From the NCBI GenBank assembly GCA_010206265.1, contig VIQV01000028.1:1-64000 (forward strand): 64,000 nucleotides of DNA, in the 5' to 3' direction. The notes below the pieces were generated by a model, which worked only from the letters and a program-made list of their open reading frames with translations, did not search any database and was not told where the DNA came from. Below are positions 1 to 64,000 of this stretch, piece by piece; the first letter of the stretch is position 1; every line of letters starts with the position of its first letter. This DNA comes from Lachnospiraceae bacterium MD329 (GTDB taxonomy: Bacteria; Bacillota; Clostridia; UBA1381). Made by a program: the position numbers and the translations under genes.

Positions 1-207
1 CCGGCGGCTGTCATCGCGGTTCTGACGAGCAACAGATGAAGGTTGAAAACCCAAACGTTTGAGCCAGGATTTTAAAGTATCGATGCATATACCGAGTTCA
101 GCGGCGACCTCTTTAGCAGGGCGGCCTTGTTCAGTAACCATTTTGACAGCGCCGGTTTTAAACGCTTCATCATAGCGTGGCGGCATTGTTCCTTTTTTGA
201 TTGGCAT
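1..207 (-). CDS. IS3-family transposase OrfA, N-terminal part
   Basis: The visible 69 residues begin MPIKKGTMPPRYDEAFK and contain the HTH_Tnp_1-type helix-turn-helix (PAKEVAAELGICIDTLKSWL, about residues 32-51) that binds the element's ends. In IS3 elements OrfA is the short first protein, joined to the DDE integrase OrfB by programmed frameshift. The ATG at 205-207 is preceded by a strong AGGAGG. The gene runs off the left edge, so OrfB is not visible. The family assignment is firm; the subgroup cannot be decided. Confidence 0.85.
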   Translation of the reverse strand, partial: MPIKKGTMPPRYDEAFKTGAVKMVTEQGRPAKEVAAELGICIDTLKSWLKRLGFQPSSVARQNRDDSRR

Positions 208-278
208 TGAAAATATCCTCCTTTTTAGTAATGGATTTTTATATGTCCATTCCATTATATCATACTTTTTTCTGTCCA
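1..278 (-). mobile_element. IS3-family insertion sequence, terminal part (cut by window edge)
   Basis: The segment holds the start of an IS3-type orfA read leftwards, with its ribosome site and promoter. The outer end is probably at the TGTCCA near 273-278, which reads TGGACA outward, as in many IS3-family terminal repeats. The right-hand boundary is inferred from that terminal motif and from the mobile-element genes that begin at 322. The rest of the element lies outside the window, so completeness cannot be judged. Confidence 0.7.
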
Positions 279-282
279 TCAA
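254..282 (-). promoter_or_regulatory. Transposase promoter straddling the IS end
   Basis: On the minus strand TTGATG (277-282) and TATAAT (254-259) are separated by 17 bases and precede orfA. If the IS ends at 278, part of the -35 box is supplied by flanking DNA, giving a hybrid promoter. Confidence 0.5.
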
Positions 283-321
283 TTCGGGGATGGGGCATTT
301 TCAGAAATGGAGGATTTTATT

Positions 322-612
322 ATGACAAACAACACAATAGTTATTGGCATAGACCACGGGTACGGTAATATCAAAACAGCTCACACCTGTTTCAAATCAG
401 GCGTTGCCGCCTATGATAAAGAGCCGACATTCAAAAACAATATGCTGATATACAATGATAGATATTATATTATCGGCGAGGAACACAAGGAATTTATATC
501 CGACAAGATGTTAGATGATGATTACTATATTCTCACTCTCGCGGCTGTCGCAAGGGAAGAAATGCTTTACGGAGAAGTACGGCACAAATCAATGTATGCT
601 TGCCGTTCGTGA
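322..612 (+). pseudogene. ParM/StbA-like actin-family protein, N-terminal fragment
   Basis: The start (MTNNTIVIGIDHGYGNIKTA) is the phosphate-1 region of actin-like plasmid-segregation ATPases of the ParM/StbA type found on conjugative elements. The ATG at 322 has GGAGG eight bases upstream. Family-like sequence continues to about residue 78 (near 555). After that the frame reads nonsense and stops at 612. In the +1 frame, from about 554, the sequence resumes with a later part of the same family (CFTEKYGTNQCMLA). An internal segment, estimated at about 100 residues, has been lost with a frame change. Full-length relatives are about 300 residues. It cannot make a working filament protein. Confidence 0.75.
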
Positions 613-2431
613 AAACTTGATGAAACTGTACGGTGTCAATATTGATGAAACTGTACTTGAAAGAGTAATCAAAACAGGCACGGCAGATATAAGCGAAAGA
701 TACTTGACCGCCATTACCGAAACAGCAAGCGAATATGTAAAAGGTATATTCCGCATACTTCGTGAACACGGATATGATGATGAGCTTATGCGTCTTTATG
801 TTGTTGGCGGCGGTGGTTATGCGTCCTGCTCGCAGATATATAACGAGTATGACGGTATTCAACACAATTATACTCGTAAGCAAGGGTGTGTTTACAGTGA
901 AATATTTTTGCCGCCGAACGTACCGACTGAATGGCAAGACAGAGCAGAATTATGGAATGCGGTCGAAGCTTCCGAAAAGTCTAAGGACAGCAGACTTGCA
1001 AGAGAATTGATAGTTGCCTTGCCGATTGAATTACAACTTGATGAATGGAAATCTATATTACAGAAATTCATCACAGAAAATTGTGTTGACAAGGGTATGT
1101 GTGCCGATGTCAGCATACACGATACAGACGGACACAATCCCCACGCTCATATTTTATTGACAATGCGCCCGCTTGATGATAAAGGCGAATGGCAAGCAAA
1201 AACACAAAAGGAATACCTTTGCAAACGCGGTGACGAAGAACAAGGCTTTACCGCTGATGAATTTAAGGCGGCACAGGCTGATGGTTGGGAAAAACAATAT
1301 CAGTATTTCGTGGGTAAGAAAAAGGTATATATGACACCCTACGAAGCTAAATCGCAGAATTTAGAGCGAGTTTCCAAAAATCCGAAAAGTACACGATACG
1401 GCAGACAAAATCCAATATGTGCTGAATGGAACAGCGAGGAACAAATCACAATATGGCGCAAGGCTTGGGAAGATGTTATCAATCTTGAATTGGAACGGAA
1501 ACAGCTTAATGAACGCGTAGACTGCCGCAGTTTCAAATCACGCGGCATAGACGAACAGCCCACAATCCACGAGGGAGTTACAGCGCGTATTATAGAAAAG
1601 CGCGGCGGTGTTTCCGAGCGTTGCGAGATAAACAGACAAATCCGAAAAGATAATGCTTTACTTCGTGAGTTGAAAAAATTAGTCGATAGTCTTGAAAATA
1701 CCATTGCAAAAATTGCTGAAAATTTAGAGAATATCCGAAACAATCTGATTACGCTGAAATATAAATTCATATTCAATAAAAAGCAGATTAAACAGGTCGA
1801 AACGGAAAAACAGCTTATTCCGAATTTAATTAAACAATTCCGAGATTTAACAACAGAAATTGAACAGAAAACAGCGGAGTATAAGCAAACCAAAACTGAA
1901 AAGAATGCTTGCAGTCCTTTAAATATTTTCAGACAAAATCAGTTGTCAAAACAGCTTGAAGTATTATCAAAGGAAATACAAGAACTAAAATCAGATAAAG
2001 AATTTATACTGTTTGAATTAGGCTGCAAAACCGAAAATGATGTTGATACCGTAGAAGCGAATTACAAATATAACCTTGACGCTGCCGAAAAATTAAAGGC
2101 TCGGAATGCTGATTTACAATCAGAATACAAAGCAGATAAGGCAAATTATATTGAAATAAAAAACAATATTCCGTCCAAAAATATATCAGCCGTACAAGCT
2201 GAGCGGGCAGAAATTCAAGCTGACGGAATACGGCAGACGCGCAAGGAATTGGAAAACATCTATAAAGGCAAATTTAATGATGATATTTTTGCAGAAGTAC
2301 AAAATACAGTCAACAACGATTTGGGTGAAAGCCCTTTGAAAAAATCGCTTATCAGGCAGATAGAACAAGGCAAGAAACAACAGCAAAAGTCTATCCCTAG
2401 TAAGTACAGAAATCACGAAATTGAACAATAA
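554..2431 (+). pseudogene. ParM C-terminal fragment fused in frame to truncated MobA/MobL relaxase
   Basis: One open frame of more than 600 codons is a chimera. Up to about 817 it matches the end of a ParM-like protein (RLYVVGGGG). From about 833 it becomes a MobA/MobL (MobQ-type) relaxase, entering at NEYDGIQHNYTRKQG and continuing with the metal-binding HNPHAHILL at about 1133-1156. The first 35 or so relaxase residues, which normally carry the start and the AAYRSGE region, are missing. The last third (about 1620-2400) is a long Glu/Lys-rich coiled coil. Intact relatives nick oriT and pilot DNA in conjugation. No start with a convincing ribosome site is seen, so I call it a remnant, although the frame is still open. 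Confidence 0.75.
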
Positions 2432-2537
2432 TAATACATAAAACTTCATTAAACAAATGAAAAAACAAGCTAATACTAATTGTGCAAAAAAGATATTTAT
2501 TATATTTTTCTATACGATTTTTTGTAAAAATATACTC

Positions 2538-2566
2538 TTGATATTAAAAATAAAATGTGCTATTCT
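2538..2566 (+). promoter_or_regulatory. Promoter of the amino-acid transporter operon
   Basis: TTGATA (2538-2543), 17 bases, TATTCT (2561-2566). It is the only good sigma-A-like promoter between the relaxase remnant and the binding-protein gene at 2708. Confidence 0.6.
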
Positions 2567-2627
2567 TTTATCAAGATAGTTTAAAAGAGCTCTAAACATC
2601 TGAAATTTATAAAATGTCTTTTAAAGC

Positions 2628-2666
2628 AAAGGCGCTTACTTACCTTAGGGTAAATAAGCGCCTTTT
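2628..2666 (+). terminator. Hairpin with short T tract in the transporter operon leader
   Basis: Arms AAAGGCGCTTA (2628-2638) and TAAGCGCCTTT (2655-2665) flank a second short stem TACC/GGTA with loop TTAG. Only four T residues follow. It lies downstream of the promoter at 2538 and upstream of the first gene at 2708, so it could attenuate the operon or be a weak terminator or mRNA-stabilising structure. No known riboswitch is recognised around it. Confidence 0.55.
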
Positions 2667-2707
2667 AAGTTTATAGGACAAAAATTAAAGTCAGGAGATG
2701 ATTAGAT

Positions 2708-3601
2708 ATGAAAGTATCATTTTTTAAAAAGTTAACAGGTATAACTATAGCGGCAATGCTTGCTGCCGGAAGTATTGCAGGCTGCGGAAGTAAAGATTCG
2801 GCATCTATTCCGGATGACGGCGCAGCAAATGGAAAGGATGTTCTTCGAGTAGGAATGGAATGCGCATACGCACCTTTTAACTGGACACAGACAAGCGACA
2901 TTGTTTCTAACGGAGATAAGGCTATTCCTATTTACGGCGGAGGCGGATATGCCTATGGTTATGACGTTATGATTGCAAAGCAGATTGCCGAAAATTTAGG
3001 AATGGATCTTGAAATTCATAAAGTTGAATGGGATTCCATAGGGCTTTCAATGGATTCAGGTGAATACGATTGTATTATCGCAGGTATGGGACGTACTGCT
3101 GAAAGACAATTATCCTATTCATTTACAGAACCGTATTATTACAGGAATAACTGCGTTGTTGTTAAGAAAGGGTCTGATATTGAAAACATTACAGGACTTT
3201 CAGAACTTGCGGGTAAAAATGTAAAGGTAACAACGCAGCTTGGCACAGGCTGGGTTCCTCTTTTAAATCAGATACCGGATGCGGTATTGGGAGCAAATTA
3301 TGAGACTACGGCAGAGGTGTTTATGGCAATTTCAAACGGTACGGCAGATGTTGCGGTTATTGATTTGCCGACAGCAGAATCGGCACTTCTTACCAACAAT
3401 GATTTAAAGATTATTACTTTAGATGAAAATGACACATTCTCAGGTGATGAAGAAATGACTAATATTTGTATTGCAACAAGAAAAGACGACATTGAATTAA
3501 GAGATAAAATTCAGGGCGCGATGGACACATTAGGACTTACGCGTGATAGTATGAATGAGCTTATGGAGGAAGCTATCAAGCTTCAGCCTGCGGCAAATTA
3601 A
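2708..3601 (+). CDS. Amino-acid ABC transporter substrate-binding lipoprotein
   Basis: This 297-residue protein has a lipoprotein signal peptide with lipobox IAGC (Cys26), so it should be anchored to the outer face of the membrane. The mature part is a family 3 solute-binding protein (SBP_bac_3): the VGMECAYAPFNW opening, GYDVMIAKQIAENLG, and the GMGRTAER segment whose Arg usually holds the substrate carboxylate. It captures a polar amino acid or related compound for the permease and ATPase that follow. The substrate cannot be read from the sequence. It is first in the operon, and a hairpin follows the gene, consistent with higher expression than the membrane parts. Confidence 0.85.
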   Translation: MKVSFFKKLTGITIAAMLAAGSIAGCGSKDSASIPDDGAANGKDVLRVGMECAYAPFNWTQTSDIVSNGDKAIPIYGGGGYAYGYDVMIAKQIAENLGMDLEIHKVEWDSIGLSMDSGEYDCIIAGMGRTAERQLSYSFTEPYYYRNNCVVVKKGSDIENITGLSELAGKNVKVTTQLGTGWVPLLNQIPDAVLGANYETTAEVFMAISNGTADVAVIDLPTAESALLTNNDLKIITLDENDTFSGDEEMTNICIATRKDDIELRDKIQGAMDTLGLTRDSMNELMEEAIKLQPAAN

Positions 3602-3613
3602 AAGTTTTTTGGC

Positions 3614-3649
3614 AACGGGGCTGATTTACTTTGAGTAAACAGCTCCGTT
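3614..3649 (+). other. Intercistronic hairpin between binding protein and permease
   Basis: Arms AACGGGGCTG (3614-3623) and CAGCTCCGTT (3640-3649) enclose TTTACT/AGTAAA with loop TTG. The tail ATTTATTTT is a poor T tract. Hairpins at this place in ABC importer operons commonly protect the binding-protein message or let part of transcription stop; that role is inferred here. Confidence 0.6.
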
Positions 3650-3675
3650 ATTTATTTTAAAGGGGAAGTGAACTT

Positions 3676-4431
3676 ATGGGAAATACACCTAACGGAGTTT
3701 TTGAATGGGTATTGTTTATAGCCCGTGAATATTCCGATTTGTTTATAACAGGAACAATTATTACCTTAGCGGTAGCAGTAATCGGAACGCTTATCGGGTT
3801 TGTTCTTGGATTTGTAATGGGTATAGTTGAAGATACAAAGATAGATAAGGACGATAATATTGTATGGAAAGTAATTTTAGGACTTTTAAAAAGTATCTGC
3901 AAAATTTACATAGAGATTTTCCGTGATACACCTATGATAGTGCAGGCAATGATAATTTATTTCGGCATTCGTCAGTGCGGATTTGAAATAGATCCCATTG
4001 CTGCGGGCATAATCGTAACCACCTTGAATACAGGAGCCTATATGGCGGAAACAGTGCGTGGAGGAATAAAATCCATTGATGTAGGACAGCGTGAAGGAGC
4101 TCTTGCAATGGGAATGTCGCCGGTTTCAGTGATGATGTTCATAGTCTTGCCGCAGGCTTTTAAAAATATTATTCCTGAAATGGTAAATATGTTTTTAACA
4201 AATCTGAAAATGACATCTGTTCTGAATGTAATCGGAGTTAAGGAACTATTTTTGCAGGCAAAAACGGCAGGAGGAACATACTACAAATACCTTGAGTCTT
4301 ATCTTACAATAGCGGTAATATATTTTGTTCTTTGCTTTGTATTTAACAGATTATTTTTGCTGTTAGAAAAGAAAATCGCAGGGAAAAAGGATTATGTCCT
4401 TGCAGTAGAGCATATGGACAATAATGAATAA
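3676..4431 (+). CDS. Amino-acid ABC transporter permease
   Basis: The 251-residue membrane protein belongs to the HisM/GlnP-like permeases of polar amino-acid importers. Hydrophobic segments include residues 22-51, 85-120 and 225-245. The ATPase-docking EAA loop is seen at about 136-168 ([14 protein letters not shown]). FRDTPMIVQ near 82-90 is typical of the family. One permease gene is present, so it probably forms a homodimer. AGGGGAAG precedes the ATG. It lies 74 bases after the binding protein and 14 bases before the ATPase. Confidence 0.88.
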
Positions 4432-4445
4432 AGGAGTGTGTTCTT

Positions 4446-5189
4446 ATGAAAAACGAAGAAATTATAAGGGTTGAAGAGCTTAGCAAAAGCTTCGGAGAAC
4501 ACGAGGTGTTGAGGAAGATAGATTTTGAGGTCAATCGAGGAGAGGTGATTTGTATTTTGGGATCATCGGGCTCAGGCAAATCAACGTTGCTACGGTGTAT
4601 TAACCGTCTTGAAAAGCCGAGCTACGGAAGAGTGTTCTTTCACGGAAAAGAGCTTGGTAAATCTCAAAAGGAAATTAACAGCTATCGTTCAAAGGTGGGA
4701 ATGGTTTTTCAATCCTTTAATTTATTTAATAATATGACTGTTTTGAAAAATTGTATGGAATGTACGAGAAAGGTACTTCATTTACCGAAGGAGGAAGCGT
4801 ATGACAGAGCTATACTTCATCTTAAATCTGTCGGTATGGCACCATATATAAATGCTCTGCCTGCACAGCTCTCAGGCGGACAGAAACAACGAGTAGCTAT
4901 TGCGCGCGGACTTTGTATGAATCCCGAAGTGCTGCTCTTTGATGAACCAACAAGTGCGCTTGACCCTGAAATGGTCGGCGAAGTGCTTAATGTTATGAAA
5001 TCACTTTCAAAAACAGGACTTACAATGCTGATTGTAACTCACGAAATGGGCTTTGCGCGAGATGTTTCCGATAGGGTTTTATTTATGGATAAGGGGTACA
5101 TTGTAGAGGATGCGCCTCCAGAAAAATTCTTTACGTCACCCGATAATTCAAGAACAAAGGAATTTTTGTCGCGTTATATGGCAGGTTAA
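4446..5189 (+). CDS. Amino-acid ABC transporter ATP-binding protein
   Basis: The 247-residue ATPase shows Walker [10 protein letters not shown] (39-47), the Q-loop in FQSFN (88-92), signature LSGGQKQR (142-149), Walker B LLFDEP (163-168) and the switch His199. It matches the GlnQ/HisP class that energises polar amino-acid uptake from the cytoplasmic face. It is tightly linked to the permease (14 bases) and to the kinase-like gene downstream (13 bases), so all should be on one message. Confidence 0.92.
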
Positions 5190-5202
5190 TAGGAGGTAAA
5201 AA

Positions 5203-5835
5203 ATGAATAATTTTGTTGTTACATTTGCAAGAGGCTTTGGAACAGGAGGAAAAGAAATTGCGTCAAAACTTGCTGCGGATTTAGGTGTGCATTGCTATGA
5301 AAACCGAATATTGACGCTGGCGTCTCAAATGAGTGGACTTAATAAAAAACTGTTTGACGAAGTAAACGAAAAAATACGCTCGTCAGGGGGATTTACCAAT
5401 TTGCTGAGAGGTCTTCCGAGAGCGCGGCATTATATTTCAAGAAACGAAAAATTTGTTTCTGACGATAAACTGTTTGAGTTTCAAAAACAGATTATTGAAA
5501 ATTTAGCGGAAACGGAGTCTTGCGTAATTGTAGGGAAATGCGCCGATTGGATTTTGCGCGGACGCAAAAATGTAGTAAGCATTTATATTGAAGCACCAAG
5601 AGATTATTGCATTAAGCGTACAATGGACAATATGCAGGTGTCGAAGGAAACGGCGGCGGCAACCATAAAGCAAACCGATAAGTTCCGCGCGGATTATTAT
5701 AATTATTATACTCACGGAAATTATTGGACAAATCCGGTGAATTATGATATGACGCTCAACAGCGAAAAAGCCGGTATTGAAAATTGTGTTGCAATAATTA
5801 AAGAGTATATGAAAATCAAAGGGTTAATTAAATAA
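5203..5835 (+). CDS. Cytidylate-kinase-like family protein
   Basis: This 210-residue protein resembles the cytidylate-kinase-like family: a P-loop-like opening (ARGFGTGGKEIASKLA, residues 9-24), VIVGKCADWIL in the middle and a basic lid-like stretch. It is not the housekeeping cytidylate kinase, since the glycine-rich loop is atypical. Its phosphoryl acceptor is unknown. It sits inside the transporter/aminotransferase operon, 13 bases after the ATPase and 18 before the aminotransferase, so its role may belong with amino-acid or amine catabolism. No biochemical function can be claimed. Confidence 0.7.
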   Translation: MNNFVVTFARGFGTGGKEIASKLAADLGVHCYENRILTLASQMSGLNKKLFDEVNEKIRSSGGFTNLLRGLPRARHYISRNEKFVSDDKLFEFQKQIIENLAETESCVIVGKCADWILRGRKNVVSIYIEAPRDYCIKRTMDNMQVSKETAAATIKQTDKFRADYYNYYTHGNYWTNPVNYDMTLNSEKAGIENCVAIIKEYMKIKGLIK

Positions 5836-5853
5836 TGGGAGTGAGATAATACT

Positions 5854-7074
5854 ATGTTATTAAAAGAAACAGGCTTAACAGCACAGGATATAAAGAATAA
5901 AGTCGGTAAATATATGATTGAAACATATGAACGTTTTGATTTTGTGGCAGACACTGCAAAAGATATGTATGTTTATGATGAAAACGGAAATGAGTACCTT
6001 GACTTTTACGCGGGAATTGCTGTAAACTCTGTCGGCAACTGCAACAAGGCTGTTGTAGAGGCGGTGCGTACTCAAGCCGGAGAGATTATGCAAACCTTTA
6101 ACTATCCATACACCGTTCCACAGGCGTTGCTTGCAGAAAAAATTTGTACTGCGATTGGTATGGATAAGATTTTCTTTCAGAACAGCGGTGCGGAAGCAAA
6201 TGAAGCTATGATTAAAATGGCAAGAAAGTACGGTGTAGAGAAATACGGCGCCAATAAGTATAATATAGTTACGGCGGCAAAATCTTTTCACGGCAGAACT
6301 TTTGGCGCAATGAGTGCAACAGGTCAGCCGGACAATGCTTGTCAGATAGGATTTGGAGATATGACACCGGGTTTTACATATGCGGAGTATAACAATCTTG
6401 AAGCTTTTAAGGCTGCCTGTACGGAAAACACGATTGCTATTATGATTGAGCCGGTTCAGGGCGAAGGCGGTGTAAATCCTGCAACCCCTGAATTTATGAA
6501 AGGACTTCGTGAGTTTTGTGATAAAAATAACATATTGCTTTTGCTTGATGAGGTACAGACGGGTTGGTGCAGAACAGGCTCGATAATGAGTTATATGAAT
6601 TACGGAATAAAGCCTGATATTGTTTCTATGGCAAAGGCTATGGGCGGAGGTATGCCTATTGGCGCGATATGCGCGTCATCAGAGGTTGCAAAAGCATTCA
6701 CAATGGGCTCTCACGGCACAACCTTTGGCGGACACCCTGTTTGCTGCGCCGCGTCGCTTGCAGCGGTTACGGAGCTGTTAGATAAAAAACTTGCGGACAA
6801 TGCAAAAGCGATGGGCACATATTTTATGAGTTTGCTCAAAACGCTTCCTCATATAAAAGAAGTAAGAGGTCAGGGCTTGCTTGTAGGAGTTGAATTTGAA
6901 GACGGGATTAACAGCGTTGATATAAAGCATGCCTGCTTTGACAGAAAATTGCTTATTACCGCTATCGGTACAAATATTATTCGTATGATTCCGCCGCTTA
7001 TTGTTACAGAAAAGGATTGTGATATAGCATTTGCAATTATAAGGGAGGCAATTAGAGACGTTTATGGAAAATAA
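5854..7074 (+). CDS. Class III PLP aminotransferase (acetylornithine/GABA-type)
   Basis: The 406-residue enzyme is a fold-type I class III aminotransferase. Visible are the phosphate-binding NSGAEANEA (110-118), SFHGRTFG (144-151), IEPVQGEGG (198-206), Asp232 of LDEVQTG, which holds the pyridine nitrogen, and Lys261 in AKAMGGG, the PLP Schiff base. The family transfers an omega-amino group (acetylornithine, GABA, putrescine or similar) to 2-oxoglutarate. No arginine genes adjoin it; it overlaps an alcohol dehydrogenase by 11 bases and shares an operon with a gamma-glutamyl hydrolase. This favours omega-amino acid breakdown over arginine synthesis, but that is inference. Confidence 0.82.
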   Translation: MLLKETGLTAQDIKNKVGKYMIETYERFDFVADTAKDMYVYDENGNEYLDFYAGIAVNSVGNCNKAVVEAVRTQAGEIMQTFNYPYTVPQALLAEKICTAIGMDKIFFQNSGAEANEAMIKMARKYGVEKYGANKYNIVTAAKSFHGRTFGAMSATGQPDNACQIGFGDMTPGFTYAEYNNLEAFKAACTENTIAIMIEPVQGEGGVNPATPEFMKGLREFCDKNNILLLLDEVQTGWCRTGSIMSYMNYGIKPDIVSMAKAMGGGMPIGAICASSEVAKAFTMGSHGTTFGGHPVCCAASLAAVTELLDKKLADNAKAMGTYFMSLLKTLPHIKEVRGQGLLVGVEFEDGINSVDIKHACFDRKLLITAIGTNIIRMIPPLIVTEKDCDIAFAIIREAIRDVYGK

Positions 7075-8200
7075 ATTTCAATATTATTTGCCTGTCAACA
7101 TAATATTTGGCAGCGGAAAAATAAATTCTGTTGGTGATATTTCAAGAACATACGGCTCAAAAGCACTGATTGTTACGGGCGGCAACAGCGCAAAAAAGTC
7201 AGGTGTTTATGATTGTGTAAAGAATTGTCTTGTATCTGTTGGGATTGATACTGTTTTATTTGATAAAGTAACACAAAATCCTCTTACCACTACTGCCGTT
7301 GAAGGCGCGGCTATGGCAAAAGAACATAATTGTAATGTTGTTGTGGCGGTTGGCGGTGGAAGTGTTATGGACTGTGCGAAAGCCATTGCATTTCTTGCCA
7401 TTAATGACGGGGATATAAATGACTACATATTCAATATTCGTAATAGTGATAAGGCTCTGCCGTTGATTTTAATTCCAACCACTTGCGGAACGGGTTCAGA
7501 GGGCAACGGTTTTGCGGTACTTACAAATCCCGAAACAGGCGACAAAAAATCGCTCAGATGTAATGCAATCATTGCAAAAGCGTCAATAATAGACCCTGAG
7601 TGTATGATGACTATGCCAAAAAATGTTTTGGCTTCCGTAGGATTTGACGCATTATGCCATAATATAGAAGCATATACATCTATGATTGCCCAGCCTTTTA
7701 CAGACGCACTGAGTTTATACGCTATTTCGCTTATAGCGAATAATCTGACAGATGTATATAACGGTAAAATAGAAAAAAGCGGTTGGGAAAAGCTTACGCT
7801 GGCAAGTACCATAGGCGGTATGGTTATAAATACGGCAGGCGTAACACTGGCGCACGGTATGGAACACCCCGTTAGCGGACTTCGTAACATAGTTCACGGT
7901 CAGGGCTTGGCGGCGCTTACTCCCGCCATTATTGAAGCATCATATAAAGGCAATGAGAATAAATTCAAAAATATTGCAAAATGCTTTGGAGGTACTTGCG
8001 CTGAAGATTGCGCAAAAGTAATACGAAATCTCTTATGTGAAATAGATTTAGCACGCACTCTTTCTGATTTGGGAATAAAAGAAAATGATATTCCGTGGCT
8101 AGCGGAAAATTGTATAAAGGTTTCCGCCGCAAGTGTAAAGAATAATCCTGTTGTATTCACGCAAGGGGAAATTGCAGAATTGTACGGAAGATGCTTATGA
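7064..8200 (+). CDS. Iron-containing alcohol dehydrogenase
   Basis: The 378-residue protein is a group III (iron-type) alcohol dehydrogenase. It has the NAD(P)-binding GGGSVMDCAKA (97-107), PTTCGTGSE (138-146), and the expected metal ligands Asp195, His199, His264 and His278. Relatives reduce aldehydes such as succinate semialdehyde, butyraldehyde or lactaldehyde. Its start overlaps the aminotransferase end, so translation is probably coupled. A semialdehyde made by that aminotransferase is an attractive substrate, which would make it 4-hydroxybutyrate-dehydrogenase-like; sequence alone does not settle this. Confidence 0.85.
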   Translation: MENKFQYYLPVNIIFGSGKINSVGDISRTYGSKALIVTGGNSAKKSGVYDCVKNCLVSVGIDTVLFDKVTQNPLTTTAVEGAAMAKEHNCNVVVAVGGGSVMDCAKAIAFLAINDGDINDYIFNIRNSDKALPLILIPTTCGTGSEGNGFAVLTNPETGDKKSLRCNAIIAKASIIDPECMMTMPKNVLASVGFDALCHNIEAYTSMIAQPFTDALSLYAISLIANNLTDVYNGKIEKSGWEKLTLASTIGGMVINTAGVTLAHGMEHPVSGLRNIVHGQGLAALTPAIIEASYKGNENKFKNIAKCFGGTCAEDCAKVIRNLLCEIDLARTLSDLGIKENDIPWLAENCIKVSAASVKNNPVVFTQGEIAELYGRCL

Positions 8201-8319
8201 TATATCATAAAGCAGACTATTTTAGCAAGATGCGCGGTTAATGTGTTCAGTGGAGGCATAAGTCTTTGCTGAGCATTTGCCGCATATATGCGAAAATGAT
8301 ATTGGGAGTGATTTTGATT

Positions 8320-9021
8320 ATGAAGCCTATTATAGGAATTGTACCGCTATGGGATAGCAATAAGAAAAGTTATTGGATGTTGCCGGGATATGTTGAGAGT
8401 ATCATAGACTCAGAAGCCATACCTGTAATACTGCCTATGACAGATAATACAGATATTATAGACAGATTATTTAATACGTGCGGCGGCATTTTATTCACAG
8501 GAGGACAGGACATATCTCCGTCAATTTATGGAGAAGCTGCATTTTCCGAATGTGGAGAAATATGCGGTGAAAGAGATAATATGGAAAAGTATTTATTTGA
8601 ACTTGTCTTAAAAAATGACAAACCCGCACTTGGAATTTGTCGCGGTATTCAAATATTTAACGCTTTGCTTGGAGGTACATTGTATCAGGATTTAAACTCT
8701 CAATTTCTATCAAATATAAACCATCATCAGTTGCCACCTTATAATTTGACAACGCATAAAGTAAAATTATGCAACCAAACACCACTGCAAGCGTTGCTGA
8801 AAAAAGATGTATTGGAGGTAAATAGTTATCACCATCAAGCAATACGAACTTTATCAGAAGAACTTTCACCAATGGCATTTTCCGAAGATGGATTGACAGA
8901 AGCTGTATATATGCCGTCTAAACGGTTTGTATGGGCTGTACAGTGGCATCCTGAATTTTTATATAAAACCGACGAAAATAGCAGAAAAATATTTAGAGCG
9001 TTTATAAACTCGGCTTCTTAA
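8320..9021 (+). CDS. Gamma-glutamyl-gamma-aminobutyrate hydrolase-like protein (peptidase C26)
   Basis: The 233-residue class I glutamine-amidotransferase-fold hydrolase has the nucleophile Cys107 in GICRGIQ and His210/Glu212 in QWHPE, completing the triad. FTGGQDISPSIYG is typical of the PuuD/C26 group, which cuts gamma-glutamyl-GABA or similar gamma-glutamyl amides. I chose the ATG at 8320, with GGGAG upstream, over a longer frame from 8266. It follows the dehydrogenase after 119 bases and reads the same way, so it is probably the last gene of the operon. Confidence 0.82.
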   Translation: MKPIIGIVPLWDSNKKSYWMLPGYVESIIDSEAIPVILPMTDNTDIIDRLFNTCGGILFTGGQDISPSIYGEAAFSECGEICGERDNMEKYLFELVLKNDKPALGICRGIQIFNALLGGTLYQDLNSQFLSNINHHQLPPYNLTTHKVKLCNQTPLQALLKKDVLEVNSYHHQAIRTLSEELSPMAFSEDGLTEAVYMPSKRFVWAVQWHPEFLYKTDENSRKIFRAFINSAS

Positions 9022-9153
9022 TTATTGTAGAGTAATATATTAAACAAATTTTTTGTTGTATACATAAGAGTATGTTATACAATAAAAATATCAAATTATC
9101 TTTCGATATATATTCATCAGTTCAAAAATTTCCAAAAAATATTACATTCACCC

Positions 9154-9393
9154 TTGACAAAAAGTGTCTTGGGGTATTTGAAAGGAAAAAGTGCCACGTT
9201 AATATTTCAAAGATGGGGAAATATGAAGTTTGCATACCGAAATCGCGAATTTTGGTGTAAGGGATATTACGTTGATACCGTGGGGAAAAATACAAAAGCG
9301 ATAAAAACGTATATATCCGAACAATTAAAAAGAGATAGATAGAGTGACCAGTTGAGTTTGTTTGACCCACGGGACCCATTTATGGGTAAGTAA
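9154..9393 (+). pseudogene. tnpA: IS200/IS605 transposase TnpA, C-terminal remnant
   Basis: The frame reads VLGYLKGKSATLIFQRWGN, then FWCKGYYVDTVGKNTKAI, the C-terminal half of Y1 single-strand transposases of the IS200/IS605 group. The His-hydrophobe-His catalytic half is missing upstream of 9154. A TAG at 9340 interrupts the frame before the final SDQLSLFDPRDPFMGK, which ends at 9391-9393. Upstream DNA from 9022 shows no matching sequence. The copy is dead, and no intact helper is present in this window. Confidence 0.8.
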
Positions 9394-9503
9394 GTAATAG
9401 TTGCATGGCTGGCAGGCCAATAAAAGACGCACTTGTGCGTTGCCAGTAGTATTAGGGCTATGCCCGAAAATGAAATACCACCCGCTATGCGGGTGGATTT
9501 TTA
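9394..9503 (+). mobile_element. IS200/IS605 right-end hairpins
   Basis: After the tnpA remnant come several short hairpins: ACGCAC-TT-GTGCGT near 9427-9440, GGGCTATGCCC near 9456-9466, and CCACCCGC-TAT-GCGGGTGG near 9479-9497 followed by ATTTTTATT. Subterminal hairpins are what Y1 transposases recognise. The last hairpin may also act as a terminator, and on the minus strand it could stop transcripts leaving ptsI. The exact cleavage site is not assigned. Confidence 0.55.
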
Positions 9504-9563
9504 TTGCGTTTGTAAATTCAATATTTAACACAGTAAAAAAACTGTATTTTAATTAAATATCCA

Positions 9564-11192
9564 CTATTTGCTTAAATCCAAATTTCTTATTTTGTTTCTT
9601 AAAGGAAGCACATAGGACGGAGAAACAGAAAGCTCGTCAACTCCCATTTTTAAGAACCGTTCCGTTAGCTCCAAATCTGCGCCAAGCTCGCCGCATATGC
9701 CAACCCATACATTTTCCTTATGAGCATTTTTGCATACCATTTCAATCATTCTCAAAACCGCCTCGTGATGCGGATTTAAGAAATCATCAAGCTTCGGGTT
9801 TTGACGGTCAATCGCCATAGTATATTGTGAAAGGTCATTTGTTCCTATGCTGAAAAAGTCAACCTCTTTTGCAAGCATATCACTTATCATGACCGCAGCA
9901 GGCGTTTCAATCATAATGCCTTCTTCAATGTTATTATACGGAATGTTTTCCTCATCAAGCTCTGCTTTTACTTCCGCTGAAATTGCTTTTATTCTTTTAA
10001 CTTCTTCAACAGATGTAATCATAGGGTACATTACGGCAAGTTTACCGTATTTTGATGCTCTGTAAATTGCGCGAAGCTGTGTTTTGAAAATATCAGTTCT
10101 TGTAAGACAAATTCTTATTGCCCTAAGTCCCATAGCGGGATTTTCCTCTTTGTCAAGATTAAAATAATCAGCCTGCTTATCCGCGCCAATATCAAGCGTT
10201 CTTATAATAACGCGTTTCCCTGCCATTGTTTCAGCGGCTTTCTTATAAATCTGAAATTGTTCATCTTCGGTAGGATATGTGCTGCTTTCAAGATATATAA
10301 ATTCACTTCTGAATAATCCTATACCTCCCGCGTCATTTTTTAATACATATGCCAAATCTTTGACATTACCTATATTTGCATAAACAAGAACCTCTTTTCC
10401 GTCCTTTGTTATATTTTCCTTACCTCGAAGCTCCTGAAGAAGTCTTTGTTTTTCAAGTTCATCACTTTTGCGCCGCTGCATTTTTGCAAGCAATTCTTCG
10501 TCAGGCTCAATATATATAACACCGTTAAAACCGTCAACAACCGCCATTTTGCCTTCAAGTTCATCTGAAATTTCAATATTAACGCCTATAAGAGCCGGAA
10601 TGTTCATTGTGCGTGCAAGAATTGCCGTATGCGAATTTGTCGAGCCGTGAACGGTTACAAACGAAAGCACAAGATTTTTGTCAAGCTGAACTGTTTCGCT
10701 CGGAGCAAGGTCATCGGCAAGTATGATAACAGGCTCGTTTGACATAGCCTTTCCCGCATCTGAATTTGTAAGAATTCTTATAATTCGCTCGGAAATATCC
10801 TTAACATCTGCCGCGCGTTCTTTCATATACGCGTCGTCCATTGATGAAAACATCTCCGAAAAATTATCTGCTGTTATTCCTACTGCATATTCTGCATTCA
10901 CGCCTTGCTCGGCAATGATATTTTTTATCGAATTAAGATAATCGTCATCATCAAGCATCATTTGATGAATTTCAAAGATTGCTGCACTTGCTTCGCCTAC
11001 TTCTTTTTTTGCTTTATCATATAAAGCGGCAAGCTGACTTTGAGCTTCTGTTTTAGCCTTTTCAAAACGCGATATTTCATCATTACAATCATCAATCTTA
11101 TGTCTTACAATGCGCTGTTCACTTTTCGCCATAATGTGGATTTTGCCGATAGCAATTCCGCCGTACACGCTTTTTCCGTTATACTCAGTCAT
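9564..11192 (-). CDS. ptsI: Phosphoenolpyruvate-protein phosphotransferase (PTS enzyme I)
   Basis: The 542-residue cytosolic enzyme takes phosphate from PEP and passes it to HPr. The N-terminal HPr-binding domain is followed by the phospho-His loop GSTNSHTAI (His188), then a PEP-binding TIM barrel with LFRSEF, SIGTNDLSQY and the active Cys in GICGE. It is slightly shorter than the usual 570-575 residues but keeps all parts. It is the last gene of the leftward fruR-fruK-fruA-ptsH-ptsI operon, 78 bases after ptsH, with a ribosome site (AGGAAGA) before its ATG. Confidence 0.95.
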   Translation of the reverse strand: MTEYNGKSVYGGIAIGKIHIMAKSEQRIVRHKIDDCNDEISRFEKAKTEAQSQLAALYDKAKKEVGEASAAIFEIHQMMLDDDDYLNSIKNIIAEQGVNAEYAVGITADNFSEMFSSMDDAYMKERAADVKDISERIIRILTNSDAGKAMSNEPVIILADDLAPSETVQLDKNLVLSFVTVHGSTNSHTAILARTMNIPALIGVNIEISDELEGKMAVVDGFNGVIYIEPDEELLAKMQRRKSDELEKQRLLQELRGKENITKDGKEVLVYANIGNVKDLAYVLKNDAGGIGLFRSEFIYLESSTYPTEDEQFQIYKKAAETMAGKRVIIRTLDIGADKQADYFNLDKEENPAMGLRAIRICLTRTDIFKTQLRAIYRASKYGKLAVMYPMITSVEEVKRIKAISAEVKAELDEENIPYNNIEEGIMIETPAAVMISDMLAKEVDFFSIGTNDLSQYTMAIDRQNPKLDDFLNPHHEAVLRMIEMVCKNAHKENVWVGICGELGADLELTERFLKMGVDELSVSPSYVLPLRNKIRNLDLSK

Positions 11193-11270
11193 CTACAATC
11201 TTCCTTTCTTAAAAAATTTAATCGCCTGCCCCGACAGTAAAATCATCGGAGCAGGCTTATTATTAGGGGA

Positions 11271-11528
11271 TTACAGGTTGTTTTTAAGGAACGCTTCAAG
11301 CTCTGACGCTGCGGTATCCTCGTCGCTGCCGCTAACAGTTATTGTGATTTCCTGTCCCTGCTTTGCAGCAAGCCCCATAACGCCGAAAATCTTTTTCGCA
11401 CTTACTGTCTTTCCGTCCTTTGTTATATTAACCTCAGAATCAAACTTTGACGCTGCCTTTACAAATTCACCTGCCGGTCTTGCGTGAATACCTGCCGGGT
11501 CAGTTACTACATACTTAAATTCTTTCAT
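11271..11528 (-). CDS. ptsH: HPr phosphocarrier protein without Ser46
   Basis: This 85-residue HPr carries phosphate from enzyme I to the fructose permease on His15 (AGIHARPAG). In Firmicutes HPr also has Ser46, which HPr kinase phosphorylates to form the CcpA co-repressor. Here positions 43-52 read SAKKIFGVMG, so position 46 is Lys and the usual Ser at 52 is Gly. The protein should do PTS transfer but not Ser46-based catabolite signalling. It lies between fruA and ptsI, so it may be a fructose-dedicated HPr. AGGAGG precedes the start. Confidence 0.95.
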   Translation of the reverse strand: MKEFKYVVTDPAGIHARPAGEFVKAASKFDSEVNITKDGKTVSAKKIFGVMGLAAKQGQEITITVSGSDEDTAASELEAFLKNNL

Positions 11529-11555
11529 TGTTATATCCTCCTAAAAATTATTTTA

Positions 11556-13538
11556 TTATTCATTAACAGGCTTTTTTAAAAGCGCAAGCATAAACATTGT
11601 TACAACTGAGCCGACTGCAAGCGATACAAGATACATCGGCCAATTTCCGACAACAGCGAATACGAATATACCGCCGTGCGGAGCCATAAGCGTGCAGTTA
11701 AATAACATTGAAAGCGCGCCTGCTACCGCAGCGCCTAAAGCTGTCGCGGGAATTACTCTTGCAGGATCTGCCGCCGCAAACGGAATAGCGCCCTCTGTTA
11801 TAAAGCACAGTCCCATAATATAGTTTGTAAGACCTGAATTTTTCTCTGCCTTATTAAATCTGTTCTTGAAAAATGTTGTCGCAAGAGCTATGCCAATCGG
11901 AGGAACCATACCGCCAATCATAACTGCCGCCATAATATCATAATTGCCGTTTGCGATAGCCATTGTACCGAATACATATGCGGCTTTGTTTATAGGACCT
12001 CCCATATCAATAGCCATCATAGCTCCCAAGACTATACCGAGAACGATTTTTGAACTGCTGCCCATAGCGTCCAGAAGATTTGCAAGTCCTGTATTTACAA
12101 CTCCGATAAGCGGATTAAACACAAGCAGCATAAGCGTACCCATAATGAATATTCCGAGAACCGGGTAAAGTAGTGTTGGTTTTATACCGTCCATACTTTG
12201 CGGAAGTTTTGAGAATGCTTTTTTTAGCAAAAGCACAATATATCCCGCGATAAAGCCTGCAACGAGCGCGCCGAGAAATCCTGATACCGTGTTACCGGAA
12301 GCTCCAAATACAGTGTTCTGGATAAATCCATTAAGTCCGCCGTAGGTTAAAGCCTGACCGTCTGCATTTACCCATTCCAGAACGGCATTACCGTTTGCCG
12401 CAAGCATTCCTCCGACAAAGCCAACTGCAAGTCCCGGACGGTCGGCTATACTGTATGCGATATATCCTGCGAGTACAGGGAGCATAAGTCCGAATGCAAC
12501 CTCTCCGATTGTTTTAAAGAATGCTGCAATCGGAATGTTTTTACCGAAATTGGCAGGGTTTATACTAAAATCATCGAGCAAAAATGCTATTGCAATAAGA
12601 ATACCTCCGCCGATAACAAACGGCAGCATATGCGAAACACCGCTCATAAGGTGCTTGTAAAGCATATGACCTAAACCTTCTTTTCCGTTATCGGAAGTAT
12701 CGGCAGTGTCATTACCTGTTGCATTGTATATATGAACATCACCCGCTATTGCGCGCTTTACAAGAGTGTCTGCCTTGCTTATTCCGTCAGATACCTGTAT
12801 TTTGATGAGCTTCTTACCGTCAAATCTATCCATAGGAACGTTTACATCACAGGCTATAATTACGCAGTCTGCATTTTTGATTTCATCTGCGGTTATAACA
12901 TTTTTCGCACCGCCGCTGCCGCGTGTTTCGACTTTGATTGAGCAGTTGTTTGCAACTGCCGCTTTTTCTAAAGCCTCGGCAGCCATATATGTGTGCGCTA
13001 TACCTGTAGGGCAGGCGGTAACCGCTACTATATTACATTTTGCATCAGACACCTCCGCTCCGTAGGAATCAATACCCTTGCTTTCCTCGTCTGCGTCGTC
13101 GATAATTTTAAGAAATTCGTCAACAGACTTAGCATTCTTTAAGCTGTTTGAAAAATCTTCGTCCATCATCATAACGGACAGCTTGCCAAGAACGTCAAGA
13201 TGCACATTTTCTTTTGTATCGGGAGCGGCTATTAAAAATATGAGCGACACCTTCTCGCCGTCAAGAGAATCAAAATCAACTCCGTTCTTAACAACCATTG
13301 CCGCAAGACCGGGCTTTGTAACAGCATCACATTTTGCGTGAGGAATTGCTATACCCTCGCCGATACCTGTTGAACCTTCGGTTTCCCTTGCGAATACACG
13401 CCTTTTGTATTCCTCTTTGTCATTGATTTTTCCGCTTTTACACATCAAATCAACCATTTTGTTGATTGCGTCCTCTTTTGACACAGCCGAGCCGTTTACT
13501 TCTACCGAACGGCGGTCAAGTAAATCTGTGATTTTCAT
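11556..13538 (-). CDS. fruA: PTS fructose transporter, EIIABC
   Basis: One 660-residue polypeptide carries three domains: IIA (about 1-145) with phospho-His67 in IAIPHAKCD, IIB (about 165-265) with phospho-Cys176 in TACPTGIAHTY, and the membrane IIC domain (about 285-655). IIC contains GGGILIAIAFLLDD and FITEGAIPFAAADP, typical of the fructose family. It imports fructose as fructose-1-phosphate. Its start (AAGGAGGAG before ATG) lies 22 bases after fruK, and the linkage to a 1-phosphofructokinase supports fructose over mannitol or other sugars. Confidence 0.95.
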   Translation of the reverse strand: MKITDLLDRRSVEVNGSAVSKEDAINKMVDLMCKSGKINDKEEYKRRVFARETEGSTGIGEGIAIPHAKCDAVTKPGLAAMVVKNGVDFDSLDGEKVSLIFLIAAPDTKENVHLDVLGKLSVMMMDEDFSNSLKNAKSVDEFLKIIDDADEESKGIDSYGAEVSDAKCNIVAVTACPTGIAHTYMAAEALEKAAVANNCSIKVETRGSGGAKNVITADEIKNADCVIIACDVNVPMDRFDGKKLIKIQVSDGISKADTLVKRAIAGDVHIYNATGNDTADTSDNGKEGLGHMLYKHLMSGVSHMLPFVIGGGILIAIAFLLDDFSINPANFGKNIPIAAFFKTIGEVAFGLMLPVLAGYIAYSIADRPGLAVGFVGGMLAANGNAVLEWVNADGQALTYGGLNGFIQNTVFGASGNTVSGFLGALVAGFIAGYIVLLLKKAFSKLPQSMDGIKPTLLYPVLGIFIMGTLMLLVFNPLIGVVNTGLANLLDAMGSSSKIVLGIVLGAMMAIDMGGPINKAAYVFGTMAIANGNYDIMAAVMIGGMVPPIGIALATTFFKNRFNKAEKNSGLTNYIMGLCFITEGAIPFAAADPARVIPATALGAAVAGALSMLFNCTLMAPHGGIFVFAVVGNWPMYLVSLAVGSVVTMFMLALLKKPVNE

Positions 13539-13560
13539 AAAATCTCCTCCTTAATATAAA

Positions 13561-14472
13561 TTATAAAAGTTCAAATGAATTATAAACCCGTTCAATTTCT
13601 GATTTTGTTGCAAGCATTTCAGAAAACGCGCTTGCGCTTCCAGCAGACAATCCCATTTTGAAAGCGTGCGTATAATCGCGCTTTTCATACCAGCCGGCAA
13701 TAAATCCTGCAACCATTGAGTCGCCTGCGCCGACAGAGTTTTTAACTGTTCCTTTCGGCGCCTCGCTCATTAGTACATCTCCTGTTTCCGCTATAAGAAC
13801 AGCGCCTTCGCCCGCCATTGATATGAGTACATTTTTCGCGCCCTTCTCCTGAAGCTTTTTCGCGTAAGGAACGACCTCCGCGCGAGTTTTTAAAGTTACG
13901 CTGAATATTTCTCCAAGCTCGTGATTATTAGGCTTAACAAGGAATGGCTTGTGTTCAAGCACATTGATTAGCAAATCCTTTGTCGCGTCAACCGCAATCA
14001 TAATATTTCTGTCAGAAAGCATTTTCATAATATCGCTGTAAAGCGAATCAGGCAACGAAGATGGAATACTCCCCGCAAGAATAAGCGTATCTCCGTCTTT
14101 TAAAATATTAAGTTTTTTTAGAAGCTCAGACATTGCCGCATCATCAATCACAGGTCCGACAGCATTGATTTCCGTTTCCTTATCTGATTTTATTTTTACA
14201 TTTATTCTTGAAAGTCCGTTTTTTAATTCAATAAAGTCGCTTTTTCCGCCCAGCTCTTCAAAACTTCGCTTAATCTCCTTACCTGTAAAGCCGGCTATAA
14301 AACCGAGAGCCGTATTTTCTATTCCCAAATTGTTCAGAATAGTCGAAACATTAAGTCCCTTTCCTCCGGGCAAAAGCTGCTCATAGCTTGCTCGGTTTGT
14401 CATTCCCGGCTGAAGATTTTCTACGCCTATCGCATAATCAATCGCAGGATTAAATGTAACAGTATAAATCAT
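13561..14472 (-). CDS. fruK: 1-Phosphofructokinase
   Basis: The 303-residue PfkB-family sugar kinase turns fructose-1-phosphate into fructose-1,6-bisphosphate. It shows the N-terminal substrate motif LPGGKGLNVS (about 35-44) and the C-terminal NSVGAGDSMVAGF, with the catalytic Asp and the ATP/anion hole. The gene sits between fruR and fruA, the classical Firmicute fru order. It could be confused with tagatose-6-phosphate kinase, but the neighbours decide for FruK. Confidence 0.93.
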   Translation of the reverse strand: MIYTVTFNPAIDYAIGVENLQPGMTNRASYEQLLPGGKGLNVSTILNNLGIENTALGFIAGFTGKEIKRSFEELGGKSDFIELKNGLSRINVKIKSDKETEINAVGPVIDDAAMSELLKKLNILKDGDTLILAGSIPSSLPDSLYSDIMKMLSDRNIMIAVDATKDLLINVLEHKPFLVKPNNHELGEIFSVTLKTRAEVVPYAKKLQEKGAKNVLISMAGEGAVLIAETGDVLMSEAPKGTVKNSVGAGDSMVAGFIAGWYEKRDYTHAFKMGLSAGSASAFSEMLATKSEIERVYNSFELL

Positions 14473-14490
14473 TTTGCATACCTCTTTTCG

Positions 14491-15237
14491 TTACTTCTTT
14501 GCTAAAATAATATTCTTGCAGTCTTCATATCCTTTGACTTGTTTTTCTGTTATTATAACGGCTTCGTCAAAATCCGCAAATCCGACAGGACTTATTGAAT
14601 CGAATTTAGAAGCGTCTGCAACAATATACCGCTTTTTGCAGTTCATAAACGACATTCTCTTTACACCAGCTTCCTCGCGGTCCGGAGTAGTAAAACCCGT
14701 TTTTTTGTGAATTCCGTTTGTGCCCCAAAAACCGATTGTAAAATTGTATTTTGAAAGTGCTTCAAGCGTTTCCGCACCGACAATAGCTTCCGTTGCGCTT
14801 TTGAGCCTGCCTCCGGTGAGATATACCTCACAGCCCATGTGCGAAAGGCTGCACGCGTGATTCACTGCGTTAGTTACATAAACTGCATTTTTTTCAGTAA
14901 TGTAATCAATTATAAATTCAGTTGTTGTCCCTGCGTCTATATACACAAAATCATCTTTTTTTATAAGACCTGCCGCATATTGGGCTATAAGCTTTTTTTC
15001 TTCTATATTTGTAATTCGTCTGTCTGCAATTTCATCATCACGCATTTTAAATGATGTATTTATAGACATTGCTCCGCCGTGTACCTTTATTATTTCTCCC
15101 GCAGCGTCAAGAGTATTCAAATCACGCCGTATTGTTGATTCTGATGCATTAAGGTATTCCATAAGCTCCTGAGCCGTTGCGCTGCCTTGTTCATTAACGC
15201 GCTGAGTTATTTTTGACAGTCTTTCTTTTGCAAGCAT
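14491..15237 (-). CDS. fruR: DeoR-family transcriptional regulator of the fructose operon
   Basis: The 248-residue protein has an N-terminal DeoR helix-turn-helix (SATAQELMEYLNASESTIRR) and a C-terminal phosphosugar-sensing domain with YIDAGTTTEFI and YLTGGRL. It is the first gene of the fru operon and so probably controls itself and fruK-fruA-ptsH-ptsI. Fructose-1-phosphate or the bisphosphate is the likely inducer by family analogy. AGGAGGCG precedes the ATG. A 13-base palindrome upstream of its promoter is the best operator candidate. Confidence 0.9.
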   Translation of the reverse strand: MLAKERLSKITQRVNEQGSATAQELMEYLNASESTIRRDLNTLDAAGEIIKVHGGAMSINTSFKMRDDEIADRRITNIEEKKLIAQYAAGLIKKDDFVYIDAGTTTEFIIDYITEKNAVYVTNAVNHACSLSHMGCEVYLTGGRLKSATEAIVGAETLEALSKYNFTIGFWGTNGIHKKTGFTTPDREEAGVKRMSFMNCKKRYIVADASKFDSISPVGFADFDEAVIITEKQVKGYEDCKNIILAKK

Positions 15238-15277
15238 TATTTCGCCTCCTTAAACACTGTTTTCTTTTTATGATTTA

Positions 15278-15306
15278 ATTATAGCACCACAGACAGTCAA
15301 AATCAA
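15278..15306 (-). promoter_or_regulatory. fru operon promoter
   Basis: Minus strand: TTGATT (15301-15306), 17 bases, TATAAT (15278-15283), about 40 bases upstream of the fruR start. Confidence 0.75.
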
Positions 15307-15314
15307 TCATTTTC

Positions 15315-15346
15315 ATTCACAAAAAGTCACAATACTTTTTGTGAAT
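15315..15346. promoter_or_regulatory. Palindromic operator candidate upstream of fruR
   Basis: ATTCACAAAAAGT (15315-15327) and its exact complement ACTTTTTGTGAAT (15334-15346) are separated by CACAAT. The site lies just upstream of the fru -35 box. Autoregulation by FruR is likely, but an activator site is also possible because it does not cover the -10 box. Confidence 0.65.
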
Positions 15347-15479
15347 AATGCACAATATTACGCAAAATATTGAAAAACTGATACATAATTCAAGACTCGT
15401 CAAAAACGTTCAGAAATAAAAATTATTTGTCAGACAGTCATTATATAAATTATCGCTTGATAAAAATTTGTCTTAAATA

Positions 15480-15517
15480 AAATGGCATATTGCTGAGAAC
15501 ATTGCAATATGCCATTT
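15480..15517 (-). terminator. Terminator of the thiE-thiD transcript
   Basis: A 14-base perfect stem, AAATGGCATATTGC (15480-15493) with GCAATATGCCATTT (15504-15517), has a 10-base loop. A T-rich tail exists on both sides, so it may work in both directions. The rest of the gap between fruR and thiD (15350-15600) is AT-rich and gene-free apart from the promoter-like element at 15552. Confidence 0.85.
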
Positions 15518-15551
15518 TTATTAAAAAATTAAAAAAATATCACTTTCACCC

Positions 15552-15580
15552 TTGACAAATATTATCTCATTTTATCATTA
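15552..15580 (+). promoter_or_regulatory. Orphan promoter-like element facing thiD
   Basis: TTGACA at 15552-15557 is followed after 18 bases by CATTAT. It points rightwards, but no rightward gene follows before 17520, so a transcript would be antisense to thiD. The 15-mer TTCACCCTTGACAAA here also occurs at 9147-9161 inside the IS200/IS605 remnant. Confidence 0.3.
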
Positions 15581-15607
15581 TATTGTAAATATAAAATTAA
15601 AAAAATT

Positions 15608-16396
15608 TTATTTGTTGGGGAAAAATTTATACATATGATTTAAAGGTCCGCGTCCGCTGCCGAGATTAAGCATATCGCCTATTGCGCCGCTTATGTATCC
15701 TTTGGAATTTTTGACGGCGGTTTTTATATCAAAGCCGCACGCAAGATTTGCGGCGATAGCGGACGAAAGCGTACAGCCTGTGCCGTGGGTATTGGGGTTG
15801 TCAATTTTTTTACCCTCAAACCACGCTATATTTCCGTCAAATAACAAATCGTTGCTTGTACCTGCAAGATGACCGCCTTTTAAAAGAACATTTACATTAT
15901 ATTTATGGTAAATAAATTCAGCAGATTTAATCATATCGCTTTCACTATGTATATCAAAACCGCATAAAATCTGCGCCTCGTATAAATTAGGCGTTATAAT
16001 GTCCGCAAGAGGGAATAAAAGAGAGGTCAGCGCGTCAATCGCGTCGGGTTTAAGCAGTGTGTGACCGCTTGTTGATAACATTACCGTATCCAAAACAATG
16101 TTTTTTGCATTATGTGCGGTTAGCTTTTCAGCTATAACCGATATAATTTCAGAGGAAGAAACCATACCGATTTTTACGCTGTCGGGGAATATGTCGGTAA
16201 AAACCGCGTCAATCTGTGACGTGACAACTTCAAGAGGCACGTCAAACACACCTGTAACACCCGTTGTGTTTTGTGATGTGAGCGACGTTATTACGCTCAT
16301 ACCATATACTCCGTGAGCTGAGAACGTTTTTAAATCTGCCTGTAAACCGGCGCCGCCGCTGGGGTCTGAACCTGCTATTGTAAGAGCTGTTTTCAT
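15608..16396 (-). CDS. thiD: Hydroxymethylpyrimidine (phosphate) kinase
   Basis: The 262-residue ribokinase-fold enzyme phosphorylates HMP and HMP-phosphate to HMP-PP for thiamine synthesis. It has the substrate motif AGSDPSGGAGLQADLKTF near the start and the ATP motif NTHGTGCTLSSA (about 203-214). Its start overlaps the thiE stop by four bases (ATGA), so the two are translationally coupled. No thiC or thiG is nearby, so the pair may serve salvage or join precursors made elsewhere. Confidence 0.95.
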   Translation of the reverse strand: MKTALTIAGSDPSGGAGLQADLKTFSAHGVYGMSVITSLTSQNTTGVTGVFDVPLEVVTSQIDAVFTDIFPDSVKIGMVSSSEIISVIAEKLTAHNAKNIVLDTVMLSTSGHTLLKPDAIDALTSLLFPLADIITPNLYEAQILCGFDIHSESDMIKSAEFIYHKYNVNVLLKGGHLAGTSNDLLFDGNIAWFEGKKIDNPNTHGTGCTLSSAIAANLACGFDIKTAVKNSKGYISGAIGDMLNLGSGRGPLNHMYKFFPNK

Positions 16397-17022
16397 ATTA
16401 TTTCACCTGCTTTTTTATATAAATCTTCTGCCGCTTTTTCTATGTCATTCTGAGCAAAAATGCCTGAAACAACAGCTGCACCGGAAATACCCGTACCCCG
16501 TAATTCAAGTATATTTTCTCCTGTAATTCCGCCTATTGCGACGACAGGTATCTTGACTGATTGAGTAATACTTTTAAGTGTTTCTATATCCATTTTTTTT
16601 GCGTCGTCTTTGGTAGTTGTACCGAAAATTGCGCCGCTGCCTAGATAATCGGCGCCTTCAAGCTCGGCTTTCTGCGCCTGTTCGACTGTTTTTGCGGTTG
16701 CTCCGATAATTTTGTTTTTGCCGAGGATTTTACGCGCCTCAGATATACTCATATCGCTTTGACCTAAATGCACACCGTCCGCGTTTGAACCGATTACAGC
16801 GTCAACGTTATCGTTTATAATAAGCGGTATGCCGTGTTTTTTGCACACGCTTTTTGTTCTGATAGCGGATTTTATTATATCGTCAGTCGCAATATTTTTT
16901 TCGCGCAATTGTACAAGCGTAACACCGCCTTTTATAGCTTTTTCAATATCATCTTCAAGAGCGCGTCCGTTAAGCCACGAACGGTCTGTAACGGCATACA
17001 GCCGTAAAATGCTTTTATTCAT
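16393..17022 (-). CDS. thiE: Thiamine-phosphate synthase
   Basis: The 209-residue TIM-barrel enzyme joins HMP-PP with thiazole phosphate. Family motifs include VQLREKN (pyrophosphate binding), PLIINDNVD, DGVHLGQSD and AIGGITGENI. It is the first gene of a two-gene leftward operon with its own promoter 30 bases upstream. The leader is too short for a TPP riboswitch, and none is seen. Confidence 0.95.
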   Translation of the reverse strand: MNKSILRLYAVTDRSWLNGRALEDDIEKAIKGGVTLVQLREKNIATDDIIKSAIRTKSVCKKHGIPLIINDNVDAVIGSNADGVHLGQSDMSISEARKILGKNKIIGATAKTVEQAQKAELEGADYLGSGAIFGTTTKDDAKKMDIETLKSITQSVKIPVVAIGGITGENILELRGTGISGAAVVSGIFAQNDIEKAAEDLYKKAGEII

Positions 17023-17051
17023 ATGTTATTACCTCAATATCTTTTTAAATC

Positions 17052-17080
17052 AGTATATCACGCGTGAAATAAGATGTCAA
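17052..17080 (-). promoter_or_regulatory. thiE-thiD promoter
   Basis: Minus strand: TTGACA (17075-17080), 17 bases, TATACT (17052-17057). It lies directly after the terminator of the upstream small gene. Confidence 0.8.
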
Positions 17081-17086
17081 CGCTGC

Positions 17087-17118
17087 AAAAAGACTGCCGT
17101 ATAAGCGGCAGTCTTTTT
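17087..17118. terminator. Terminator between the YtxH-like gene and thiE
   Basis: A 13-base stem, AAAAAGACTGCCG (17087-17099) with CGGCAGTCTTTTT (17106-17118), has loop TATAAG. It is symmetrical, but only the leftward transcript of the small gene needs it. Confidence 0.88.
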
Positions 17119-17122
17119 GTAA

Positions 17123-17302
17123 TTAGTGCATCATACCGAGAGTTGTATCAATTACAGAGCCTATATCTTTAAAAATGCCCTGCGTCTTTTTAGCGATTTT
17201 GTGACGGTCACGGTCAGACATAGGGTCGGTCAGCATTGTGACAGCCGCTCCTACAACAAGACCTGTTGCCATACCTTTCATAAAACCTGAAAACTTATGC
17301 AT
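17123..17302 (-). CDS. Small YtxH-like membrane-associated protein
   Basis: The 59-residue product has a glycine/alanine-rich hydrophobic segment (residues 7-23, FMKGMATGLVVGAAVTM) followed by a basic, amphipathic stretch. This resembles the small YtxH/Gvp-like stress proteins of Firmicutes. I chose the ATG at 17302 because GGAGG lies at 17311-17315; an upstream ATG at 17404 lacks a ribosome site. It is monocistronic with its own terminator. The function is unknown. Confidence 0.7.
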   Translation of the reverse strand: MHKFSGFMKGMATGLVVGAAVTMLTDPMSDRDRHKIAKKTQGIFKDIGSVIDTTLGMMH

Positions 17303-17432
17303 AATTTCAGCCTCCTTATTTAATTTTTTGATTGTAAACATAGTATTTGTAAAAAAAGCGAATGATAATCTGATAAAATAATGAATAATATTGAAAAAAA
17401 TCACCTGTAAAGAAAATTTAACAAAAATATTG

Positions 17433-17464
17433 TTGACGAACAGAAAAAAGTGTTATACTATAAT
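17433..17464 (+). promoter_or_regulatory. Possible promoter of the DUF1015 gene
   Basis: TTGACG (17433-17438) is followed by TATACT (spacing 15) and TATAAT (spacing 20). Neither spacing is ideal. A small hairpin AGGGTA-AATA-TACCCT follows. Confidence 0.4.
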
Positions 17465-17519
17465 AATAGGGTAAATATACCCTTTTGGGAATTGAGATGA
17501 GAAAGGTAATGGTGTTGAT

Positions 17520-18851
17520 ATGGCAAAAATAAAAGCATTCAGGGGATACAGATACAACGCGGAAAAAATTGCCAATCTTGGGTCGGTAGTTTCACCGCCG
17601 TATTACAATATATCCGAAGAGGACAAGGACGGGCTGTATGAAAAGAGCGACTATAATTCTGTGCGTCTTTTTTCGGGAAAACGCTATGATGACGATACAC
17701 CTGAAAATAGTGCGTTTACCCGTGCTAAAGCATATTTGGATAAGTGGATAGAGGAAGAAATACTTATCCGTGATGAAGAACCCGTTATTTATATGTATGA
17801 ACAAACAATTGATATGAGCGGAACACTTTATTCAAATACAAGTTTTGTTGCGCTTGTCGAATTGGAGGATATTGGCGCAGGCGCAATAAAACCCTGTGAA
17901 AATCTTCACGAAATTTCTATGGGCGACCGTTATGAACTTTTGGCGGCTACAAATTCGGATATAAGTATGATTAACTGCCTTTATATGGAGCAGGAGAGAG
18001 ATTTATACAATTTAATGAATGAACTCCGCGAGGAAAAGGCGGATATAGAGTTCTCGTCCGGCGATACTGACGACGAGATTGTGCAGCAGAGATTATGGAA
18101 GATTTCATATAAGCCGACGATTGATTTTATTATAGAAAAGTTTAAAGATTTATCACTATATATAACGGACGGTCAGACTCGTTATGAAACGTGCCTTAAA
18201 TACAGAAATTATATGAAGGCGAACAACCCAAACCATACGGGCAATGAGCCGTATAACTATATGATGATGTCGCTTTCAAATTCAAAATCGGACGGCTTGG
18301 TGTACCTGCCTGTGCACCGCGAGGTAAAGACGCCGCGTAATTTCAGCGAGTCGCATTTTATTGCAGGTTCACAGGACCATTTTAAAGTTGAGAAGATAAT
18401 CATTGATTCGACTGAGGATTCATTTGTTCACACAATGGCTAAGCAGATAGCTACCGTTAAGTCAGAAACGAGAATTGCGGCATACTGCGGCGGTGATTAT
18501 TTTTACAGAATGGTACTTCAGGATAACGACTATATCAAAAAAGAGGTTTATCCTGAAATGTCAAAGGAGTATTGCAAGCTAGATATTGTAGCTCTTAATA
18601 AGCTTATTTTAGAAGATGTTTTTCATATTGACGACGAAAAATATGAAGAATGTGTAACCGCGTCACGCAGCTATAATACGTGTTACCGTAATGTTCAGGA
18701 CGGTAAATGCGATATAATGTTTATTCTGAATCCTGTAAAGGTTGACCAGATAAAGAACATTACGGCTGTGGGAGAAAGACTTCCAGAAATGTCTGTAAGT
18801 GTTTATCCTAAACCGTCAGTAGGCATTATCGTAAATGTGAAGGAAGACTGA
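17520..18851 (+). CDS. DUF1015 family protein
   Basis: The 443-residue cytosolic protein matches the DUF1015 family: the opening AFRGYRYN and SVVSPPYYNIS, a central ITDGQTRYET close to the family's DGHHRY-type motif, and the YNYMMMSLSN segment. In many Clostridia the gene lies next to serC and serA, which suggests a link to serine metabolism; those genes are not here. It has no visible cotranscribed partner, since rplU has its own promoter. The biochemical function is not established from sequence. Confidence 0.85.
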   Translation: MAKIKAFRGYRYNAEKIANLGSVVSPPYYNISEEDKDGLYEKSDYNSVRLFSGKRYDDDTPENSAFTRAKAYLDKWIEEEILIRDEEPVIYMYEQTIDMSGTLYSNTSFVALVELEDIGAGAIKPCENLHEISMGDRYELLAATNSDISMINCLYMEQERDLYNLMNELREEKADIEFSSGDTDDEIVQQRLWKISYKPTIDFIIEKFKDLSLYITDGQTRYETCLKYRNYMKANNPNHTGNEPYNYMMMSLSNSKSDGLVYLPVHREVKTPRNFSESHFIAGSQDHFKVEKIIIDSTEDSFVHTMAKQIATVKSETRIAAYCGGDYFYRMVLQDNDYIKKEVYPEMSKEYCKLDIVALNKLILEDVFHIDDEKYEECVTASRSYNTCYRNVQDGKCDIMFILNPVKVDQIKNITAVGERLPEMSVSVYPKPSVGIIVNVKED

Positions 18852-18870
18852 AAATAAAGTCAAAAAATGC

Positions 18871-18899
18871 TTGACAAGCCGGTAATATTATGGTAATAT
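18871..18899 (+). promoter_or_regulatory. rplU-rpmA promoter
   Basis: TTGACA (18871-18876), 17 bases, TAATAT (18894-18899), about 90 bases before rplU. Confidence 0.75.
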
Positions 18900-18905
18900 A
18901 CATTA

Positions 18906-18975
18906 GTGACCGCATAGAATAGGTTATAAATCTGTAAAACAGTACCTACGACAGCGTGTCCTCAAAAATAAAGAG
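18906..18975 (+). ncRNA. Structured ribosomal protein L21 leader (probable)
   Basis: Between promoter and rplU the RNA can pair GACCGC with GCGTGTC (outer), AGGT with ACCT (middle) and CTGT with ACAG (inner, loop AAA). Its position, and the ACCGC start with an AAGAC-like segment, fit the L21 leader of Firmicutes, which is thought to mediate autoregulation. The family assignment is by position and memory of the motif; a covariance search would decide. Confidence 0.5.
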
Positions 18976-18988
18976 GAGGTGTTTTTAG

Positions 18989-19300
18989 ATGTACGCAATA
19001 ATCGTAACAGGCGGTAAGCAGTACAAGGTATCAGAAGGCGATATGCTTTTTATTGAAAAGCTTGAGGCTGAGGAAGGTTCAGCAGTAACTTTTGATCAGG
19101 TACTTTTAGCCGGCGAAGGTGAAAGCGTAAAGGTTGGCGCGCCTACAGTAGACGGCGCAACAGTGGAAGCTAAGGTTCTTAAGAACGGTAAGGCTAAGAA
19201 GATTTACGTTTTCAAAATGAAGAGAAAGAAGAACGAGCGTAAAAAGAAGGGTCACAGACAGCCTTTCACAAAGGTTGAAATCACAAAGATTAATGCCTAA
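18989..19300 (+). CDS. rplU: 50S ribosomal protein L21
   Basis: The 103-residue protein begins [20 protein letters not shown] and ends with the basic [13 protein letters not shown] motif typical of L21. It binds 23S rRNA in the large subunit together with L20. GAGGAGGTG precedes the ATG. L27 follows after 45 bases. The usual Firmicute gene between them, prp (ysxB), is absent. Confidence 0.97.
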
Positions 19301-19345
19301 TTTTACGCATTAAACCACTAATTGTAAGATAGCGAGGTGTTTTAA

Positions 19346-19600
19346 ATGGCTCATAAGAAAGGTATGGGTAGTACCAAAAACGGTCGTGACAGTGAGTCAA
19401 AAAGACTTGGTGCAAAGCGCGCTGACGGTCAGTTTGTACTTGCAGGCAACATTCTTGTAAGACAGAGAGGAACAAAAATCCATCCGGGCAACAATGTTGG
19501 TATCGGAAGTGATGATACTTTGTTCTCACTAATCGACGGTAAAGTAAAGTTTGAAAGAAAGGGCAGAGATAAGACGCAGTGCAGCGTTTATGCCGACTAA
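19346..19600 (+). CDS. rpmA: 50S ribosomal protein L27 without the cleavable extension
   Basis: The 84-residue L27 starts [16 protein letters not shown]. In most Firmicutes L27 carries a 9-12 residue N-terminal extension ending just before this AHKKG, removed by the cysteine protease Prp so that the N-terminus can reach the peptidyl-transferase centre. Here the gene encodes the already-mature form. Upstream bases contain no in-frame extension, and GCGAGGTG gives a good ribosome site for this ATG. It shares the rplU promoter and ends at a strong terminator. Confidence 0.97.
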
Positions 19601-19610
19601 TTTTGAATTT

Positions 19611-19643
19611 AAAAGGACTGTTACATTTGTAACAGTCCTTTTT
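19611..19643 (+). terminator. rplU-rpmA terminator
   Basis: Stem AAAAGGACTGTTAC (19611-19624) with GTAACAGTCCTTTT, loop ATTT, followed by T residues. Confidence 0.92.
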
Positions 19644-19678
19644 GTAATAGAAACTATTTGTACTTAATGAATGAATTT

Positions 19679-20398
19679 TTATTTTGCGATATCGCTTAAT
19701 TTTCCTATAATTCTCGCCATTGTTTTTGTATATTCGGCGACATCATCTGGCGACATTTCTTTTAAATCATCTTCATATTTCTGAGCCTTTGTCGCCCAGT
19801 CGGCAGTATCAGCCATAAATTTACCGTATTCTGCTATTAAAGCGGTGTCACTCGGGTTTTCTTTATATTTTTCCATAAAAGTAATATAGCTGTCTACCCA
19901 CCCCTCGTAGTCTTTTAAGAACTGTTTCCAGTTTGAGGAGGTGTTTGATGTGCTTGCTGTTTCGTTAGAATCTACAGACTTAGCTGTAGGTGCAGGAGTA
20001 GTTGATGCAACAGGCTTGTTGTATGTATAATCATCCTTTGCGTAATATATGGTTATTTTTTTATCTTTTGTTCTGCCATAATTGTAATTGGGAGATGTTT
20101 CGTTATTGATTTTAAATACTTCATCTTTTTTTACGCTGCGGTTATGTGTGTCGTTTGATAAAATACTGCTCGCGTCGGTTTCAACTGAGCTAACCTTAAA
20201 CCCGTTTTCTTTTAATATGCTCTCTGCATCTATATAATTTACACCCATTACGTTGGGAATATCTTTTGTCATCGCTTTTTCTATTGTACTACTGCCTATA
20301 CGAAAAATAAATATAAGAGCGATAAGTCCGATAACCCATATCCACCATTTGTGATATAATTTCTTTTCTCTTTTTGTATTGTTTTCTGTTTCATTCAT
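19679..20398 (-). CDS. Single-pass membrane protein with PASTA-like domain and DUF6591-like C-terminus
   Basis: The 239-residue protein has a charged N-terminus, one transmembrane helix (about 17-36, WWIWVIGLIALIFIFRI), a PASTA-like segment (IPNVMGVNYIDAESILKENGF) and a Thr/Ser/Pro linker. An acidic helical C-terminus (WKQFLKDYEGWVDSYITFM) resembles the DUF6591 group, so the bulk should lie outside the cell. The ATG at 20398 is chosen because GGAGG lies just upstream. It is divergent from an XRE regulator, and its promoter is covered by a long palindrome. The function is unknown; PASTA domains often bind cell-wall fragments. Confidence 0.65.
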   Translation of the reverse strand: MNETENNTKREKKLYHKWWIWVIGLIALIFIFRIGSSTIEKAMTKDIPNVMGVNYIDAESILKENGFKVSSVETDASSILSNDTHNRSVKKDEVFKINNETSPNYNYGRTKDKKITIYYAKDDYTYNKPVASTTPAPTAKSVDSNETASTSNTSSNWKQFLKDYEGWVDSYITFMEKYKENPSDTALIAEYGKFMADTADWATKAQKYEDDLKEMSPDDVAEYTKTMARIIGKLSDIAK

Positions 20399-20501
20399 TG
20401 AAAAAACCTCCATATTTTTTTGTGCTCATTACATTTTCTATAAATAGTTTCTATCGTAGATAAGAAGCATTACATCCCTCCCAGCAAATGTGTATAAGAA
20501 T

Positions 20502-20530
20502 ATTATAATAAACATATTTACTAAAGTCAA
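20502..20530 (-). promoter_or_regulatory. Promoter of the PASTA-like gene
   Basis: Minus strand: TTGACT (20525-20530), 17 bases, TATAAT (20502-20507). The left arm of the palindrome at 20506-20548 fills the spacer, and the -35 box sits in the palindrome centre. Confidence 0.72.
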
Positions 20531-20548
20531 TAGTAAATATGTTTATTA
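20506..20548. promoter_or_regulatory. Long palindromic operator between divergent genes
   Basis: Two exact 18-base arms, TAATAAACATATTTACTA (20506-20523) and its complement (20531-20548), flank AAGTCAA. The site overlaps the promoter of the leftward gene and lies about 40 bases before the rightward XRE regulator, which is the natural candidate to bind it. Confidence 0.75.
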
Positions 20549-20587
20549 GGATAAAATAAAACTATTCTGACAGATAGGAGTGTTTTT

Positions 20588-20800
20588 ATGGAGTATATTA
20601 AAAGAATACGTGATTTGCGGGAAGATAATGATAAAACGCAGACAGAAGTGGCTGACTATCTTGGAACATCCCAAACAATGTATGCGCGTTATGAGCGAGG
20701 AGCAAATGAATTGCCGATACGTCATTTAATTGCTTTGTGTAAACTTTACAATGTATCGGCAGATTATATTTTGGGACTGGATAACTCATTCAAGGCATAA
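20588..20800 (+). CDS. XRE-family HTH regulator
   Basis: The 70-residue protein is a single Cro/CI-type helix-turn-helix domain (KTQTEVADYLGTSQTMYARYE, with Leu/Ile core and the terminal NVSADYILGL typical of short Firmicute regulators). It has no sensing domain, so its activity may follow its own level or a partner. A ribosome site TAGGAG precedes the ATG. The divergent membrane protein and the intervening 18-base palindrome suggest it represses that gene and itself. Confidence 0.85.
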   Translation: MEYIKRIRDLREDNDKTQTEVADYLGTSQTMYARYERGANELPIRHLIALCKLYNVSADYILGLDNSFKA

Positions 20801-20852
20801 TGTTATATTGAAAAAACGGAACATAAGTAATAATTTATAAATTTAATAGAAA

Positions 20853-20870
20853 ATTAAGAATTTTCTTAAT
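20853..20870. promoter_or_regulatory. Inverted repeat upstream of the response regulator gene
   Basis: ATTAAGAA-TT-TTCTTAAT, followed 9 bases later by a similar ATAAGAATTAA. Repeated AAGAAT-type half sites ahead of a two-component operon suggest autoregulation; the regulator is inferred. Confidence 0.45.
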
Positions 20871-20921
20871 AAAATCATAAGAATTAACTGCTATTATTTT
20901 CATTAAGAAAGGGGGCACATT

Positions 20922-21611
20922 ATGAAAAATACAATACTGGTTGTAGATGATGACAGGGAAATCGTAAATAGTATAGCGATATTCCTCAAAGCGGAGGGCT
21001 ATGAAACGGAAAAGGCATATACAGGTATAGAAGCGCTTGATATTGTGATGTCGAAGGAAATACATCTTATATTACTTGATATTATGATGCCTGAACTTGA
21101 CGGGATACAAACACTTATGAAAATACGTGAAAGTAAAAATATTCCCGTAATACTTATAAGCGCAAAGTCGGAGGACAGCGATAAGATTCTCGGACTTAAT
21201 ATAGGTGCTGACGACTATGTTACAAAGCCGTTTAATCCGTCAGAGCTTGTAGCGAGGGTGAAATCGCAGTTGAGGCGGTATATGCAGCTTGGAGCAATGG
21301 AAACTGTTAAAAGCAGGATAGAAATAGGCGGTCTTACGGTTGATACAGAGTCGAAAACCGTGACGGTTGACGGTGCAGAAGTTTCGCTTACACCGATTGA
21401 ATATAAAATTTTGGAACTGCTTTGCAGAAACCCAAACAGAGTGTTTTCTGCTGACGACATATATTCAAAGGTATGGAATTATGAACGTGCGGTAGGTGAC
21501 AATACCATAGCCGTTCATGTTCGGCATATTCGTGAGAAAATCGAGATAAATCCTAAAGAGCCTCAGTATTTAAAGGTGGTATGGGGAATCGGATATAAAA
21601 TTCAGAAATAG
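20922..21611 (+). CDS. OmpR-family response regulator
   Basis: The 229-residue protein has a receiver domain (1-118) with the acidic pocket DDD (9-11), phospho-acceptor Asp53 (LLDIMMPELDG), and Lys in DYVTKPF. It ends with a winged-helix DNA-binding domain (about 130-229) ending GVGYKI-like (VVWGIGYKI). It is VanR/PhoB-like in layout. AAGGGGG precedes the ATG. It forms an operon with the histidine kinase 16 bases downstream. The target genes are not identified. Confidence 0.93.
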   Translation: MKNTILVVDDDREIVNSIAIFLKAEGYETEKAYTGIEALDIVMSKEIHLILLDIMMPELDGIQTLMKIRESKNIPVILISAKSEDSDKILGLNIGADDYVTKPFNPSELVARVKSQLRRYMQLGAMETVKSRIEIGGLTVDTESKTVTVDGAEVSLTPIEYKILELLCRNPNRVFSADDIYSKVWNYERAVGDNTIAVHVRHIREKIEINPKEPQYLKVVWGIGYKIQK

Positions 21612-21627
21612 CAGGGAGGTAATTCTT

Positions 21628-23655
21628 ATGAAAAGGTTTATTTACAGTAATTATACAAAATTTGCTGCGTTTATATTGTGCGCTCTGTCGGTAGCGGTAA
21701 GCGCGTATCTTGTGACAACAGCTTTCTTTAAAGAGGATAATGCCTATTTTTTTGAAAGCTCGTATGAGGATAGTCATTTTGCGGGTAATGAATTAAGCGA
21801 GCAGTTTTGTAAGTTGTCAGACAAACTAGAAAATACTATGGACGAAAAGGGTAAGCTGCACCCTGAACAGATAAAAGCTATGCCGTCGCCGGACGAGTGG
21901 GAATGTTATATAAAAACAGACGGAGGAACATATACAAATCTGAAAAATCAAAATGATGAAAATTATGATAAGTTCCGCAGCAGTGAATTATCAATAGGAG
22001 TGCGTGTTCAGGAGGATAAAAATAATAAGGGATTAACACGTCAGGGGTTTAAAAATGGTCAGGGGTATGGCGGATATTATTTTATTAGTAATTATGACGG
22101 TGATGACCTGAAATACGAAATGTGTGTCAGAATGGGTGAAAAATATAAAGAAGAACACCGTGTTGAGTGGGAAAATATAAAAGAATCAGGTGACAGCGCC
22201 GCGAAAAAAGTTATAACTCTGCTGATATTTTCAATAGCGGTATTTATATACCTGCTGTGTGTAACCGGCAGGAAATACGGCAGTGACGAAATACAAATGC
22301 TGCTTGTTGATAAAATGTTTGTGGAGATAACTGCGGCGCTGTTCTTGGGGATATTCTTTGGACTTGGCGCATTGACCATATTCGGCGCAGGATATTTTAT
22401 AATTGGTGAAGGCGTGATGATTGCAAACGAGATTACAGCTCTGGCAGTATTTTGTGTGGTGTCGCTTTCTTTGCTGCTGTTCCTGTCGCTTGTGAGAAAT
22501 CTTAGAAACGGAACATTTTTAAAACGTTCAATGATAGTGCGTATATGCAAGCTTATATGGAAATACTTTAAAAAGATATGTAAATCCCTTTGGAATATAC
22601 TGGGAAGAATCTGGAGAGGAATAAAGAACGGTATAACCAACGCAAAGCATATAATATTGTCCGTATCGGCAAAGAATTTCAGCGGCAGATTTGTTGGTAC
22701 TCTGCTTGTGGCTTTTGCGCTGGGAGTATGTATACTTACAGTTCTTACTCTTGTAAGCCCTGTATGTATTGTGTTTCTTGCTGTGTTTGTTATAGGTGTT
22801 ATTATATTTGTTGCCAAACGTCTTGTTGGTTTTGAAAACCTAAAAAATGGAATTGACAAAATAAAGAACGGCGATTTAAACCATAAAATAACCGACTGTC
22901 CCGACGGAGTAATCGGTCAGATGGCAGACAATATAAATACAATAGGCGAAGGTCTGCAAAAGTCGCTTGAACGCGAGGTTAAGGCGGAGCGTATGAAATC
23001 AATGCTTATAACAAATGTTTCTCACGATTTAAAGACGCCTCTGACATCAATAATAAATTATGCCGATTTACTTTCCAAGGAAAAACTTTCGCCCGACGAG
23101 GCTAACGACTATGTGAAAATAATACAGCAGAAGGGTGAACGCTTAAAGCAGCTTACAAGCGATTTGTTTGATATTTCAAAGGTTCAGAGCGGCAGCGAGG
23201 ATTTTGATATTGAAGATATAGACATTTGCCTGCTTGTAAATCAGGCATTGGCAGAAATTAATGAGGACATAGAAAAGTCGGGGCTTGATTTCAGGGTTTC
23301 GGTTTGTGACAAGGAGGTTTTTGTCAAGGGCGACGGTAAAAAGCTGTCGAGAGTATTTGAAAATCTGTTTATAAACTGCGTAAAATACGCTATGAAAAAT
23401 ACGCGCGTTTATATTGACATTAAATCGGACGACACGGGTGCAGCCGTCGAAATAAAGAATATTGCGGGATATGAAATGAACTTTGATGTTTCTGAGATAA
23501 GCGAGAGATTTGTTCGCGGTGACGAATCGCGTACAAGCGAGGGCAGCGGACTTGGCTTGGCTATTGTAAAAAGCTATGTCGAAGGCTGCGGCGGTACGCT
23601 TGAAATTACAACAGACGGCGATTTATTCAAAGTAACAGTGCGATTTATCAAATAG
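21628..23655 (+). CDS. Multi-pass sensor histidine kinase
   Basis: The 675-residue kinase starts with a transmembrane helix (about 12-32) and an extracytoplasmic region (about 35-190). Several more membrane helices follow (about 195-215, 233-260, 265-290, 355-395), then a HAMP-like linker (NGIDKIKNGDLNHKI). The dimerisation box is NVSHDLKTPL with His466, followed by a catalytic domain with N box FENLFINCVKYA and G2 box GSGLGLAI. The extra membrane helices are more than a classical two-helix sensor has. The stimulus is unknown; it should phosphorylate the adjacent regulator. Confidence 0.92.
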   Translation: MKRFIYSNYTKFAAFILCALSVAVSAYLVTTAFFKEDNAYFFESSYEDSHFAGNELSEQFCKLSDKLENTMDEKGKLHPEQIKAMPSPDEWECYIKTDGGTYTNLKNQNDENYDKFRSSELSIGVRVQEDKNNKGLTRQGFKNGQGYGGYYFISNYDGDDLKYEMCVRMGEKYKEEHRVEWENIKESGDSAAKKVITLLIFSIAVFIYLLCVTGRKYGSDEIQMLLVDKMFVEITAALFLGIFFGLGALTIFGAGYFIIGEGVMIANEITALAVFCVVSLSLLLFLSLVRNLRNGTFLKRSMIVRICKLIWKYFKKICKSLWNILGRIWRGIKNGITNAKHIILSVSAKNFSGRFVGTLLVAFALGVCILTVLTLVSPVCIVFLAVFVIGVIIFVAKRLVGFENLKNGIDKIKNGDLNHKITDCPDGVIGQMADNINTIGEGLQKSLEREVKAERMKSMLITNVSHDLKTPLTSIINYADLLSKEKLSPDEANDYVKIIQQKGERLKQLTSDLFDISKVQSGSEDFDIEDIDICLLVNQALAEINEDIEKSGLDFRVSVCDKEVFVKGDGKKLSRVFENLFINCVKYAMKNTRVYIDIKSDDTGAAVEIKNIAGYEMNFDVSEISERFVRGDESRTSEGSGLGLAIVKSYVEGCGGTLEITTDGDLFKVTVRFIK

Positions 23656-23658
23656 GTA

Positions 23659-23688
23659 TTGACACCGCCCTTGCGTAAATGATATGAT
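23659..23688 (+). promoter_or_regulatory. obg promoter
   Basis: TTGACA (23659-23664), 18 bases, TATGAT (23683-23688). The -35 box follows the kinase stop by four bases. Confidence 0.65.
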
Positions 23689-23717
23689 ATAATGAAATAA
23701 ACGAAACGGAGAAAATT

Positions 23718-24995
23718 ATGTTTACGGATAAAGCAAAAATATTCATAAAAGCAGGTAAGGGCGGTAACGGTGCAATATCGTTTCACCGTGAAAAATATGT
23801 TGCGGCAGGCGGTCCCGACGGAGGTGACGGAGGTAAGGGCGGTAATGTTATATTCAAGGTAGAGCTTGGAATGACAACGCTTATGGACTTCCGCTATAAA
23901 CGCAAATACGTTGCGGAAAACGGCGCTGACGGTTCAGGTAAACGTCAAAAGGGCAAAAAGGGCGCGGATATAATTATTAAAGTTCCGCAGGGAACAGTTA
24001 TTCGCGATGCGGAGAGTAACCGTATCATAGCCGATTTGTCAAATCCTGAAAAGGAGTTTGTGCTTGCGCGAGGCGGTAACGGCGGATGGGGCAACGCGCA
24101 TTTTGCAACTGCTGTAAGACAGACGCCGAATTTTGCGAAAAACGGTCAGGCAGGAGATGAAAGAGAAATCTTTCTTGAATTGAAACTGCTTGCCGATGTG
24201 GGACTTGTAGGATTCCCGAACGTAGGTAAATCCACGCTTTTGTCTATGACGACGAAAGCCGACCCTAAAATTGCAAATTATCATTTTACAACTCTTGAAC
24301 CTAATCTCGGTGTAGTTGATTTAGGTGATAGCCGAAGTTTTGTGCTTGCGGATATACCCGGAATAATCGAAGGCGCAAGCGAGGGCGTGGGCTTGGGACA
24401 CGAGTTTTTAAGGCATATTGAACGTACCAGAATTTTAATACACGTTGTTGATGTGTCAGGTATTGAAGGAAGAAATCCAATTGAGGATTTTGATATTATC
24501 AATGCCGAACTTGCAAATTATGATATGGCTCTTGAAGAACGTCCGCAGATTGTGGCGGCAAATAAAATAGATATAATACAGGATAATGAGGCTTATGAAA
24601 GTTTTCTGGCAGAGATGAAGAAACGCGGTATAGAGGTGTTTGAGTTATCCGCCGCGACGAACAAAGGCGTAAACGAGCTGATGAACAGAACGTATGAGGA
24701 ACTCACAAAGTTACCGCCGATTATAGAATTTGAGCCTGAAATGGATATTGATGAAGAATACGAGATTAAGGACGAAAAGGGTTATGAAATTAAACGCGAA
24801 AACGAGGCGTTTGTAATAACAGGTTCGTGGATTGAGGCTGTCGGAGGCAGTGTTAATTTCGCTGATAATGAGTCACTTCAGTATTTCCAACGTGCTTTGT
24901 TAAACCGCGGAGTAATTGAAGATTTAATAAATATGGGCATAAAAGAAGGTCAGACTGTACGCATAGGCGATTTGGAATTTGATTTTGTATTTTAA
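23718..24995 (+). CDS. obgE: Obg/CgtA GTPase
   Basis: The 425-residue GTPase has the glycine-rich Obg fold (1-158, KAGKGGNGAISFHREK), the G domain (about 159-335) with G1 GFPNVGKST, G3 DIPGIIEGA and G4 NKID, and the OCT domain (about 350-425). It takes part in 50S assembly and stress or sporulation control. In Firmicutes it usually follows rpmA directly; here a 4-kb regulatory block separates them and obg has its own promoter and terminator. Confidence 0.96.
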   Translation: MFTDKAKIFIKAGKGGNGAISFHREKYVAAGGPDGGDGGKGGNVIFKVELGMTTLMDFRYKRKYVAENGADGSGKRQKGKKGADIIIKVPQGTVIRDAESNRIIADLSNPEKEFVLARGGNGGWGNAHFATAVRQTPNFAKNGQAGDEREIFLELKLLADVGLVGFPNVGKSTLLSMTTKADPKIANYHFTTLEPNLGVVDLGDSRSFVLADIPGIIEGASEGVGLGHEFLRHIERTRILIHVVDVSGIEGRNPIEDFDIINAELANYDMALEERPQIVAANKIDIIQDNEAYESFLAEMKKRGIEVFELSAATNKGVNELMNRTYEELTKLPPIIEFEPEMDIDEEYEIKDEKGYEIKRENEAFVITGSWIEAVGGSVNFADNESLQYFQRALLNRGVIEDLINMGIKEGQTVRIGDLEFDFVF

Positions 24996-24999
24996 AGTT

Positions 25000-25028
25000 A
25001 AAGGGACACTAAATTTTAGTGTCCCTTT
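25000..25028. terminator. Convergent terminator between obg and ylbJ
   Basis: AAAGGGACACTAAA (25000-25013) pairs with TTTAGTGTCCCTTT (25015-25028), with T or A runs on either side, so it can serve both genes. The ylbJ stop lies inside it. Confidence 0.88.
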
Positions 25029-26098
25029 TTGCATTCGCGTACATACAGTCCGAGAGCTATCGCAACGCATAAGCATACGACAGTAGCGGCGGTAACTGTT
25101 TCAAACGCAGATACAGCGGCAAAGCCTCGGCTCATTGACGGTTCAAAGACGGCTGATGTAATCGGGAACAGTCTTAAATATATGAGCATATATAATCCTG
25201 ACAAAAGTCCGTGTATGGCTTTTCCGACGATATAAGGAACAAGACTTAAACGGTACTTTGCGATTACAGCCATAACCTGCGCGTGAACGCTTATTCCTGC
25301 AAAACCTACTACTATTGCCGTAAGTATAAGCTTTTGTGCGGTTGAGGCTGACAGTGTGGATATTTTTATTGTTCCTGTAACAAATTCAAGCAATCCCGAC
25401 ATAAATGCTTCAACTCCGCCTTTGACGGGGATTAGGTCAAGCACAAGGCGGCCGATTACGCTGAAAAACAGCACTGCTCCGCATACAGTCAGAATATTGC
25501 GTATAGCATTTTGAAGTGCAATGTCAAACACTTCGCCGACACTTCTGCTTGGAGTAGTCATTCTGGTAGGGGGAGAAGAATGTTTTCCTCTGCCGTAGAA
25601 TCGGAATAAAATTCCGACGGTAAGCGCGGCTAAAATGTGAGCTATATAAAGCGCTATACCACATCTTATATTTGCGTAAATAGCTATTCCGACAGAGCCT
25701 AAAATAAACAGAGGACCGGAGTTGTTGCAGAAGGCAAGCAAACGTTCTGCCTCAACTTTTGACAGATAGCTGTTTTCGTAAAGCTCGCCTGCCGTAACCG
25801 CTCCGAGAGGATATCCGCTGACAATACCGAGAATAAACGCGCTGCTGCCGGCAGGACTGACGCGGAAGAGAGGATACATACAAAATTGAAACGCTTTTGC
25901 CAAGAGCTCGCAAAAACCCGAATATATAAGTATTCCTGAGCAGATAAAGAACGGAAACAGGGACGGCACAATCATTTCCAGACATATATTTATAGCGTTC
26001 TGCGCGTAGAGGATAGCGTCGGACGCATTTTTTACGAGCAGAACAACACAGCCTACGGCAAAAGTATATACAAGTATATTTTTTAATTTCATTTTCAA
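25016..26098 (-). CDS. ylbJ: Sporulation integral membrane protein YlbJ
   Basis: The 360-residue polytopic membrane protein has the nucleoside-recognition (gate) fold: MIVPSLFPFFICSGILI, GIVSGYPLGAVTAGELY and LLAFCNNSGPLFI match YlbJ-type proteins, which are needed for spore formation in Bacillus. The transported or sensed molecule is not known. It is transcribed against obg and divergently from yqfC, another sporulation gene, so the 94-base gap at 26099-26192 probably holds developmental promoters; I could not assign them with confidence. Confidence 0.85.
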   Translation of the reverse strand: MKMKLKNILVYTFAVGCVVLLVKNASDAILYAQNAINICLEMIVPSLFPFFICSGILIYSGFCELLAKAFQFCMYPLFRVSPAGSSAFILGIVSGYPLGAVTAGELYENSYLSKVEAERLLAFCNNSGPLFILGSVGIAIYANIRCGIALYIAHILAALTVGILFRFYGRGKHSSPPTRMTTPSRSVGEVFDIALQNAIRNILTVCGAVLFFSVIGRLVLDLIPVKGGVEAFMSGLLEFVTGTIKISTLSASTAQKLILTAIVVGFAGISVHAQVMAVIAKYRLSLVPYIVGKAIHGLLSGLYMLIYLRLFPITSAVFEPSMSRGFAAVSAFETVTAATVVCLCVAIALGLYVRECKKGH

Positions 26099-26192
26099 CT
26101 CTCCTGTTCAATTGTTTATTTCATATATATGATGATTTTTCTGTACTTAAAACCGCAAAATATTCATAAGCTATATCGGGGAGCTGATGTAA

Positions 26193-26462
26193 ATGAGAAA
26201 GCGTATTAGTGAACGCGTATCGGAGGCGTGGGGCATTCCGAAGGACGTTATAATGAATATACCCCGCCTGACGATTTCGGGTGATAAGGAAATATATATT
26301 GAAAACCATAAGGGCATACTTCAGTATACAGATACGGAGATTCGTATATCAACGCCTATGGGAATTGTACATATATGCGGAAAGTCGCTGCTTTTGGAGC
26401 GTATACGGCTGGAAGATATATTAATTTCAGGTACATTTGAGCGAATAGAATACGAAATTTAA
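26193..26462 (+). CDS. yqfC: Sporulation protein YqfC
   Basis: The 89-residue protein matches YqfC (NIPRLTISGDKEIYIENHKG and ISTPMGIVHICGK), made in the mother cell during sporulation in Bacillus. GGGGAGCTG precedes the ATG. It is followed after 15 bases by yqfD, the standard order. It starts the yqfC-yqfD-phoH-ybeY-era-yqzL-recO run. Confidence 0.9.
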   Translation: MRKRISERVSEAWGIPKDVIMNIPRLTISGDKEIYIENHKGILQYTDTEIRISTPMGIVHICGKSLLLERIRLEDILISGTFERIEYEI

Positions 26463-26477
26463 CAAAGGGAGTAAAAA

Positions 26478-27680
26478 ATGTTCAAGAAGTTCTTTAAATT
26501 TCTGTACGGATATGTTATAATAGAAATATGTGGAAAGGGCGCGGAGCGATTTTTAAATATCTGCCTTAGAAGAGGTATTCCCGTCTGGGACGCAGTTCCT
26601 ACAGAAAACGGAGTTAGGGCGTCTGTTGCAAGACGTGATTTTAAATTGCTGAGGGAGGTTTCCCGAAAGTGCAGGGTACAGACTAAAATCAGAGAAAAAC
26701 ACGGTTTTTTGCATATGGTAAGACTGTATCGGCATAGAAAGGCGCTTTTGGCGGCGGTTATTGTATGCGCCGCATTGTGCGTATTGTCAACAAGATTTAT
26801 ATGGCTTGTTGAAATTAACGGTGTTGAAAACAGTGATATAGCAGGTATAACCGAAACACTTGAAAAAATGGGTGTGAGGAGCGGAGTGCTGAAATCGCGT
26901 ATTCCCGACGGTATGGACTTGAAACGCGCTATTATAAGCGATAATGAGCATATTGCGTGGGCTTGGGTGTACATAGAAGGTGCTAAGGCTCGTGTTGAGA
27001 TTTACGAGCAGATAATACCTCCCGTTATTATTGACAAGGATAAGCCTTGTGATATTGTAGCTGCGTGTGACGGAAGTATAACGCGTATGATTGTAAAAAA
27101 CGGAGCCGAGATTTTATCTGAGGGCGACGTTGTAAGCGCAGGGGAAGTAATTGTTTCAGGTAAGGTTCCAACGTACAAAGAGGGACAGAATGAAGAATAT
27201 ATATATGTTCATTCAATGGCTGAAGTAAATGCATATACTTCACATAAGCGTACAGATGATTATAAACTGTACTATGAATCGCGTACACCTACGGGAAAAC
27301 GCAGAAAGCGCCGTTCGATTGAGATATTCGGCAAGCTTTATACTTTGCCTATGAGAAATGTACCGTATGAAAATTATGATGTGTCTGAAAAGCGGAGCGA
27401 ACTGCATATACCGTTTTTTGGTTATTCAGGCATTGCGCTGGATACTGTTTCTTATGATGAAGTAACGGTAAATCAAGAGCCGATAAGCGTTGAAACGGCG
27501 GTGGAATTTGCAAAAAATGACCTTGAGGAAAAAATTGCAAAAGAGCTTACAACAGGCAGCAGACTGCAAAATGAAAATATTGAATATGTACAAACAGATA
27601 ATGAAACAATAAGCGTAACGCTTGAAATGAATTTTATAGAAAATATTGCTGTTGAGCAGCCGCTTGACGGCAATGGATAA
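26478..27680 (+). CDS. yqfD: Sporulation protein YqfD
   Basis: The 400-residue protein has a cytoplasmic N-terminal region (1-85), one transmembrane helix (about 90-108, ALLAAVIVCAALCVLSTRF) and a large outside domain starting with a POTRA-like fold (VEINGVENSDIAGITETLEK). It belongs to the stage IV sporulation YqfD family, thought to act with the forespore-mother cell channel. The ribosome site is AAAGGGAG. It sits between yqfC and phoH, as in other spore formers. Confidence 0.9.
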   Translation: MFKKFFKFLYGYVIIEICGKGAERFLNICLRRGIPVWDAVPTENGVRASVARRDFKLLREVSRKCRVQTKIREKHGFLHMVRLYRHRKALLAAVIVCAALCVLSTRFIWLVEINGVENSDIAGITETLEKMGVRSGVLKSRIPDGMDLKRAIISDNEHIAWAWVYIEGAKARVEIYEQIIPPVIIDKDKPCDIVAACDGSITRMIVKNGAEILSEGDVVSAGEVIVSGKVPTYKEGQNEEYIYVHSMAEVNAYTSHKRTDDYKLYYESRTPTGKRRKRRSIEIFGKLYTLPMRNVPYENYDVSEKRSELHIPFFGYSGIALDTVSYDEVTVNQEPISVETAVEFAKNDLEEKIAKELTTGSRLQNENIEYVQTDNETISVTLEMNFIENIAVEQPLDGNG

Positions 27681-27698
27681 CAGAGGAGAGGAAAATAA

Positions 27699-28688
27699 TT
27701 GATAAACAGAGAGATAGAAGTACCGCAGGGATTAGACCTGTCGTCGCTTTTCGGCAGTTTTGACGAAAATATCAAATTGCTTGAAAAAGCACTTTCAGTA
27801 AATATTGCTCAGCGTGATAACGCGCTTAAACTGGCAGGTGAAGAGGATAATGTTGACAAAGCACAGGAGGTTATAAACCTTTTGATGCAGATTATAGCAC
27901 GCGGCGAACAGATTGACCGTCAAAAGGTTCTGTATGCAATTACAATGGTACAGGAAAACGGAGGGATAGACCTCAAAATGATGGGTGACGACTGTATAGC
28001 CGTGAGCGTAAAAGGACACCCGATAAAAACAAAAACACTCGGACAAAAGCGATACGTCGAGGCAATTGACAATAATACAATAGTGTTCGGCATAGGTCCT
28101 GCCGGAACAGGTAAGACGTATCTGGCGGTTGCAAAGGCAGTGACAGCGCTAAGGTCAAAAGAGGTAAACCGTATAATTCTTACAAGACCTGCAGTTGAGG
28201 CAGGAGAAAAGCTCGGATTTTTGCCGGGAGATTTGCAGAATAAGGTTGACCCGTATCTTAGACCCCTGTATGACGGAATGTATGAAATGCTTGGCGGCGA
28301 AGGATTTCTTCGTTATCAGGAAAAGGGTGTGATTGAGGTTGCACCGCTTGCGTATATGCGCGGACGTACATTGGATAATGCGTTTATAATACTCGACGAG
28401 GCGCAAAATACAACACCTGAACAGATGAAGATGTTCCTGACAAGAATAGGCTACGGCTCAAAGGCTATTGTTACAGGAGATATAACTCAGATTGACCTTC
28501 CGCGTGATAAGCGTTCAGGGCTTAAAGAGGCGACAAGAATATTGAAAAATATTGAGGGTATAGAAATCTGTAACTTTACAGAAAAGGACGTTGTACGTCA
28601 TCCGCTTGTACAGGAAATTATAAAGGCATATGCAAAATATGATGAGGAACAGGAAAAGAGAAGGACGAAAAGAAAGACCAATGATTGA
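27699..28688 (+). CDS. phoH: PhoH family ATPase
   Basis: The 329-residue cytosolic protein has Walker A GPAGTGKT (133-140) and Walker B-like FIILDEAQN, preceded by a small N-terminal nucleic-acid-binding region. It belongs to the PhoH/YbeZ family linked to YbeY in RNA processing. The start is probably TTG at 27699 after GAGAGGAAAATAA. Its stop overlaps the ybeY start by eight bases (ATGATTGA), so the two are translationally coupled. Confidence 0.93.
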   Translation: MINREIEVPQGLDLSSLFGSFDENIKLLEKALSVNIAQRDNALKLAGEEDNVDKAQEVINLLMQIIARGEQIDRQKVLYAITMVQENGGIDLKMMGDDCIAVSVKGHPIKTKTLGQKRYVEAIDNNTIVFGIGPAGTGKTYLAVAKAVTALRSKEVNRIILTRPAVEAGEKLGFLPGDLQNKVDPYLRPLYDGMYEMLGGEGFLRYQEKGVIEVAPLAYMRGRTLDNAFIILDEAQNTTPEQMKMFLTRIGYGSKAIVTGDITQIDLPRDKRSGLKEATRILKNIEGIEICNFTEKDVVRHPLVQEIIKAYAKYDEEQEKRRTKRKTND

Positions 28689-29193
28689 TTTAATACTTGA
28701 AAATGAACAGAACAAAGAACCGCTTACGGACGATATTAAAAATGCGGTACGCGCAGTATGTGAAACGGTGCTTGCAGAAGAGGAATGTGACTTTGACGCG
28801 CAGATTAGTATTACTCTTGTAGATAACGAGGCGATACGGCTTATTAATAATGAGCAACGCGGTATTGACCGCGCAACAGATGTGCTGTCATTTCCAATGC
28901 TTGAATTTGACTCTGACGGCAGCGCCGACGGCGGATATGAAATGGACGGAAATTTTGTTATGCTCGGTGATATTGTAATATCAATGGAGCGTGCGCGTGA
29001 ACAGGCGGCAGAGTACGGACACAGCCTTCTGCGTGAAACCGCGTTTTTAACGGCACATTCAATGCTGCACCTTTTGGGATATGACCACGTTGACAACAAA
29101 GAGGATGAAGAAATAATGTGCGAGAAACAGGAAAAAGTATTAAATTTATTGAGAATAACCCGTGATATAGGAGAAAAGTATGAAAAAAAATAA
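28681..29193 (+). CDS. ybeY: Endoribonuclease YbeY
   Basis: The 170-residue zinc-dependent RNase acts in 16S rRNA 3'-end maturation and ribosome quality control. The zinc motif HxxxHxxxxxH is His126, His130 and His136 in AHSMLHLLGYDH. ATDVLSFPM is also conserved. I start at the ATG overlapping the phoH stop. Its end overlaps era by 14 bases. The dgkA and cdd genes that separate ybeY from era in Bacillus are absent here. Confidence 0.93.
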   Translation: MIDLILENEQNKEPLTDDIKNAVRAVCETVLAEEECDFDAQISITLVDNEAIRLINNEQRGIDRATDVLSFPMLEFDSDGSADGGYEMDGNFVMLGDIVISMERAREQAAEYGHSLLRETAFLTAHSMLHLLGYDHVDNKEDEEIMCEKQEKVLNLLRITRDIGEKYEKK

Positions 29194-30076
29194 TTTTAAA
29201 TCCGGCTTTGCCGCAATAATCGGAATGCCGAATGTAGGAAAATCAACATTATTAAATACTATTGTAGGTCAGAAAATAGCGATAATATCTGATAAACCAC
29301 AGACAACACGTAATAAAATACTTGCAATATATTCAACAGATGAGGAACAGATAATATTCACTGATACTCCGGGTATACACAAGCCGCATAATAAGCTTGG
29401 AGAATATATGGTGAATGTTGCAAATGACAGTATGGGAGATACTGACGTACTTATATTTGTAGTGGACGCAAGCAGGAAAATACAGGAGATGGAGCGTGAA
29501 ATAGCGCGTAATATCTCAAAAACCGGACTGCCGTGCATACTTGTTTTAAATAAGGTAGACGTTATGAAAAAGGAGGATTTACTTCCTATTATAGCAGATT
29601 ATTCAAGTATTCACGAGTTTGACTCCATTGTTCCGATAAGCGCAAAGAACAATGACGGAGTGGATATTCTTATTCACGATATAGAGGAATATCTGACTGA
29701 CGGACCGGAATTTTATGACAGTGAGATGGTGACAGACCAGCCTGAAAAGCAGATTGCGGCTGAGATTGTGCGTGAAAAGCTTTTATGGCTTTTGGATAAG
29801 GAGGTTCCGCACGGTATTGCGATAGAAATTACCAAAATGCAGGAAAAGCCTAAAATCACCAATATTTTTGCCACAATATACTGCGAAAAAGCGTCACATA
29901 AGGGTATTATAATCGGTAAAAACGGCGATATGCTTAAAAAAATCGGCACTATGGCGCGAAGTGACATAGAGAAAATGCTTGATAAGAAGGTCTACCTTGA
30001 ACTTTGGGTAAAAGTAAAATCAGATTGGAGAAACAGTGACTTTTTGATTAAGAATTTCGGATATGTGAGCGAATAG
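29180..30076 (+). CDS. era: GTPase Era
   Basis: The 298-residue GTPase has G1 GMPNVGKST (15-23), G3 DTPG, G4 NKVD and a C-terminal KH domain (about 200-295, GIIIGKNGDMLKKIG), which binds the 3' end of 16S rRNA. It acts in 30S assembly. It starts inside ybeY, and YqzL and recO follow, as in Bacillus. Confidence 0.95.
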   Translation: MKKNNFKSGFAAIIGMPNVGKSTLLNTIVGQKIAIISDKPQTTRNKILAIYSTDEEQIIFTDTPGIHKPHNKLGEYMVNVANDSMGDTDVLIFVVDASRKIQEMEREIARNISKTGLPCILVLNKVDVMKKEDLLPIIADYSSIHEFDSIVPISAKNNDGVDILIHDIEEYLTDGPEFYDSEMVTDQPEKQIAAEIVREKLLWLLDKEVPHGIAIEITKMQEKPKITNIFATIYCEKASHKGIIIGKNGDMLKKIGTMARSDIEKMLDKKVYLELWVKVKSDWRNSDFLIKNFGYVSE

Positions 30077-30157
30077 AAAATAGTGTCAGTATAACCGCTG
30101 AAAAAATGAAAAACATAAGTGTAGGACAAAAAGTTATTTTTTCGGAGGGCGGTAACA

Positions 30158-30307
30158 ATGAACGAACTAAACAGAATTTCTTGGGAAACATTCACGCGTA
30201 CAGGAGATATAGACGCATATCTTTTATATAAATCGTTAAATAATATTGAATTGCATAAGGATAATGATGATAGATGGCAGAGGTTAGAGCAAGAGGCGTT
30301 ATCATAA
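30158..30307 (+). CDS. yqzL: YqzL family small protein
   Basis: This 49-residue product (MNELNRISWETFTRTGDIDA, then YLLYKSLN) matches the YqzL family, which sits between era and recO in many Firmicutes. CGGAGGGCGG gives a strong ribosome site. Its last 34 bases overlap the recO start in another frame. The function is not known. The reading is supported by position, ribosome site and the W-x-x-F-x-x-T-G-x-I-D-x-Y-L pattern. Confidence 0.78.
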   Translation: MNELNRISWETFTRTGDIDAYLLYKSLNNIELHKDNDDRWQRLEQEALS

Positions 30308-31014
30308 AACAGTCCGACTATGGAGAAGGACACAGAATGCTGACTGTTTTTACAGAGGAATACGGAATAGTAAAAGCTGTAAGCTACGGTGTAAAAAAGA
30401 CCAAGTCAAAGTCGGCGTCGAGCCAGTTTTTGTGCTACGGTGATTTTGAGTTTTTTAAAAATACCAATAAAGATATTATGACTATCAAGAGTATTGACAC
30501 GCTTGACGGCTTTTTTTCGATTTGCGAGGATATAAAAAAATTGGCGTTAAGCGTGTATTTGTCGGATATAACGTATGAACTGCTTGGAATGAACAATCCC
30601 GACAGCCGATTGCTGCACGTTTTTCTGAACAGCATTTATGCGCTCGCATATAAAAATGAGGACGTGCAAAAAATTAAAACTGTATACGAATTAAAGCTTA
30701 TGTGTATAGGCGGCTATATGCCGTCAATACATTCCTGCGCGTCCTGCGGCAGCGGAGCGGTATCGGCATTCGACCTGTTAAAAGGCGGAATGGTGTGCAG
30801 GCAGTGCGGCGGAAAGTATCTTATAAATATGGATAAGAATCTTTTTATGGCATTGCAGTATATATCCGAATCTGAGGATAAAAGAATGCTGTCTTTTAAT
30901 GCTGGAACAGATATTCTTAAACGTCTTAATACTCTGACAGAGCAGTATATTTCACTGCAGCTTGACCGTAATTTTCCAAGTCTTGATTATTATAAAGCAA
31001 TGCTTGATATGTAG
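30274..31014 (+). CDS. recO: DNA repair protein RecO
   Basis: The 246-residue protein has an N-terminal OB fold (GVIIKQSDYGEGHRMLTVFT) and a zinc finger with CASCG and CRQCG (about 156-185). RecO works with RecR to load RecA at gaps and to anneal strands. It is the last gene of the era operon, and its start lies within yqzL. No clear terminator follows before the rpsT promoter at 31095. Confidence 0.93.
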   Translation: MAEVRARGVIIKQSDYGEGHRMLTVFTEEYGIVKAVSYGVKKTKSKSASSQFLCYGDFEFFKNTNKDIMTIKSIDTLDGFFSICEDIKKLALSVYLSDITYELLGMNNPDSRLLHVFLNSIYALAYKNEDVQKIKTVYELKLMCIGGYMPSIHSCASCGSGAVSAFDLLKGGMVCRQCGGKYLINMDKNLFMALQYISESEDKRMLSFNAGTDILKRLNTLTEQYISLQLDRNFPSLDYYKAMLDM

Positions 31015-31094
31015 GAGAGTTTACATAAAACTGCTATGTAATATAATGCAATTTGGTAAAATTTAATAAAACACCAAAAAAATCAAAAAAAGCC

Positions 31095-31123
31095 TTGCAT
31101 TTCACCGCGAGTTGATGTATAAT
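31095..31123 (+). promoter_or_regulatory. rpsT promoter
   Basis: TTGCAT (31095-31100), 17 bases, TATAAT (31118-31123). Confidence 0.78.
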
Positions 31124-31163
31124 AATACGGTATTATGGATTAAATTCGTGGAGGTGTAAAAAA

Positions 31164-31427
31164 GTGCCTAATATCAAATCAGCAAAAAAGCGCGTTAAGG
31201 TTATAGAGAAAAAGACTCTTATAAATCTTTCGCACAAGACAGCTCTAAAGACGGCTGTCAAGAAGTTTGAGGCAGCAGTTGCCGCAGGCGACAAAGAGAA
31301 TGCACAAACTTTATTTAATGACGCTGTAAAGAAGCTTGACAGAGGCGTAAGCCAGGGTATTCTTCATAAGAATAATGCCGCAAGAAAGAAGTCACAGCTT
31401 GCTTTAAAGCTTGCTAAATTAGCGTAA
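31164..31427 (+). CDS. rpsT: 30S ribosomal protein S20
   Basis: The 87-residue, lysine-rich S20 begins [13 protein letters not shown] and contains the helical [14 protein letters not shown]. It binds 16S rRNA early in 30S assembly. The start is GTG at 31164 after GGAGGTG. It is monocistronic, with its own promoter and a strong terminator directly after. Confidence 0.97.
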
Positions 31428-31432
31428 AACTC

Positions 31433-31460
31433 AAAACCACCCGTTATACGGGTGGTTTTT
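31433..31460 (+). terminator. rpsT terminator
   Basis: AAAACCACCCG (31433-31443) pairs with CGGGTGGTTTT, loop TTATA, with a T run. The next gene starts only 16 bases later. Confidence 0.9.
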
Positions 31461-31476
31461 GCATATCGGAGGAAAT

Positions 31477-32358
31477 ATGAAGATACAAAGACTGTTTGAA
31501 ATACTGTATATTCTTATGGATAAGAAAAACGTAACCGCAGAGGAGCTGGCTGAACATTTTGAGGTTACGCCGCGTACCATTTACCGTGATATTGACTTGC
31601 TTTCGCAGGCTGGAATACCTGTTTACGCAATGCGCGGTAAAAAGGGAGGAATAAGGATTCTTGACAATTTTGTGTTTGATAAGTCACTGATTTCTGAAAC
31701 AGAGCAGACAGAAATAATGTCTGCATTGTCTGCGGTGGCTGTATTACCGAATATTGAACAGACAAATCTGATAGATAAGCTTGCCTCGTTTTTTAAAAGG
31801 AACGATACCTCGTGGATAAGCGTTGACTTTTCAGACTGGAATGAAGGGCAGAAGAATATTTTTGATAATTTAAAAGAGTCGGTTGTATGGAAGAGAACAG
31901 CTCATATTGACTACATAAACAGTAAAGGAGAAAAATCGGACCGTATAATTGAACCTGTAAAGCTGTGGTTTAAGGGAAGAGCGTGGTATGTTCTTGCATA
32001 TTGCAGAAAAGCTGAGGATTACAGATTGTTCCGCCTTTCACGTATAAAAGTAATAACTGTAACAGACGAGGACTTTGAGCGTGAAATACCCGATATACAT
32101 TATGATGATACTGTAAAAGAGGGAACAGAGGTAATTTTGCGTATAAGCCCGAAGATGGAGTACCGCGTATATGATGAATTTACGGAATTTGAACGCGATA
32201 ATGACGGTTATTTTATTGTTCGAGTCAATTTTCCGGTGGACGAATGGCTGTTCGGATATATAATGTCGTTTGGTGAATATGCTGAAGTGGTATCTCCTGA
32301 ATGGATACGCAGCGGACTTAAAAAGAAAATTGAAAAAGTTTTAAAAAATTATTCTTAA
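31477..32358 (+). CDS. WYL-domain HTH transcriptional regulator
   Basis: The 293-residue protein has an N-terminal HTH_11 domain (VTAEELAEHFEVTPRTIYRD) and a WYL domain (about 130-215, with WYVLAYCRKAEDYRLFRLSR), then the WCX C-terminal region. WYL regulators often sense small ligands or nucleic acids. The ATG at 31477 has GGAGG upstream. The neighbour is a GyrI-like ligand-binding protein, the same pairing as YobV/YobU of Bacillus. A palindrome between the two genes is its likely operator. Confidence 0.88.
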   Translation: MKIQRLFEILYILMDKKNVTAEELAEHFEVTPRTIYRDIDLLSQAGIPVYAMRGKKGGIRILDNFVFDKSLISETEQTEIMSALSAVAVLPNIEQTNLIDKLASFFKRNDTSWISVDFSDWNEGQKNIFDNLKESVVWKRTAHIDYINSKGEKSDRIIEPVKLWFKGRAWYVLAYCRKAEDYRLFRLSRIKVITVTDEDFEREIPDIHYDDTVKEGTEVILRISPKMEYRVYDEFTEFERDNDGYFIVRVNFPVDEWLFGYIMSFGEYAEVVSPEWIRSGLKKKIEKVLKNYS

Positions 32359-32382
32359 TATGACACACTGCTGTCATATTAA
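32355..32382. promoter_or_regulatory. Palindromic operator between the WYL regulator and its partner
   Basis: TTAATATGACA (32355-32365) and its exact complement (32372-32382) flank CACTGC. A TATACT -10-like box follows at 32389-32394, so the palindrome covers the -35 area of the downstream gene. It has no T tract, which argues against a terminator. Confidence 0.65.
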
Positions 32383-32426
32383 TTATGTTATACTTCTATT
32401 ATCAGAATTTAAAGGAGGTTAATGTA

Positions 32427-32864
32427 ATGAATTACGAAATTGTAAATCTGGAGAAAAAAACAGTTGCGGGTGTATCCGCGCAGACAAATCTTAATTCGCC
32501 TGAGGCATCGGGAGTAATAGGTAAGCTTTGGGAAAACTTTTACGGTGGTGTTTACGGGCAGTTAAATGGTAAGGTTAATGAAAAATGTATTGGTTTGTAT
32601 ACCGATTATACTCAAAACGGTGGTTATAAAGTGATGGTATGCAGCGAAGTTGATACGGAGGAGCAAAAGTCGGAAGTATTTCAAATACCATCAGGGAAAT
32701 ATGCAAAGTTTGTCATAAGAGGACATATTGTAACGGCAGTGCAGGAGTTCTGGCAGAACCTTTGGAAAATGGAGCTTGAACGCTCGTTTATATGTGACTT
32801 TGAGGAATATCAGGGCGGAGATATGAATGATATGGAAATACATATTTATATATCGCTGAAATAA
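32427..32864 (+). CDS. GyrI-like/effector-binding domain protein
   Basis: The 145-residue protein is a stand-alone GyrI-like (AraC effector-binding type) domain: NYEIVNLEKKTVAGVSAQT at the start, and GLYTDYTQNGGYKVMVCSEV and YAKFVIRGHI in the core. Such domains bind small amphipathic molecules or act as cyclopropanoid hydrolases. I start at the ATG at 32427 with AAAGGAGG upstream. The pairing with a WYL regulator and the palindrome upstream suggest that regulator controls it. Confidence 0.82.
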   Translation: MNYEIVNLEKKTVAGVSAQTNLNSPEASGVIGKLWENFYGGVYGQLNGKVNEKCIGLYTDYTQNGGYKVMVCSEVDTEEQKSEVFQIPSGKYAKFVIRGHIVTAVQEFWQNLWKMELERSFICDFEEYQGGDMNDMEIHIYISLK

Positions 32865-32865
32865 T

Positions 32866-32894
32866 TTGACAAATCCCTATGGAAATGATATTAT
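32866..32894 (+). promoter_or_regulatory. galM promoter lying inside a terminator hairpin
   Basis: TTGACA (32866-32871), 17 bases, TATTAT (32889-32894). Nearly the whole promoter lies within the hairpin that ends the upstream gene. Confidence 0.65.
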
Positions 32895-32912
32895 TTCCAT
32901 AGGGATTTTTTT
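32871..32912 (+). terminator. Terminator overlapping the galM promoter
   Basis: A perfect 16-base stem, AAATCCCTATGGAAAT (32871-32886) with its complement (32893-32908), loop GATATT, followed by a T run. Confidence 0.9.
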
Positions 32913-32929
32913 ATGAAAGGAAGATTATA

Positions 32930-33976
32930 ATGTCAATAACAAAAACAGAATTTGGTACAATGCCAAACGGTGAAAAAGTGTATTCATATCTATTGGATAA
33001 TGGTCAGGGACTAAGCGCCGAGATATTAAATTACGGCGGAATTATTAAAAACCTGTATGTTACAGATAAAAACGGAATAAAAACAGATGTTGTGCTGGGG
33101 CGCGATAGTATGGAGGAATATTTGAACAATGACGGGTATCTTGGCGCGCTTATCGGCAGACACGCTAACCGAATTAAGAACAGTCAGTTTGAGTTGAACG
33201 GTAAAACATATAAGGTGGGTACAAACGAAGGGAATAACAGTCTTCACGGAGGAAAAGTGGGCTTTGACAAAAAGATATGGGGCGTTAATAAAATTGACGG
33301 CGCAGAACCATCACTCGTACTCACGACGTTATCTCCTGATGGAGAAGAAGGATTTCCGGGACAGCTTAAAGTAAAGGTCGTATATACTCTTACAAAAAAT
33401 AATGCAGTTAAAATTGAGTACACGGCAGTAAGCGATAAGGATACAGTTGTAAATCTTACAAATCATACATATTTTAATCTTGCAGGACACGCAAGCGGAA
33501 CAATTGATAATCAGATTTTACAGATAAATTCGTCGTTCTATACTCCGAATGACGGTGAGTGTATGCCTACAGGTGAGGTTTTGAGCGTAGAGGGAACCCC
33601 GTTTGATTTCCGTAATCCAAAGGCAATTGGTCAGGATATAAGTGCTGATTTTAAGCAGATTGAAATGTTCGGCGGTTATGACCACAACTATGCTATTTTG
33701 GGCAGGGGATATCGTCTGGCGGCGGTTGCCGAGTGCAGGGAAAACGGAATAGCTATGGAAACATATACAGACCAGCCTTCAATGCAGCTTTACACATCAA
33801 ACGCGCTTTCTGAGGGAATATATAAGGACGGCGCAAAGTATGGAAAACATCAGGCATATTGTCTTGAAACTCAGTGTTTCCCGAATGCTATGGAACATAG
33901 CCACTATCCCTCGCCGCTGTTAAAGCAGGGAGAGGAATACAATACTGTAACAGAGTATAGATTTATTGTAAAGTAA
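32930..33976 (+). CDS. galM: Aldose 1-epimerase (mutarotase)
   Basis: The 348-residue cytosolic beta-sandwich enzyme interconverts alpha and beta anomers of galactose or glucose. Family motifs seen: GRHANRI near 83-89, NEGNNSLHGG, the catalytic-His region TNHTYFNLAG and YDHNY with the conserved Asp. The C-terminal region ends with Glu in LETQCFPNA. No signal peptide is present. It has its own promoter, and no other galactose gene is in the window. Confidence 0.92.
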   Translation: MSITKTEFGTMPNGEKVYSYLLDNGQGLSAEILNYGGIIKNLYVTDKNGIKTDVVLGRDSMEEYLNNDGYLGALIGRHANRIKNSQFELNGKTYKVGTNEGNNSLHGGKVGFDKKIWGVNKIDGAEPSLVLTTLSPDGEEGFPGQLKVKVVYTLTKNNAVKIEYTAVSDKDTVVNLTNHTYFNLAGHASGTIDNQILQINSSFYTPNDGECMPTGEVLSVEGTPFDFRNPKAIGQDISADFKQIEMFGGYDHNYAILGRGYRLAAVAECRENGIAMETYTDQPSMQLYTSNALSEGIYKDGAKYGKHQAYCLETQCFPNAMEHSHYPSPLLKQGEEYNTVTEYRFIVK

Positions 33977-34022
33977 CAAGTCGGCATATCGCCTGACAGC
34001 AGTGATTTGTAGCATTTACGAA

Positions 34023-34051
34023 TTGACGGCATTGTGCGGTTGTGGTATAAT
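34023..34051 (+). promoter_or_regulatory. Promoter of the aspartate aminotransferase gene
   Basis: TTGACG (34023-34028), 17 bases, TATAAT (34046-34051). Confidence 0.8.
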
Positions 34052-34090
34052 TTAATAATAGTGGATAAGTATTAAGGGAGGTTTTTATAT

Positions 34091-35374
34091 ATGACGTATA
34101 AGGAAATGAGCAGGGACGAACTTCTTAAAGAGCGTGAGGCAGTCAGCGCAAAGTATGACGAGCTAAAAGCAATGGGATTAAAGCTTGATATGTCAAGAGG
34201 TAAGCCGAATACGGAACAGCTTGATATTTCAATGGAAATGATTGATACGCTTTCAAGGTCACATAAGCTTGCAGGAGAGCAGGGTGTAGACTGCCGTAAT
34301 TACGGAGTTCTTGACGGTATTATAGAGGCAAAAAGACTGCTCAGCGCAATGATTGAATGTCCTGTTGACAATATCATTATTTACGGAAATTCAAGCCTGA
34401 ATGTAATGTATGATACTGTGGCGCGTTCAATGACGCACGGTGTTATGGGTTCAACACCTTGGGCTAAACTTGATAAGGTAAAGTTTTTGTGCCCTGTACC
34501 GGGTTATGACAGACATTTTGCAATAACGGAATTTTTCGGTATAGAGATGATAAATATACCTATGACATCTACGGGACCTGATATGGATATGGTTGAAGAT
34601 TTGGTGTCAAAGGATAAGGCGATAAAGGGAATATGGTGCGTACCGAAGTATTCAAACCCGTCGGGTATTACATATTCGGACGAAACTGTAAAACGTTTTG
34701 CAAATTTGAAACCTGCGGCTGAGGATTTCAGAATTTACTGGGATAATGCGTATTGTATACATCATTTGTATGAGGATAGACAGGACCACATACTTGAAAT
34801 TCTTGAAGAATGTGAAAAAGCAGGTAATCCCGATATGGTGTTTAAATTCTGTTCAACCTCAAAGGTAACATTTCCAGGTTCGGGAATTGCGGCAATTTCC
34901 GCGTCAAAGGCAAACCTTGAATTTATAAAAAAACAGATGAGTGTGCAGACAATTGGACACGATAAGCTGAATCAGCTGCGCCACGCAAGATTTTTCGGCG
35001 ATTTCAACGGAATGCTGGAGCATATGAAAAAGCATGCTGATATAATCAGACCAAAGTTTGAGGCAGTGCTTGATTCTCTGGATAATGAATTGGGCAGTCT
35101 TGACATAGCTGAATGGACGCGTCCGAACGGCGGATACTTCATTTCTCTTGATACGCTTGACGGCTGTGCAAAGAAGGTAGTCGGAATGTGTAAGGAGGCA
35201 GGTGTTGTTATGACTTCTGCCGGTGCAACATATCCGTACGGTAAAGACCCGCACGACAGCAATATTCGTATTGCGCCGACATATCCGACAACAGACGAAC
35301 TTAAACAGGCTTGTGAAATACTTGTAACTTGTGTTAAGCTTGCAAGTATTGATAAACTGATTGAAATGAAATAA
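34091..35374 (+). CDS. Aspartate aminotransferase, PF12897-type (subgroup Ic)
   Basis: The 427-residue PLP enzyme matches the Asp_aminotransf (PF12897) family, known from the Corynebacterium aspartate aminotransferase: LDMSRGKPNTEQLD, YGVLDGIIEAKRL, CVPKYSNPSGITY, and the PLP lysine Lys258 in CSTSKVTFPGSG. It moves the amino group between aspartate and 2-oxoglutarate. It is monocistronic: AGGGAGG precedes the ATG, and it has its own promoter and terminator. Confidence 0.88.
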   Translation: MTYKEMSRDELLKEREAVSAKYDELKAMGLKLDMSRGKPNTEQLDISMEMIDTLSRSHKLAGEQGVDCRNYGVLDGIIEAKRLLSAMIECPVDNIIIYGNSSLNVMYDTVARSMTHGVMGSTPWAKLDKVKFLCPVPGYDRHFAITEFFGIEMINIPMTSTGPDMDMVEDLVSKDKAIKGIWCVPKYSNPSGITYSDETVKRFANLKPAAEDFRIYWDNAYCIHHLYEDRQDHILEILEECEKAGNPDMVFKFCSTSKVTFPGSGIAAISASKANLEFIKKQMSVQTIGHDKLNQLRHARFFGDFNGMLEHMKKHADIIRPKFEAVLDSLDNELGSLDIAEWTRPNGGYFISLDTLDGCAKKVVGMCKEAGVVMTSAGATYPYGKDPHDSNIRIAPTYPTTDELKQACEILVTCVKLASIDKLIEMK

Positions 35375-35378
35375 GAAT

Positions 35379-35406
35379 AAAAAGAGGACAGGCTTGTCCT
35401 CTTTTT
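35379..35406 (+). terminator. Terminator after the aspartate aminotransferase gene
   Basis: AAAAAGAGGACA (35379-35390) pairs with TGTCCTCTTTTT (35395-35406), loop GGCT. Confidence 0.92.
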
Positions 35407-35425
35407 CTGACTGGGAGGGGAATAT

Positions 35426-36604
35426 ATGGGTGTACAAACTTTCGTAAAAAAATTGATACGCTGTATTTCCTGTGCCTTGAAATATACATTTGCGGTATGT
35501 ATTATGCCGTTTGTAAAAAATAGCCGCAGTTATAAAAATTTGTGGCTTATAGCGGAACGAGGTATTGACGCGCGTGACAATGCGTACTATCTTTTTAAAT
35601 ATATAACGAAAAATCAGCCTGAAATAAATATTGCATATGTGATAAGCCGTGACAGCGCGGACAGAGAGCGTGTACTTAGTATTGGACGTGTAATTGACTT
35701 CGGAAGTTTTAGGCATTTTATTTCATTAGCGGTATCCAAAGTTAAAATCAGTACGCATATAATGGGGTACACACCGTATATAGATTTTTTTGTGAGACTT
35801 GATAAGCTTGGTCTTGTGAGAGGCAAGAAGATTTTTTTACAGCACGGAATAATCAAGGATAATCTTACATATCTCTATAGCGGCAATGTACATACCGACC
35901 TTTTTGTATGCTCTGCAAAACCTGAATATGAGTATGTACGGGATAATTTTGGATATAAGAACGGAGTTGTTCAAATGCTCGGTTTATGCCGCTATGACGC
36001 TTTGCAGAAACCAACGCGCACAAATAAAGTGCTTGTAATGCCGACGTGGAGATATAGCCTGCAGGGAGTGGACAAAGAGCAGTTTATTCAAAGCGATTAT
36101 TTCCGAAAGTTTGATGAACTGCTGACAAGCAAAAGACTTTGCGAACTACTAAAAAAATACGACTGTGAACTGCTGTTTTATCCGCATATACAAATGCAAG
36201 GATTTATTGACTGCTTTTCGTCGTCTGAACGGGTTAAAATAATGAGTTTTAAGGACTGTACGGTACAGGAACTGCTTATTAATACAGATGTGCTTATAAC
36301 CGATTTTTCAAGCGTGTTTTTTGATTATGCTTATATGGAAAAGCCTGTGATATTTTATCAGTTTGATGAAACGGATTTCAGAAAACATCATTACAGCGAG
36401 GGTTATTTTGATTATAAGAGAGATGGTTTCGGTAAGGTGCTGTATGATTTGGAGCCGGTACTGGTTGAGTTAGATTCAATACTTGCAAGGGACGCAAAAG
36501 TAGAAACAGAATATTTAAAAAGGATAAACAGTTTTTTTACACTACGTGATAAAAATTGCTGCGAACGAAATTTTAATGCGATAAAGGAAATAGCAGAGAG
36601 ATGA
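35426..36604 (+). CDS. CDP-glycerol glycerophosphotransferase family protein
   Basis: The 392-residue protein belongs to the TagB/TagF-like family (PF04464): KIFLQHGIIKDNL, LVMPTWRYSL, LLFYPH and ITDFSSVFFDYAYMEKPVIF are the family's nucleotide- and acceptor-site segments. Such enzymes add glycerol- or ribitol-phosphate units to teichoic acids or capsule at the inner membrane face. No CDP-glycerol synthesis gene is nearby. It overlaps the next glycosyltransferase by four bases (ATGA), and the pair could decorate one surface polymer. Confidence 0.85.
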   Translation: MGVQTFVKKLIRCISCALKYTFAVCIMPFVKNSRSYKNLWLIAERGIDARDNAYYLFKYITKNQPEINIAYVISRDSADRERVLSIGRVIDFGSFRHFISLAVSKVKISTHIMGYTPYIDFFVRLDKLGLVRGKKIFLQHGIIKDNLTYLYSGNVHTDLFVCSAKPEYEYVRDNFGYKNGVVQMLGLCRYDALQKPTRTNKVLVMPTWRYSLQGVDKEQFIQSDYFRKFDELLTSKRLCELLKKYDCELLFYPHIQMQGFIDCFSSSERVKIMSFKDCTVQELLINTDVLITDFSSVFFDYAYMEKPVIFYQFDETDFRKHHYSEGYFDYKRDGFGKVLYDLEPVLVELDSILARDAKVETEYLKRINSFFTLRDKNCCERNFNAIKEIAER

Positions 36605-37605
36605 AAAAAGTAAGTATAATTATTCCTGTCTATAATATGGAGAACTGCGTTTCTGAGGGCGTGGGCTGTATAACGTGTCAAACGTATGAGAATATGGAAA
36701 TCATAATTATAGACGACGGTTCAAAAGACGGTACATACCTGAAATGCCTTGCGGAGGCTGATAAAGACAGGCGAATTGCGGTATTCAGTAAAAATAATGA
36801 AGGCCCTGCAGCGGCGCGTAATCTGGCTTTAAGAAAAGCAACGGGCGAGTATGTCTATTTTTTTGATATGGATGACTATATTGAGCCTAATGCGATAGAA
36901 AGGCTTGTTGGGGCGATAGAGAGCAGTGAGAGCGACCTTGCAGTGTGCAGTTTTTCTATGTATGACGGAAAAAGAATAATACGTACAATAAAAAAGATTA
37001 ACGCGGTTTATGACGCGTCATCAGCTCGTCAAAACTATGCCGAACATCTTTCAATGTACGGGGAAAAGGGTATACAGGGAGCTCCGTGGTATAAGCTTTA
37101 TAAAATGGACATTATACGTGAGAATAAAATTGAGTTTCCACCACTCAGAAAAAGCGAGGACGACGTATTTATAACCCGTTATGTAAATTGTATAGAACGG
37201 TTTTGTATTATAAGCGACGTGCTGTGCCGCTATACGGTCAACAGTTATAAAAGATTCTGGGAAAAGTATCCGTTTGATATTTTTGAAACTGCGCGTAAAT
37301 CTACGATGTATGTGTATGAAGTCGCAGGTAAATGGAACAGTGCGGATATTCCCGCTCGAAACGGTATTTTTAATGAGTATTTCCGTAAGACGTTCGGCAG
37401 TCTGTGTTTTCTTTTTAATCCTAAACTGGGGCTGACATCAAAACAGAGGATTGCAAGAATAAAAGAAATATCAGATATATTTATATCGGATATACCGCAG
37501 GATTTTTATGTCGGACATAAGGTGTTCGATTGTATGAAAAAGCAGAAATATAAAACAATCTATGTAAGGATTTTACTGCATATCATACGTCATTATTTTG
37601 ATTAA
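36601..37605 (+). CDS. Family 2 glycosyltransferase
   Basis: The 334-residue GT-A enzyme shows the opening VSIIIPVYNMENCV, DDGSKDGT, GPAAARNLAL and the metal-binding DMDDYI (DxD). It ends in a long region without clear membrane helices. It should transfer a sugar from a nucleotide donor to a surface glycan precursor. The coupled CDP-glycerol transferase gene upstream makes teichoic-acid-like or capsular polymer assembly likely. Donor and acceptor cannot be told. Confidence 0.9.
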   Translation: MKKVSIIIPVYNMENCVSEGVGCITCQTYENMEIIIIDDGSKDGTYLKCLAEADKDRRIAVFSKNNEGPAAARNLALRKATGEYVYFFDMDDYIEPNAIERLVGAIESSESDLAVCSFSMYDGKRIIRTIKKINAVYDASSARQNYAEHLSMYGEKGIQGAPWYKLYKMDIIRENKIEFPPLRKSEDDVFITRYVNCIERFCIISDVLCRYTVNSYKRFWEKYPFDIFETARKSTMYVYEVAGKWNSADIPARNGIFNEYFRKTFGSLCFLFNPKLGLTSKQRIARIKEISDIFISDIPQDFYVGHKVFDCMKKQKYKTIYVRILLHIIRHYFD

Positions 37606-37606
37606 A

Positions 37607-37633
37607 AAAGACAGTGCCAAAGGCACTGTCTTT
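37607..37633. terminator. Convergent terminator between the glycosyltransferase and carB
   Basis: AAAGACAGTGCC (37607-37618) pairs with GGCACTGTCTTT (37622-37633), loop AAA, flanked by A and T runs for both directions. Confidence 0.9.
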
Positions 37634-37639
37634 GTAATT

Positions 37640-40600
37640 TTACTGTATTTCAGAAAGTGAAATTATATCAACATTATCAGGTGTATACTGATGTTCCATA
37701 ACATCTACAAGAGCTGTTACAGTATCAAGACTTGTCATAATTGACACGGAACATTCAATTGCGGTACGGCGTATTTTAAAACCGTCAGAATGAATGTCAT
37801 TACCTTTCTTCGGAATATCAATAATCAAATCAATCATACCGCTGCGTATAACATCAAGAACATTCGGTACGCCTTCGGAAATCTTTTTTGCAACCTGTAC
37901 AGGTATATTGTTTTCCTGAAGCATAGCCGCCGTGCCTGATGTGGCAATAAAGCTGCAGCCAAGCGCGCTGAAACGCTTTGCAAGCGGCAGGAAGTTTTCC
38001 TTGTCAAGGTCGCGCACCGTAACGAGGATAGTTGAGCCTGCCTTCGGAATAGTGGTAGACGCGGCTGTAAAGCCTTTATACATTGCCTCGTGGAAGTTGT
38101 GACCAACTCCGAGAACTTCACCTGTTGAACGCATTTCAGGACCAAGACTGACTTCAACCTGCGGTAATTTTTCTGTGGAGAATACGGGGACTTTGATTGC
38201 TACAGTGTTTGTCTGCGGTGCAATGCCTGTCGAATAGCCCATTTCCTTTAAGGTTTTACCAAGCATAATGTTTGTCGCAATATCAATTACAGGTACGTTT
38301 GTAACCTTTGTGATATAAGGAACAGTACGACTTGAACGCGGATTAACCTCAATAATATACAGCTCGTCGCGGAACTCGATAAACTGAATGTTAATCATAC
38401 CGATAACCTTTAATTCAAGCGCAATGCGGTAGGTAACATCAACAATTTTATCAATAATATTCTGTGAAACATTCTGCGGAGGATAAATTGAAATGGAGTC
38501 GCCGCTGTGTACGCCTGCTCTTTCAAGATGTTCCATAATACCGGGGATAAGAACATCAGTGCCGTCACAAATCGCGTCAACCTCCAGTTCGCGTCCGCCG
38601 AGATAACGGTCGATAAGCACCGGATTTTTAGTATCCTTTATAAATGCGTCGGTAAGGTAACGTACAAGGTCGATTTCATTACGCGTGATTTCCATACCCT
38701 GACCGCCAAGGACGTATGAAGGACGTACCAAAAGAGGATATTCAAGCTTATTTGCCTCTTCAACGCCTTCTTTAACACTCCATACAGCCTTACCTTTGGG
38801 ACGTTTAATATCAAGCTTTTCAAGCATTTCATCAAACTTTTCTCTGTCCTCTGCCTCATCGATTTGCTTAGGCTGAGTGCCGAGAACAGGAACGTTCATT
38901 TCATCAAGGAAGTTTGCAAGTTTGATAGCAGTCTGACCGCCGAACTGCAAAATAACTCCGTCAGGTTTTTCAAGAAGTATAATGTTATAAACATCTTCTT
39001 CCGTAAGAGGTTCAAAGTACAGCTTGTCAGAGGTATCAAAGTCGGTGGAAACCGTTTCAGGGTTATTGTTTATGATAATCGTTTCAACGCCTGCTTTTTC
39101 AAGTGATAGCACACTGTGAACGGAGCAGTAGTCAAACTCAATGCCCTGACCTATTCTTATAGGACCTGAACCGATAACAATTACCTTCTTTTTATCAGAA
39201 GGGAAGGATTCTGTGGTGTCGTCGTAGGTTGAATAGTAATACGGAGAAACTGCCTCAAACTCGCCTGCGCAGGTATCAACCATTTTGTAAACGGGCGTAA
39301 TACCGAGAGTTTTACGCAGCTCAAAAATTTCGTCTGCCTTGCAGCCGATAAGCTCTGAGATACCCTTGTCCGAAAATCCCATTTTCTTATATTTTTTCAA
39401 TATGTCATAGTTGAGGTCGGACAGCTTAAACTGCTTTAATTCTTCTTCCGCGTCAACAATATTCTTGATTTTCTTAAGGAAGAACGGGTCCATACCTGTG
39501 ATTTCCGCAAGCTTGTCCATATTATAATTACGTCTTATAAGCTCAGCCAAATCAAACAGTCTTTCATCATCAGGCACGATAACGCGCTGTTTTAACTCAA
39601 CTGTGGTACGCTGTTTTGAGGACTGTCTTTCAAGAGTGTATTGCTTTATTTCAAGCGAGCGTATACCTTTTAGCAGTGATGATTCAAGTGTGTTGCCGAT
39701 AGCCATAACTTCACCTGTAGCCATCATTTTAGTACCAAGGTTACGTTTTGCGCCGAAGAATTTATCAAACGGCCATTTTGGAATTTTTGTTACAACGTAG
39801 TCGATTGCAGGCTCAAAGCAGGCAAAAGTCTGACCTGTAACGGCATTTTTAATTTCGTCAAGAGTGTAGCCGAGCGCAATTTTTGCGGCGATTTTAGCAA
39901 TCGGATAACCTGTAGCTTTTGACGCAAGCGCAGATGAACGGCTCACGCGCGGATTGATTTCGATAACCGCGTAATTAAAGCTTTCGGGGTCAAGCGCAAA
40001 CTGTACGTTACAGCCGCCCTTAATTTCAATTGAGTTGATAATATCAATTGCCGCCTTACGTAGCATTTGATATTCCTTATCAGCAAGTGTAAGTGCAGGA
40101 GCTACAACAATTGAGTCGCCTGTGTGTACGCCGACAGGGTCGATATTTTCCATTGAACATACAGTGATACAGTTACCAGCTCCGTCACGCATAACTTCAA
40201 ATTCAATTTCTTTCCAGCCTTTAATACTCTTTTCCAAAAGTACCTGACCCACTCGCGACAGGTGAAGTCCTTGTGAAAGGATCGTTTCAAGCTGTTCAGG
40301 ATTTTCTGCTATGCCGCCGCCTGTGCCGCCGAGAGTATACGCAGGGCGTACAATAACAGGATATCCAATCTGTTTTGCAAATGCAAGTCCCGATTCCAAA
40401 TCGGTAACAATTTCAGACGGTGCAATAGGCTGATTGGTGCGTTCCATAAGACGCTTAAAACTGTCACGGTCTTCTCCTTCTTTAATAGAAGCGATAGAAG
40501 TACCAATAACCTTCATATTATATTTATCGAATATTCCCTTGTCGTAAAGCTCGCAGGCGAGGTTAAGACCTGTCTGACCGCCCATACCTGCAATAATTGA

Positions 40601-40852
40601 ATCTGGACGTTCTTTTTTGATTATTTTTTCAATGTATTCAGCGGTAAGCGGCTCTATGTATGTATGAGTAGCCATACCGCGGTCAGTCATTATAGTAGCG
40701 GGGTTTGAGTTAACAAGAACAACCTCAATACCTTCGTCTTTAATGGCCTGACACGCCTGTGTGCCCGAATAGTCAAATTCGGCGGCCTGTCCTATAACGA
40801 TAGGACCTGAACCTATTACAAGAACTTTTTTTATACTATTATCTAAAGGCAT
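37640..40852 (-). CDS. carB: Carbamoyl-phosphate synthase, large subunit
   Basis: The 1070-residue subunit makes carbamoyl phosphate from bicarbonate, ammonia and two ATP. It has two homologous ATP-grasp halves (each with GSGPI(V/R)IGQ, near residues 13 and 560) and a C-terminal MGS-like allosteric domain (about 930-1065), where UMP or ornithine binds in relatives. It follows carA with one base between and is the end of a leftward operon. Confidence 0.97.
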
Positions 40853-40853
40853 A

Positions 40854-41906
40854 TTATTTTACCTCCTTTAAAAATCTGTCGAACAGCCAGCCTGTGTCAA
40901 GTGGTCCCGGAGCTGCTTCGGGGTGGAACTGAACACTCTGAATTGGCAGTGATTTGTGACGGATACCTTCGCAGGTACCGTCGTTTACATTTATAAAGGT
41001 TTCCTCAACTTCATCAGTATAGTCGGAAACAACATAGTTGTGGTTTTGGCTTGTAATAAATACATTGCCTGTTTTAAGGTCTTTTACGGGGTGGTTTCCG
41101 CCGTGATGACCGAATTTAAGCTTTTTGGTTTTACAGCCGAGAGCAAGACCTATAATCTGATGTCCCATACATATACCGCAAATCGGGAATTTACCGATAA
41201 GAGCTTTTACAGTATCTACCGTGCCCGGGGCGTCAAGAGGGTCGCCGGGACCGTTTGAAAGAAATACAAGATCGGGATTTACCGCCGCTATTTTATCGGC
41301 AGGAGTATCGGCAGGGAATATCGTTACTTTGCAGTCGCGTTTTATAAGGTCACGGACAATGCCCTGCTTTGCACCCAAATCAATAAATGCAACGTGCGTT
41401 CTGCCGGTTTCGTTCTCCACATATATTTCGTCGGCTGTGGTATTCATTATAACTGAGCTGTTGTCAAGCGACGCCATAAGGATTTTAACGTCCTCTTCGC
41501 TCGGCTCGCCCTTCATAATAACGCCCTTCATTGTACCTGTTTCTCTGATAACGCGTGTAAGAGCGCGCGTATCAATGCCTTCAAGACCGACAACTCCTTC
41601 TTCCTTCAGAAAGTCGTCAAGATTCATTTCGTTTCTGAAGTTTGACGGAAAGTCGCACTTTTCTCTTACGACAAATGCTTTAAGGTTGGTGTGTTTTGCC
41701 TCCATATCCTCAAGATTGATACCGTAGTTACCGATAAGAGGGAAGGTCATAGTTACGATTTGTCCCGCAAAAGACGGGTCGGTAAGGGTTTCCTGATAAC
41801 CCGTCATACCGGTTGTAAAAACGACTTCTCCTACGATGTTTTTTTCGGCGCCGAAAAGTGTTCCTGAAAAACGCATACCGTTTTCCAAAATAAGCTGTGC
41901 TTTCAT
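40854..41906 (-). CDS. carA: Carbamoyl-phosphate synthase, small subunit (glutaminase)
   Basis: The 350-residue subunit hydrolyses glutamine and channels ammonia to CarB. The N-terminal CPSase domain (1-130) is followed by a class I amidotransferase domain with nucleophile Cys246 (ICGICMGHQ) and a C-terminal FHPE motif. I start at the ATG at 41906 with AAAGGAGAAA upstream; a longer frame to 41945 would run into the terminator hairpin. A leader peptide gene and a T9 terminator lie between its promoter and start. Confidence 0.97.
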
Positions 41907-41931
41907 AAATATTTCTCCTTTCGCAAATTCC

Positions 41932-41962
41932 AAAAAAAAAGACAATGAACAAATACATTGTC
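41932..41962 (-). terminator. Attenuator-type terminator upstream of carA
   Basis: Minus strand: GACAATG (41956-41962), loop TATTTGTT, CATTGTC (41941-41947), then nine T residues (41932-41940). The stem is short (7 bp) but the T tract is perfect. Its 5' arm overlaps the leader stop codon, so a ribosome there would block the hairpin. Confidence 0.8.
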
Positions 41963-42053
41963 AATTGATTTTTAAAAATGAAAATAGAAATAAAGGGGAA
42001 ACGAGATACCCTTTAAGAGCATATATTAAGCTGTGACCGTGATGAAGATACAT
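41961..42053 (-). CDS. Leader peptide upstream of carAB (putative)
   Basis: A 30-codon frame starts at ATG 42053, eight or nine bases after AAAGGAGAGA, and ends with TGA at 41961-41963. The peptide begins MYLHHGHSLIYALKG and ends SPLFLFSFLKIN. Codons 20-27 are U-rich (CCT TTA TTT CTA TTT TCA). It contains no arginine codon, so arginine-specific stalling is unlikely. A possible pause hairpin, AAAGGG with CCCTTT (42009-42014 with 41992-41997), precedes the U-rich run. The layout matches UTP-sensing leaders of enterobacterial pyrBI. It is too short to judge by coding statistics. Confidence 0.6.
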   Translation of the reverse strand: MYLHHGHSLIYALKGYLVSPLFLFSFLKIN

Positions 42054-42084
42054 AAGTGTTTCTCTCCTTTTATTCATTTATAAT

Positions 42085-42113
42085 ATTGTACCACTATACG
42101 GACAATTTGTCAA
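42085..42113 (-). promoter_or_regulatory. carAB promoter
   Basis: Minus strand: TTGACA (42108-42113), 17 bases, TACAAT (42085-42090). It lies about 32 bases upstream of the leader peptide ATG and 180 upstream of carA. Confidence 0.85.
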
Positions 42114-42223
42114 TATCCTGTATAGAATTTGTAATGATATGTCGAGGTTTGTTAAAAGTTTCTAAAACATATATCTATTGAGCGTTTAACTTTCGGCTTG
42201 TTTGCTGAAATAATAAAAATCTA

Positions 42224-42253
42224 TTGACAATATACGCTTTAGGGGAGTATAAT
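42224..42253 (+). promoter_or_regulatory. glnK-amtB promoter
   Basis: TTGACA (42224-42229), 18 bases, TATAAT (42248-42253). Confidence 0.8.
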
Positions 42254-42278
42254 GCAGATAAAGTAAATAACCGAACAC

Positions 42279-42321
42279 AAAGGCGTGTTTGCGCAGAGGA
42301 ATCTGCGCAGACGCGTTTTTT
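42279..42321 (+). terminator. First leader hairpin of glnK (terminator-like)
   Basis: The inner stem GCGCAGA/TCTGCGC with loop GGAA (42291-42308) continues outward through GGCGTGTTT with AGACGCG, using several G-U pairs, and is followed by six T residues. It starts only about 20 bases after the expected transcript start. Confidence 0.75.
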
Positions 42322-42358
42322 AGATTTTCGGCAGGAACTACTTAATAATATTAAGCAC

Positions 42359-42399
42359 AAGGACGTGTTTTCCGTATGAACGGCAGACGCGTCTTTTTT
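42359..42399 (+). terminator. Second leader hairpin of glnK (terminator-like)
   Basis: The inner stem CCGT/ACGG with loop ATGA and the outer stem AAGGACGTGTTT with AGACGCGTCTT are followed by a T run. The outer stem repeats that of the first hairpin, about 80 bases upstream, with the common sequence CACAA(A)GGnCGTGTTT. Confidence 0.75.
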
Positions 42400-42424
42400 G
42401 TTTAAAAGAAAGGGGAAATTTGTT

Positions 42425-42775
42425 ATGGCAGAAATGACAAAAATCGAAATTATTACCAGACAGAGCAAGCTGGAGGAACTTAAGGCGGCTCTTAATGAAA
42501 TCGGCATTAACGGTATGACAGTGACGAATGTTCTGGGCTACGGAGCGCAGAAGGGGCAGAAACATCAGTACAGGGGAGTCGAGTATAATGTTGACCTTGT
42601 ACCGAAAGTAAAGGTTGAAATGGTTGTATGTACCGTGCCTGTGGACGATGTTGTAAATACGGCAGTGTCGGTACTGCGTACGGGAGAAATTGGTGACGGA
42701 AAAATCTTTGTTTCGCCTGTAACGAGAGTTATTAAGGTGAGAACGGGAGAGGAAGACAGAGAGGCATTATTGTAA
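42425..42775 (+). CDS. glnK: PII nitrogen regulatory protein
   Basis: The 116-residue trimeric PII protein binds ATP/ADP and 2-oxoglutarate and gates the ammonium channel encoded next. Its T-loop GQKHQYRGVEYNVDLVPK carries a Tyr (Tyr54) at the position uridylylated in proteobacteria, and TGEIGDGKIFV forms the nucleotide site. The ATG at 42425 has AAAGGGGAAA upstream. It lies 20 bases before amtB. A leader with two terminator-like hairpins precedes it, so attenuation is likely. Confidence 0.96.
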   Translation: MAEMTKIEIITRQSKLEELKAALNEIGINGMTVTNVLGYGAQKGQKHQYRGVEYNVDLVPKVKVEMVVCTVPVDDVVNTAVSVLRTGEIGDGKIFVSPVTRVIKVRTGEEDREALL

Positions 42776-42795
42776 CTTGGGAGGATTGATGAATT

Positions 42796-44079
42796 ATGAG
42801 TACAGAATTATTAACAACGGCGGTTGATTGTTTTTGGCTGTTTTTCGGCGGCGTACTGGTGTTTTTTATGCAAACAGGATTTACAATGGTTGAGGCGGGT
42901 TTTACGAGAAGTAAGAACACCGGTAATATTATAATGAAGAATATAGTTGACTTTATGTTCGGTTCAATCATTTATTGGGTGATTGGCTACGGGCTTATGT
43001 ACGGTAAAGGTAACGGATTTATCGGTATACCGTTTGGAGATATGTTTATGAACGGTATGGCAGGAGCGGAGAATATGGACTATACGGCTCTGTTTTTCCA
43101 GACGGTATTCTGTGCGACTTCGGCAACGATTGTATCGGGAGCAATGGCTGAACGTACAAACTTTAAGGCATATTGTATTTACAGCGCGGCTATTTCACTT
43201 TTCATTTATCCGATTGCAGGTCACTGGGTATGGGGCGGAGGCTGGCTGAGTGAAATAGGTTTTCACGATTTTGCAGGTTCAGCAATTGTACATATGCTCG
43301 GCGGTACGCTCTCATTTGTTGGTGCGGCAATTCTTGGTCCTAGAATCGGCAAGTACACAAAGGATGGCAGGACAAACGTTATCCCAGGTCACAATATTCT
43401 TATCGGAGCACTCGGAGTTCTTATTCTGTGGGTAGGCTGGTTTGGTTTTAACCCTGCGTCAACGGGAGGTTTGTCAGACGGCGGTGTGCAAACGGCGGCA
43501 AAGGTGTTCATAACTACAAATCTTGCGGCTTGTACAGCGGCAATCGTTACAATGTTCTTTACTTGGTTCCGTTATGGTAAGCCTGATGTTTCAATGACGT
43601 TGAACGGTGTGCTCGGAGGACTTGTTGCAATCACGGCTCCGTGTGATCTTGTAACTCCGTTTGCGTCAATTATTATTGGAGCTGTCGGCGCGATACTTAT
43701 GTGTCTTTCGATTCCGTTTATTGATACAAAGCTGAAAATTGATGACCCTGTAGGTGCAATCAGTGTTCACGGTGTATGCGGATTGTGGGGGACGCTGTCG
43801 GTTGGCTTGTTTGCAAGTGATACAACTGCAGGAGCAGAGCTTTTGGGCTTGTTCTACGGCGGAGGATTAAAAACCTTGGGCGTTCAGGCGCTGGGCGCAG
43901 TGTCGCTTATCGCGTGGGCGGCAGTAATCGGCGCAGTGTTGTTCCTTGTGCTGAGGAAGGTAGGAATACTTCGTGCAACTCCGCGCGAGGAGGTTGAAGG
44001 ACTGGATTCGACCGAACACGGTCTTGCGTCGGCTTACCCCGACTTTGTAACCTCATATAACGAGAATAAGTCGTTCTAA
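42796..44079 (+). CDS. amtB: Ammonium transporter
   Basis: The 427-residue Amt/Rh channel has about 11 membrane helices. The twin-histidine pair of the pore is seen in AIVHMLGG and SVHGVCG, with GHWVWGGGW near the external vestibule. There is no cleavable signal peptide. It conducts ammonium or ammonia inward, and GlnK is expected to block it when nitrogen is plentiful. GGGAGG precedes the start. It is the last gene of the pair. Confidence 0.96.
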   Translation: MSTELLTTAVDCFWLFFGGVLVFFMQTGFTMVEAGFTRSKNTGNIIMKNIVDFMFGSIIYWVIGYGLMYGKGNGFIGIPFGDMFMNGMAGAENMDYTALFFQTVFCATSATIVSGAMAERTNFKAYCIYSAAISLFIYPIAGHWVWGGGWLSEIGFHDFAGSAIVHMLGGTLSFVGAAILGPRIGKYTKDGRTNVIPGHNILIGALGVLILWVGWFGFNPASTGGLSDGGVQTAAKVFITTNLAACTAAIVTMFFTWFRYGKPDVSMTLNGVLGGLVAITAPCDLVTPFASIIIGAVGAILMCLSIPFIDTKLKIDDPVGAISVHGVCGLWGTLSVGLFASDTTAGAELLGLFYGGGLKTLGVQALGAVSLIAWAAVIGAVLFLVLRKVGILRATPREEVEGLDSTEHGLASAYPDFVTSYNENKSF

Positions 44080-44118
44080 ATTTGTTTAATCTTGTTAAAA
44101 ATTGATATAACCTCCTTG

Positions 44119-44145
44119 GAGGACTGCAAAAGCGGTCCTCTTTTC
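44119..44145 (+). terminator. glnK-amtB terminator
   Basis: GAGGACTGC (44119-44127) pairs with GCGGTCCTC (44132-44140), loop AAAA, then TTTTC. Confidence 0.75.
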
Positions 44146-44164
44146 TTGTATAGAAATATAATAT

Positions 44165-44193
44165 TTGACAATTAAATAATATAGGTGTATAAT
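44165..44193 (+). promoter_or_regulatory. Promoter of the secreted-protein operon
   Basis: TTGACA (44165-44170), 17 bases, TATAAT (44188-44193). The gene starts about 220 bases downstream. Confidence 0.82.
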
Positions 44194-44259
44194 GTATTAA
44201 ATTGGCAAAATGTATTTACAGAAATTTATATTTTTGAGATACAATACAAATTGAATAGT

Positions 44260-44423
44260 TGTGCTATAAACAATAGCGCACATAATTGTTTGCAAGGAAT
44301 TTTATCTGCAAAGGAGGAATAATTTAAAAATAGTACAAAAAAGGAGGATTGACAACATATCCTATAAATAATAGTGCACATTGTTTAGATAAAAATTTAT
44401 AAAGACACAAAAGGAGAAAAATT
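44260..44423 (+). repeat. Direct imperfect repeat in the leader, with duplicated ribosome-site-like motifs
   Basis: CTATAAACAATAGCGCACA (from about 44264) recurs as CTATAAATAATAGTGCACA (from about 44361). Each is followed by a TTGTTT segment and later by a GGAG-type motif. A further AAAGGAGGA near 44310 and AAGGAGGA near 44341 have no start codon after them. Only the last copy leads into an ATG (44424). The segment may be a duplicated 5' leader or the scar of a lost small gene. Confidence 0.55.
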
Positions 44424-46088
44424 ATGAAAAAACAATTAAGAAAAGTAGTGGCAATGGCTATAACTGCCGTAATGGCGGTATCTGCAATCAGTGTTAATGC
44501 GTTAGCGGTTGATGACAGCAATGAAGTGGTATATACTTATATGCAGGATAATCAAGAGATAAATATTACCCAAGCTGATTTGGATGCAGGACACTGGGAT
44601 AAAGAGGCACTGGGGGATACTGCACCTGTAATATATGAAGATTTCCCAATGAGGATGACAGGTTTTGTAAATGATTTTGCAGAACTTTCATTAGACATCG
44701 TTTATTTGAAAAAAATAGAAGAGATAGAATCTGTCAGTCTGAAAATTACGGATTTGTCAAATGAATCTGTTATATTTGATAATAAAATTATTCAGCAAAG
44801 TTTTTATTCACCTGTTTTAAAAATAGACGGACAGTATGAAGTAAAATTAACAGAAGTAGTTGACGGTGAGGCTAGTGAATATACACGAATTGTATGCGTT
44901 AATAAGATAATAGCAGAAATGCCTGAATATGTAACTAATCCAACAAATGAAAATAATGGAGAAATTTTGATTGCAGATGTTGAGATTTTAAGAACAGGTC
45001 AAACAGTGAATGAAGATGGTCAAATTGTTATTGATCCATCTATAGCAACTTATGATAAGGTACCTGCAAATGAATTTAAGAACTACTGTAATTCATTATC
45101 TGCTGAGAAAACTTATCGTATATTTGCGACTGATGGTAATAGACAGTATGGAGGCTTTTTCTCAAAGCTAAATGGTCCTGCAATATATGATTTGACGATA
45201 GAGGTACATACTTGGGAGGATATAAATACACCTGTTCCGCTGACTTTACCTAATATTACAATAGATGAGGTTAAAAGTAATGCTGAAGACATTAACATAG
45301 GGGACGGTAGCTATAGATTAAGAGATAATTCAAAAACTGGTGGTTATGCTGCATATTGTGTATCTTTACCGGATTCATATGTTGGTGAAAATGCACCCAA
45401 TGCACAGTTTAGAATTAAAGTTACTGGAACATCACAAGTGGCAATGAAAGTTTGGAGTTCCTTAAATAACAATACTCCTGTATTCAAAAGGACAATAACA
45501 TCATCAAATAATGAAAATTCAGCTGTATTTAATATATATACAAGTGAATATAAAAAATCAGCGAAGTGGCTGTCATTTTATGTGATGATATACTTCCCAT
45601 CTGCAACAGATGGATATGGAATGATAAATATAGAGCCTGTAAGTGGATATGAAGATGATGTGACAGGTTCAATATATGAGGCATATAATGGTGCAAGTTT
45701 GTATCGTGAATTAGATAATACAGAATTTATGATGAGAGATGCTTGGGATATTGATGCTTTCTATATAGATTATTGGGGCAGTGATTATCAGGCATATAAG
45801 GTTGAACTGAAGAATAGAAGTTTAGCAGATCAAGCATTATTGGAAAGCGGAACAACTGTAAAGGGTTCTTCGACAAAAATCTTAACAGTTTGGTCGGTTA
45901 GTGAAAATAATAATGTACTGGTTTGGTCGGCAAATAATACATATACAATACCAAAAAATGTTGATATGGCTATATATTGTGATCCTGCAAAGAGGTTTGA
46001 TAACGCAATAACAATACAACGAGAAATAAATTCGGGAAGTGTAACATCAGAGTATTATCAATTATCATATAAAATGTTGGGACAATAA
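44424..46088 (+). CDS. Secreted protein of unknown family
   Basis: The 554-residue product has a clear signal peptide (1-28, KKQLRKVVAMAITAVMAVSA, cut after ALA). The rest is rich in Asn, Ser, Thr and Asp, with no Cys-rich or repeat pattern, no LPXTG and no transmembrane anchor. Its DNA is more AT-rich than that of its neighbours. I recognise no catalytic motif; beta-sandwich-like stretches are suggested by alternating hydrophobic residues. It is followed after 28 bases by an LRR/copper-amine-oxidase-like secreted protein, so the two are probably co-expressed at the cell surface. Confidence 0.8.
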   Translation: MKKQLRKVVAMAITAVMAVSAISVNALAVDDSNEVVYTYMQDNQEINITQADLDAGHWDKEALGDTAPVIYEDFPMRMTGFVNDFAELSLDIVYLKKIEEIESVSLKITDLSNESVIFDNKIIQQSFYSPVLKIDGQYEVKLTEVVDGEASEYTRIVCVNKIIAEMPEYVTNPTNENNGEILIADVEILRTGQTVNEDGQIVIDPSIATYDKVPANEFKNYCNSLSAEKTYRIFATDGNRQYGGFFSKLNGPAIYDLTIEVHTWEDINTPVPLTLPNITIDEVKSNAEDINIGDGSYRLRDNSKTGGYAAYCVSLPDSYVGENAPNAQFRIKVTGTSQVAMKVWSSLNNNTPVFKRTITSSNNENSAVFNIYTSEYKKSAKWLSFYVMIYFPSATDGYGMINIEPVSGYEDDVTGSIYEAYNGASLYRELDNTEFMMRDAWDIDAFYIDYWGSDYQAYKVELKNRSLADQALLESGTTVKGSSTKILTVWSVSENNNVLVWSANNTYTIPKNVDMAIYCDPAKRFDNAITIQREINSGSVTSEYYQLSYKMLGQ

Positions 46089-46116
46089 TTAAAAATATTT
46101 AAGAGGTGTATTTCTA

Positions 46117-47844
46117 ATGAAACAGAAACTAATATCAGTTATAACATTATTGGCAATGCTTATGTCAATAATGGGAATGGCGGTGTCGGCGGCGGACAAA
46201 ATTCCTGATGATACTGAACAAAAAGGAGATTTTATTTATCTTAAAGGAACAAATAAAATTCTTGCATATGTCGGAGAATCAGGAATATGTGAAGTTCCCG
46301 AAAATACGGAAATAAAAAGCCTGTATAATAAAAATCTACCTGCAAAACCTGTAAAAAAGCTGGTTATAAACAGTGGTGTAAAATTGACGGCACTATATGA
46401 CGAGCTTGCAGACCTAAAGGAAGTTGAAATAAATGAGGGTATTACCGAAATACCGAGCAATTTTTTAGAAGATTGTCCGACAGTTGAAAGCGTAAGCTTT
46501 CCGAACAGCCTTGATACGATAGGTGAATCATCATTTATGAACTGCAAAAGTCTTAAATCAATAAATTGGGGCAATGGCTTGCAGTCGATAGGTACATACG
46601 CGTTTTTCGGAGCGAAAGCACTGTCGGGAGATTTAATAATTCCTGATACGGTTACAAATATGGGAGAGGAAGTATTTGCTGAGTGCGGTAATCTGGATAA
46701 GGTTCATTTATCTGATAATCTTACCTATACACCGTCTAAAAGCTATATTACTTCTCCTAGTTGGTTCAGAGGAACGTCTGTCAAGGAAATAAATATTCCT
46801 GACGCAATGCTAAAAAATCCGCCATATCTGTTAGCAGATGAAATCACCTTTAATTCTGATATGACAGTCAAAATATTTAAGGCGGTTCAGGGCTCAAATT
46901 GGTGTAAGGATAAATACTTAAAAGGAAAAACCGATAAGAGTATGGGAAATTATAAGGATTACGCAGTTGCTGAAAATACAGTCCTTAAATATATCGGAAA
47001 TGATAAAAAACCTGTAGTGCCTGAGGGGATTAAGTCAATAGCAGGTTATGCGTTTGCGTATCTTGATATTGAAACGGTTACACTGCCGAAGTCGCTTGAA
47101 ACTATTGAAAACAGCGCGTTTGCGTGGGCGGCTTTAAAAGAGGTGGTTATACCTGAAAATGTAAAGGAAGTAAGCGAGGGCGCGTTTAGAGAATGTCAAT
47201 TAATCGAAAAGGTTGTGTTTGAGGGGGCGCCTGTTGTTGGTTCGGCTTTTGCAGAAAGCGGATTTTTAACAAGAGATAATGTAATTCTGAAAAATTCATC
47301 AATAAAGTTGGATAAAGATTTTTATATGTTTGAGGGCGTAGAAAATAACCTTGATGAATATTATCGTATGCTGTCGGAACACGGAACCGTGATTGACAAA
47401 ATTCCGAGCGTAACGCCCAAAGCTACGGCAACACCTACAGTTAAGCCGCAGGAAACGGCAGAGCCTGACGTTACGGCAACACCTGTGCCAGACAAGCTTA
47501 CCGTTAAGGGTGGCGACATTATAACTATAAAAGTAAATAATAAGCCTGTTACCTTCCCCGACGCGCAGCCGTTTGTAGACGGCAACGACCGCACGCAAGT
47601 GCCTGTCCGCGCAGTGTCAGAACTGCTGAATTGTAAAGTTGACTGGCAGCAGGACATAAAGACGGCGGTTATAACAAAAGAAAACGGAGATGTCGTAAAA
47701 ATCACGCTTGACAGCGATATTATGACGCTGAATGAGAGAGAGATAAAAATGGATACTACGGCAATCTTAAAGGACGACAGAACATTTATTCCCGTACGCT
47801 TTGTAGCCGAAGCGCTCGGCTTGACGGTCGATTGGGAGGAATAA
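46117..47844 (+). CDS. Secreted BspA-type leucine-rich repeat protein with C-terminal Cu-amine-oxidase-N-like domain
   Basis: The 575-residue protein has a signal peptide (1-26), then BspA/LRR_5 repeats (about 80-380; for example VSFPNSLDTIGESSFMNCKS). A Thr/Pro-rich linker (about 430-460) leads to a Cu_amine_oxidN1-type domain (about 466-575; QVPVRAVSELLNCKVDW and FIPVRFVAEALGLTVDW). BspA repeats mediate binding to host or cell-surface molecules. The C-terminal module is a presumed wall-associated domain, not an oxidase. The AAGAGG upstream site is modest. Confidence 0.85.
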   Translation: MKQKLISVITLLAMLMSIMGMAVSAADKIPDDTEQKGDFIYLKGTNKILAYVGESGICEVPENTEIKSLYNKNLPAKPVKKLVINSGVKLTALYDELADLKEVEINEGITEIPSNFLEDCPTVESVSFPNSLDTIGESSFMNCKSLKSINWGNGLQSIGTYAFFGAKALSGDLIIPDTVTNMGEEVFAECGNLDKVHLSDNLTYTPSKSYITSPSWFRGTSVKEINIPDAMLKNPPYLLADEITFNSDMTVKIFKAVQGSNWCKDKYLKGKTDKSMGNYKDYAVAENTVLKYIGNDKKPVVPEGIKSIAGYAFAYLDIETVTLPKSLETIENSAFAWAALKEVVIPENVKEVSEGAFRECQLIEKVVFEGAPVVGSAFAESGFLTRDNVILKNSSIKLDKDFYMFEGVENNLDEYYRMLSEHGTVIDKIPSVTPKATATPTVKPQETAEPDVTATPVPDKLTVKGGDIITIKVNNKPVTFPDAQPFVDGNDRTQVPVRAVSELLNCKVDWQQDIKTAVITKENGDVVKITLDSDIMTLNEREIKMDTTAILKDDRTFIPVRFVAEALGLTVDWEE

Positions 47845-47849
47845 TAACG

Positions 47850-47874
47850 GAGGACTGCAATGCAGTCCTCTTTT
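47850..47874 (+). terminator. Terminator after the LRR protein gene
   Basis: GAGGACTGCA (47850-47859) pairs with TGCAGTCCTC (47861-47870), then TTTT. The stem resembles the amtB terminator. Confidence 0.8.
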
Positions 47875-47890
47875 ATATGCAATTTCGAGA

Positions 47891-47919
47891 TTGACTATAT
47901 AAATGTGTTGTGTTACAAT
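47891..47919 (+). promoter_or_regulatory. MATE exporter promoter
   Basis: TTGACT (47891-47896), 17 bases, TACAAT (47914-47919). Confidence 0.75.
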
Positions 47920-47954
47920 AATTGTTAAACTACATATGGAATTGGGGAATAAAA

Positions 47955-49313
47955 ATGAAAGCGAAAAGTTTGAAAAAGGAAATGGATTTAATCCACGGTT
48001 CGTTGTGGGATAAAATACTTATATTTGCGCTGCCACTGGCGGCAAGCAGTATTTTACAGCAATTGTTTAACTCGGCAGACGTGGCGGTGGTCGGTCAGTT
48101 CGCGGGAAGCCGCGCTTTAGCGGCTGTCGGCAGTAACGGCGCGGTAATAAATCTGCTTGTAAATATATTTGTCGGTCTTTCAGTCGGCGCAAACGTCATT
48201 ATCGCAAGGTATCTCGGTGAAGGAAATAAGAAAAAGGTGGGAGATGCCGTACATACAGCTGTGCTTGTGTCTTTAATCAGCGGAGTTTTGCTGACTGCGG
48301 TGGGTTTGCTTGTGACGCATCCTATTCTGGATATGATGTCAACGCCTGATGATATTATTGAACTGGCTACCGTTTATTTAAGAATTTATTTTTTAGGGAT
48401 GCCTTTTATAATGCTGTATAATTTCGGCGCGGCAATTCTGAGAAGTATAGGTGATACAAAACGTCCGTTTTTGTGTTTATTGGTTTCGGGCATTGTAAAT
48501 GTACTGCTTAATTTGTTTTTTGTAATAGTATGTAAGCTGAGTGTTGCAGGAGTAGGAATTGCAACGGTTATTTCAAATGTTATAAGTTCCGGAATGGTGC
48601 TGTATTTCCTTACGCACGAGGAAGGCGCGATAAGAGTATCTTTAAAAAAGCTTAGAATAGATAAAAAAATTCTTAAAGAAATATCTAAAATAGGACTTCC
48701 TGCAGGACTGCAGGGCGTAGTGTTTTCATTTTCGAATATATGTGTGCAGTCTGCGCTTAACAGTCTTGGCTCTGACGCGGTTGCAGGAAGTGCGGCGGCA
48801 TTAAACTTTGAATATTTTGTCTATTTCTTGCTTAATGCTTTTACTCAGGCTTGTGTCACTTTTATGAGCCAGAATTATGGCGCGGGAGAGTTTGAACGCT
48901 GCAGGAAAATAACGCGTATATGCGCGGCAATGGGATTTGCATTTTCAACGGCATTAAGTCTTGTATTCTATCTGCTTGGAGAGAATGCACTGCGTTTTTA
49001 CACAACAGAACCTGCGGTAATGGAAATAGGACTTATAAGAATGAAATACTGTCTGCTAATGCAGTTTGTGAGTGTATTTATGGACGTTTTCTCAGGAAGT
49101 TTAAGAGGACTGGGGTATTCACTTATGCCAGCTCTTATCTCGCTTGCGAGTTCGTGCGGTATCAGGCTTTTATGGATTTACACTATATTTCCCCAAATGC
49201 CAAATTTCCAAATGCTTGTCAGTGTTTACCCGATAAGCTGGCTGTTCGGTTCGGCTGGAACGGTAATTGCGTATCTTATAATCAGCAGACGTATTTTAAT
49301 AAGAAGAACATAA
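47955..49313 (+). CDS. MATE family efflux transporter
   Basis: The 452-residue membrane protein has 12 helices in two MatE halves. LAASSILQQLFNSADVAVVGQF at the start and the internal repeat near residue 250 (GLPAGLQGVVFSFSNICVQS) are typical. Such transporters expel cationic drugs or metabolites using Na+ or H+. The ATG at 47955 follows TTGGGGAA; a frame from 47922 lacks a ribosome site and overlaps the promoter region. It has its own promoter and terminator. The substrate is unknown. Confidence 0.9.
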   Translation: MKAKSLKKEMDLIHGSLWDKILIFALPLAASSILQQLFNSADVAVVGQFAGSRALAAVGSNGAVINLLVNIFVGLSVGANVIIARYLGEGNKKKVGDAVHTAVLVSLISGVLLTAVGLLVTHPILDMMSTPDDIIELATVYLRIYFLGMPFIMLYNFGAAILRSIGDTKRPFLCLLVSGIVNVLLNLFFVIVCKLSVAGVGIATVISNVISSGMVLYFLTHEEGAIRVSLKKLRIDKKILKEISKIGLPAGLQGVVFSFSNICVQSALNSLGSDAVAGSAAALNFEYFVYFLLNAFTQACVTFMSQNYGAGEFERCRKITRICAAMGFAFSTALSLVFYLLGENALRFYTTEPAVMEIGLIRMKYCLLMQFVSVFMDVFSGSLRGLGYSLMPALISLASSCGIRLLWIYTIFPQMPNFQMLVSVYPISWLFGSAGTVIAYLIISRRILIRRT

Positions 49314-49316
49314 AAT

Positions 49317-49346
49317 AAAAATAGCAGCACGTGCTGCTATTTTTTT
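49317..49346. terminator. Convergent terminator between the MATE gene and rqcH
   Basis: AAAATAGCAGCAC (from 49317) is followed directly by GTGCTGCTATTTT, a perfect palindrome with T and A runs. It ends both transcripts; the rqcH stop lies inside it. Confidence 0.88.
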
Positions 49347-51073
49347 GGCTCCTTCGGTGTTACATAAATCGTGTTGTAGTTATCATATATCACCATACCG
49401 GGTTTTGCGCCGTTTGGCTTTTTGACATTTTTAATTGCCGTGAAATCAACAGGTACCTGAGAGGATTCACGCGCTTTTGAATAGTATGCGGTAATTTCGG
49501 CTGCCTCGGTTATCGTGGATTTAGGAACGTCCTTGTCAATTCCAAGCTTTATTACGGTATGTGAACCGTGAATGTTCTTTGTATGGAACCATAAATCCGA
49601 GGAATTGGCAAATCTGGTTGTAAGATAATCATTCTGACTGTTGCTTTTGCCGACGTAAATATCAAAGCCGTCGGAGCTTACAAAATGCATAGGCTTTGCT
49701 GCCGCCTGTTTCTGTCGTTTCGGGCTTACCTTTCGCGCAAGATATCCTTCTGAAATAAGCTCTGCGCGTATTGCGTTAAGGTCTGATTCGCTGTCTGCCG
49801 TTTCAACGGCGGTAAGAGTGCTTTCGAGGTATTCAAGGTCATTTTTTGCATTTTCAATTTGTTTTGCCGCCTCAATCTCGGCGGTTTTTGCCTTGTTGTA
49901 TTTTTTGTAATAACGCTGTGCATTCTGCGACGGCGTAAGAGTAGGAGAAAGCTGTATTTTTACATTTCCGCCCTCATAATAGTTCTGTACTTCGATTTCT
50001 GTCTGTCCATGCGTGATATTATACAGATTGGCAGTCAGCAAATCACCGTAAATCTTATGCTTTTCCTTGTCCTTTGAGTTTGACAGTGTCTTATTGAGAA
50101 TGACAAGCTTTTTTGAAACACGTTCAATATTGTTTGTCAGCAGCTTTACAAGGTCAGAGCTTTTCTGTCTCATTCTCTCGTGCATATCGCGTGTTCTGTA
50201 GAAGGTGTCCAGAAGCTCGTTTATATTGGGAAAATTCTGTATTTTCGCTATACCCTCATACTGCTCTATCGGGGTAACACTGAAATCCATCAGTTTTCCG
50301 TCTGCTGAATTTATAATAATGCAGGGTGTAAAACTGTTATCCTGAACCGTTTTTGCAAGTTGTACTGTTTCATATAGTATTTTGTTTTTGCCGCTGTCGG
50401 TAAGCTCGCCGCAGCGGACATCGGTTCTTGAAAATGCGCGGTATATTATTTCACGCGCCGTAAGCGGACTTATCCCTGCTACTGCCGATAAAACTGCTTT
50501 GTCGGCAGTTTGTCCAGATACAGAAAAATCAATTTCTGCAGTTTCCTTTATATCAATTAAATCTGTTTTATCCTGCGGCGGCGGAGCTGTATATTGAAGT
50601 GCCGGCAAAAGCTCTCGTACGGAACTTACCGTGAAATCAATATGTTTAATACAGTCGATAATTTTCATATCGTTGTTTGTTAAAATAATATTTGAATGTC
50701 TGCCCATAATTTCAGCAATCAGATATTTTGTCGTCAGGTCGCCGAGCTCGTCATAGCTCTCTATTGAAATTTTAATTATACGTTCAAATCCTGACTGCTC
50801 AATAGCGGTTATCTTACCGCCGCCGATATGCTTTCTGAGCAGCATACAAAACAGCGGGGCTGTCTGCGGATTTTTCTTTGACACGCTTGTGAGATGAACG
50901 CGCGGGTGCGCAGAGCTTGCAGAAAGTACAAGCTTGTAGTTTTCGTCTATGGTGCGGATATTTACAGTGATTTCGTCCTTTTCAGGCTGATAAATTTTAT
51001 CTATGCGTCCGTTTATGAGCCTGTCCGCAAGCTCTTTGGTAAGACAACGGACAGCTGCTGCGTCAAATGCCAT
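49337..51073 (-). CDS. rqcH: NFACT family protein RqcH (FbpA-like)
   Basis: The 578-residue protein has the NFACT-N domain (MAFDAAAVRCLTKELADRL and IAEIMGRHSNIIL), helix-hairpin-helix and coiled-coil middle parts (about 290-430), and the NFACT-R domain (SSDGFDIYVGKSNSQNDYLT, DLWFHTKNIHGSHTVIK). In Firmicutes it binds split 50S subunits and adds C-terminal alanine tails to stalled peptides. The ATG at 51073 with GGAGG upstream is preferred over 51145. It is also known as a fibronectin-binding A homologue. Confidence 0.92.
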   Translation of the reverse strand: MAFDAAAVRCLTKELADRLINGRIDKIYQPEKDEITVNIRTIDENYKLVLSASSAHPRVHLTSVSKKNPQTAPLFCMLLRKHIGGGKITAIEQSGFERIIKISIESYDELGDLTTKYLIAEIMGRHSNIILTNNDMKIIDCIKHIDFTVSSVRELLPALQYTAPPPQDKTDLIDIKETAEIDFSVSGQTADKAVLSAVAGISPLTAREIIYRAFSRTDVRCGELTDSGKNKILYETVQLAKTVQDNSFTPCIIINSADGKLMDFSVTPIEQYEGIAKIQNFPNINELLDTFYRTRDMHERMRQKSSDLVKLLTNNIERVSKKLVILNKTLSNSKDKEKHKIYGDLLTANLYNITHGQTEIEVQNYYEGGNVKIQLSPTLTPSQNAQRYYKKYNKAKTAEIEAAKQIENAKNDLEYLESTLTAVETADSESDLNAIRAELISEGYLARKVSPKRQKQAAAKPMHFVSSDGFDIYVGKSNSQNDYLTTRFANSSDLWFHTKNIHGSHTVIKLGIDKDVPKSTITEAAEITAYYSKARESSQVPVDFTAIKNVKKPNGAKPGMVIYDNYNTIYVTPKEPKK

Positions 51074-51140
51074 AACTTCCTCCATAATACTTTTATTTCT
51101 ATAATATACCACATGAACGAAAAAAAAACAACAGAAATAT

Positions 51141-51169
51141 TGCAAAATTAAAGGAATAGTGATACAATA
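51141..51169 (+). promoter_or_regulatory. Promoter of the Cu-amine-oxidase-N-like protein gene
   Basis: TTGCAA (51141-51146), 17 bases, TACAAT (51164-51169). Confidence 0.7.
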
Positions 51170-51199
51170 ATATAAAAACTTGTAACGGAGGAATTTATA

Positions 51200-52594
51200 A
51201 TGAAAAAATTTTTATCGGCAATTATAGCAGCCGCAATGACAATTTCCTGTATTACGGCTCAGGCTGCAGGCAGAACAGAGGAGATATTCAACAGCATAAA
51301 CGACGATTCACAGATACATATTTTGTATAATGACACAGTTGTTAAGTATGACGACGTAAAGCCTGTAAATACTGACGGCAGAGTTATGATACCGTTCCGT
51401 GCGGCACTTGAGAATATGGGTGCGGCGGTTGATTATAACAACGAAAGCCGTCTTGTAACGGCAAAAAAGGGTGATACTGAAATTAAGTTCACACTTATGG
51501 ACGACATAATTTATATCAACAAAAACGGCGAGCAGTCTACCATAACAATGGATACGCCTATGATTATCGTTTCTGACAGAACTCTTGTACCGATACGCTT
51601 TATGTCTAACGCGCTTGGTATGCAGGTCGGCTGGGACGGCGATACAGAAACGGTTATAATACTTGATTATGACGCTTACTCGGAGGCGATAAAGACAGCT
51701 GCGCCTAATTTTTCTAAACTGTCGGAAATAGAGCAGCCTGCGAATATTAAAAGCTCAGACAGCTTTGAAATTTCATTTAATACAGAGGGAATTTCAGAGG
51801 AAAAAATAAACCTGTCGCTTTCAGGCAAGGCGGAAACTGTCAGTGTTAAAGATGCTCAGAGCAGTGACTTTACGATTGCTTTTTCAGGTCTTGGAATAGA
51901 TATTAAGGACGCGGCATTAAAGGTAATGGCAAGCGACGGAAAAGTTTATGTTAAAACAGACCTTATAGAAAAGCTTGCTCCGCAGATTAAGGACGAAACT
52001 CTGCAGAATAGTCTGAAAATGGTATCGTCTGATAAGTGGTATACGCTTGATTTAATAAAGTTTATTGATTCACTGCCTATGACGGCTGAAACAAAAACGG
52101 CTGTATCAACAGCGCTTACAGGTGTAAAGACAGGTAACGCGGCGTCAATCATTACGTCAATGGTGAAAACAGACGGTGACGCGGAGCTTGACAGTGCAGT
52201 GCTGTTGTCCACTTTCCTTGATACATTTGAAACTATTGATAAGTATATTTCAGTAACAGAAAAGGAAAACGGCGGCTATGAAATAAAAATGAATATAACA
52301 GATGCGGAATATGATAAGATGATTCTTGACGCGATAGGTTCAGAATTGAGCGACGAGGATAAAAAGCTTGTATCTGACGCTCTGAACGTGACAATCGGCA
52401 CAAGTGCCGTATTTGACGGAAGCAAGGGCAGCGGTGATATGACTGCCGATATGAAAGTGGATATTGAAGGAATAAAGCTTGGACTTTCAATAAAACTTAA
52501 CGACAGCTTTGAAAAGGACGACAGTCTGAAAGCTCCTGCAATGCCGACCGACAGTGTAGATATTACAGATATGTTAATTAATGCGCTGAAATAA
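51200..52594 (+). CDS. Secreted protein with N-terminal Cu-amine-oxidase-N-like domain
   Basis: The 464-residue protein has a signal peptide (1-22, cut near AQA-AG), then a Cu_amine_oxidN1-type domain (about 42-155: VMIPFRAALENMGAAVDY and LVPIRFMSNALGMQVGWD). A long C-terminal region (about 175-464) of beta-rich, acidic sequence matches no family I know. The module occurs here at the N-terminus, whereas in the 46117-47844 protein it is C-terminal. ACGGAGG precedes the ATG. It is monocistronic. The role is unknown; cell-wall association is likely. Confidence 0.82.
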   Translation: MKKFLSAIIAAAMTISCITAQAAGRTEEIFNSINDDSQIHILYNDTVVKYDDVKPVNTDGRVMIPFRAALENMGAAVDYNNESRLVTAKKGDTEIKFTLMDDIIYINKNGEQSTITMDTPMIIVSDRTLVPIRFMSNALGMQVGWDGDTETVIILDYDAYSEAIKTAAPNFSKLSEIEQPANIKSSDSFEISFNTEGISEEKINLSLSGKAETVSVKDAQSSDFTIAFSGLGIDIKDAALKVMASDGKVYVKTDLIEKLAPQIKDETLQNSLKMVSSDKWYTLDLIKFIDSLPMTAETKTAVSTALTGVKTGNAASIITSMVKTDGDAELDSAVLLSTFLDTFETIDKYISVTEKENGGYEIKMNITDAEYDKMILDAIGSELSDEDKKLVSDALNVTIGTSAVFDGSKGSGDMTADMKVDIEGIKLGLSIKLNDSFEKDDSLKAPAMPTDSVDITDMLINALK

Positions 52595-52611
52595 GTCGTA
52601 TAATTAATAAT

Positions 52612-52641
52612 AAACGGTGTTTTTGCGAAAACACCGTTTTA
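52612..52641 (+). terminator. Terminator after the secreted-protein gene
   Basis: AAACGGTGTTTT pairs with AAAACACCGTTT around TGCG, followed by a short T-rich stretch. Confidence 0.82.
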
Positions 52642-52696
52642 AATTTGAAAAAAATCCAAATTTTTTTCAAAAAACAGTGGAAAAAAAGAATATATG

Positions 52697-52705
52697 TGCT
52701 ATAAT
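52697..52705 (+). promoter_or_regulatory. Extended -10 promoter of the yicC operon
   Basis: TGC-TATAAT (TATAAT at 52700-52705) is an extended -10 box. The -35 region (GTGGAA at 52677) is poor. The transcript would have a leader of about 60 bases. Confidence 0.55.
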
Positions 52706-52772
52706 AGAAATATAGTGGGCAGGTATGCCTCTTTAAGCCTTGATTATGTGAAAGGAGCTCATAGGTATAACA

Positions 52773-53651
52773 ATGCTAAAAAGTATGACAGGTTACGGCA
52801 GACGTGAAACCGTAACGGACGGAAAAAAGATACTTGTTGAAATAAAATCGGTAAATCACAGGTATTCGGATTATAACATAAAAGTGCCGAGACATCTCGG
52901 TTATCTGGAGGATAAAATCCGAAAATGCGCTGCGGACAGCGTAACGCGCGGAAAAATTGATATATATGTCAATGTTGATTATTTTGAAACAGCGGATAAG
53001 GAGATTACTTTAAATAAGGAGCTTGCGAAAAGCTACATAGACGCGCTGTATGCGCTCAGAGAGGAATTTAATCTGACTGACGATATAACCGTGACGAGTG
53101 TCGCGCGTAATCCCGAGATATTCAAAAGCGAACGCGTCGAGGAGGACGAGGAGGCTTTGTGGAAGAATGTTAAGGAAGTACTTGACGGTGCATTGAGTGA
53201 TTTTATTGCAATGCGTGCGCGAGAGGGCGAAAGAATAGAGAAGGATTTGTGCGAACGTATAGAATATATGTGTGCGCTTGCCGAAAAGGTGGATAAGCGT
53301 TCTCCCGAAACCGTGAAGGAATACAGCGACAGACTGTATGAAAAGATTAAGGAAGTGCTTGACGGACGCGAAATTGACGAGGGTCGTATACTTACCGAGG
53401 TGGCAATATATGCCGATAAAGTAGCTGTAAATGAAGAAACAGTACGCCTTAAAAGTCATTTTGATGAATTTGACACGATAATCAGAAGCGGCGAACCTGC
53501 CGGCAGACGTCTGGACTTTTTAATACAGGAAATAAACCGTGAGGTTAACACAATCGGTTCAAAAGCAAGTGATATAGAAATTGCGAAAACGGTTGTAACC
53601 TTAAAGGGTGAAATAGAAAAACTCAGGGAACAGATACAAAATATAGAGTAA
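52773..53651 (+). CDS. yicC: YicC family endoribonuclease
   Basis: The 292-residue protein begins LKSMTGYGRRE, the YicC signature, and ends with the C-terminal DUF1732 region (GEPAGRRLDFLIQEINREVNTIGSKA). YicC is an RNase that trims RNAs in a metal-dependent way. AAAGGAGC precedes the start. It opens the operon that continues with remA, gmk, rpoZ and priA, as in Bacillus. Confidence 0.93.
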   Translation: MLKSMTGYGRRETVTDGKKILVEIKSVNHRYSDYNIKVPRHLGYLEDKIRKCAADSVTRGKIDIYVNVDYFETADKEITLNKELAKSYIDALYALREEFNLTDDITVTSVARNPEIFKSERVEEDEEALWKNVKEVLDGALSDFIAMRAREGERIEKDLCERIEYMCALAEKVDKRSPETVKEYSDRLYEKIKEVLDGREIDEGRILTEVAIYADKVAVNEETVRLKSHFDEFDTIIRSGEPAGRRLDFLIQEINREVNTIGSKASDIEIAKTVVTLKGEIEKLREQIQNIE

Positions 53652-53663
53652 CAGGTGAAGAAT

Positions 53664-53927
53664 ATGAAACTGATAAACATAGGATTTGGAAATATGGTAA
53701 ACGCTGAACGTGTAATTGCCGTAGTAAGTCCCGATTCCGCGCCGATTAAGCGTATTATCCGTGAGGCAGAGGACAGGGGAAACCTGATAAACGCCACTTA
53801 CGGCAGACGTACAAGAGCAGTTATAGTGACTGATTCGGAGCATATTGTCCTGTCCGCACTGCAGACAGAAACGGTAGCTTCAAGACTGGGGGCGGAAACA
53901 AGCGAGGAGGCGGTACGGAGTGAGTAA
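53664..53927 (+). CDS. remA: Extracellular matrix regulator RemA (DUF370)
   Basis: The 87-residue DNA-binding protein has the RemA core [26 protein letters not shown] (quoted in part here: [14 protein letters not shown]) and [13 protein letters not shown]. In Bacillus it activates matrix and osmoprotection operons. I choose the ATG at 53664, after AGGTGAAG, over a GTG at 53655. Its end overlaps gmk by eight bases. Confidence 0.9.
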
Positions 53928-54522
53928 CGGAATATTGTTTGTTATGTCGGGACCGTCGGGGACAGGCAAAGGAACAATTTGCGAAAAACTGCTTGATAAT
54001 AAAGCAAATGACTTGTTTTTGTCGGTATCGTCTACCACACGCGAAAAGCGCAAAGGTGAAACAGACGGCGTAACATATAATTATACAACAGAGGAAAACT
54101 TTAAAAAGATGGCTGAAAACGGTGAAATGCTTGAATATGCCGTTTACAGCGGCAATTATTACGGTACACCGAAAAAGACAGTTGAGGATATGCTTTTGTC
54201 GGGTAAAAATGTGTTGCTTGAAATTGAGCCGCAGGGCGCGCTTAAAGTGAAAGACGCTTTCCCTGAGGCGGTGCTGATGTTTATTGTGCCACCGACAATG
54301 AAGGAACTCAGAAAAAGACTGTCGGAGCGAGGACGCGAAACAGAAGAACAGATTGAAAGGCGGCTTGACGCGGCAAAATGGGAGTTTGAACAGTCGCCGA
54401 GGTATAATTATATCTTTGTAAACGACAGCCTCGAAGAATGTGTCGCAGAAATTGAAAAGACGATACGGGAAACGGCAAAAAGCCGTAGCCTTGTCGATAG
54501 ATTATTAAACGAAAAGTATTAA
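53920..54522 (+). CDS. gmk: Guanylate kinase
   Basis: The 200-residue enzyme phosphorylates GMP to GDP. Its P-loop is [10 protein letters not shown] (10-19), with the GMP-binding [11 protein letters not shown] and [12 protein letters not shown]. The start is GTG at 53920 ([12 protein letters not shown]), within the end of remA, with GGAGG at 53907-53911 as the ribosome site. Confidence 0.96.
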
Positions 54523-54540
54523 AATCGGAGGAATGAAATT

Positions 54541-54864
54541 ATGATGATTAAACCCGGAATTACAGAGCTTTCAAAATGTGTGGACAGCCGTTACACTCTT
54601 GTAACTATGGCTGCAAAGCGCGCAAGAATGATAGGTACAGAGCGTATGGAGGACGTGGATACAACAGGTCTTGAAAAGCCTGTTTCAGTTGCGGCTGAGG
54701 AAATTCTTAACGGCAGCGTAGGATATGTACGTTCGGAGGCTATTGCGCGCGCTAAGGCATATGCAGATGAAAAGGCGGCTGCAATTCTTTCTTTAAACTC
54801 AAATGAGGCTGAAACTGCTTATGACGCGCAGGAGGAGTCGGCTGAGGAGCAGACGGAGGAATAA
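54541..54864 (+). CDS. rpoZ: RNA polymerase omega subunit
   Basis: The 107-residue subunit shows SRYTLVTMAAKRARMI (about 16-31), the segment that wraps the beta-prime C-terminus, and KPVSVAAEEI. The acidic C-terminal tail (EEQTEE) is longer than the core family. The ATG could be 54541 or 54544; CGGAGG lies upstream. The coaBC gene, which follows rpoZ in Bacillus, is absent and priA comes next. Confidence 0.93.
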   Translation: MMIKPGITELSKCVDSRYTLVTMAAKRARMIGTERMEDVDTTGLEKPVSVAAEEILNGSVGYVRSEAIARAKAYADEKAAAILSLNSNEAETAYDAQEESAEEQTEE

Positions 54865-54874
54865 GATTAAAACT

Positions 54875-57310
54875 ATGATAGCAAGTGTTATCGTTGACCA
54901 TCGTTCAAGACACGTTGACCGTGCTTTTGACTATTTTGTTCCGCAGGAAATGGCAGCGGATATAAAAATCGGGAGCAGGGTAATAGTGCCGTTCAGCTCA
55001 GGAAATAAAGAGGTTGAGGGTTTTTGTGTTGCGATTAAAGATGAAAACGATGAAAAGAAACTGAAATCAGTAATAAGGATTGCAAACGATATACCAGCGT
55101 TTGACGCGGATATGCTGCCGATTATTGAGTGGATGCGCGAAAAGTACCTTGCGCCTTATCTTGATATAATTCATACACTGGTTCCGTCTGGAACAAGCAT
55201 AAAAAGCAGGGAATGGATTTTGACGGATAATGTGTCTGAGGAAAAAAGCGGAACGCGTAAAAGAATTATTGAAATTCTTGAGGATAACGGCGGAGGTATG
55301 GAATTTAACTCATTAAAAACGCTTTTTGAAACAGATATACAAAGTATTGTTCGTGAAATGATAAAAGCGGGAACGTTAAAGCGTGAATATCGTCAGGGGA
55401 CGGCTGTGTCTGAGAGAAAAATTAAGGGCGTACAGCTTGCAGTTTCTGCTGACGAGGCGCTGAATGCGGCGGAATCTATACGCAAAAAAGCTCCGAAACA
55501 GGCAGAAATGCTCGAAATTTTGAGTGAGAATAACGTTATTTCCCAAAGTGACCTTGTTAAATTTACAAATTCTTCGTCATCAGCGGTAAAAACACTTGTA
55601 AAAAAGGGCTGGTGCAGTGAACTTATGCTCACGGTGGACCGTGACCCTTACAGACAGAGAACTTTTAAGAAAACTGAAAAGCTTGTACCTACGCCAGAAC
55701 AGGCGCAGGCAATAGACATACTTTGCGGCGCGGTTAAACGTCAGAGCGGACAAACGTTTCTTCTGCACGGAGTAACGGGCAGCGGTAAAACAGAGGTGTT
55801 TATGCAGGCTATTGAATATGCTGTAAGCATAGGTAAAACGGCGGTAATGCTGGTGCCTGAAATATCTCTTACACCACAGATGGTGTCACGTTTTATGTCA
55901 AGGTTTCAGGGGCGTATTGCAATTTTTCACAGCGCGCTGTCACAAGGTGAGCGCTTTGACCAGTGGAAAAGAATTAAAGATGGTAAGGCAGACATTGTTA
56001 TAGGCGCGAGGAGCGCGGTGTTTACACCGCTTAAAAATATAGGAATAATAATTATGGACGAGGAACATTCGGATACATATAAATCGGAAATGTCGCCTCG
56101 TTATCACGCTCGCGAGGTTGCGTTAAAACGTGCTGAGGAAACCGGTGCGGCAGTAGTGCTTGCGTCGGCTACTCCAAGTATAGAAAGCTATTTTAAGGCG
56201 GTAAACGGAGAGTATAAACTGCTTAATATGCGTACCCGTTATAATAAAAATAAAATGCCCGAAATATCTGTAATTGATATGAGAAATGAATTGTCACAGG
56301 GCAATATAAGTATGCTGTCAGGAAAGATGTGCGAGGAGATACTTAAAAATCTTGAGCGCGGCGAACAGACTATTTTATTTATGAACAGGCGTGGATTTTC
56401 GTCGTTTGTGTCGTGCCGTACCTGCGGTTATGTACCTGAATGTCCGAATTGTAATATTTCGCTTACATACCACAAATACGGAAATAATTTAAGATGTCAT
56501 TATTGCGGTTATGAGCGTCCAAATTATTGTGTGTGTCCTGAATGCGGGAGTAAGTATATACGTTATTTCGGTGGCGGAACACAGAGGGTTGAAGAAGAAA
56601 TACACAGGCTTTTTCCGAATGCGACAACGATACGAATGGATATGGACACAACGGGAACAAAAAATTCACACGAAAAGATTTTAAAAAGCTTTGAACGCGA
56701 TAAAATAGATATACTTATCGGTACGCAGATGGTAGCAAAGGGACTTGATTTTGAGAATGTAACGCTTGTGGGAGTGGTTACGGCGGACACTATGCTTCAT
56801 ATAAACGATTTCCGCAGCGGTGAACGCACGTTTGCAATGCTTGAACAGGTGTCGGGACGCGCAGGACGCGGAAAAAGCGAGGGGCGCGCCGTTATCCAGA
56901 CGTACACTCCCGAACACGAGGCAGTTTCACTTGTGAAAACGCACGATTACAATGCTTTTTATGATATAGAAATAGCGGAGAGGAATATGATGTGGTATCC
57001 GCCTTTCTGTAAAATTATAAGCGTACAGTTTCAGGGGAACGACGAAACGCTGACTTCGGAAACTGCAAGACGCTTTGCGGCGGAAATGGGTGACATTAAC
57101 TCACTCGGACAGAAGATACAGCTTTTAGGTCCGATTCCGTCTTATATTTCAAAGATAAAGAATAAATACCGATGGCAGATTATTTTTAAATGCGAAGATG
57201 ACGATATGCTTGGAAAAATGTTGTTAAACGCTGAAATGATTTGCAGGAATGATAAAAAATATAACGGTATATCAATAGTAATAGATAAATCTCCAATGAT
57301 GATATATTAA
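54875..57310 (+). CDS. priA: Primosomal replication restart helicase PriA
   Basis: The 811-residue helicase has the N-terminal 3'-DNA-binding domain (ASVIVDHRSRHVDRAFDYFV), Walker A GVTGSGKTEV, the DEEH box (MDEEHSD), and the zinc-binding cysteine cluster CRTCG...CPNC...CHYCG...CPECG. Helicase motif VSGRAGRG is also seen. It reloads the replisome at stalled forks. I choose the ATG at 54875 (MIASVIVDH); the ribosome site is distant, so coupling with rpoZ, 11 bases upstream, is likely. Confidence 0.95.
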   Translation: MIASVIVDHRSRHVDRAFDYFVPQEMAADIKIGSRVIVPFSSGNKEVEGFCVAIKDENDEKKLKSVIRIANDIPAFDADMLPIIEWMREKYLAPYLDIIHTLVPSGTSIKSREWILTDNVSEEKSGTRKRIIEILEDNGGGMEFNSLKTLFETDIQSIVREMIKAGTLKREYRQGTAVSERKIKGVQLAVSADEALNAAESIRKKAPKQAEMLEILSENNVISQSDLVKFTNSSSSAVKTLVKKGWCSELMLTVDRDPYRQRTFKKTEKLVPTPEQAQAIDILCGAVKRQSGQTFLLHGVTGSGKTEVFMQAIEYAVSIGKTAVMLVPEISLTPQMVSRFMSRFQGRIAIFHSALSQGERFDQWKRIKDGKADIVIGARSAVFTPLKNIGIIIMDEEHSDTYKSEMSPRYHAREVALKRAEETGAAVVLASATPSIESYFKAVNGEYKLLNMRTRYNKNKMPEISVIDMRNELSQGNISMLSGKMCEEILKNLERGEQTILFMNRRGFSSFVSCRTCGYVPECPNCNISLTYHKYGNNLRCHYCGYERPNYCVCPECGSKYIRYFGGGTQRVEEEIHRLFPNATTIRMDMDTTGTKNSHEKILKSFERDKIDILIGTQMVAKGLDFENVTLVGVVTADTMLHINDFRSGERTFAMLEQVSGRAGRGKSEGRAVIQTYTPEHEAVSLVKTHDYNAFYDIEIAERNMMWYPPFCKIISVQFQGNDETLTSETARRFAAEMGDINSLGQKIQLLGPIPSYISKIKNKYRWQIIFKCEDDDMLGKMLLNAEMICRNDKKYNGISIVIDKSPMMIY

Positions 57311-57323
57311 AGAGGTGATAGAT

Positions 57324-57773
57324 ATGGCAATTCGTGAAATTCGTAAAAAGGGCGATGAAATCCTTTATAAGAAATGTAAAGAGGTAAAGAATTTTGACAA
57401 TAAACTTCATATACTTCTTGACGATATGTATGACACTATGAAAAAACAGGAGGGCGCAGGACTTGCCGCTCCGCAGGTGGGCATATTAAAGCGCGCTGTG
57501 GTGATAGACGTTGGGCAGGGAAGAATTGAACTTATAAATCCGGAAATAATAGAAGAAAGCGGCGAGCAGACAGGCAGTGAGGGCTGTTTAAGCGTTCCGG
57601 GAGTGTGGGGCGAGGTAACAAGACCTAACGTTGTTACAGTAAAAGCACAGGATAGAAACGGCAAATGGTTTAAAATGACGGGCGAAGGATTGCTCGCGCG
57701 CGCAATGTGTCACGAAACGGAGCACCTTGACGGTAAGCTGTTTCTTGACAGAGTAACAAAATTTATTGATTAA
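57324..57773 (+). CDS. def: Peptide deformylase
   Basis: The 149-residue metalloenzyme removes the formyl group from new proteins. The three motifs are GAGLAAPQVG, EGCLSVPG (metal Cys) and the His pair in CHETEHLDG. The ATG at 57324 follows AGAGGTG; a GTG at 57315 is part of that ribosome site. It is cotranscribed with fmt, 12 bases downstream. Confidence 0.96.
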   Translation: MAIREIRKKGDEILYKKCKEVKNFDNKLHILLDDMYDTMKKQEGAGLAAPQVGILKRAVVIDVGQGRIELINPEIIEESGEQTGSEGCLSVPGVWGEVTRPNVVTVKAQDRNGKWFKMTGEGLLARAMCHETEHLDGKLFLDRVTKFID

Positions 57774-57785
57774 CGGAGAATGTGT

Positions 57786-58718
57786 ATGAAAATACTATTT
57801 ATTGGTACGCCTGATTTTGCGTCGACGTCACTGAAAGCACTGTTGGACTCGGATATGGATATTGTCGGAGTTGTTTCTCAGCCTGATAAACCAAAGGGCA
57901 GAGGTCATAAGCTGGTGCCTACGGAAGTTAAGTCGGTAGCTTTGGAGGCAGGACTTAAAGTGTTTCAGCCGTTGACGCTTAAAGATGGTACTTTCAGAGA
58001 AATACTTGACGAACTGAAACCCGATCTTATAATTGTGGTGGCATATGGCAATATTTTGCCTGATTATATTATAGAATACCCAAAATACGGCTGTGTTAAT
58101 GTTCACGCGTCACTATTACCTAAATATAGAGGTTCAGCACCGATTCAGTGGGCAATTATCAACGGTGAGCGAGTAACGGGCGTAACTACTATGAAAATGG
58201 ATTCGGGTGTTGATACGGGAGATATGCTGTTAAAGGCTGAAACGGAGATAGGCGAATATGAAACGTCTGAGGAACTGTTTGACCGTCTTGCGGTTATGGG
58301 CGGTGAGCTTTTAATAAAAACGGTCAAAGGACTTGAGGCGGGCACAATAACGCCGGTTCCTCAAAATCACGCTGAACATACCTATGCACCGATGATTTCA
58401 AGAGAAACGGGCATAATTGACTGGACAAAATCTGCTCGTGAAATATCAAAACTGATATGCGGTTTAAATTCGTGGCCGCTGGCAAGTACATTGTATAAGG
58501 GAGAAACTCTGAAAATAGTAACGGCTGCGGTGAGTAATGAACAGACAAATGAGCAGGCAGGTAAGATAGTAAGTCTTGATAAGGGCAAAGGACTGAAGGT
58601 TGCCTGTGGAGAAGGTACGCTGTATATTACGACGGCTCAGTTCCCGAACAGTAAAAAAATGAATGTGGAGGACTATGCACGAGGACACAGCATAGAAATC
58701 GGAACAATATTAGGATAG
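57786..58718 (+). CDS. fmt: Methionyl-tRNA formyltransferase
   Basis: The 310-residue enzyme formylates initiator Met-tRNA using 10-formyl-tetrahydrofolate. It has the Rossmann opening KILFIGTPDFAS, the catalytic NVHASLLPKYRGSAPIQW with Asn/His, and a C-terminal OB-like tRNA-binding domain (about 205-310). The ATG at 57786 fits the GGAG at 57775-57778; one at 57780 is too close. It partners def functionally. Confidence 0.96.
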   Translation: MKILFIGTPDFASTSLKALLDSDMDIVGVVSQPDKPKGRGHKLVPTEVKSVALEAGLKVFQPLTLKDGTFREILDELKPDLIIVVAYGNILPDYIIEYPKYGCVNVHASLLPKYRGSAPIQWAIINGERVTGVTTMKMDSGVDTGDMLLKAETEIGEYETSEELFDRLAVMGGELLIKTVKGLEAGTITPVPQNHAEHTYAPMISRETGIIDWTKSAREISKLICGLNSWPLASTLYKGETLKIVTAAVSNEQTNEQAGKIVSLDKGKGLKVACGEGTLYITTAQFPNSKKMNVEDYARGHSIEIGTILG

Positions 58719-58729
58719 GAGATAACATA

Positions 58730-59413
58730 ATGTATTATTATGACGCGACATATATTTTAGTAATACTGGCATTTTTCCTGACGTTGTTTGCGTCCTTCGG
58801 CGTAAACGGCACATTTAAAAAGTATAATGAGGTATTCAGTTCACGCGGTCTTACGGCTGCCGAAACGGCGAGAAAAATACTTGACGCAAACGGATTGCAT
58901 AATATAAGCATTGAGCATATTGCAGGTGACCTTACAGATCATTATGACCCGAAAGAAAATGTTATACGTCTGTCGGACGCAACATTTAATTCTACTTCCG
59001 TAGCGGCAATCGGCGTGGCGGCGCACGAGTGTGGGCACGCGGTTCAGCATCAGGTAGGATATACTCCGATAAAGGTGCGTAATGCTATTGTGCCTATTGT
59101 TAATATAAGCAACAGACTGTCAATGCCTATCTTTATTCTTGGTCTGATACTAAGCATAGGACCGCTTGCGATGGCAGGAGCCTTGCTTTTCGGTATGGTG
59201 CTTGTGTTTCAAGTGGTAACTCTGCCTACGGAAACAAACGCCTCGCGGAGAGCTATGAAAACACTTGAAGAAATGGCTATTTTAGAAGGTGACGAGCTTA
59301 AAGGCGCGCGAAAAACTTTGACAGCGGCGGCTATGACGTATGTTGCGGCTGTAGCGGCAACAGCGCTGCAGTTTTTACGTCTTGTAATGCTTGCAAACAG
59401 GCGGAGAAGATAA
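58730..59413 (+). CDS. yugP: YugP-type membrane zinc metallopeptidase
   Basis: The 227-residue membrane protein has an N-terminal helix (about 7-23), a cytosolic or facing zinc motif HECGH (in AAHECGHAVQHQ, about 101-112), and further helices near 130-165 and 195-220. It matches the neutral zinc metallopeptidase family (YugP, DUF232-like). Substrates are unknown. AGGAGA lies upstream. It sits between fmt and rsmB, a common Clostridial order, and ends with ATAATG overlapping rsmB by one base. Confidence 0.88.
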   Translation: MYYYDATYILVILAFFLTLFASFGVNGTFKKYNEVFSSRGLTAAETARKILDANGLHNISIEHIAGDLTDHYDPKENVIRLSDATFNSTSVAAIGVAAHECGHAVQHQVGYTPIKVRNAIVPIVNISNRLSMPIFILGLILSIGPLAMAGALLFGMVLVFQVVTLPTETNASRRAMKTLEEMAILEGDELKGARKTLTAAAMTYVAAVAATALQFLRLVMLANRRRR

Positions 59414-60669
59414 TGACAAATCCGAGAGAGCTTGCCTTAAAGGCAATATACGACATTGAATTTAACGGTGCATATTCAAATATGGCGCTTAAAAAGTACC
59501 TTAAAAGTGCTGACAACCGTGATAAATCGCTTGTGACTGCGCTTGTATATGGTACAGTTGACAGAAAAATAACGCTTGATTATGTTATAGGAAGACTGTC
59601 AAAAATTAAAATAAAGAAAATATCAAAATATATTCTCATTATTTTGAGAATGGGAATATATCAGATGATGTATATGGATAAAATTCCAGACAGTGCGGCG
59701 GTAAACGAAAGCGTAAAGCTTGCGCGCCGTTACGGTCACGGAGCGTCCGTAGGTTTTGTAAATGGAGTGCTTCGTTCGGCGGCTGGATTCAATATAGAAT
59801 ATCCGAACGGCAAAACGGAGTATTTGTCTGTCAAATACTCGTTTCCGATGTGGCTTTGCGAAAAATGGCTTTCAGAGTTCGGGTTTGAATTTACCGAACA
59901 ATTAATTGATTCATTCGGTAAAAGCGCACCGCTTACATTAAGACCGAATACACTTAAAATTACTGCCTCAGAACTATCAGACCGTCTTAATTCGGACGGA
60001 ATAAATGCTGAAGTATATGACGGCGCAGTAGTGTGTGATGGGTTTGATATAGAACATAATGAATTATACAGGGACGGTTTTTTTACCATTCAGGACATAG
60101 CCGCGCAGCAGGCGGCAAAGATACTTAATCCTATAAGCGGCGATATGGTAATAGATATGTGCGCCGCTCCTGCAGGGAAAACAACGCATATGGCTGAACT
60201 TATGAAAAATACTGGGAAGATTTATGCGTTTGATATATATGAGCATAAAATTGAGCTTATAAAAAGAAATGCTGAAAGATTGGGCATAAAAATTATTGAA
60301 CCAAGACTTTCGGACGGAGAAACGTATGACGATAAGCTTTGCGGTACAGCAGATAAAGTTTTATGTGATGTTCCCTGTTCGGGGCTTGGAATAATCAGGC
60401 GTAAGCCGGAGATAAAATGGAACAGGGAGCAAAATACGGATTTACCGAAAATCCAGAGAAACATACTTAATAACGCCGCAGAATATCTTAAAATAGGCGG
60501 TGAGCTGCTCTATTCCACCTGTACTATAGAAAATGAGGAAAACGGCGCGGTTACGGGCGCGTTTTTAAAGGATAACGGGAACTTTGAAAAAGTATATGAA
60601 AAGACTTATTATCCGCATATAGATAATACTGATGGATTTTACATTTGTAAAATGAGAAGGAATAAATAA
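59413..60669 (+). CDS. rsmB: 16S rRNA m5C967 methyltransferase
   Basis: The 418-residue enzyme has an N-terminal NusB-like RNA-binding domain (1-135) and a SAM-dependent m5C domain with DMCAAPAGKTTHMAELM, catalytic DVPCSGLGIIRRKPE and STCTIENEEN. It methylates a cytosine of 16S rRNA. Its start overlaps the yugP stop, and its stop overlaps rlmN by one base, so the run is compact. Confidence 0.95.
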   Translation: MTNPRELALKAIYDIEFNGAYSNMALKKYLKSADNRDKSLVTALVYGTVDRKITLDYVIGRLSKIKIKKISKYILIILRMGIYQMMYMDKIPDSAAVNESVKLARRYGHGASVGFVNGVLRSAAGFNIEYPNGKTEYLSVKYSFPMWLCEKWLSEFGFEFTEQLIDSFGKSAPLTLRPNTLKITASELSDRLNSDGINAEVYDGAVVCDGFDIEHNELYRDGFFTIQDIAAQQAAKILNPISGDMVIDMCAAPAGKTTHMAELMKNTGKIYAFDIYEHKIELIKRNAERLGIKIIEPRLSDGETYDDKLCGTADKVLCDVPCSGLGIIRRKPEIKWNREQNTDLPKIQRNILNNAAEYLKIGGELLYSTCTIENEENGAVTGAFLKDNGNFEKVYEKTYYPHIDNTDGFYICKMRRNK

Positions 60670-61688
60670 TGATAGATTTAAAGGACCTTGATTATGATGA
60701 ATTAACGGAATATCTTGTGTCAATCGGTGAAAAGAAATTCAGAGCAGAACAAATTTTTTCGTGGCTGCATAAGGGCGCGGAAAGCTATGACGAAATGACT
60801 AATTTGTCAAAGGCAACACGCGAGCGTCTTTTACAGGAAACATATGTTTCAACGCTTAAAATACGTGAAAAATATGTTTCAAAGATAGACGGTACAGTGA
60901 AATATTTGTTTGAGCTGCCTGACGGAAACTGTATAGAAAGCGTTGTAATGCGCTATCATCACGGTTTGACGATTTGCATATCAAGTCAGGTGGGCTGCCG
61001 AATGGGCTGCCGTTTTTGCGCGTCTACAATAGGCGGACTTGTCAGAAGTCTTACTGCGGGGGAAATCCTGAATCAGGTAATTTTCGCGCAAAAGGATGTT
61101 GGCGAACGTATAAGCAATATTGTTATGATGGGGATAGGAGAGCCACTTGACAATTTTGATAACGTTATTAAGTTTTTGCATAACGTAAATCACGAAAAAG
61201 GACTTAATATAGGCTACAGGCATATTACAATTTCAACCTGCGGAGTTGTGCCTATGATATATCGTCTGGCAGAGGAAAAACTGCCGGTAACTCTTACAAT
61301 ATCGCTGCACGCTCCGAACAATGAGATACGGGATACGATAATGCCTGTAAATCACAGGTATAAAATAGAGGAACTTTTAAAGGCTTGTAAAGCATATGCC
61401 GACACTACCGGTCGGAGAATAAGTTTTGAATATTCTCTTATTCACGGAGTAAACGACAGTATGGCAAATGCAGAGGAGCTTGCGAAAATAGCAGGTCCGC
61501 TGCACGCTCATATTAATCTGATACCGGTGAATAAAGTTGAAGAACGCGATTTTAAAAAAGGCAGCAGAGAGGAGATACAGGCTTTCTGCAAACGGCTTAC
61601 GGAGCTTGGCATAAACGCAACAGTAAGACGTGAACTGGGAGCTGATATTCAGGCATCTTGTGGACAATTGCGTAAAAAAGTGTTATGA
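60669..61688 (+). CDS. rlmN: 23S rRNA/tRNA m2A methyltransferase RlmN
   Basis: The 339-residue radical SAM enzyme methylates adenine C2 in 23S rRNA and tRNA. Its iron-sulfur cluster cysteines are Cys110, Cys114 and Cys117 (GCRMGCRFCAST). A second catalytic Cys lies near the C-terminus (ADIQASCGQLR), and the SAM motif is MMGIGEPLDN. It is single-copy here, between rsmB and the phosphatase gene. Confidence 0.96.
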   Translation: MIDLKDLDYDELTEYLVSIGEKKFRAEQIFSWLHKGAESYDEMTNLSKATRERLLQETYVSTLKIREKYVSKIDGTVKYLFELPDGNCIESVVMRYHHGLTICISSQVGCRMGCRFCASTIGGLVRSLTAGEILNQVIFAQKDVGERISNIVMMGIGEPLDNFDNVIKFLHNVNHEKGLNIGYRHITISTCGVVPMIYRLAEEKLPVTLTISLHAPNNEIRDTIMPVNHRYKIEELLKACKAYADTTGRRISFEYSLIHGVNDSMANAEELAKIAGPLHAHINLIPVNKVEERDFKKGSREEIQAFCKRLTELGINATVRRELGADIQASCGQLRKKVL

Positions 61689-61722
61689 TAGAAGAGTATT
61701 AAAGAAAGGCGGTGATTTTCGG

Positions 61723-62469
61723 ATGCGGTTTGGTGCGATAACCGATATAGGAATGCGCAGAAAAATAAATGAAGACAGTTATTGTATACATAATGAAGAG
61801 ATATTTCCGTATGCTGTTGTGGCGGACGGAATGGGAGGACATCAGGCAGGCGAAATTGCAAGCAGGATGGCTGTTGATATGATTGAGGATTATTTGAATA
61901 AAAACCTTAACGAGGCGCTTGACTATGTAGAGGCAGGCGAAACCATAAGGCAGTCGTTTATATCGGCAAACAGTATCATATATAACTATGCGAAAAATCA
62001 TTATAAGGTAATGGGAATGGGAACAACGGCGACGCTTGCGATGATTTATCAGAACAAGATAATCACGGCAAATGTTGGTGACAGCAGAGCTTATAAGGTG
62101 AGTAATACTGATATACAGCAGCTTACGAGGGATCATTCTTATGTTCAGGAGCTTGTTATGAGGGGAGAAATTAGTCCCGAAATGGCTAAACATCACCCCA
62201 AAAAGAATTACATAACGCGCGCTATGGGCGCGGAAGACACTGTAAAGGTTGACATATCTATTAAGCCGTATAACGGTGAAACACTTGTTCTTTGCAGTGA
62301 CGGATTAACGAATTTTGTTGATGATGAAGAAATCCTGTCGCACGTAAAACGTAAAAAAGCCTTGCAGAAAAGCGCGGAGGACTTGACTGCGCTTGCAAAT
62401 TCAAGGGGCGGCTCGGATAATATAACGATTGTGGCTTTTGGAAAGGGAGAAAATAATAATGAACAGTGA
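61723..62469 (+). CDS. prpC: PP2C-type Ser/Thr phosphatase PrpC
   Basis: The 248-residue metal-dependent phosphatase has the PPM motifs TDIGMRRKINEDSY, VADGMGGHQAGE, TTATLAMI, NVGDSRAY and GGSDNITIVAF, which bind two or three manganese ions. It reverses phosphorylation by the kinase encoded next. I choose the ATG at 61723, after GGCGGTG, rather than a frame entering from rlmN. It overlaps the kinase gene by 11 bases. Confidence 0.95.
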   Translation: MRFGAITDIGMRRKINEDSYCIHNEEIFPYAVVADGMGGHQAGEIASRMAVDMIEDYLNKNLNEALDYVEAGETIRQSFISANSIIYNYAKNHYKVMGMGTTATLAMIYQNKIITANVGDSRAYKVSNTDIQQLTRDHSYVQELVMRGEISPEMAKHHPKKNYITRAMGAEDTVKVDISIKPYNGETLVLCSDGLTNFVDDEEILSHVKRKKALQKSAEDLTALANSRGGSDNITIVAFGKGENNNEQ

Positions 62470-64000
62470 TAATTTAGTCGGAAAGACTCTTGGAAATAGA
62501 TATGATATGCTTGAGAAAATCGGAACAGGCGGAATGGCTGTTGTATATAAAGCAAAAGATACTCTTTTAAACAGATATGTTGCAATTAAGCTTTTGCGTG
62601 ATTCACTTGAGGACGAAAAGACTGTTGTATCAAACTTTATCAAAGAGGCTCAATCCTCTGCAAGTCTTGTACATAACAATATAGTGTCCGTTTACGACGT
62701 AGGCGAAGAAGACGGAATGAACTATATGGTTATGGAGCACGTTGACGGTATAACGCTTAAGGAATATATAAAGCATAAAGGCGCACTGCCTTGGCAGGAG
62801 GCTTGTGATTTTGCCATACAGATAGGTCAGGGAATTAATGAGGCGCATGCTATAAATATAATACATCGTGATATAAAACCTCAGAATATACTGATAACAA
62901 AGGATAAGACGCTTAAGGTAACGGACTTCGGTATTGCCCGCGCGGTTGCAGGTGAAACCACTGTTGTGGGCGGCAGCGCATTGGGTTCGGTTCATTATAT
63001 TTCTCCAGAGCAGGCACGCGGCGGATTTACAGACGCGCGCAGTGACATTTATTCGCTTGGAATAGTGCTGTATGAAATGCTTACTGGAAAGGTGCCGTTT
63101 GACGGAGACAGCGCGGTAAGCGTGGCGCTTATGCACCTTGAAAAAGACCCTGTAAACGTTAAGTGCGTAAATATGGACATACCTACAGACCTTGCGTATG
63201 TAACAATGAAGGCAATTTCAAAAGACCAGCCTTCGCGTTATCAGAACGTACAGGAACTCGTGGACGACCTTCACGCGGTTCTTGCAGACGAGCCCTTGCC
63301 GAGCCGTGAGGAGATGTATCGTCAGACGCTGAAAGAACAGCAGGCTGAGGCAGGCGACTTTGATATGGACGAAGATAATGATTTGGACGTGATAGAAATT
63401 TCAGATTTTGCGGACGAGGAGGAAGAAATTCCCCAGAGAGGACGCACAAACAGAAAAACGGAAGTAAAGAAAAAGAATAAGAAACAGAAAAAAGAGGACA
63501 GAATTGCCGCTGTACTGGCAGTTTCAACAATTGTTGTACTAATGCTTATTGCCGCAGGTGTATATCTGTTCCTGAATATGAGTAAAGAGGCGGTAGTACC
63601 CGACTTCTCAAATATGACAATTGAACAGGCTACTGCTGAGGCAGAAAAGGCAGGTTTAAAAATCGCTGATGAAATAGAGTATTCTTTATCTGACGTTGTA
63701 TTGGAAAACTGCGTAATATCTCAGGACCCTGCGGCGAAAAAGGTTGTAAAGAAGAACAGTGACATTAAGCTTATTGTTTCGATAGGTTCGTCTGGCGGTA
63801 ATATTGCGGCGCCGAACGTTGTAAACAAGACATTTGAGGACGCTGTAACGGAGATTATCAACGCAGGTCTGAACTATACGGTTAAGGAGGAAATGTCAGA
63901 GGACGTACCTGACGGATATGTAATACGCCAAACGCCGCTTGCAGGTACAAAGCTTAACAAGGACGATATTATAAATCTTCATATATGCAGAAAAAATGCA
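62459..64000 (+). CDS. prkC: PASTA-domain Ser/Thr protein kinase PrkC, N-terminal 514 residues
   Basis: The open frame runs to the window edge, so the C-terminus is missing. It has a Hanks-type kinase domain (1-270) with glycine loop IGTGGMAVVY, Lys44, HRDIKPQN (His136-Asp138), DFGIAR and activation loop Thr residues in GETTVVGG. A charged juxtamembrane stretch precedes one transmembrane helix (about 349-371). Then come one complete PASTA repeat (about 378-443) and a second (from about 449). It senses muropeptides outside and controls germination, division or translation inside. GGGAGA gives the ribosome site inside prpC. Confidence 0.95.
   Translation, partial: MNSDNLVGKTLGNRYDMLEKIGTGGMAVVYKAKDTLLNRYVAIKLLRDSLEDEKTVVSNFIKEAQSSASLVHNNIVSVYDVGEEDGMNYMVMEHVDGITLKEYIKHKGALPWQEACDFAIQIGQGINEAHAINIIHRDIKPQNILITKDKTLKVTDFGIARAVAGETTVVGGSALGSVHYISPEQARGGFTDARSDIYSLGIVLYEMLTGKVPFDGDSAVSVALMHLEKDPVNVKCVNMDIPTDLAYVTMKAISKDQPSRYQNVQELVDDLHAVLADEPLPSREEMYRQTLKEQQAEAGDFDMDEDNDLDVIEISDFADEEEEIPQRGRTNRKTEVKKKNKKQKKEDRIAAVLAVSTIVVLMLIAAGVYLFLNMSKEAVVPDFSNMTIEQATAEAEKAGLKIADEIEYSLSDVVLENCVISQDPAAKKVVKKNSDIKLIVSIGSSGGNIAAPNVVNKTFEDAVTEIINAGLNYTVKEEMSEDVPDGYVIRQTPLAGTKLNKDDIINLHICRKNA

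Follow-up and report, generated by a model that had tools for sequence, protein, structure and literature searches.

The carAB operon of Lachnospiraceae bacterium MD329 is, to judge from comparative sequence analysis, very probably preceded by a real and conserved translation-coupled attenuator with the geometry of Escherichia coli pyrBI, which is present in a clade of Clostridia. By analogy, we consider it probable that this translation-coupled attenuator also works like that of E. coli pyrBI, with UTP/CTP as the signal, read through a slowed polymerase. The window, i.e. the whole stretch of 64,000 nucleotides that was analysed, carries the leader on its minus strand, where the 208 bases up to the carA start contain a promoter, a ribosome-binding site, a frame of 30 codons, a T-rich tract and a terminator (Table 1). 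A sequence-only reading of the window had proposed these parts, and its coordinates were right: the promoter, the frame led by a Shine-Dalgarno (SD) sequence, the tract and the hairpin with nine T residues, whose 5' arm lies over the leader stop codon, were all found in the sequence.

The leader promoter matches the consensus at 11 of 12 bases and, by eye, comparable hexamers lie ahead of the leader in relatives. The leader stop codon contributes its last two bases to the start of the terminator stem. The T run is separated from the carA ATG by 25 nt, which leaves no room for another promoter; therefore, carAB transcripts must cross the terminator. We take the two genes to be carA and carB from their translations. 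The genome has a single full-length carA; the sole further match, which covers part of the query at 25% identity, was taken for another amidotransferase. An Rfam scan of the window gave no match at gathering.

Table 1. Features of the carAB leader region, in positions of the window
Feature	Position	Strand	Description
Leader promoter	42085..42113	-	TTGACA 42113-42108, 17-nt spacer, TACAAT 42090-42085, TG before the second hexamer
Leader ribosome-binding site	42064..42070	-	AAAGGAG, a strong site
Leader ORF	41961..42053	-	ATG 42053 to TGA ending 41961; 30 codons + TGA; peptide MYLHHGHSLIYALKGYLVSPLFLFSFLKIN
T-rich (pyrimidine-rich) tract, 3' half of leader frame	41974..42001	-	19 T of 28; one TTNTTT NusG-type motif (TTATTT)
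Candidate pause hairpin AAAGGG/CCCTTT	41992..42014	-	arms 42014-42009 / 41997-41992; not conserved
Intrinsic terminator (attenuator)	41932..41962	-	7-bp stem GACAATG/CATTGTC 41962-41941, 8-nt loop, nine T 41940-41932
carA (carbamoyl-phosphate synthase small subunit, presumed)	40854..41906	-	ATG 41906; own ribosome site AAGGAG 41920-41915
carB (large subunit, presumed)	37640..40852	-	1 nt after carA

Divergent to the leader, the plus strand of the window carries a promoter with 12 of 12 consensus bases (42224-42253), a hairpin with a T run (42279-42320) and, by eye, a similar second one at about 42355-42400. Both hairpins precede the genes at 42398-42775 and 42796-44079, which are presumably P-II-like and ammonium-transporter-like, and the paired hairpins within 42224-42400 look like a tandem attenuator of nitrogen genes.

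The comparison among relatives used 31 leaders anchored by eye, 25 of the window type and six from Monoglobus; counts on these 31 are conditional on that anchoring and, since the leaders are related, p-values from shuffles overstate their independence. A match of carA strength (E below 1e-80) was found in 56 of 61 genomes (the own genome and 60 relatives), the other matches being weak. Thirty carA loci were taken, of which 27 had at least 150 nt upstream, and three named loci were added to give 30 upstream regions. By reading, 24 of these regions carry a window-type leader, one (L095) carries a Monoglobus leader and five (L023, L027, L030, L031 and L096) carry none; L095 was counted later as L199, apparently from the same genome, and was therefore not counted itself. 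The leader-less loci L023 and L027 have carA at 77% and 64%. A detector for an SD-led frame with its stop within -20 to +22 of a terminator stem was positive in 19 of the same 30 regions, which belong to the carA genes closest to that of the window, and in none of 300 dinucleotide shuffles. Upstream of other carA genes it was positive in 3 of 93 cases and in none of 930 shuffles. The detector positives L183 and L184 were discarded, as the terminator belongs to the upstream gene, and L149 was rejected as an independent leader case, as its terminator lies before carA's own promoter. This last locus (L149:1239-1345, Candidatus Ventricola) has a T-rich frame of 26 codons ending RLFPFSIFAFSAV, with its stop inside a terminator; the frame sits between what we take to be a purA-like gene and the carA promoter.

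No such leader was found in sixteen further carA upstream regions from the same family and order, and same-family relatives without it include L177 and carA of G017, G021, G032 and G035. In a class-wide search, carA was detected at E 1e-50 in 151 of 216 genomes, and 60 upstream regions were chosen for reading. Seven leaders were accepted, L194 of the window type and L195-L200 from Monoglobus. The Monoglobus leaders have a different sequence with the parts in the same order as in the window type, and were present in six of seven upstream regions of that family, L234 being without. The detector flagged L194, L196, L197, L202, L213 and L236, and L195, L198, L199 and L200 were accepted by reading alone. 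L202 and L213 were rejected as leaders because they match the PyrR site, and L236 because its stem is weak and 259 nt away from carA and its start is TTG. The host, which had been called a Clostridium in the sequence-only reading, is not one in the narrow sense; the nearest named carA genes are those of 'Clostridiales bacterium SUG1513' (78%) and Monoglobus (66%). By eye, the leader was seen neither upstream of pyrB or pyrR-pyrB in 20 genomes nor upstream of the own-genome pyrE, which closely follows another gene. In several genomes carA lies, by eye, downstream of the ends of other pyrimidine genes in an operon, with an Rfam PyrR element upstream on the same contig.

In two leader-less loci, L177 and L229, a promoter-like sequence is followed by a hairpin and a T run before carA, with no frame that is clearly a leader; these may be carA attenuators of another kind. 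A GC-rich repeat (GTAGGGGCGGTCATCGGCC type) occurs in several copies between the leader terminator and carA in L015, and similar copies lie near the far end of carA in L008, L013 and L016, all as seen by eye.

Frame 0 is open in all 31 anchored leaders, and the +1 and +2 frames are stopped in 26 and 30 of them, respectively. The frames are 23-42 codons long, start 66-112 nt before the stem and follow an SD-like sequence, which was recognised by reading in the anchored leaders and in most also by script. Since these frames had been anchored by eye, a better test of the frame is provided by eight genomes found with a covariance model that was built from 15 of the 31 leaders and consists of tract and terminator only. 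With stricter filters the model matched 25 of 121 genomes, once each, and carA lies just downstream in 25 of 25. Eight of the matches were new, and in all eight an open frame ends in the 5' arm of the hairpin, at +2 to +8 from the stem start: six stop at +2, and in L297 and L302 TGG stands in place of the usual TGA and the frame runs on to the following in-frame TGA, at +8. The script found five of the eight frames; the other three, L298 with its weak ribosome site, L297 and L302, were recognised on reading and subsequently checked. In total, all 31 anchored leaders and all eight new ones have a short frame before the structural gene. The peptides diverge, with little in common beyond T-rich codons. 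Among 17 pairs compared, several of which have 0-4 changes only and say little, pN is mostly 0.4-0.9 of pS where there are enough changes, and on these pairs a functional conserved peptide was rejected; L003/L004 shows the opposite trend, with mostly silent changes (pS 0.19, pN 0.01).

The leader stop ends at -9 to +18 nt, once at +41, from the stem start in the 31 leaders, and the terminator overlaps or abuts the frame, inside the reach of a ribosome. The stem overlaps the stop in 23 of 31 leaders compared with 12 of 80 ordinary cases, or 9 once outer A-T pairs are peeled, a modest contrast. In 425 kb of the own genome, the 80 strong terminators of ordinary genes lie at a median of 8 nt after stops, 54 of them at less than 12 nt, versus a median of 16 nt and 16 of 39 in 299 kb of E. 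coli K-12 (Fisher p 0.009; 0.050 with outer A-T pairs peeled, 49/80). Thus, the closeness of stop and terminator alone is not special, since the ordinary genes of the genome have it too; the spacing points to runaway transcription, without proving it. In an alignment of 21 leaders, in which L020 is misaligned and from which L014, L016, L025, L028 and the six Monoglobus leaders were left out, 95.5% of the cells of the terminator stem are paired, and 5 cells are changed on both sides versus 1.2 in shuffles. Two of five covariation measures were not above shuffles; pairs changed on both sides number 2 (140 of 500 shuffles as high) and further pair types 4 (376 of 500).

Segments of 28 nt with at least 19 T occur 74 times among 63,973 on this strand, at nine places besides the leader; the tract is unusual, not unique, in the window. 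The T-richest 28 nt of the 31 leaders hold 13-21 T. In the 25 window-type leaders a U-rich tract precedes the terminator: T makes up 0.54 of the final 40 nt next to the stem versus 0.28 earlier in the frame. The six Monoglobus leaders show no such enrichment in their final 40 nt (0.37 vs 0.43 earlier), their T-rich part being located further upstream. In alignments of 22 and of 15 leaders, the tract columns rank among the best conserved. A strict tract motif could be placed in 10 of the 31 leaders, in codon phase 2 in L001, L003, L004 and L007 and in phase 0 in L006, L009, L010, L012, L013 and L029, the TGA holding the same position within the stem in both phases. The tract is thus conserved yet read in two codon phases, and therefore nucleotides, not residues, are maintained. 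The two phases may represent one (ancestral) event.

Except in L011, L028 and L199, the 45 nt that precede the stem contain a TTNTTT motif, giving 28 of 31 leaders with the motif; shuffles average 18.1, and none of 500 reaches 28. The total number of motifs is 50 versus 38.3 in shuffles (p 0.038). The own NusG carries N-T where PDB chain 8ehq_G, which we take to be Bacillus subtilis NusG, has N81/T82, and the E. coli chain has S-V. As described in PMC12288461, N81/T82 are the contact of B. subtilis NusG with the TTNTTT pause motif, the motif alone is insufficient for NusG pausing, and in B. subtilis tlrB NusG pausing buys time for translation of the leader.

A pause hairpin had also been proposed in the sequence-only reading. 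The AAAGGG/CCCTTT fold is present in the window, with -6.5 kcal/mol for the stretch (shuffle p 0.06), but among 14 leaders folded singly it was found in only L001 (the window), L003, L004 and L007, and is not conserved. E. coli pyrBI has a pause hairpin before its tract. Of the pyrBI-type layout as proposed, the translation-coupled geometry is kept in relatives, whereas the pause hairpin falls away as a needed part. A pairing with the terminator 5' arm that could serve as an antiterminator was better than shuffles at p<0.05 in 0 of 31 leaders (median p 0.79), and the consensus fold, from an alignment that took 22 of the 31 leaders, contains the terminator alone. Therefore, the ribosome on the leader is the only visible antiterminator. 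Altogether, the comparison of related carA leaders, which the sequence-only reading had suggested as a check, shows at the sequence level that frame, tract and terminator are maintained in their order, that the peptide is not, and that no alternative RNA structure is visible.

PyrR attenuators (RF00515), known from pyr and car genes of Firmicutes, also terminate transcription prematurely before pyrimidine genes. They rely on a protein-bound RNA loop with an antiterminator. Unlike in these attenuators, a PyrR site was not found in the window leader, in agreement with the earlier statement that no PyrR-type loop is seen: RF00515 is not among the three Rfam matches up to E=5, the best of which is the ylbH leader with 19 bits versus a gathering score of 50. 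As a positive control, a like search placed PyrR before carA of four loci of family f38, with E 0.013-0.069, below gathering. In this family the carA genes with a PyrR-like site (GGTCC.G.GAGGCC) are L201, L202, L206 and L213, which were matched, and L096, by eye only. With stricter filters, RF00515 was detected at E 0.001 in 21 of 61 genomes, three of them over gathering, and in 0 of 23 leader genomes.

The PyrR protein scored over the cut-off in 40 of 61 genomes, including 15 of the 23 leader genomes searched. It was below the cut-off in the other eight, that of the window included (G000, G001, G003, G015, G018, G026, G030 and G033), some of these assemblies being incomplete. In G000, G001 and G015, pyrB follows a spacer where relatives carry pyrR, and in G003 pyrR is split into two pieces, one of which contains a stop (loci L074, L075, L088 and L077 for absence and pieces). 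Most of the genus keeps pyrR-pyrB, without an RF00515 match. We read these sequences as a putative loss of pyrR in progress in the genus. The leader does not go with PyrR, since the genomes bearing RF00515 include no leader genome and pyrR is lacking in 8 of 23. The sequence-only reading started from the generalisation that Firmicutes normally use PyrR; here PyrR is not simply replaced, as 15 of 23 leader genomes keep it and eight do not.

The leader resembles E. coli pyrBI (pyrL) in having a leader frame, a pyrimidine-rich stretch before the terminator and a terminator within reach of the ribosome; with the same script, start codon and stem are 87 nt apart in pyrL, inside the range of the leaders described here. 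It differs in that the stop usually lies at the 5' arm or inside it (in pyrL, 48 nt beyond the start of the stem), the T fraction of the last 40 nt is higher (0.35 in pyrL, against 0.54 in the 25 leaders), the operon is carAB, the host belongs to Clostridia and the pause hairpin is not conserved. As given in PMC4824070, the pyrBI terminator lies within its leader gene and is not repressed at normal UTP, and the terminators of amino-acid attenuators lie more than 20 bp after theirs; the predicted geometry of our leader matches pyrBI, not amino-acid attenuators. We judge by analogy that the leader works like pyrBI, and do not claim membership by descent or homology.

Translated leaders with a terminator are also described in Firmicutes for the Staphylococcus aureus ilv leucine leader (PMC5794164) and the histidine leaders of Bacilli (PMC2965389); according to these sources, they differ from our leader in sensing an amino acid by codon stalling, with an antiterminator proposed for the S. 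aureus one. Similarly, B. subtilis vmlR and tlrB, as reported in PMC9226507 and PMC12288461, combine a uORF, a T-rich NusG pause and a terminator in a bacterium with runaway transcription; they differ in their antibiotic-stalled ribosome, alternative folds and resistance genes. E. coli carAB also responds to UTP, but does so through regulators that act at its two promoters and, at P1, through reiterative initiation that depends on UTP, and the account in PMC6245113 states that attenuation does not act at P2. The carA motif presented in PMC8632094 was set aside, as it is a Polynucleobacter hairpin different from the leader here. In an open-access literature search we recognised no leader-frame attenuator on car or pyr genes of Firmicutes, which does not prove that none has been described.

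Trailing-ribosome attenuation is considered to require that transcription and translation be tightly coupled. In B. subtilis, as reported in PMC7858274, the polymerase outruns the ribosomes, terminators lie just behind stop codons and coupling is lacking. If transcription is uncoupled here too, termination would be the default of the leader and slowing of the polymerase the switch. Transcription would start about 25 nt before the leader frame, to judge from the promoter. When pyrimidine nucleotides are plentiful, the polymerase would pass the T-rich tract fast and the ribosome would lag, the GACAATG/CATTGTC hairpin would form and transcription would end before carA. When UTP is short (perhaps also CTP, given the C run), the polymerase would dwell in the tract, which would let the ribosome reach the leader stop codon; its footprint would cover the 5' arm, and carAB would be transcribed. 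A NusG pause may act with, or instead of, the UTP shortage. Both the dependence of readthrough on the ribosome and the role of the pyrimidine nucleotide pool as the signal are inferred here; UTP sensing is suggested by the likeness to pyrBI, the T content and what the operon makes.

The chief rival keeps the same ribosome-gated terminator and takes the tract for a NusG-dependent pause at TTNTTT that synchronises polymerase and ribosome, so that the signal would be translation capacity or growth state, not UTP. The excess of the motif near the stem in 28 leaders over shuffles agrees with it, but kinship of the leaders inflates this contrast, and the motif is missing from three leaders. Likewise, the N-T residues of the own NusG are pro-pausing and pausing aids leader translation in tlrB, but the same source describes the motif alone as insufficient (PMC12288461). 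The position of ordinary terminators close behind stop codons in this genome also speaks for this reading; the T content of the richest 28 nt, more than one motif needs, and the pyrimidine precursor that the operon makes speak against it, and we consider it unlikely, if worth keeping in mind. It is improbable that the frame encodes a small protein and ends in an ordinary terminator of its own, with carA expressed by unregulated leaky readthrough: the terminator spacing of ordinary genes and the mostly silent changes of L003/L004 would fit, but pN is 0.4-0.9 of pS in most pairs with enough changes, several being too close to tell, and the tract is kept as DNA across different frames.

Attenuation of the trp type at codons for arginine, or for Phe, Leu or Ser, is more improbable still. 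The operon also supplies arginine, and the leaders are rich in Phe (12%), Ser (12%) and Leu (9%), yet 14 of 31 leaders have no Arg codon, Arg makes up 4.2% of residues, the residues encoded by the tract change with codon phase and no leader has an antiterminator better than shuffles; moreover, the terminator overlaps or abuts the frame, instead of lying more than 20 bp after it (PMC4824070). The least probable of these readings is that PyrR controls the leader through an unrecognised RNA site: the PyrR genes of 15 leader genomes would allow it, whereas eight leader genomes have no PyrR over the cut-off, with pyrB in the place of pyrR in three (G000, G001, G015), and RF00515 was found neither in the 23 leader genomes nor, up to E=5, in the window leader.

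Returning to pyrimidine sensing as in pyrBI, we tentatively put forward a fuller scenario, in which an attenuator sensing nucleotides in the manner of pyrBI evolved independently on carAB in Clostridia, in a lineage where terminator placement suggests runaway transcription. Uncoupling would then be no hindrance and would make OFF the default, and UTP shortage, helped by NusG pausing, would produce coupling on demand; the lineage would have dropped the PyrR RNA element and, in places, pyrR. A leader of pyrBI geometry, a design familiar from E. coli, would not have been expected in Clostridia. Its conservation makes it a small, portable test of whether a slowed polymerase allows local coupling, and it suggests that Firmicutes may have a second route, besides PyrR, to regulate pyrimidine synthesis.
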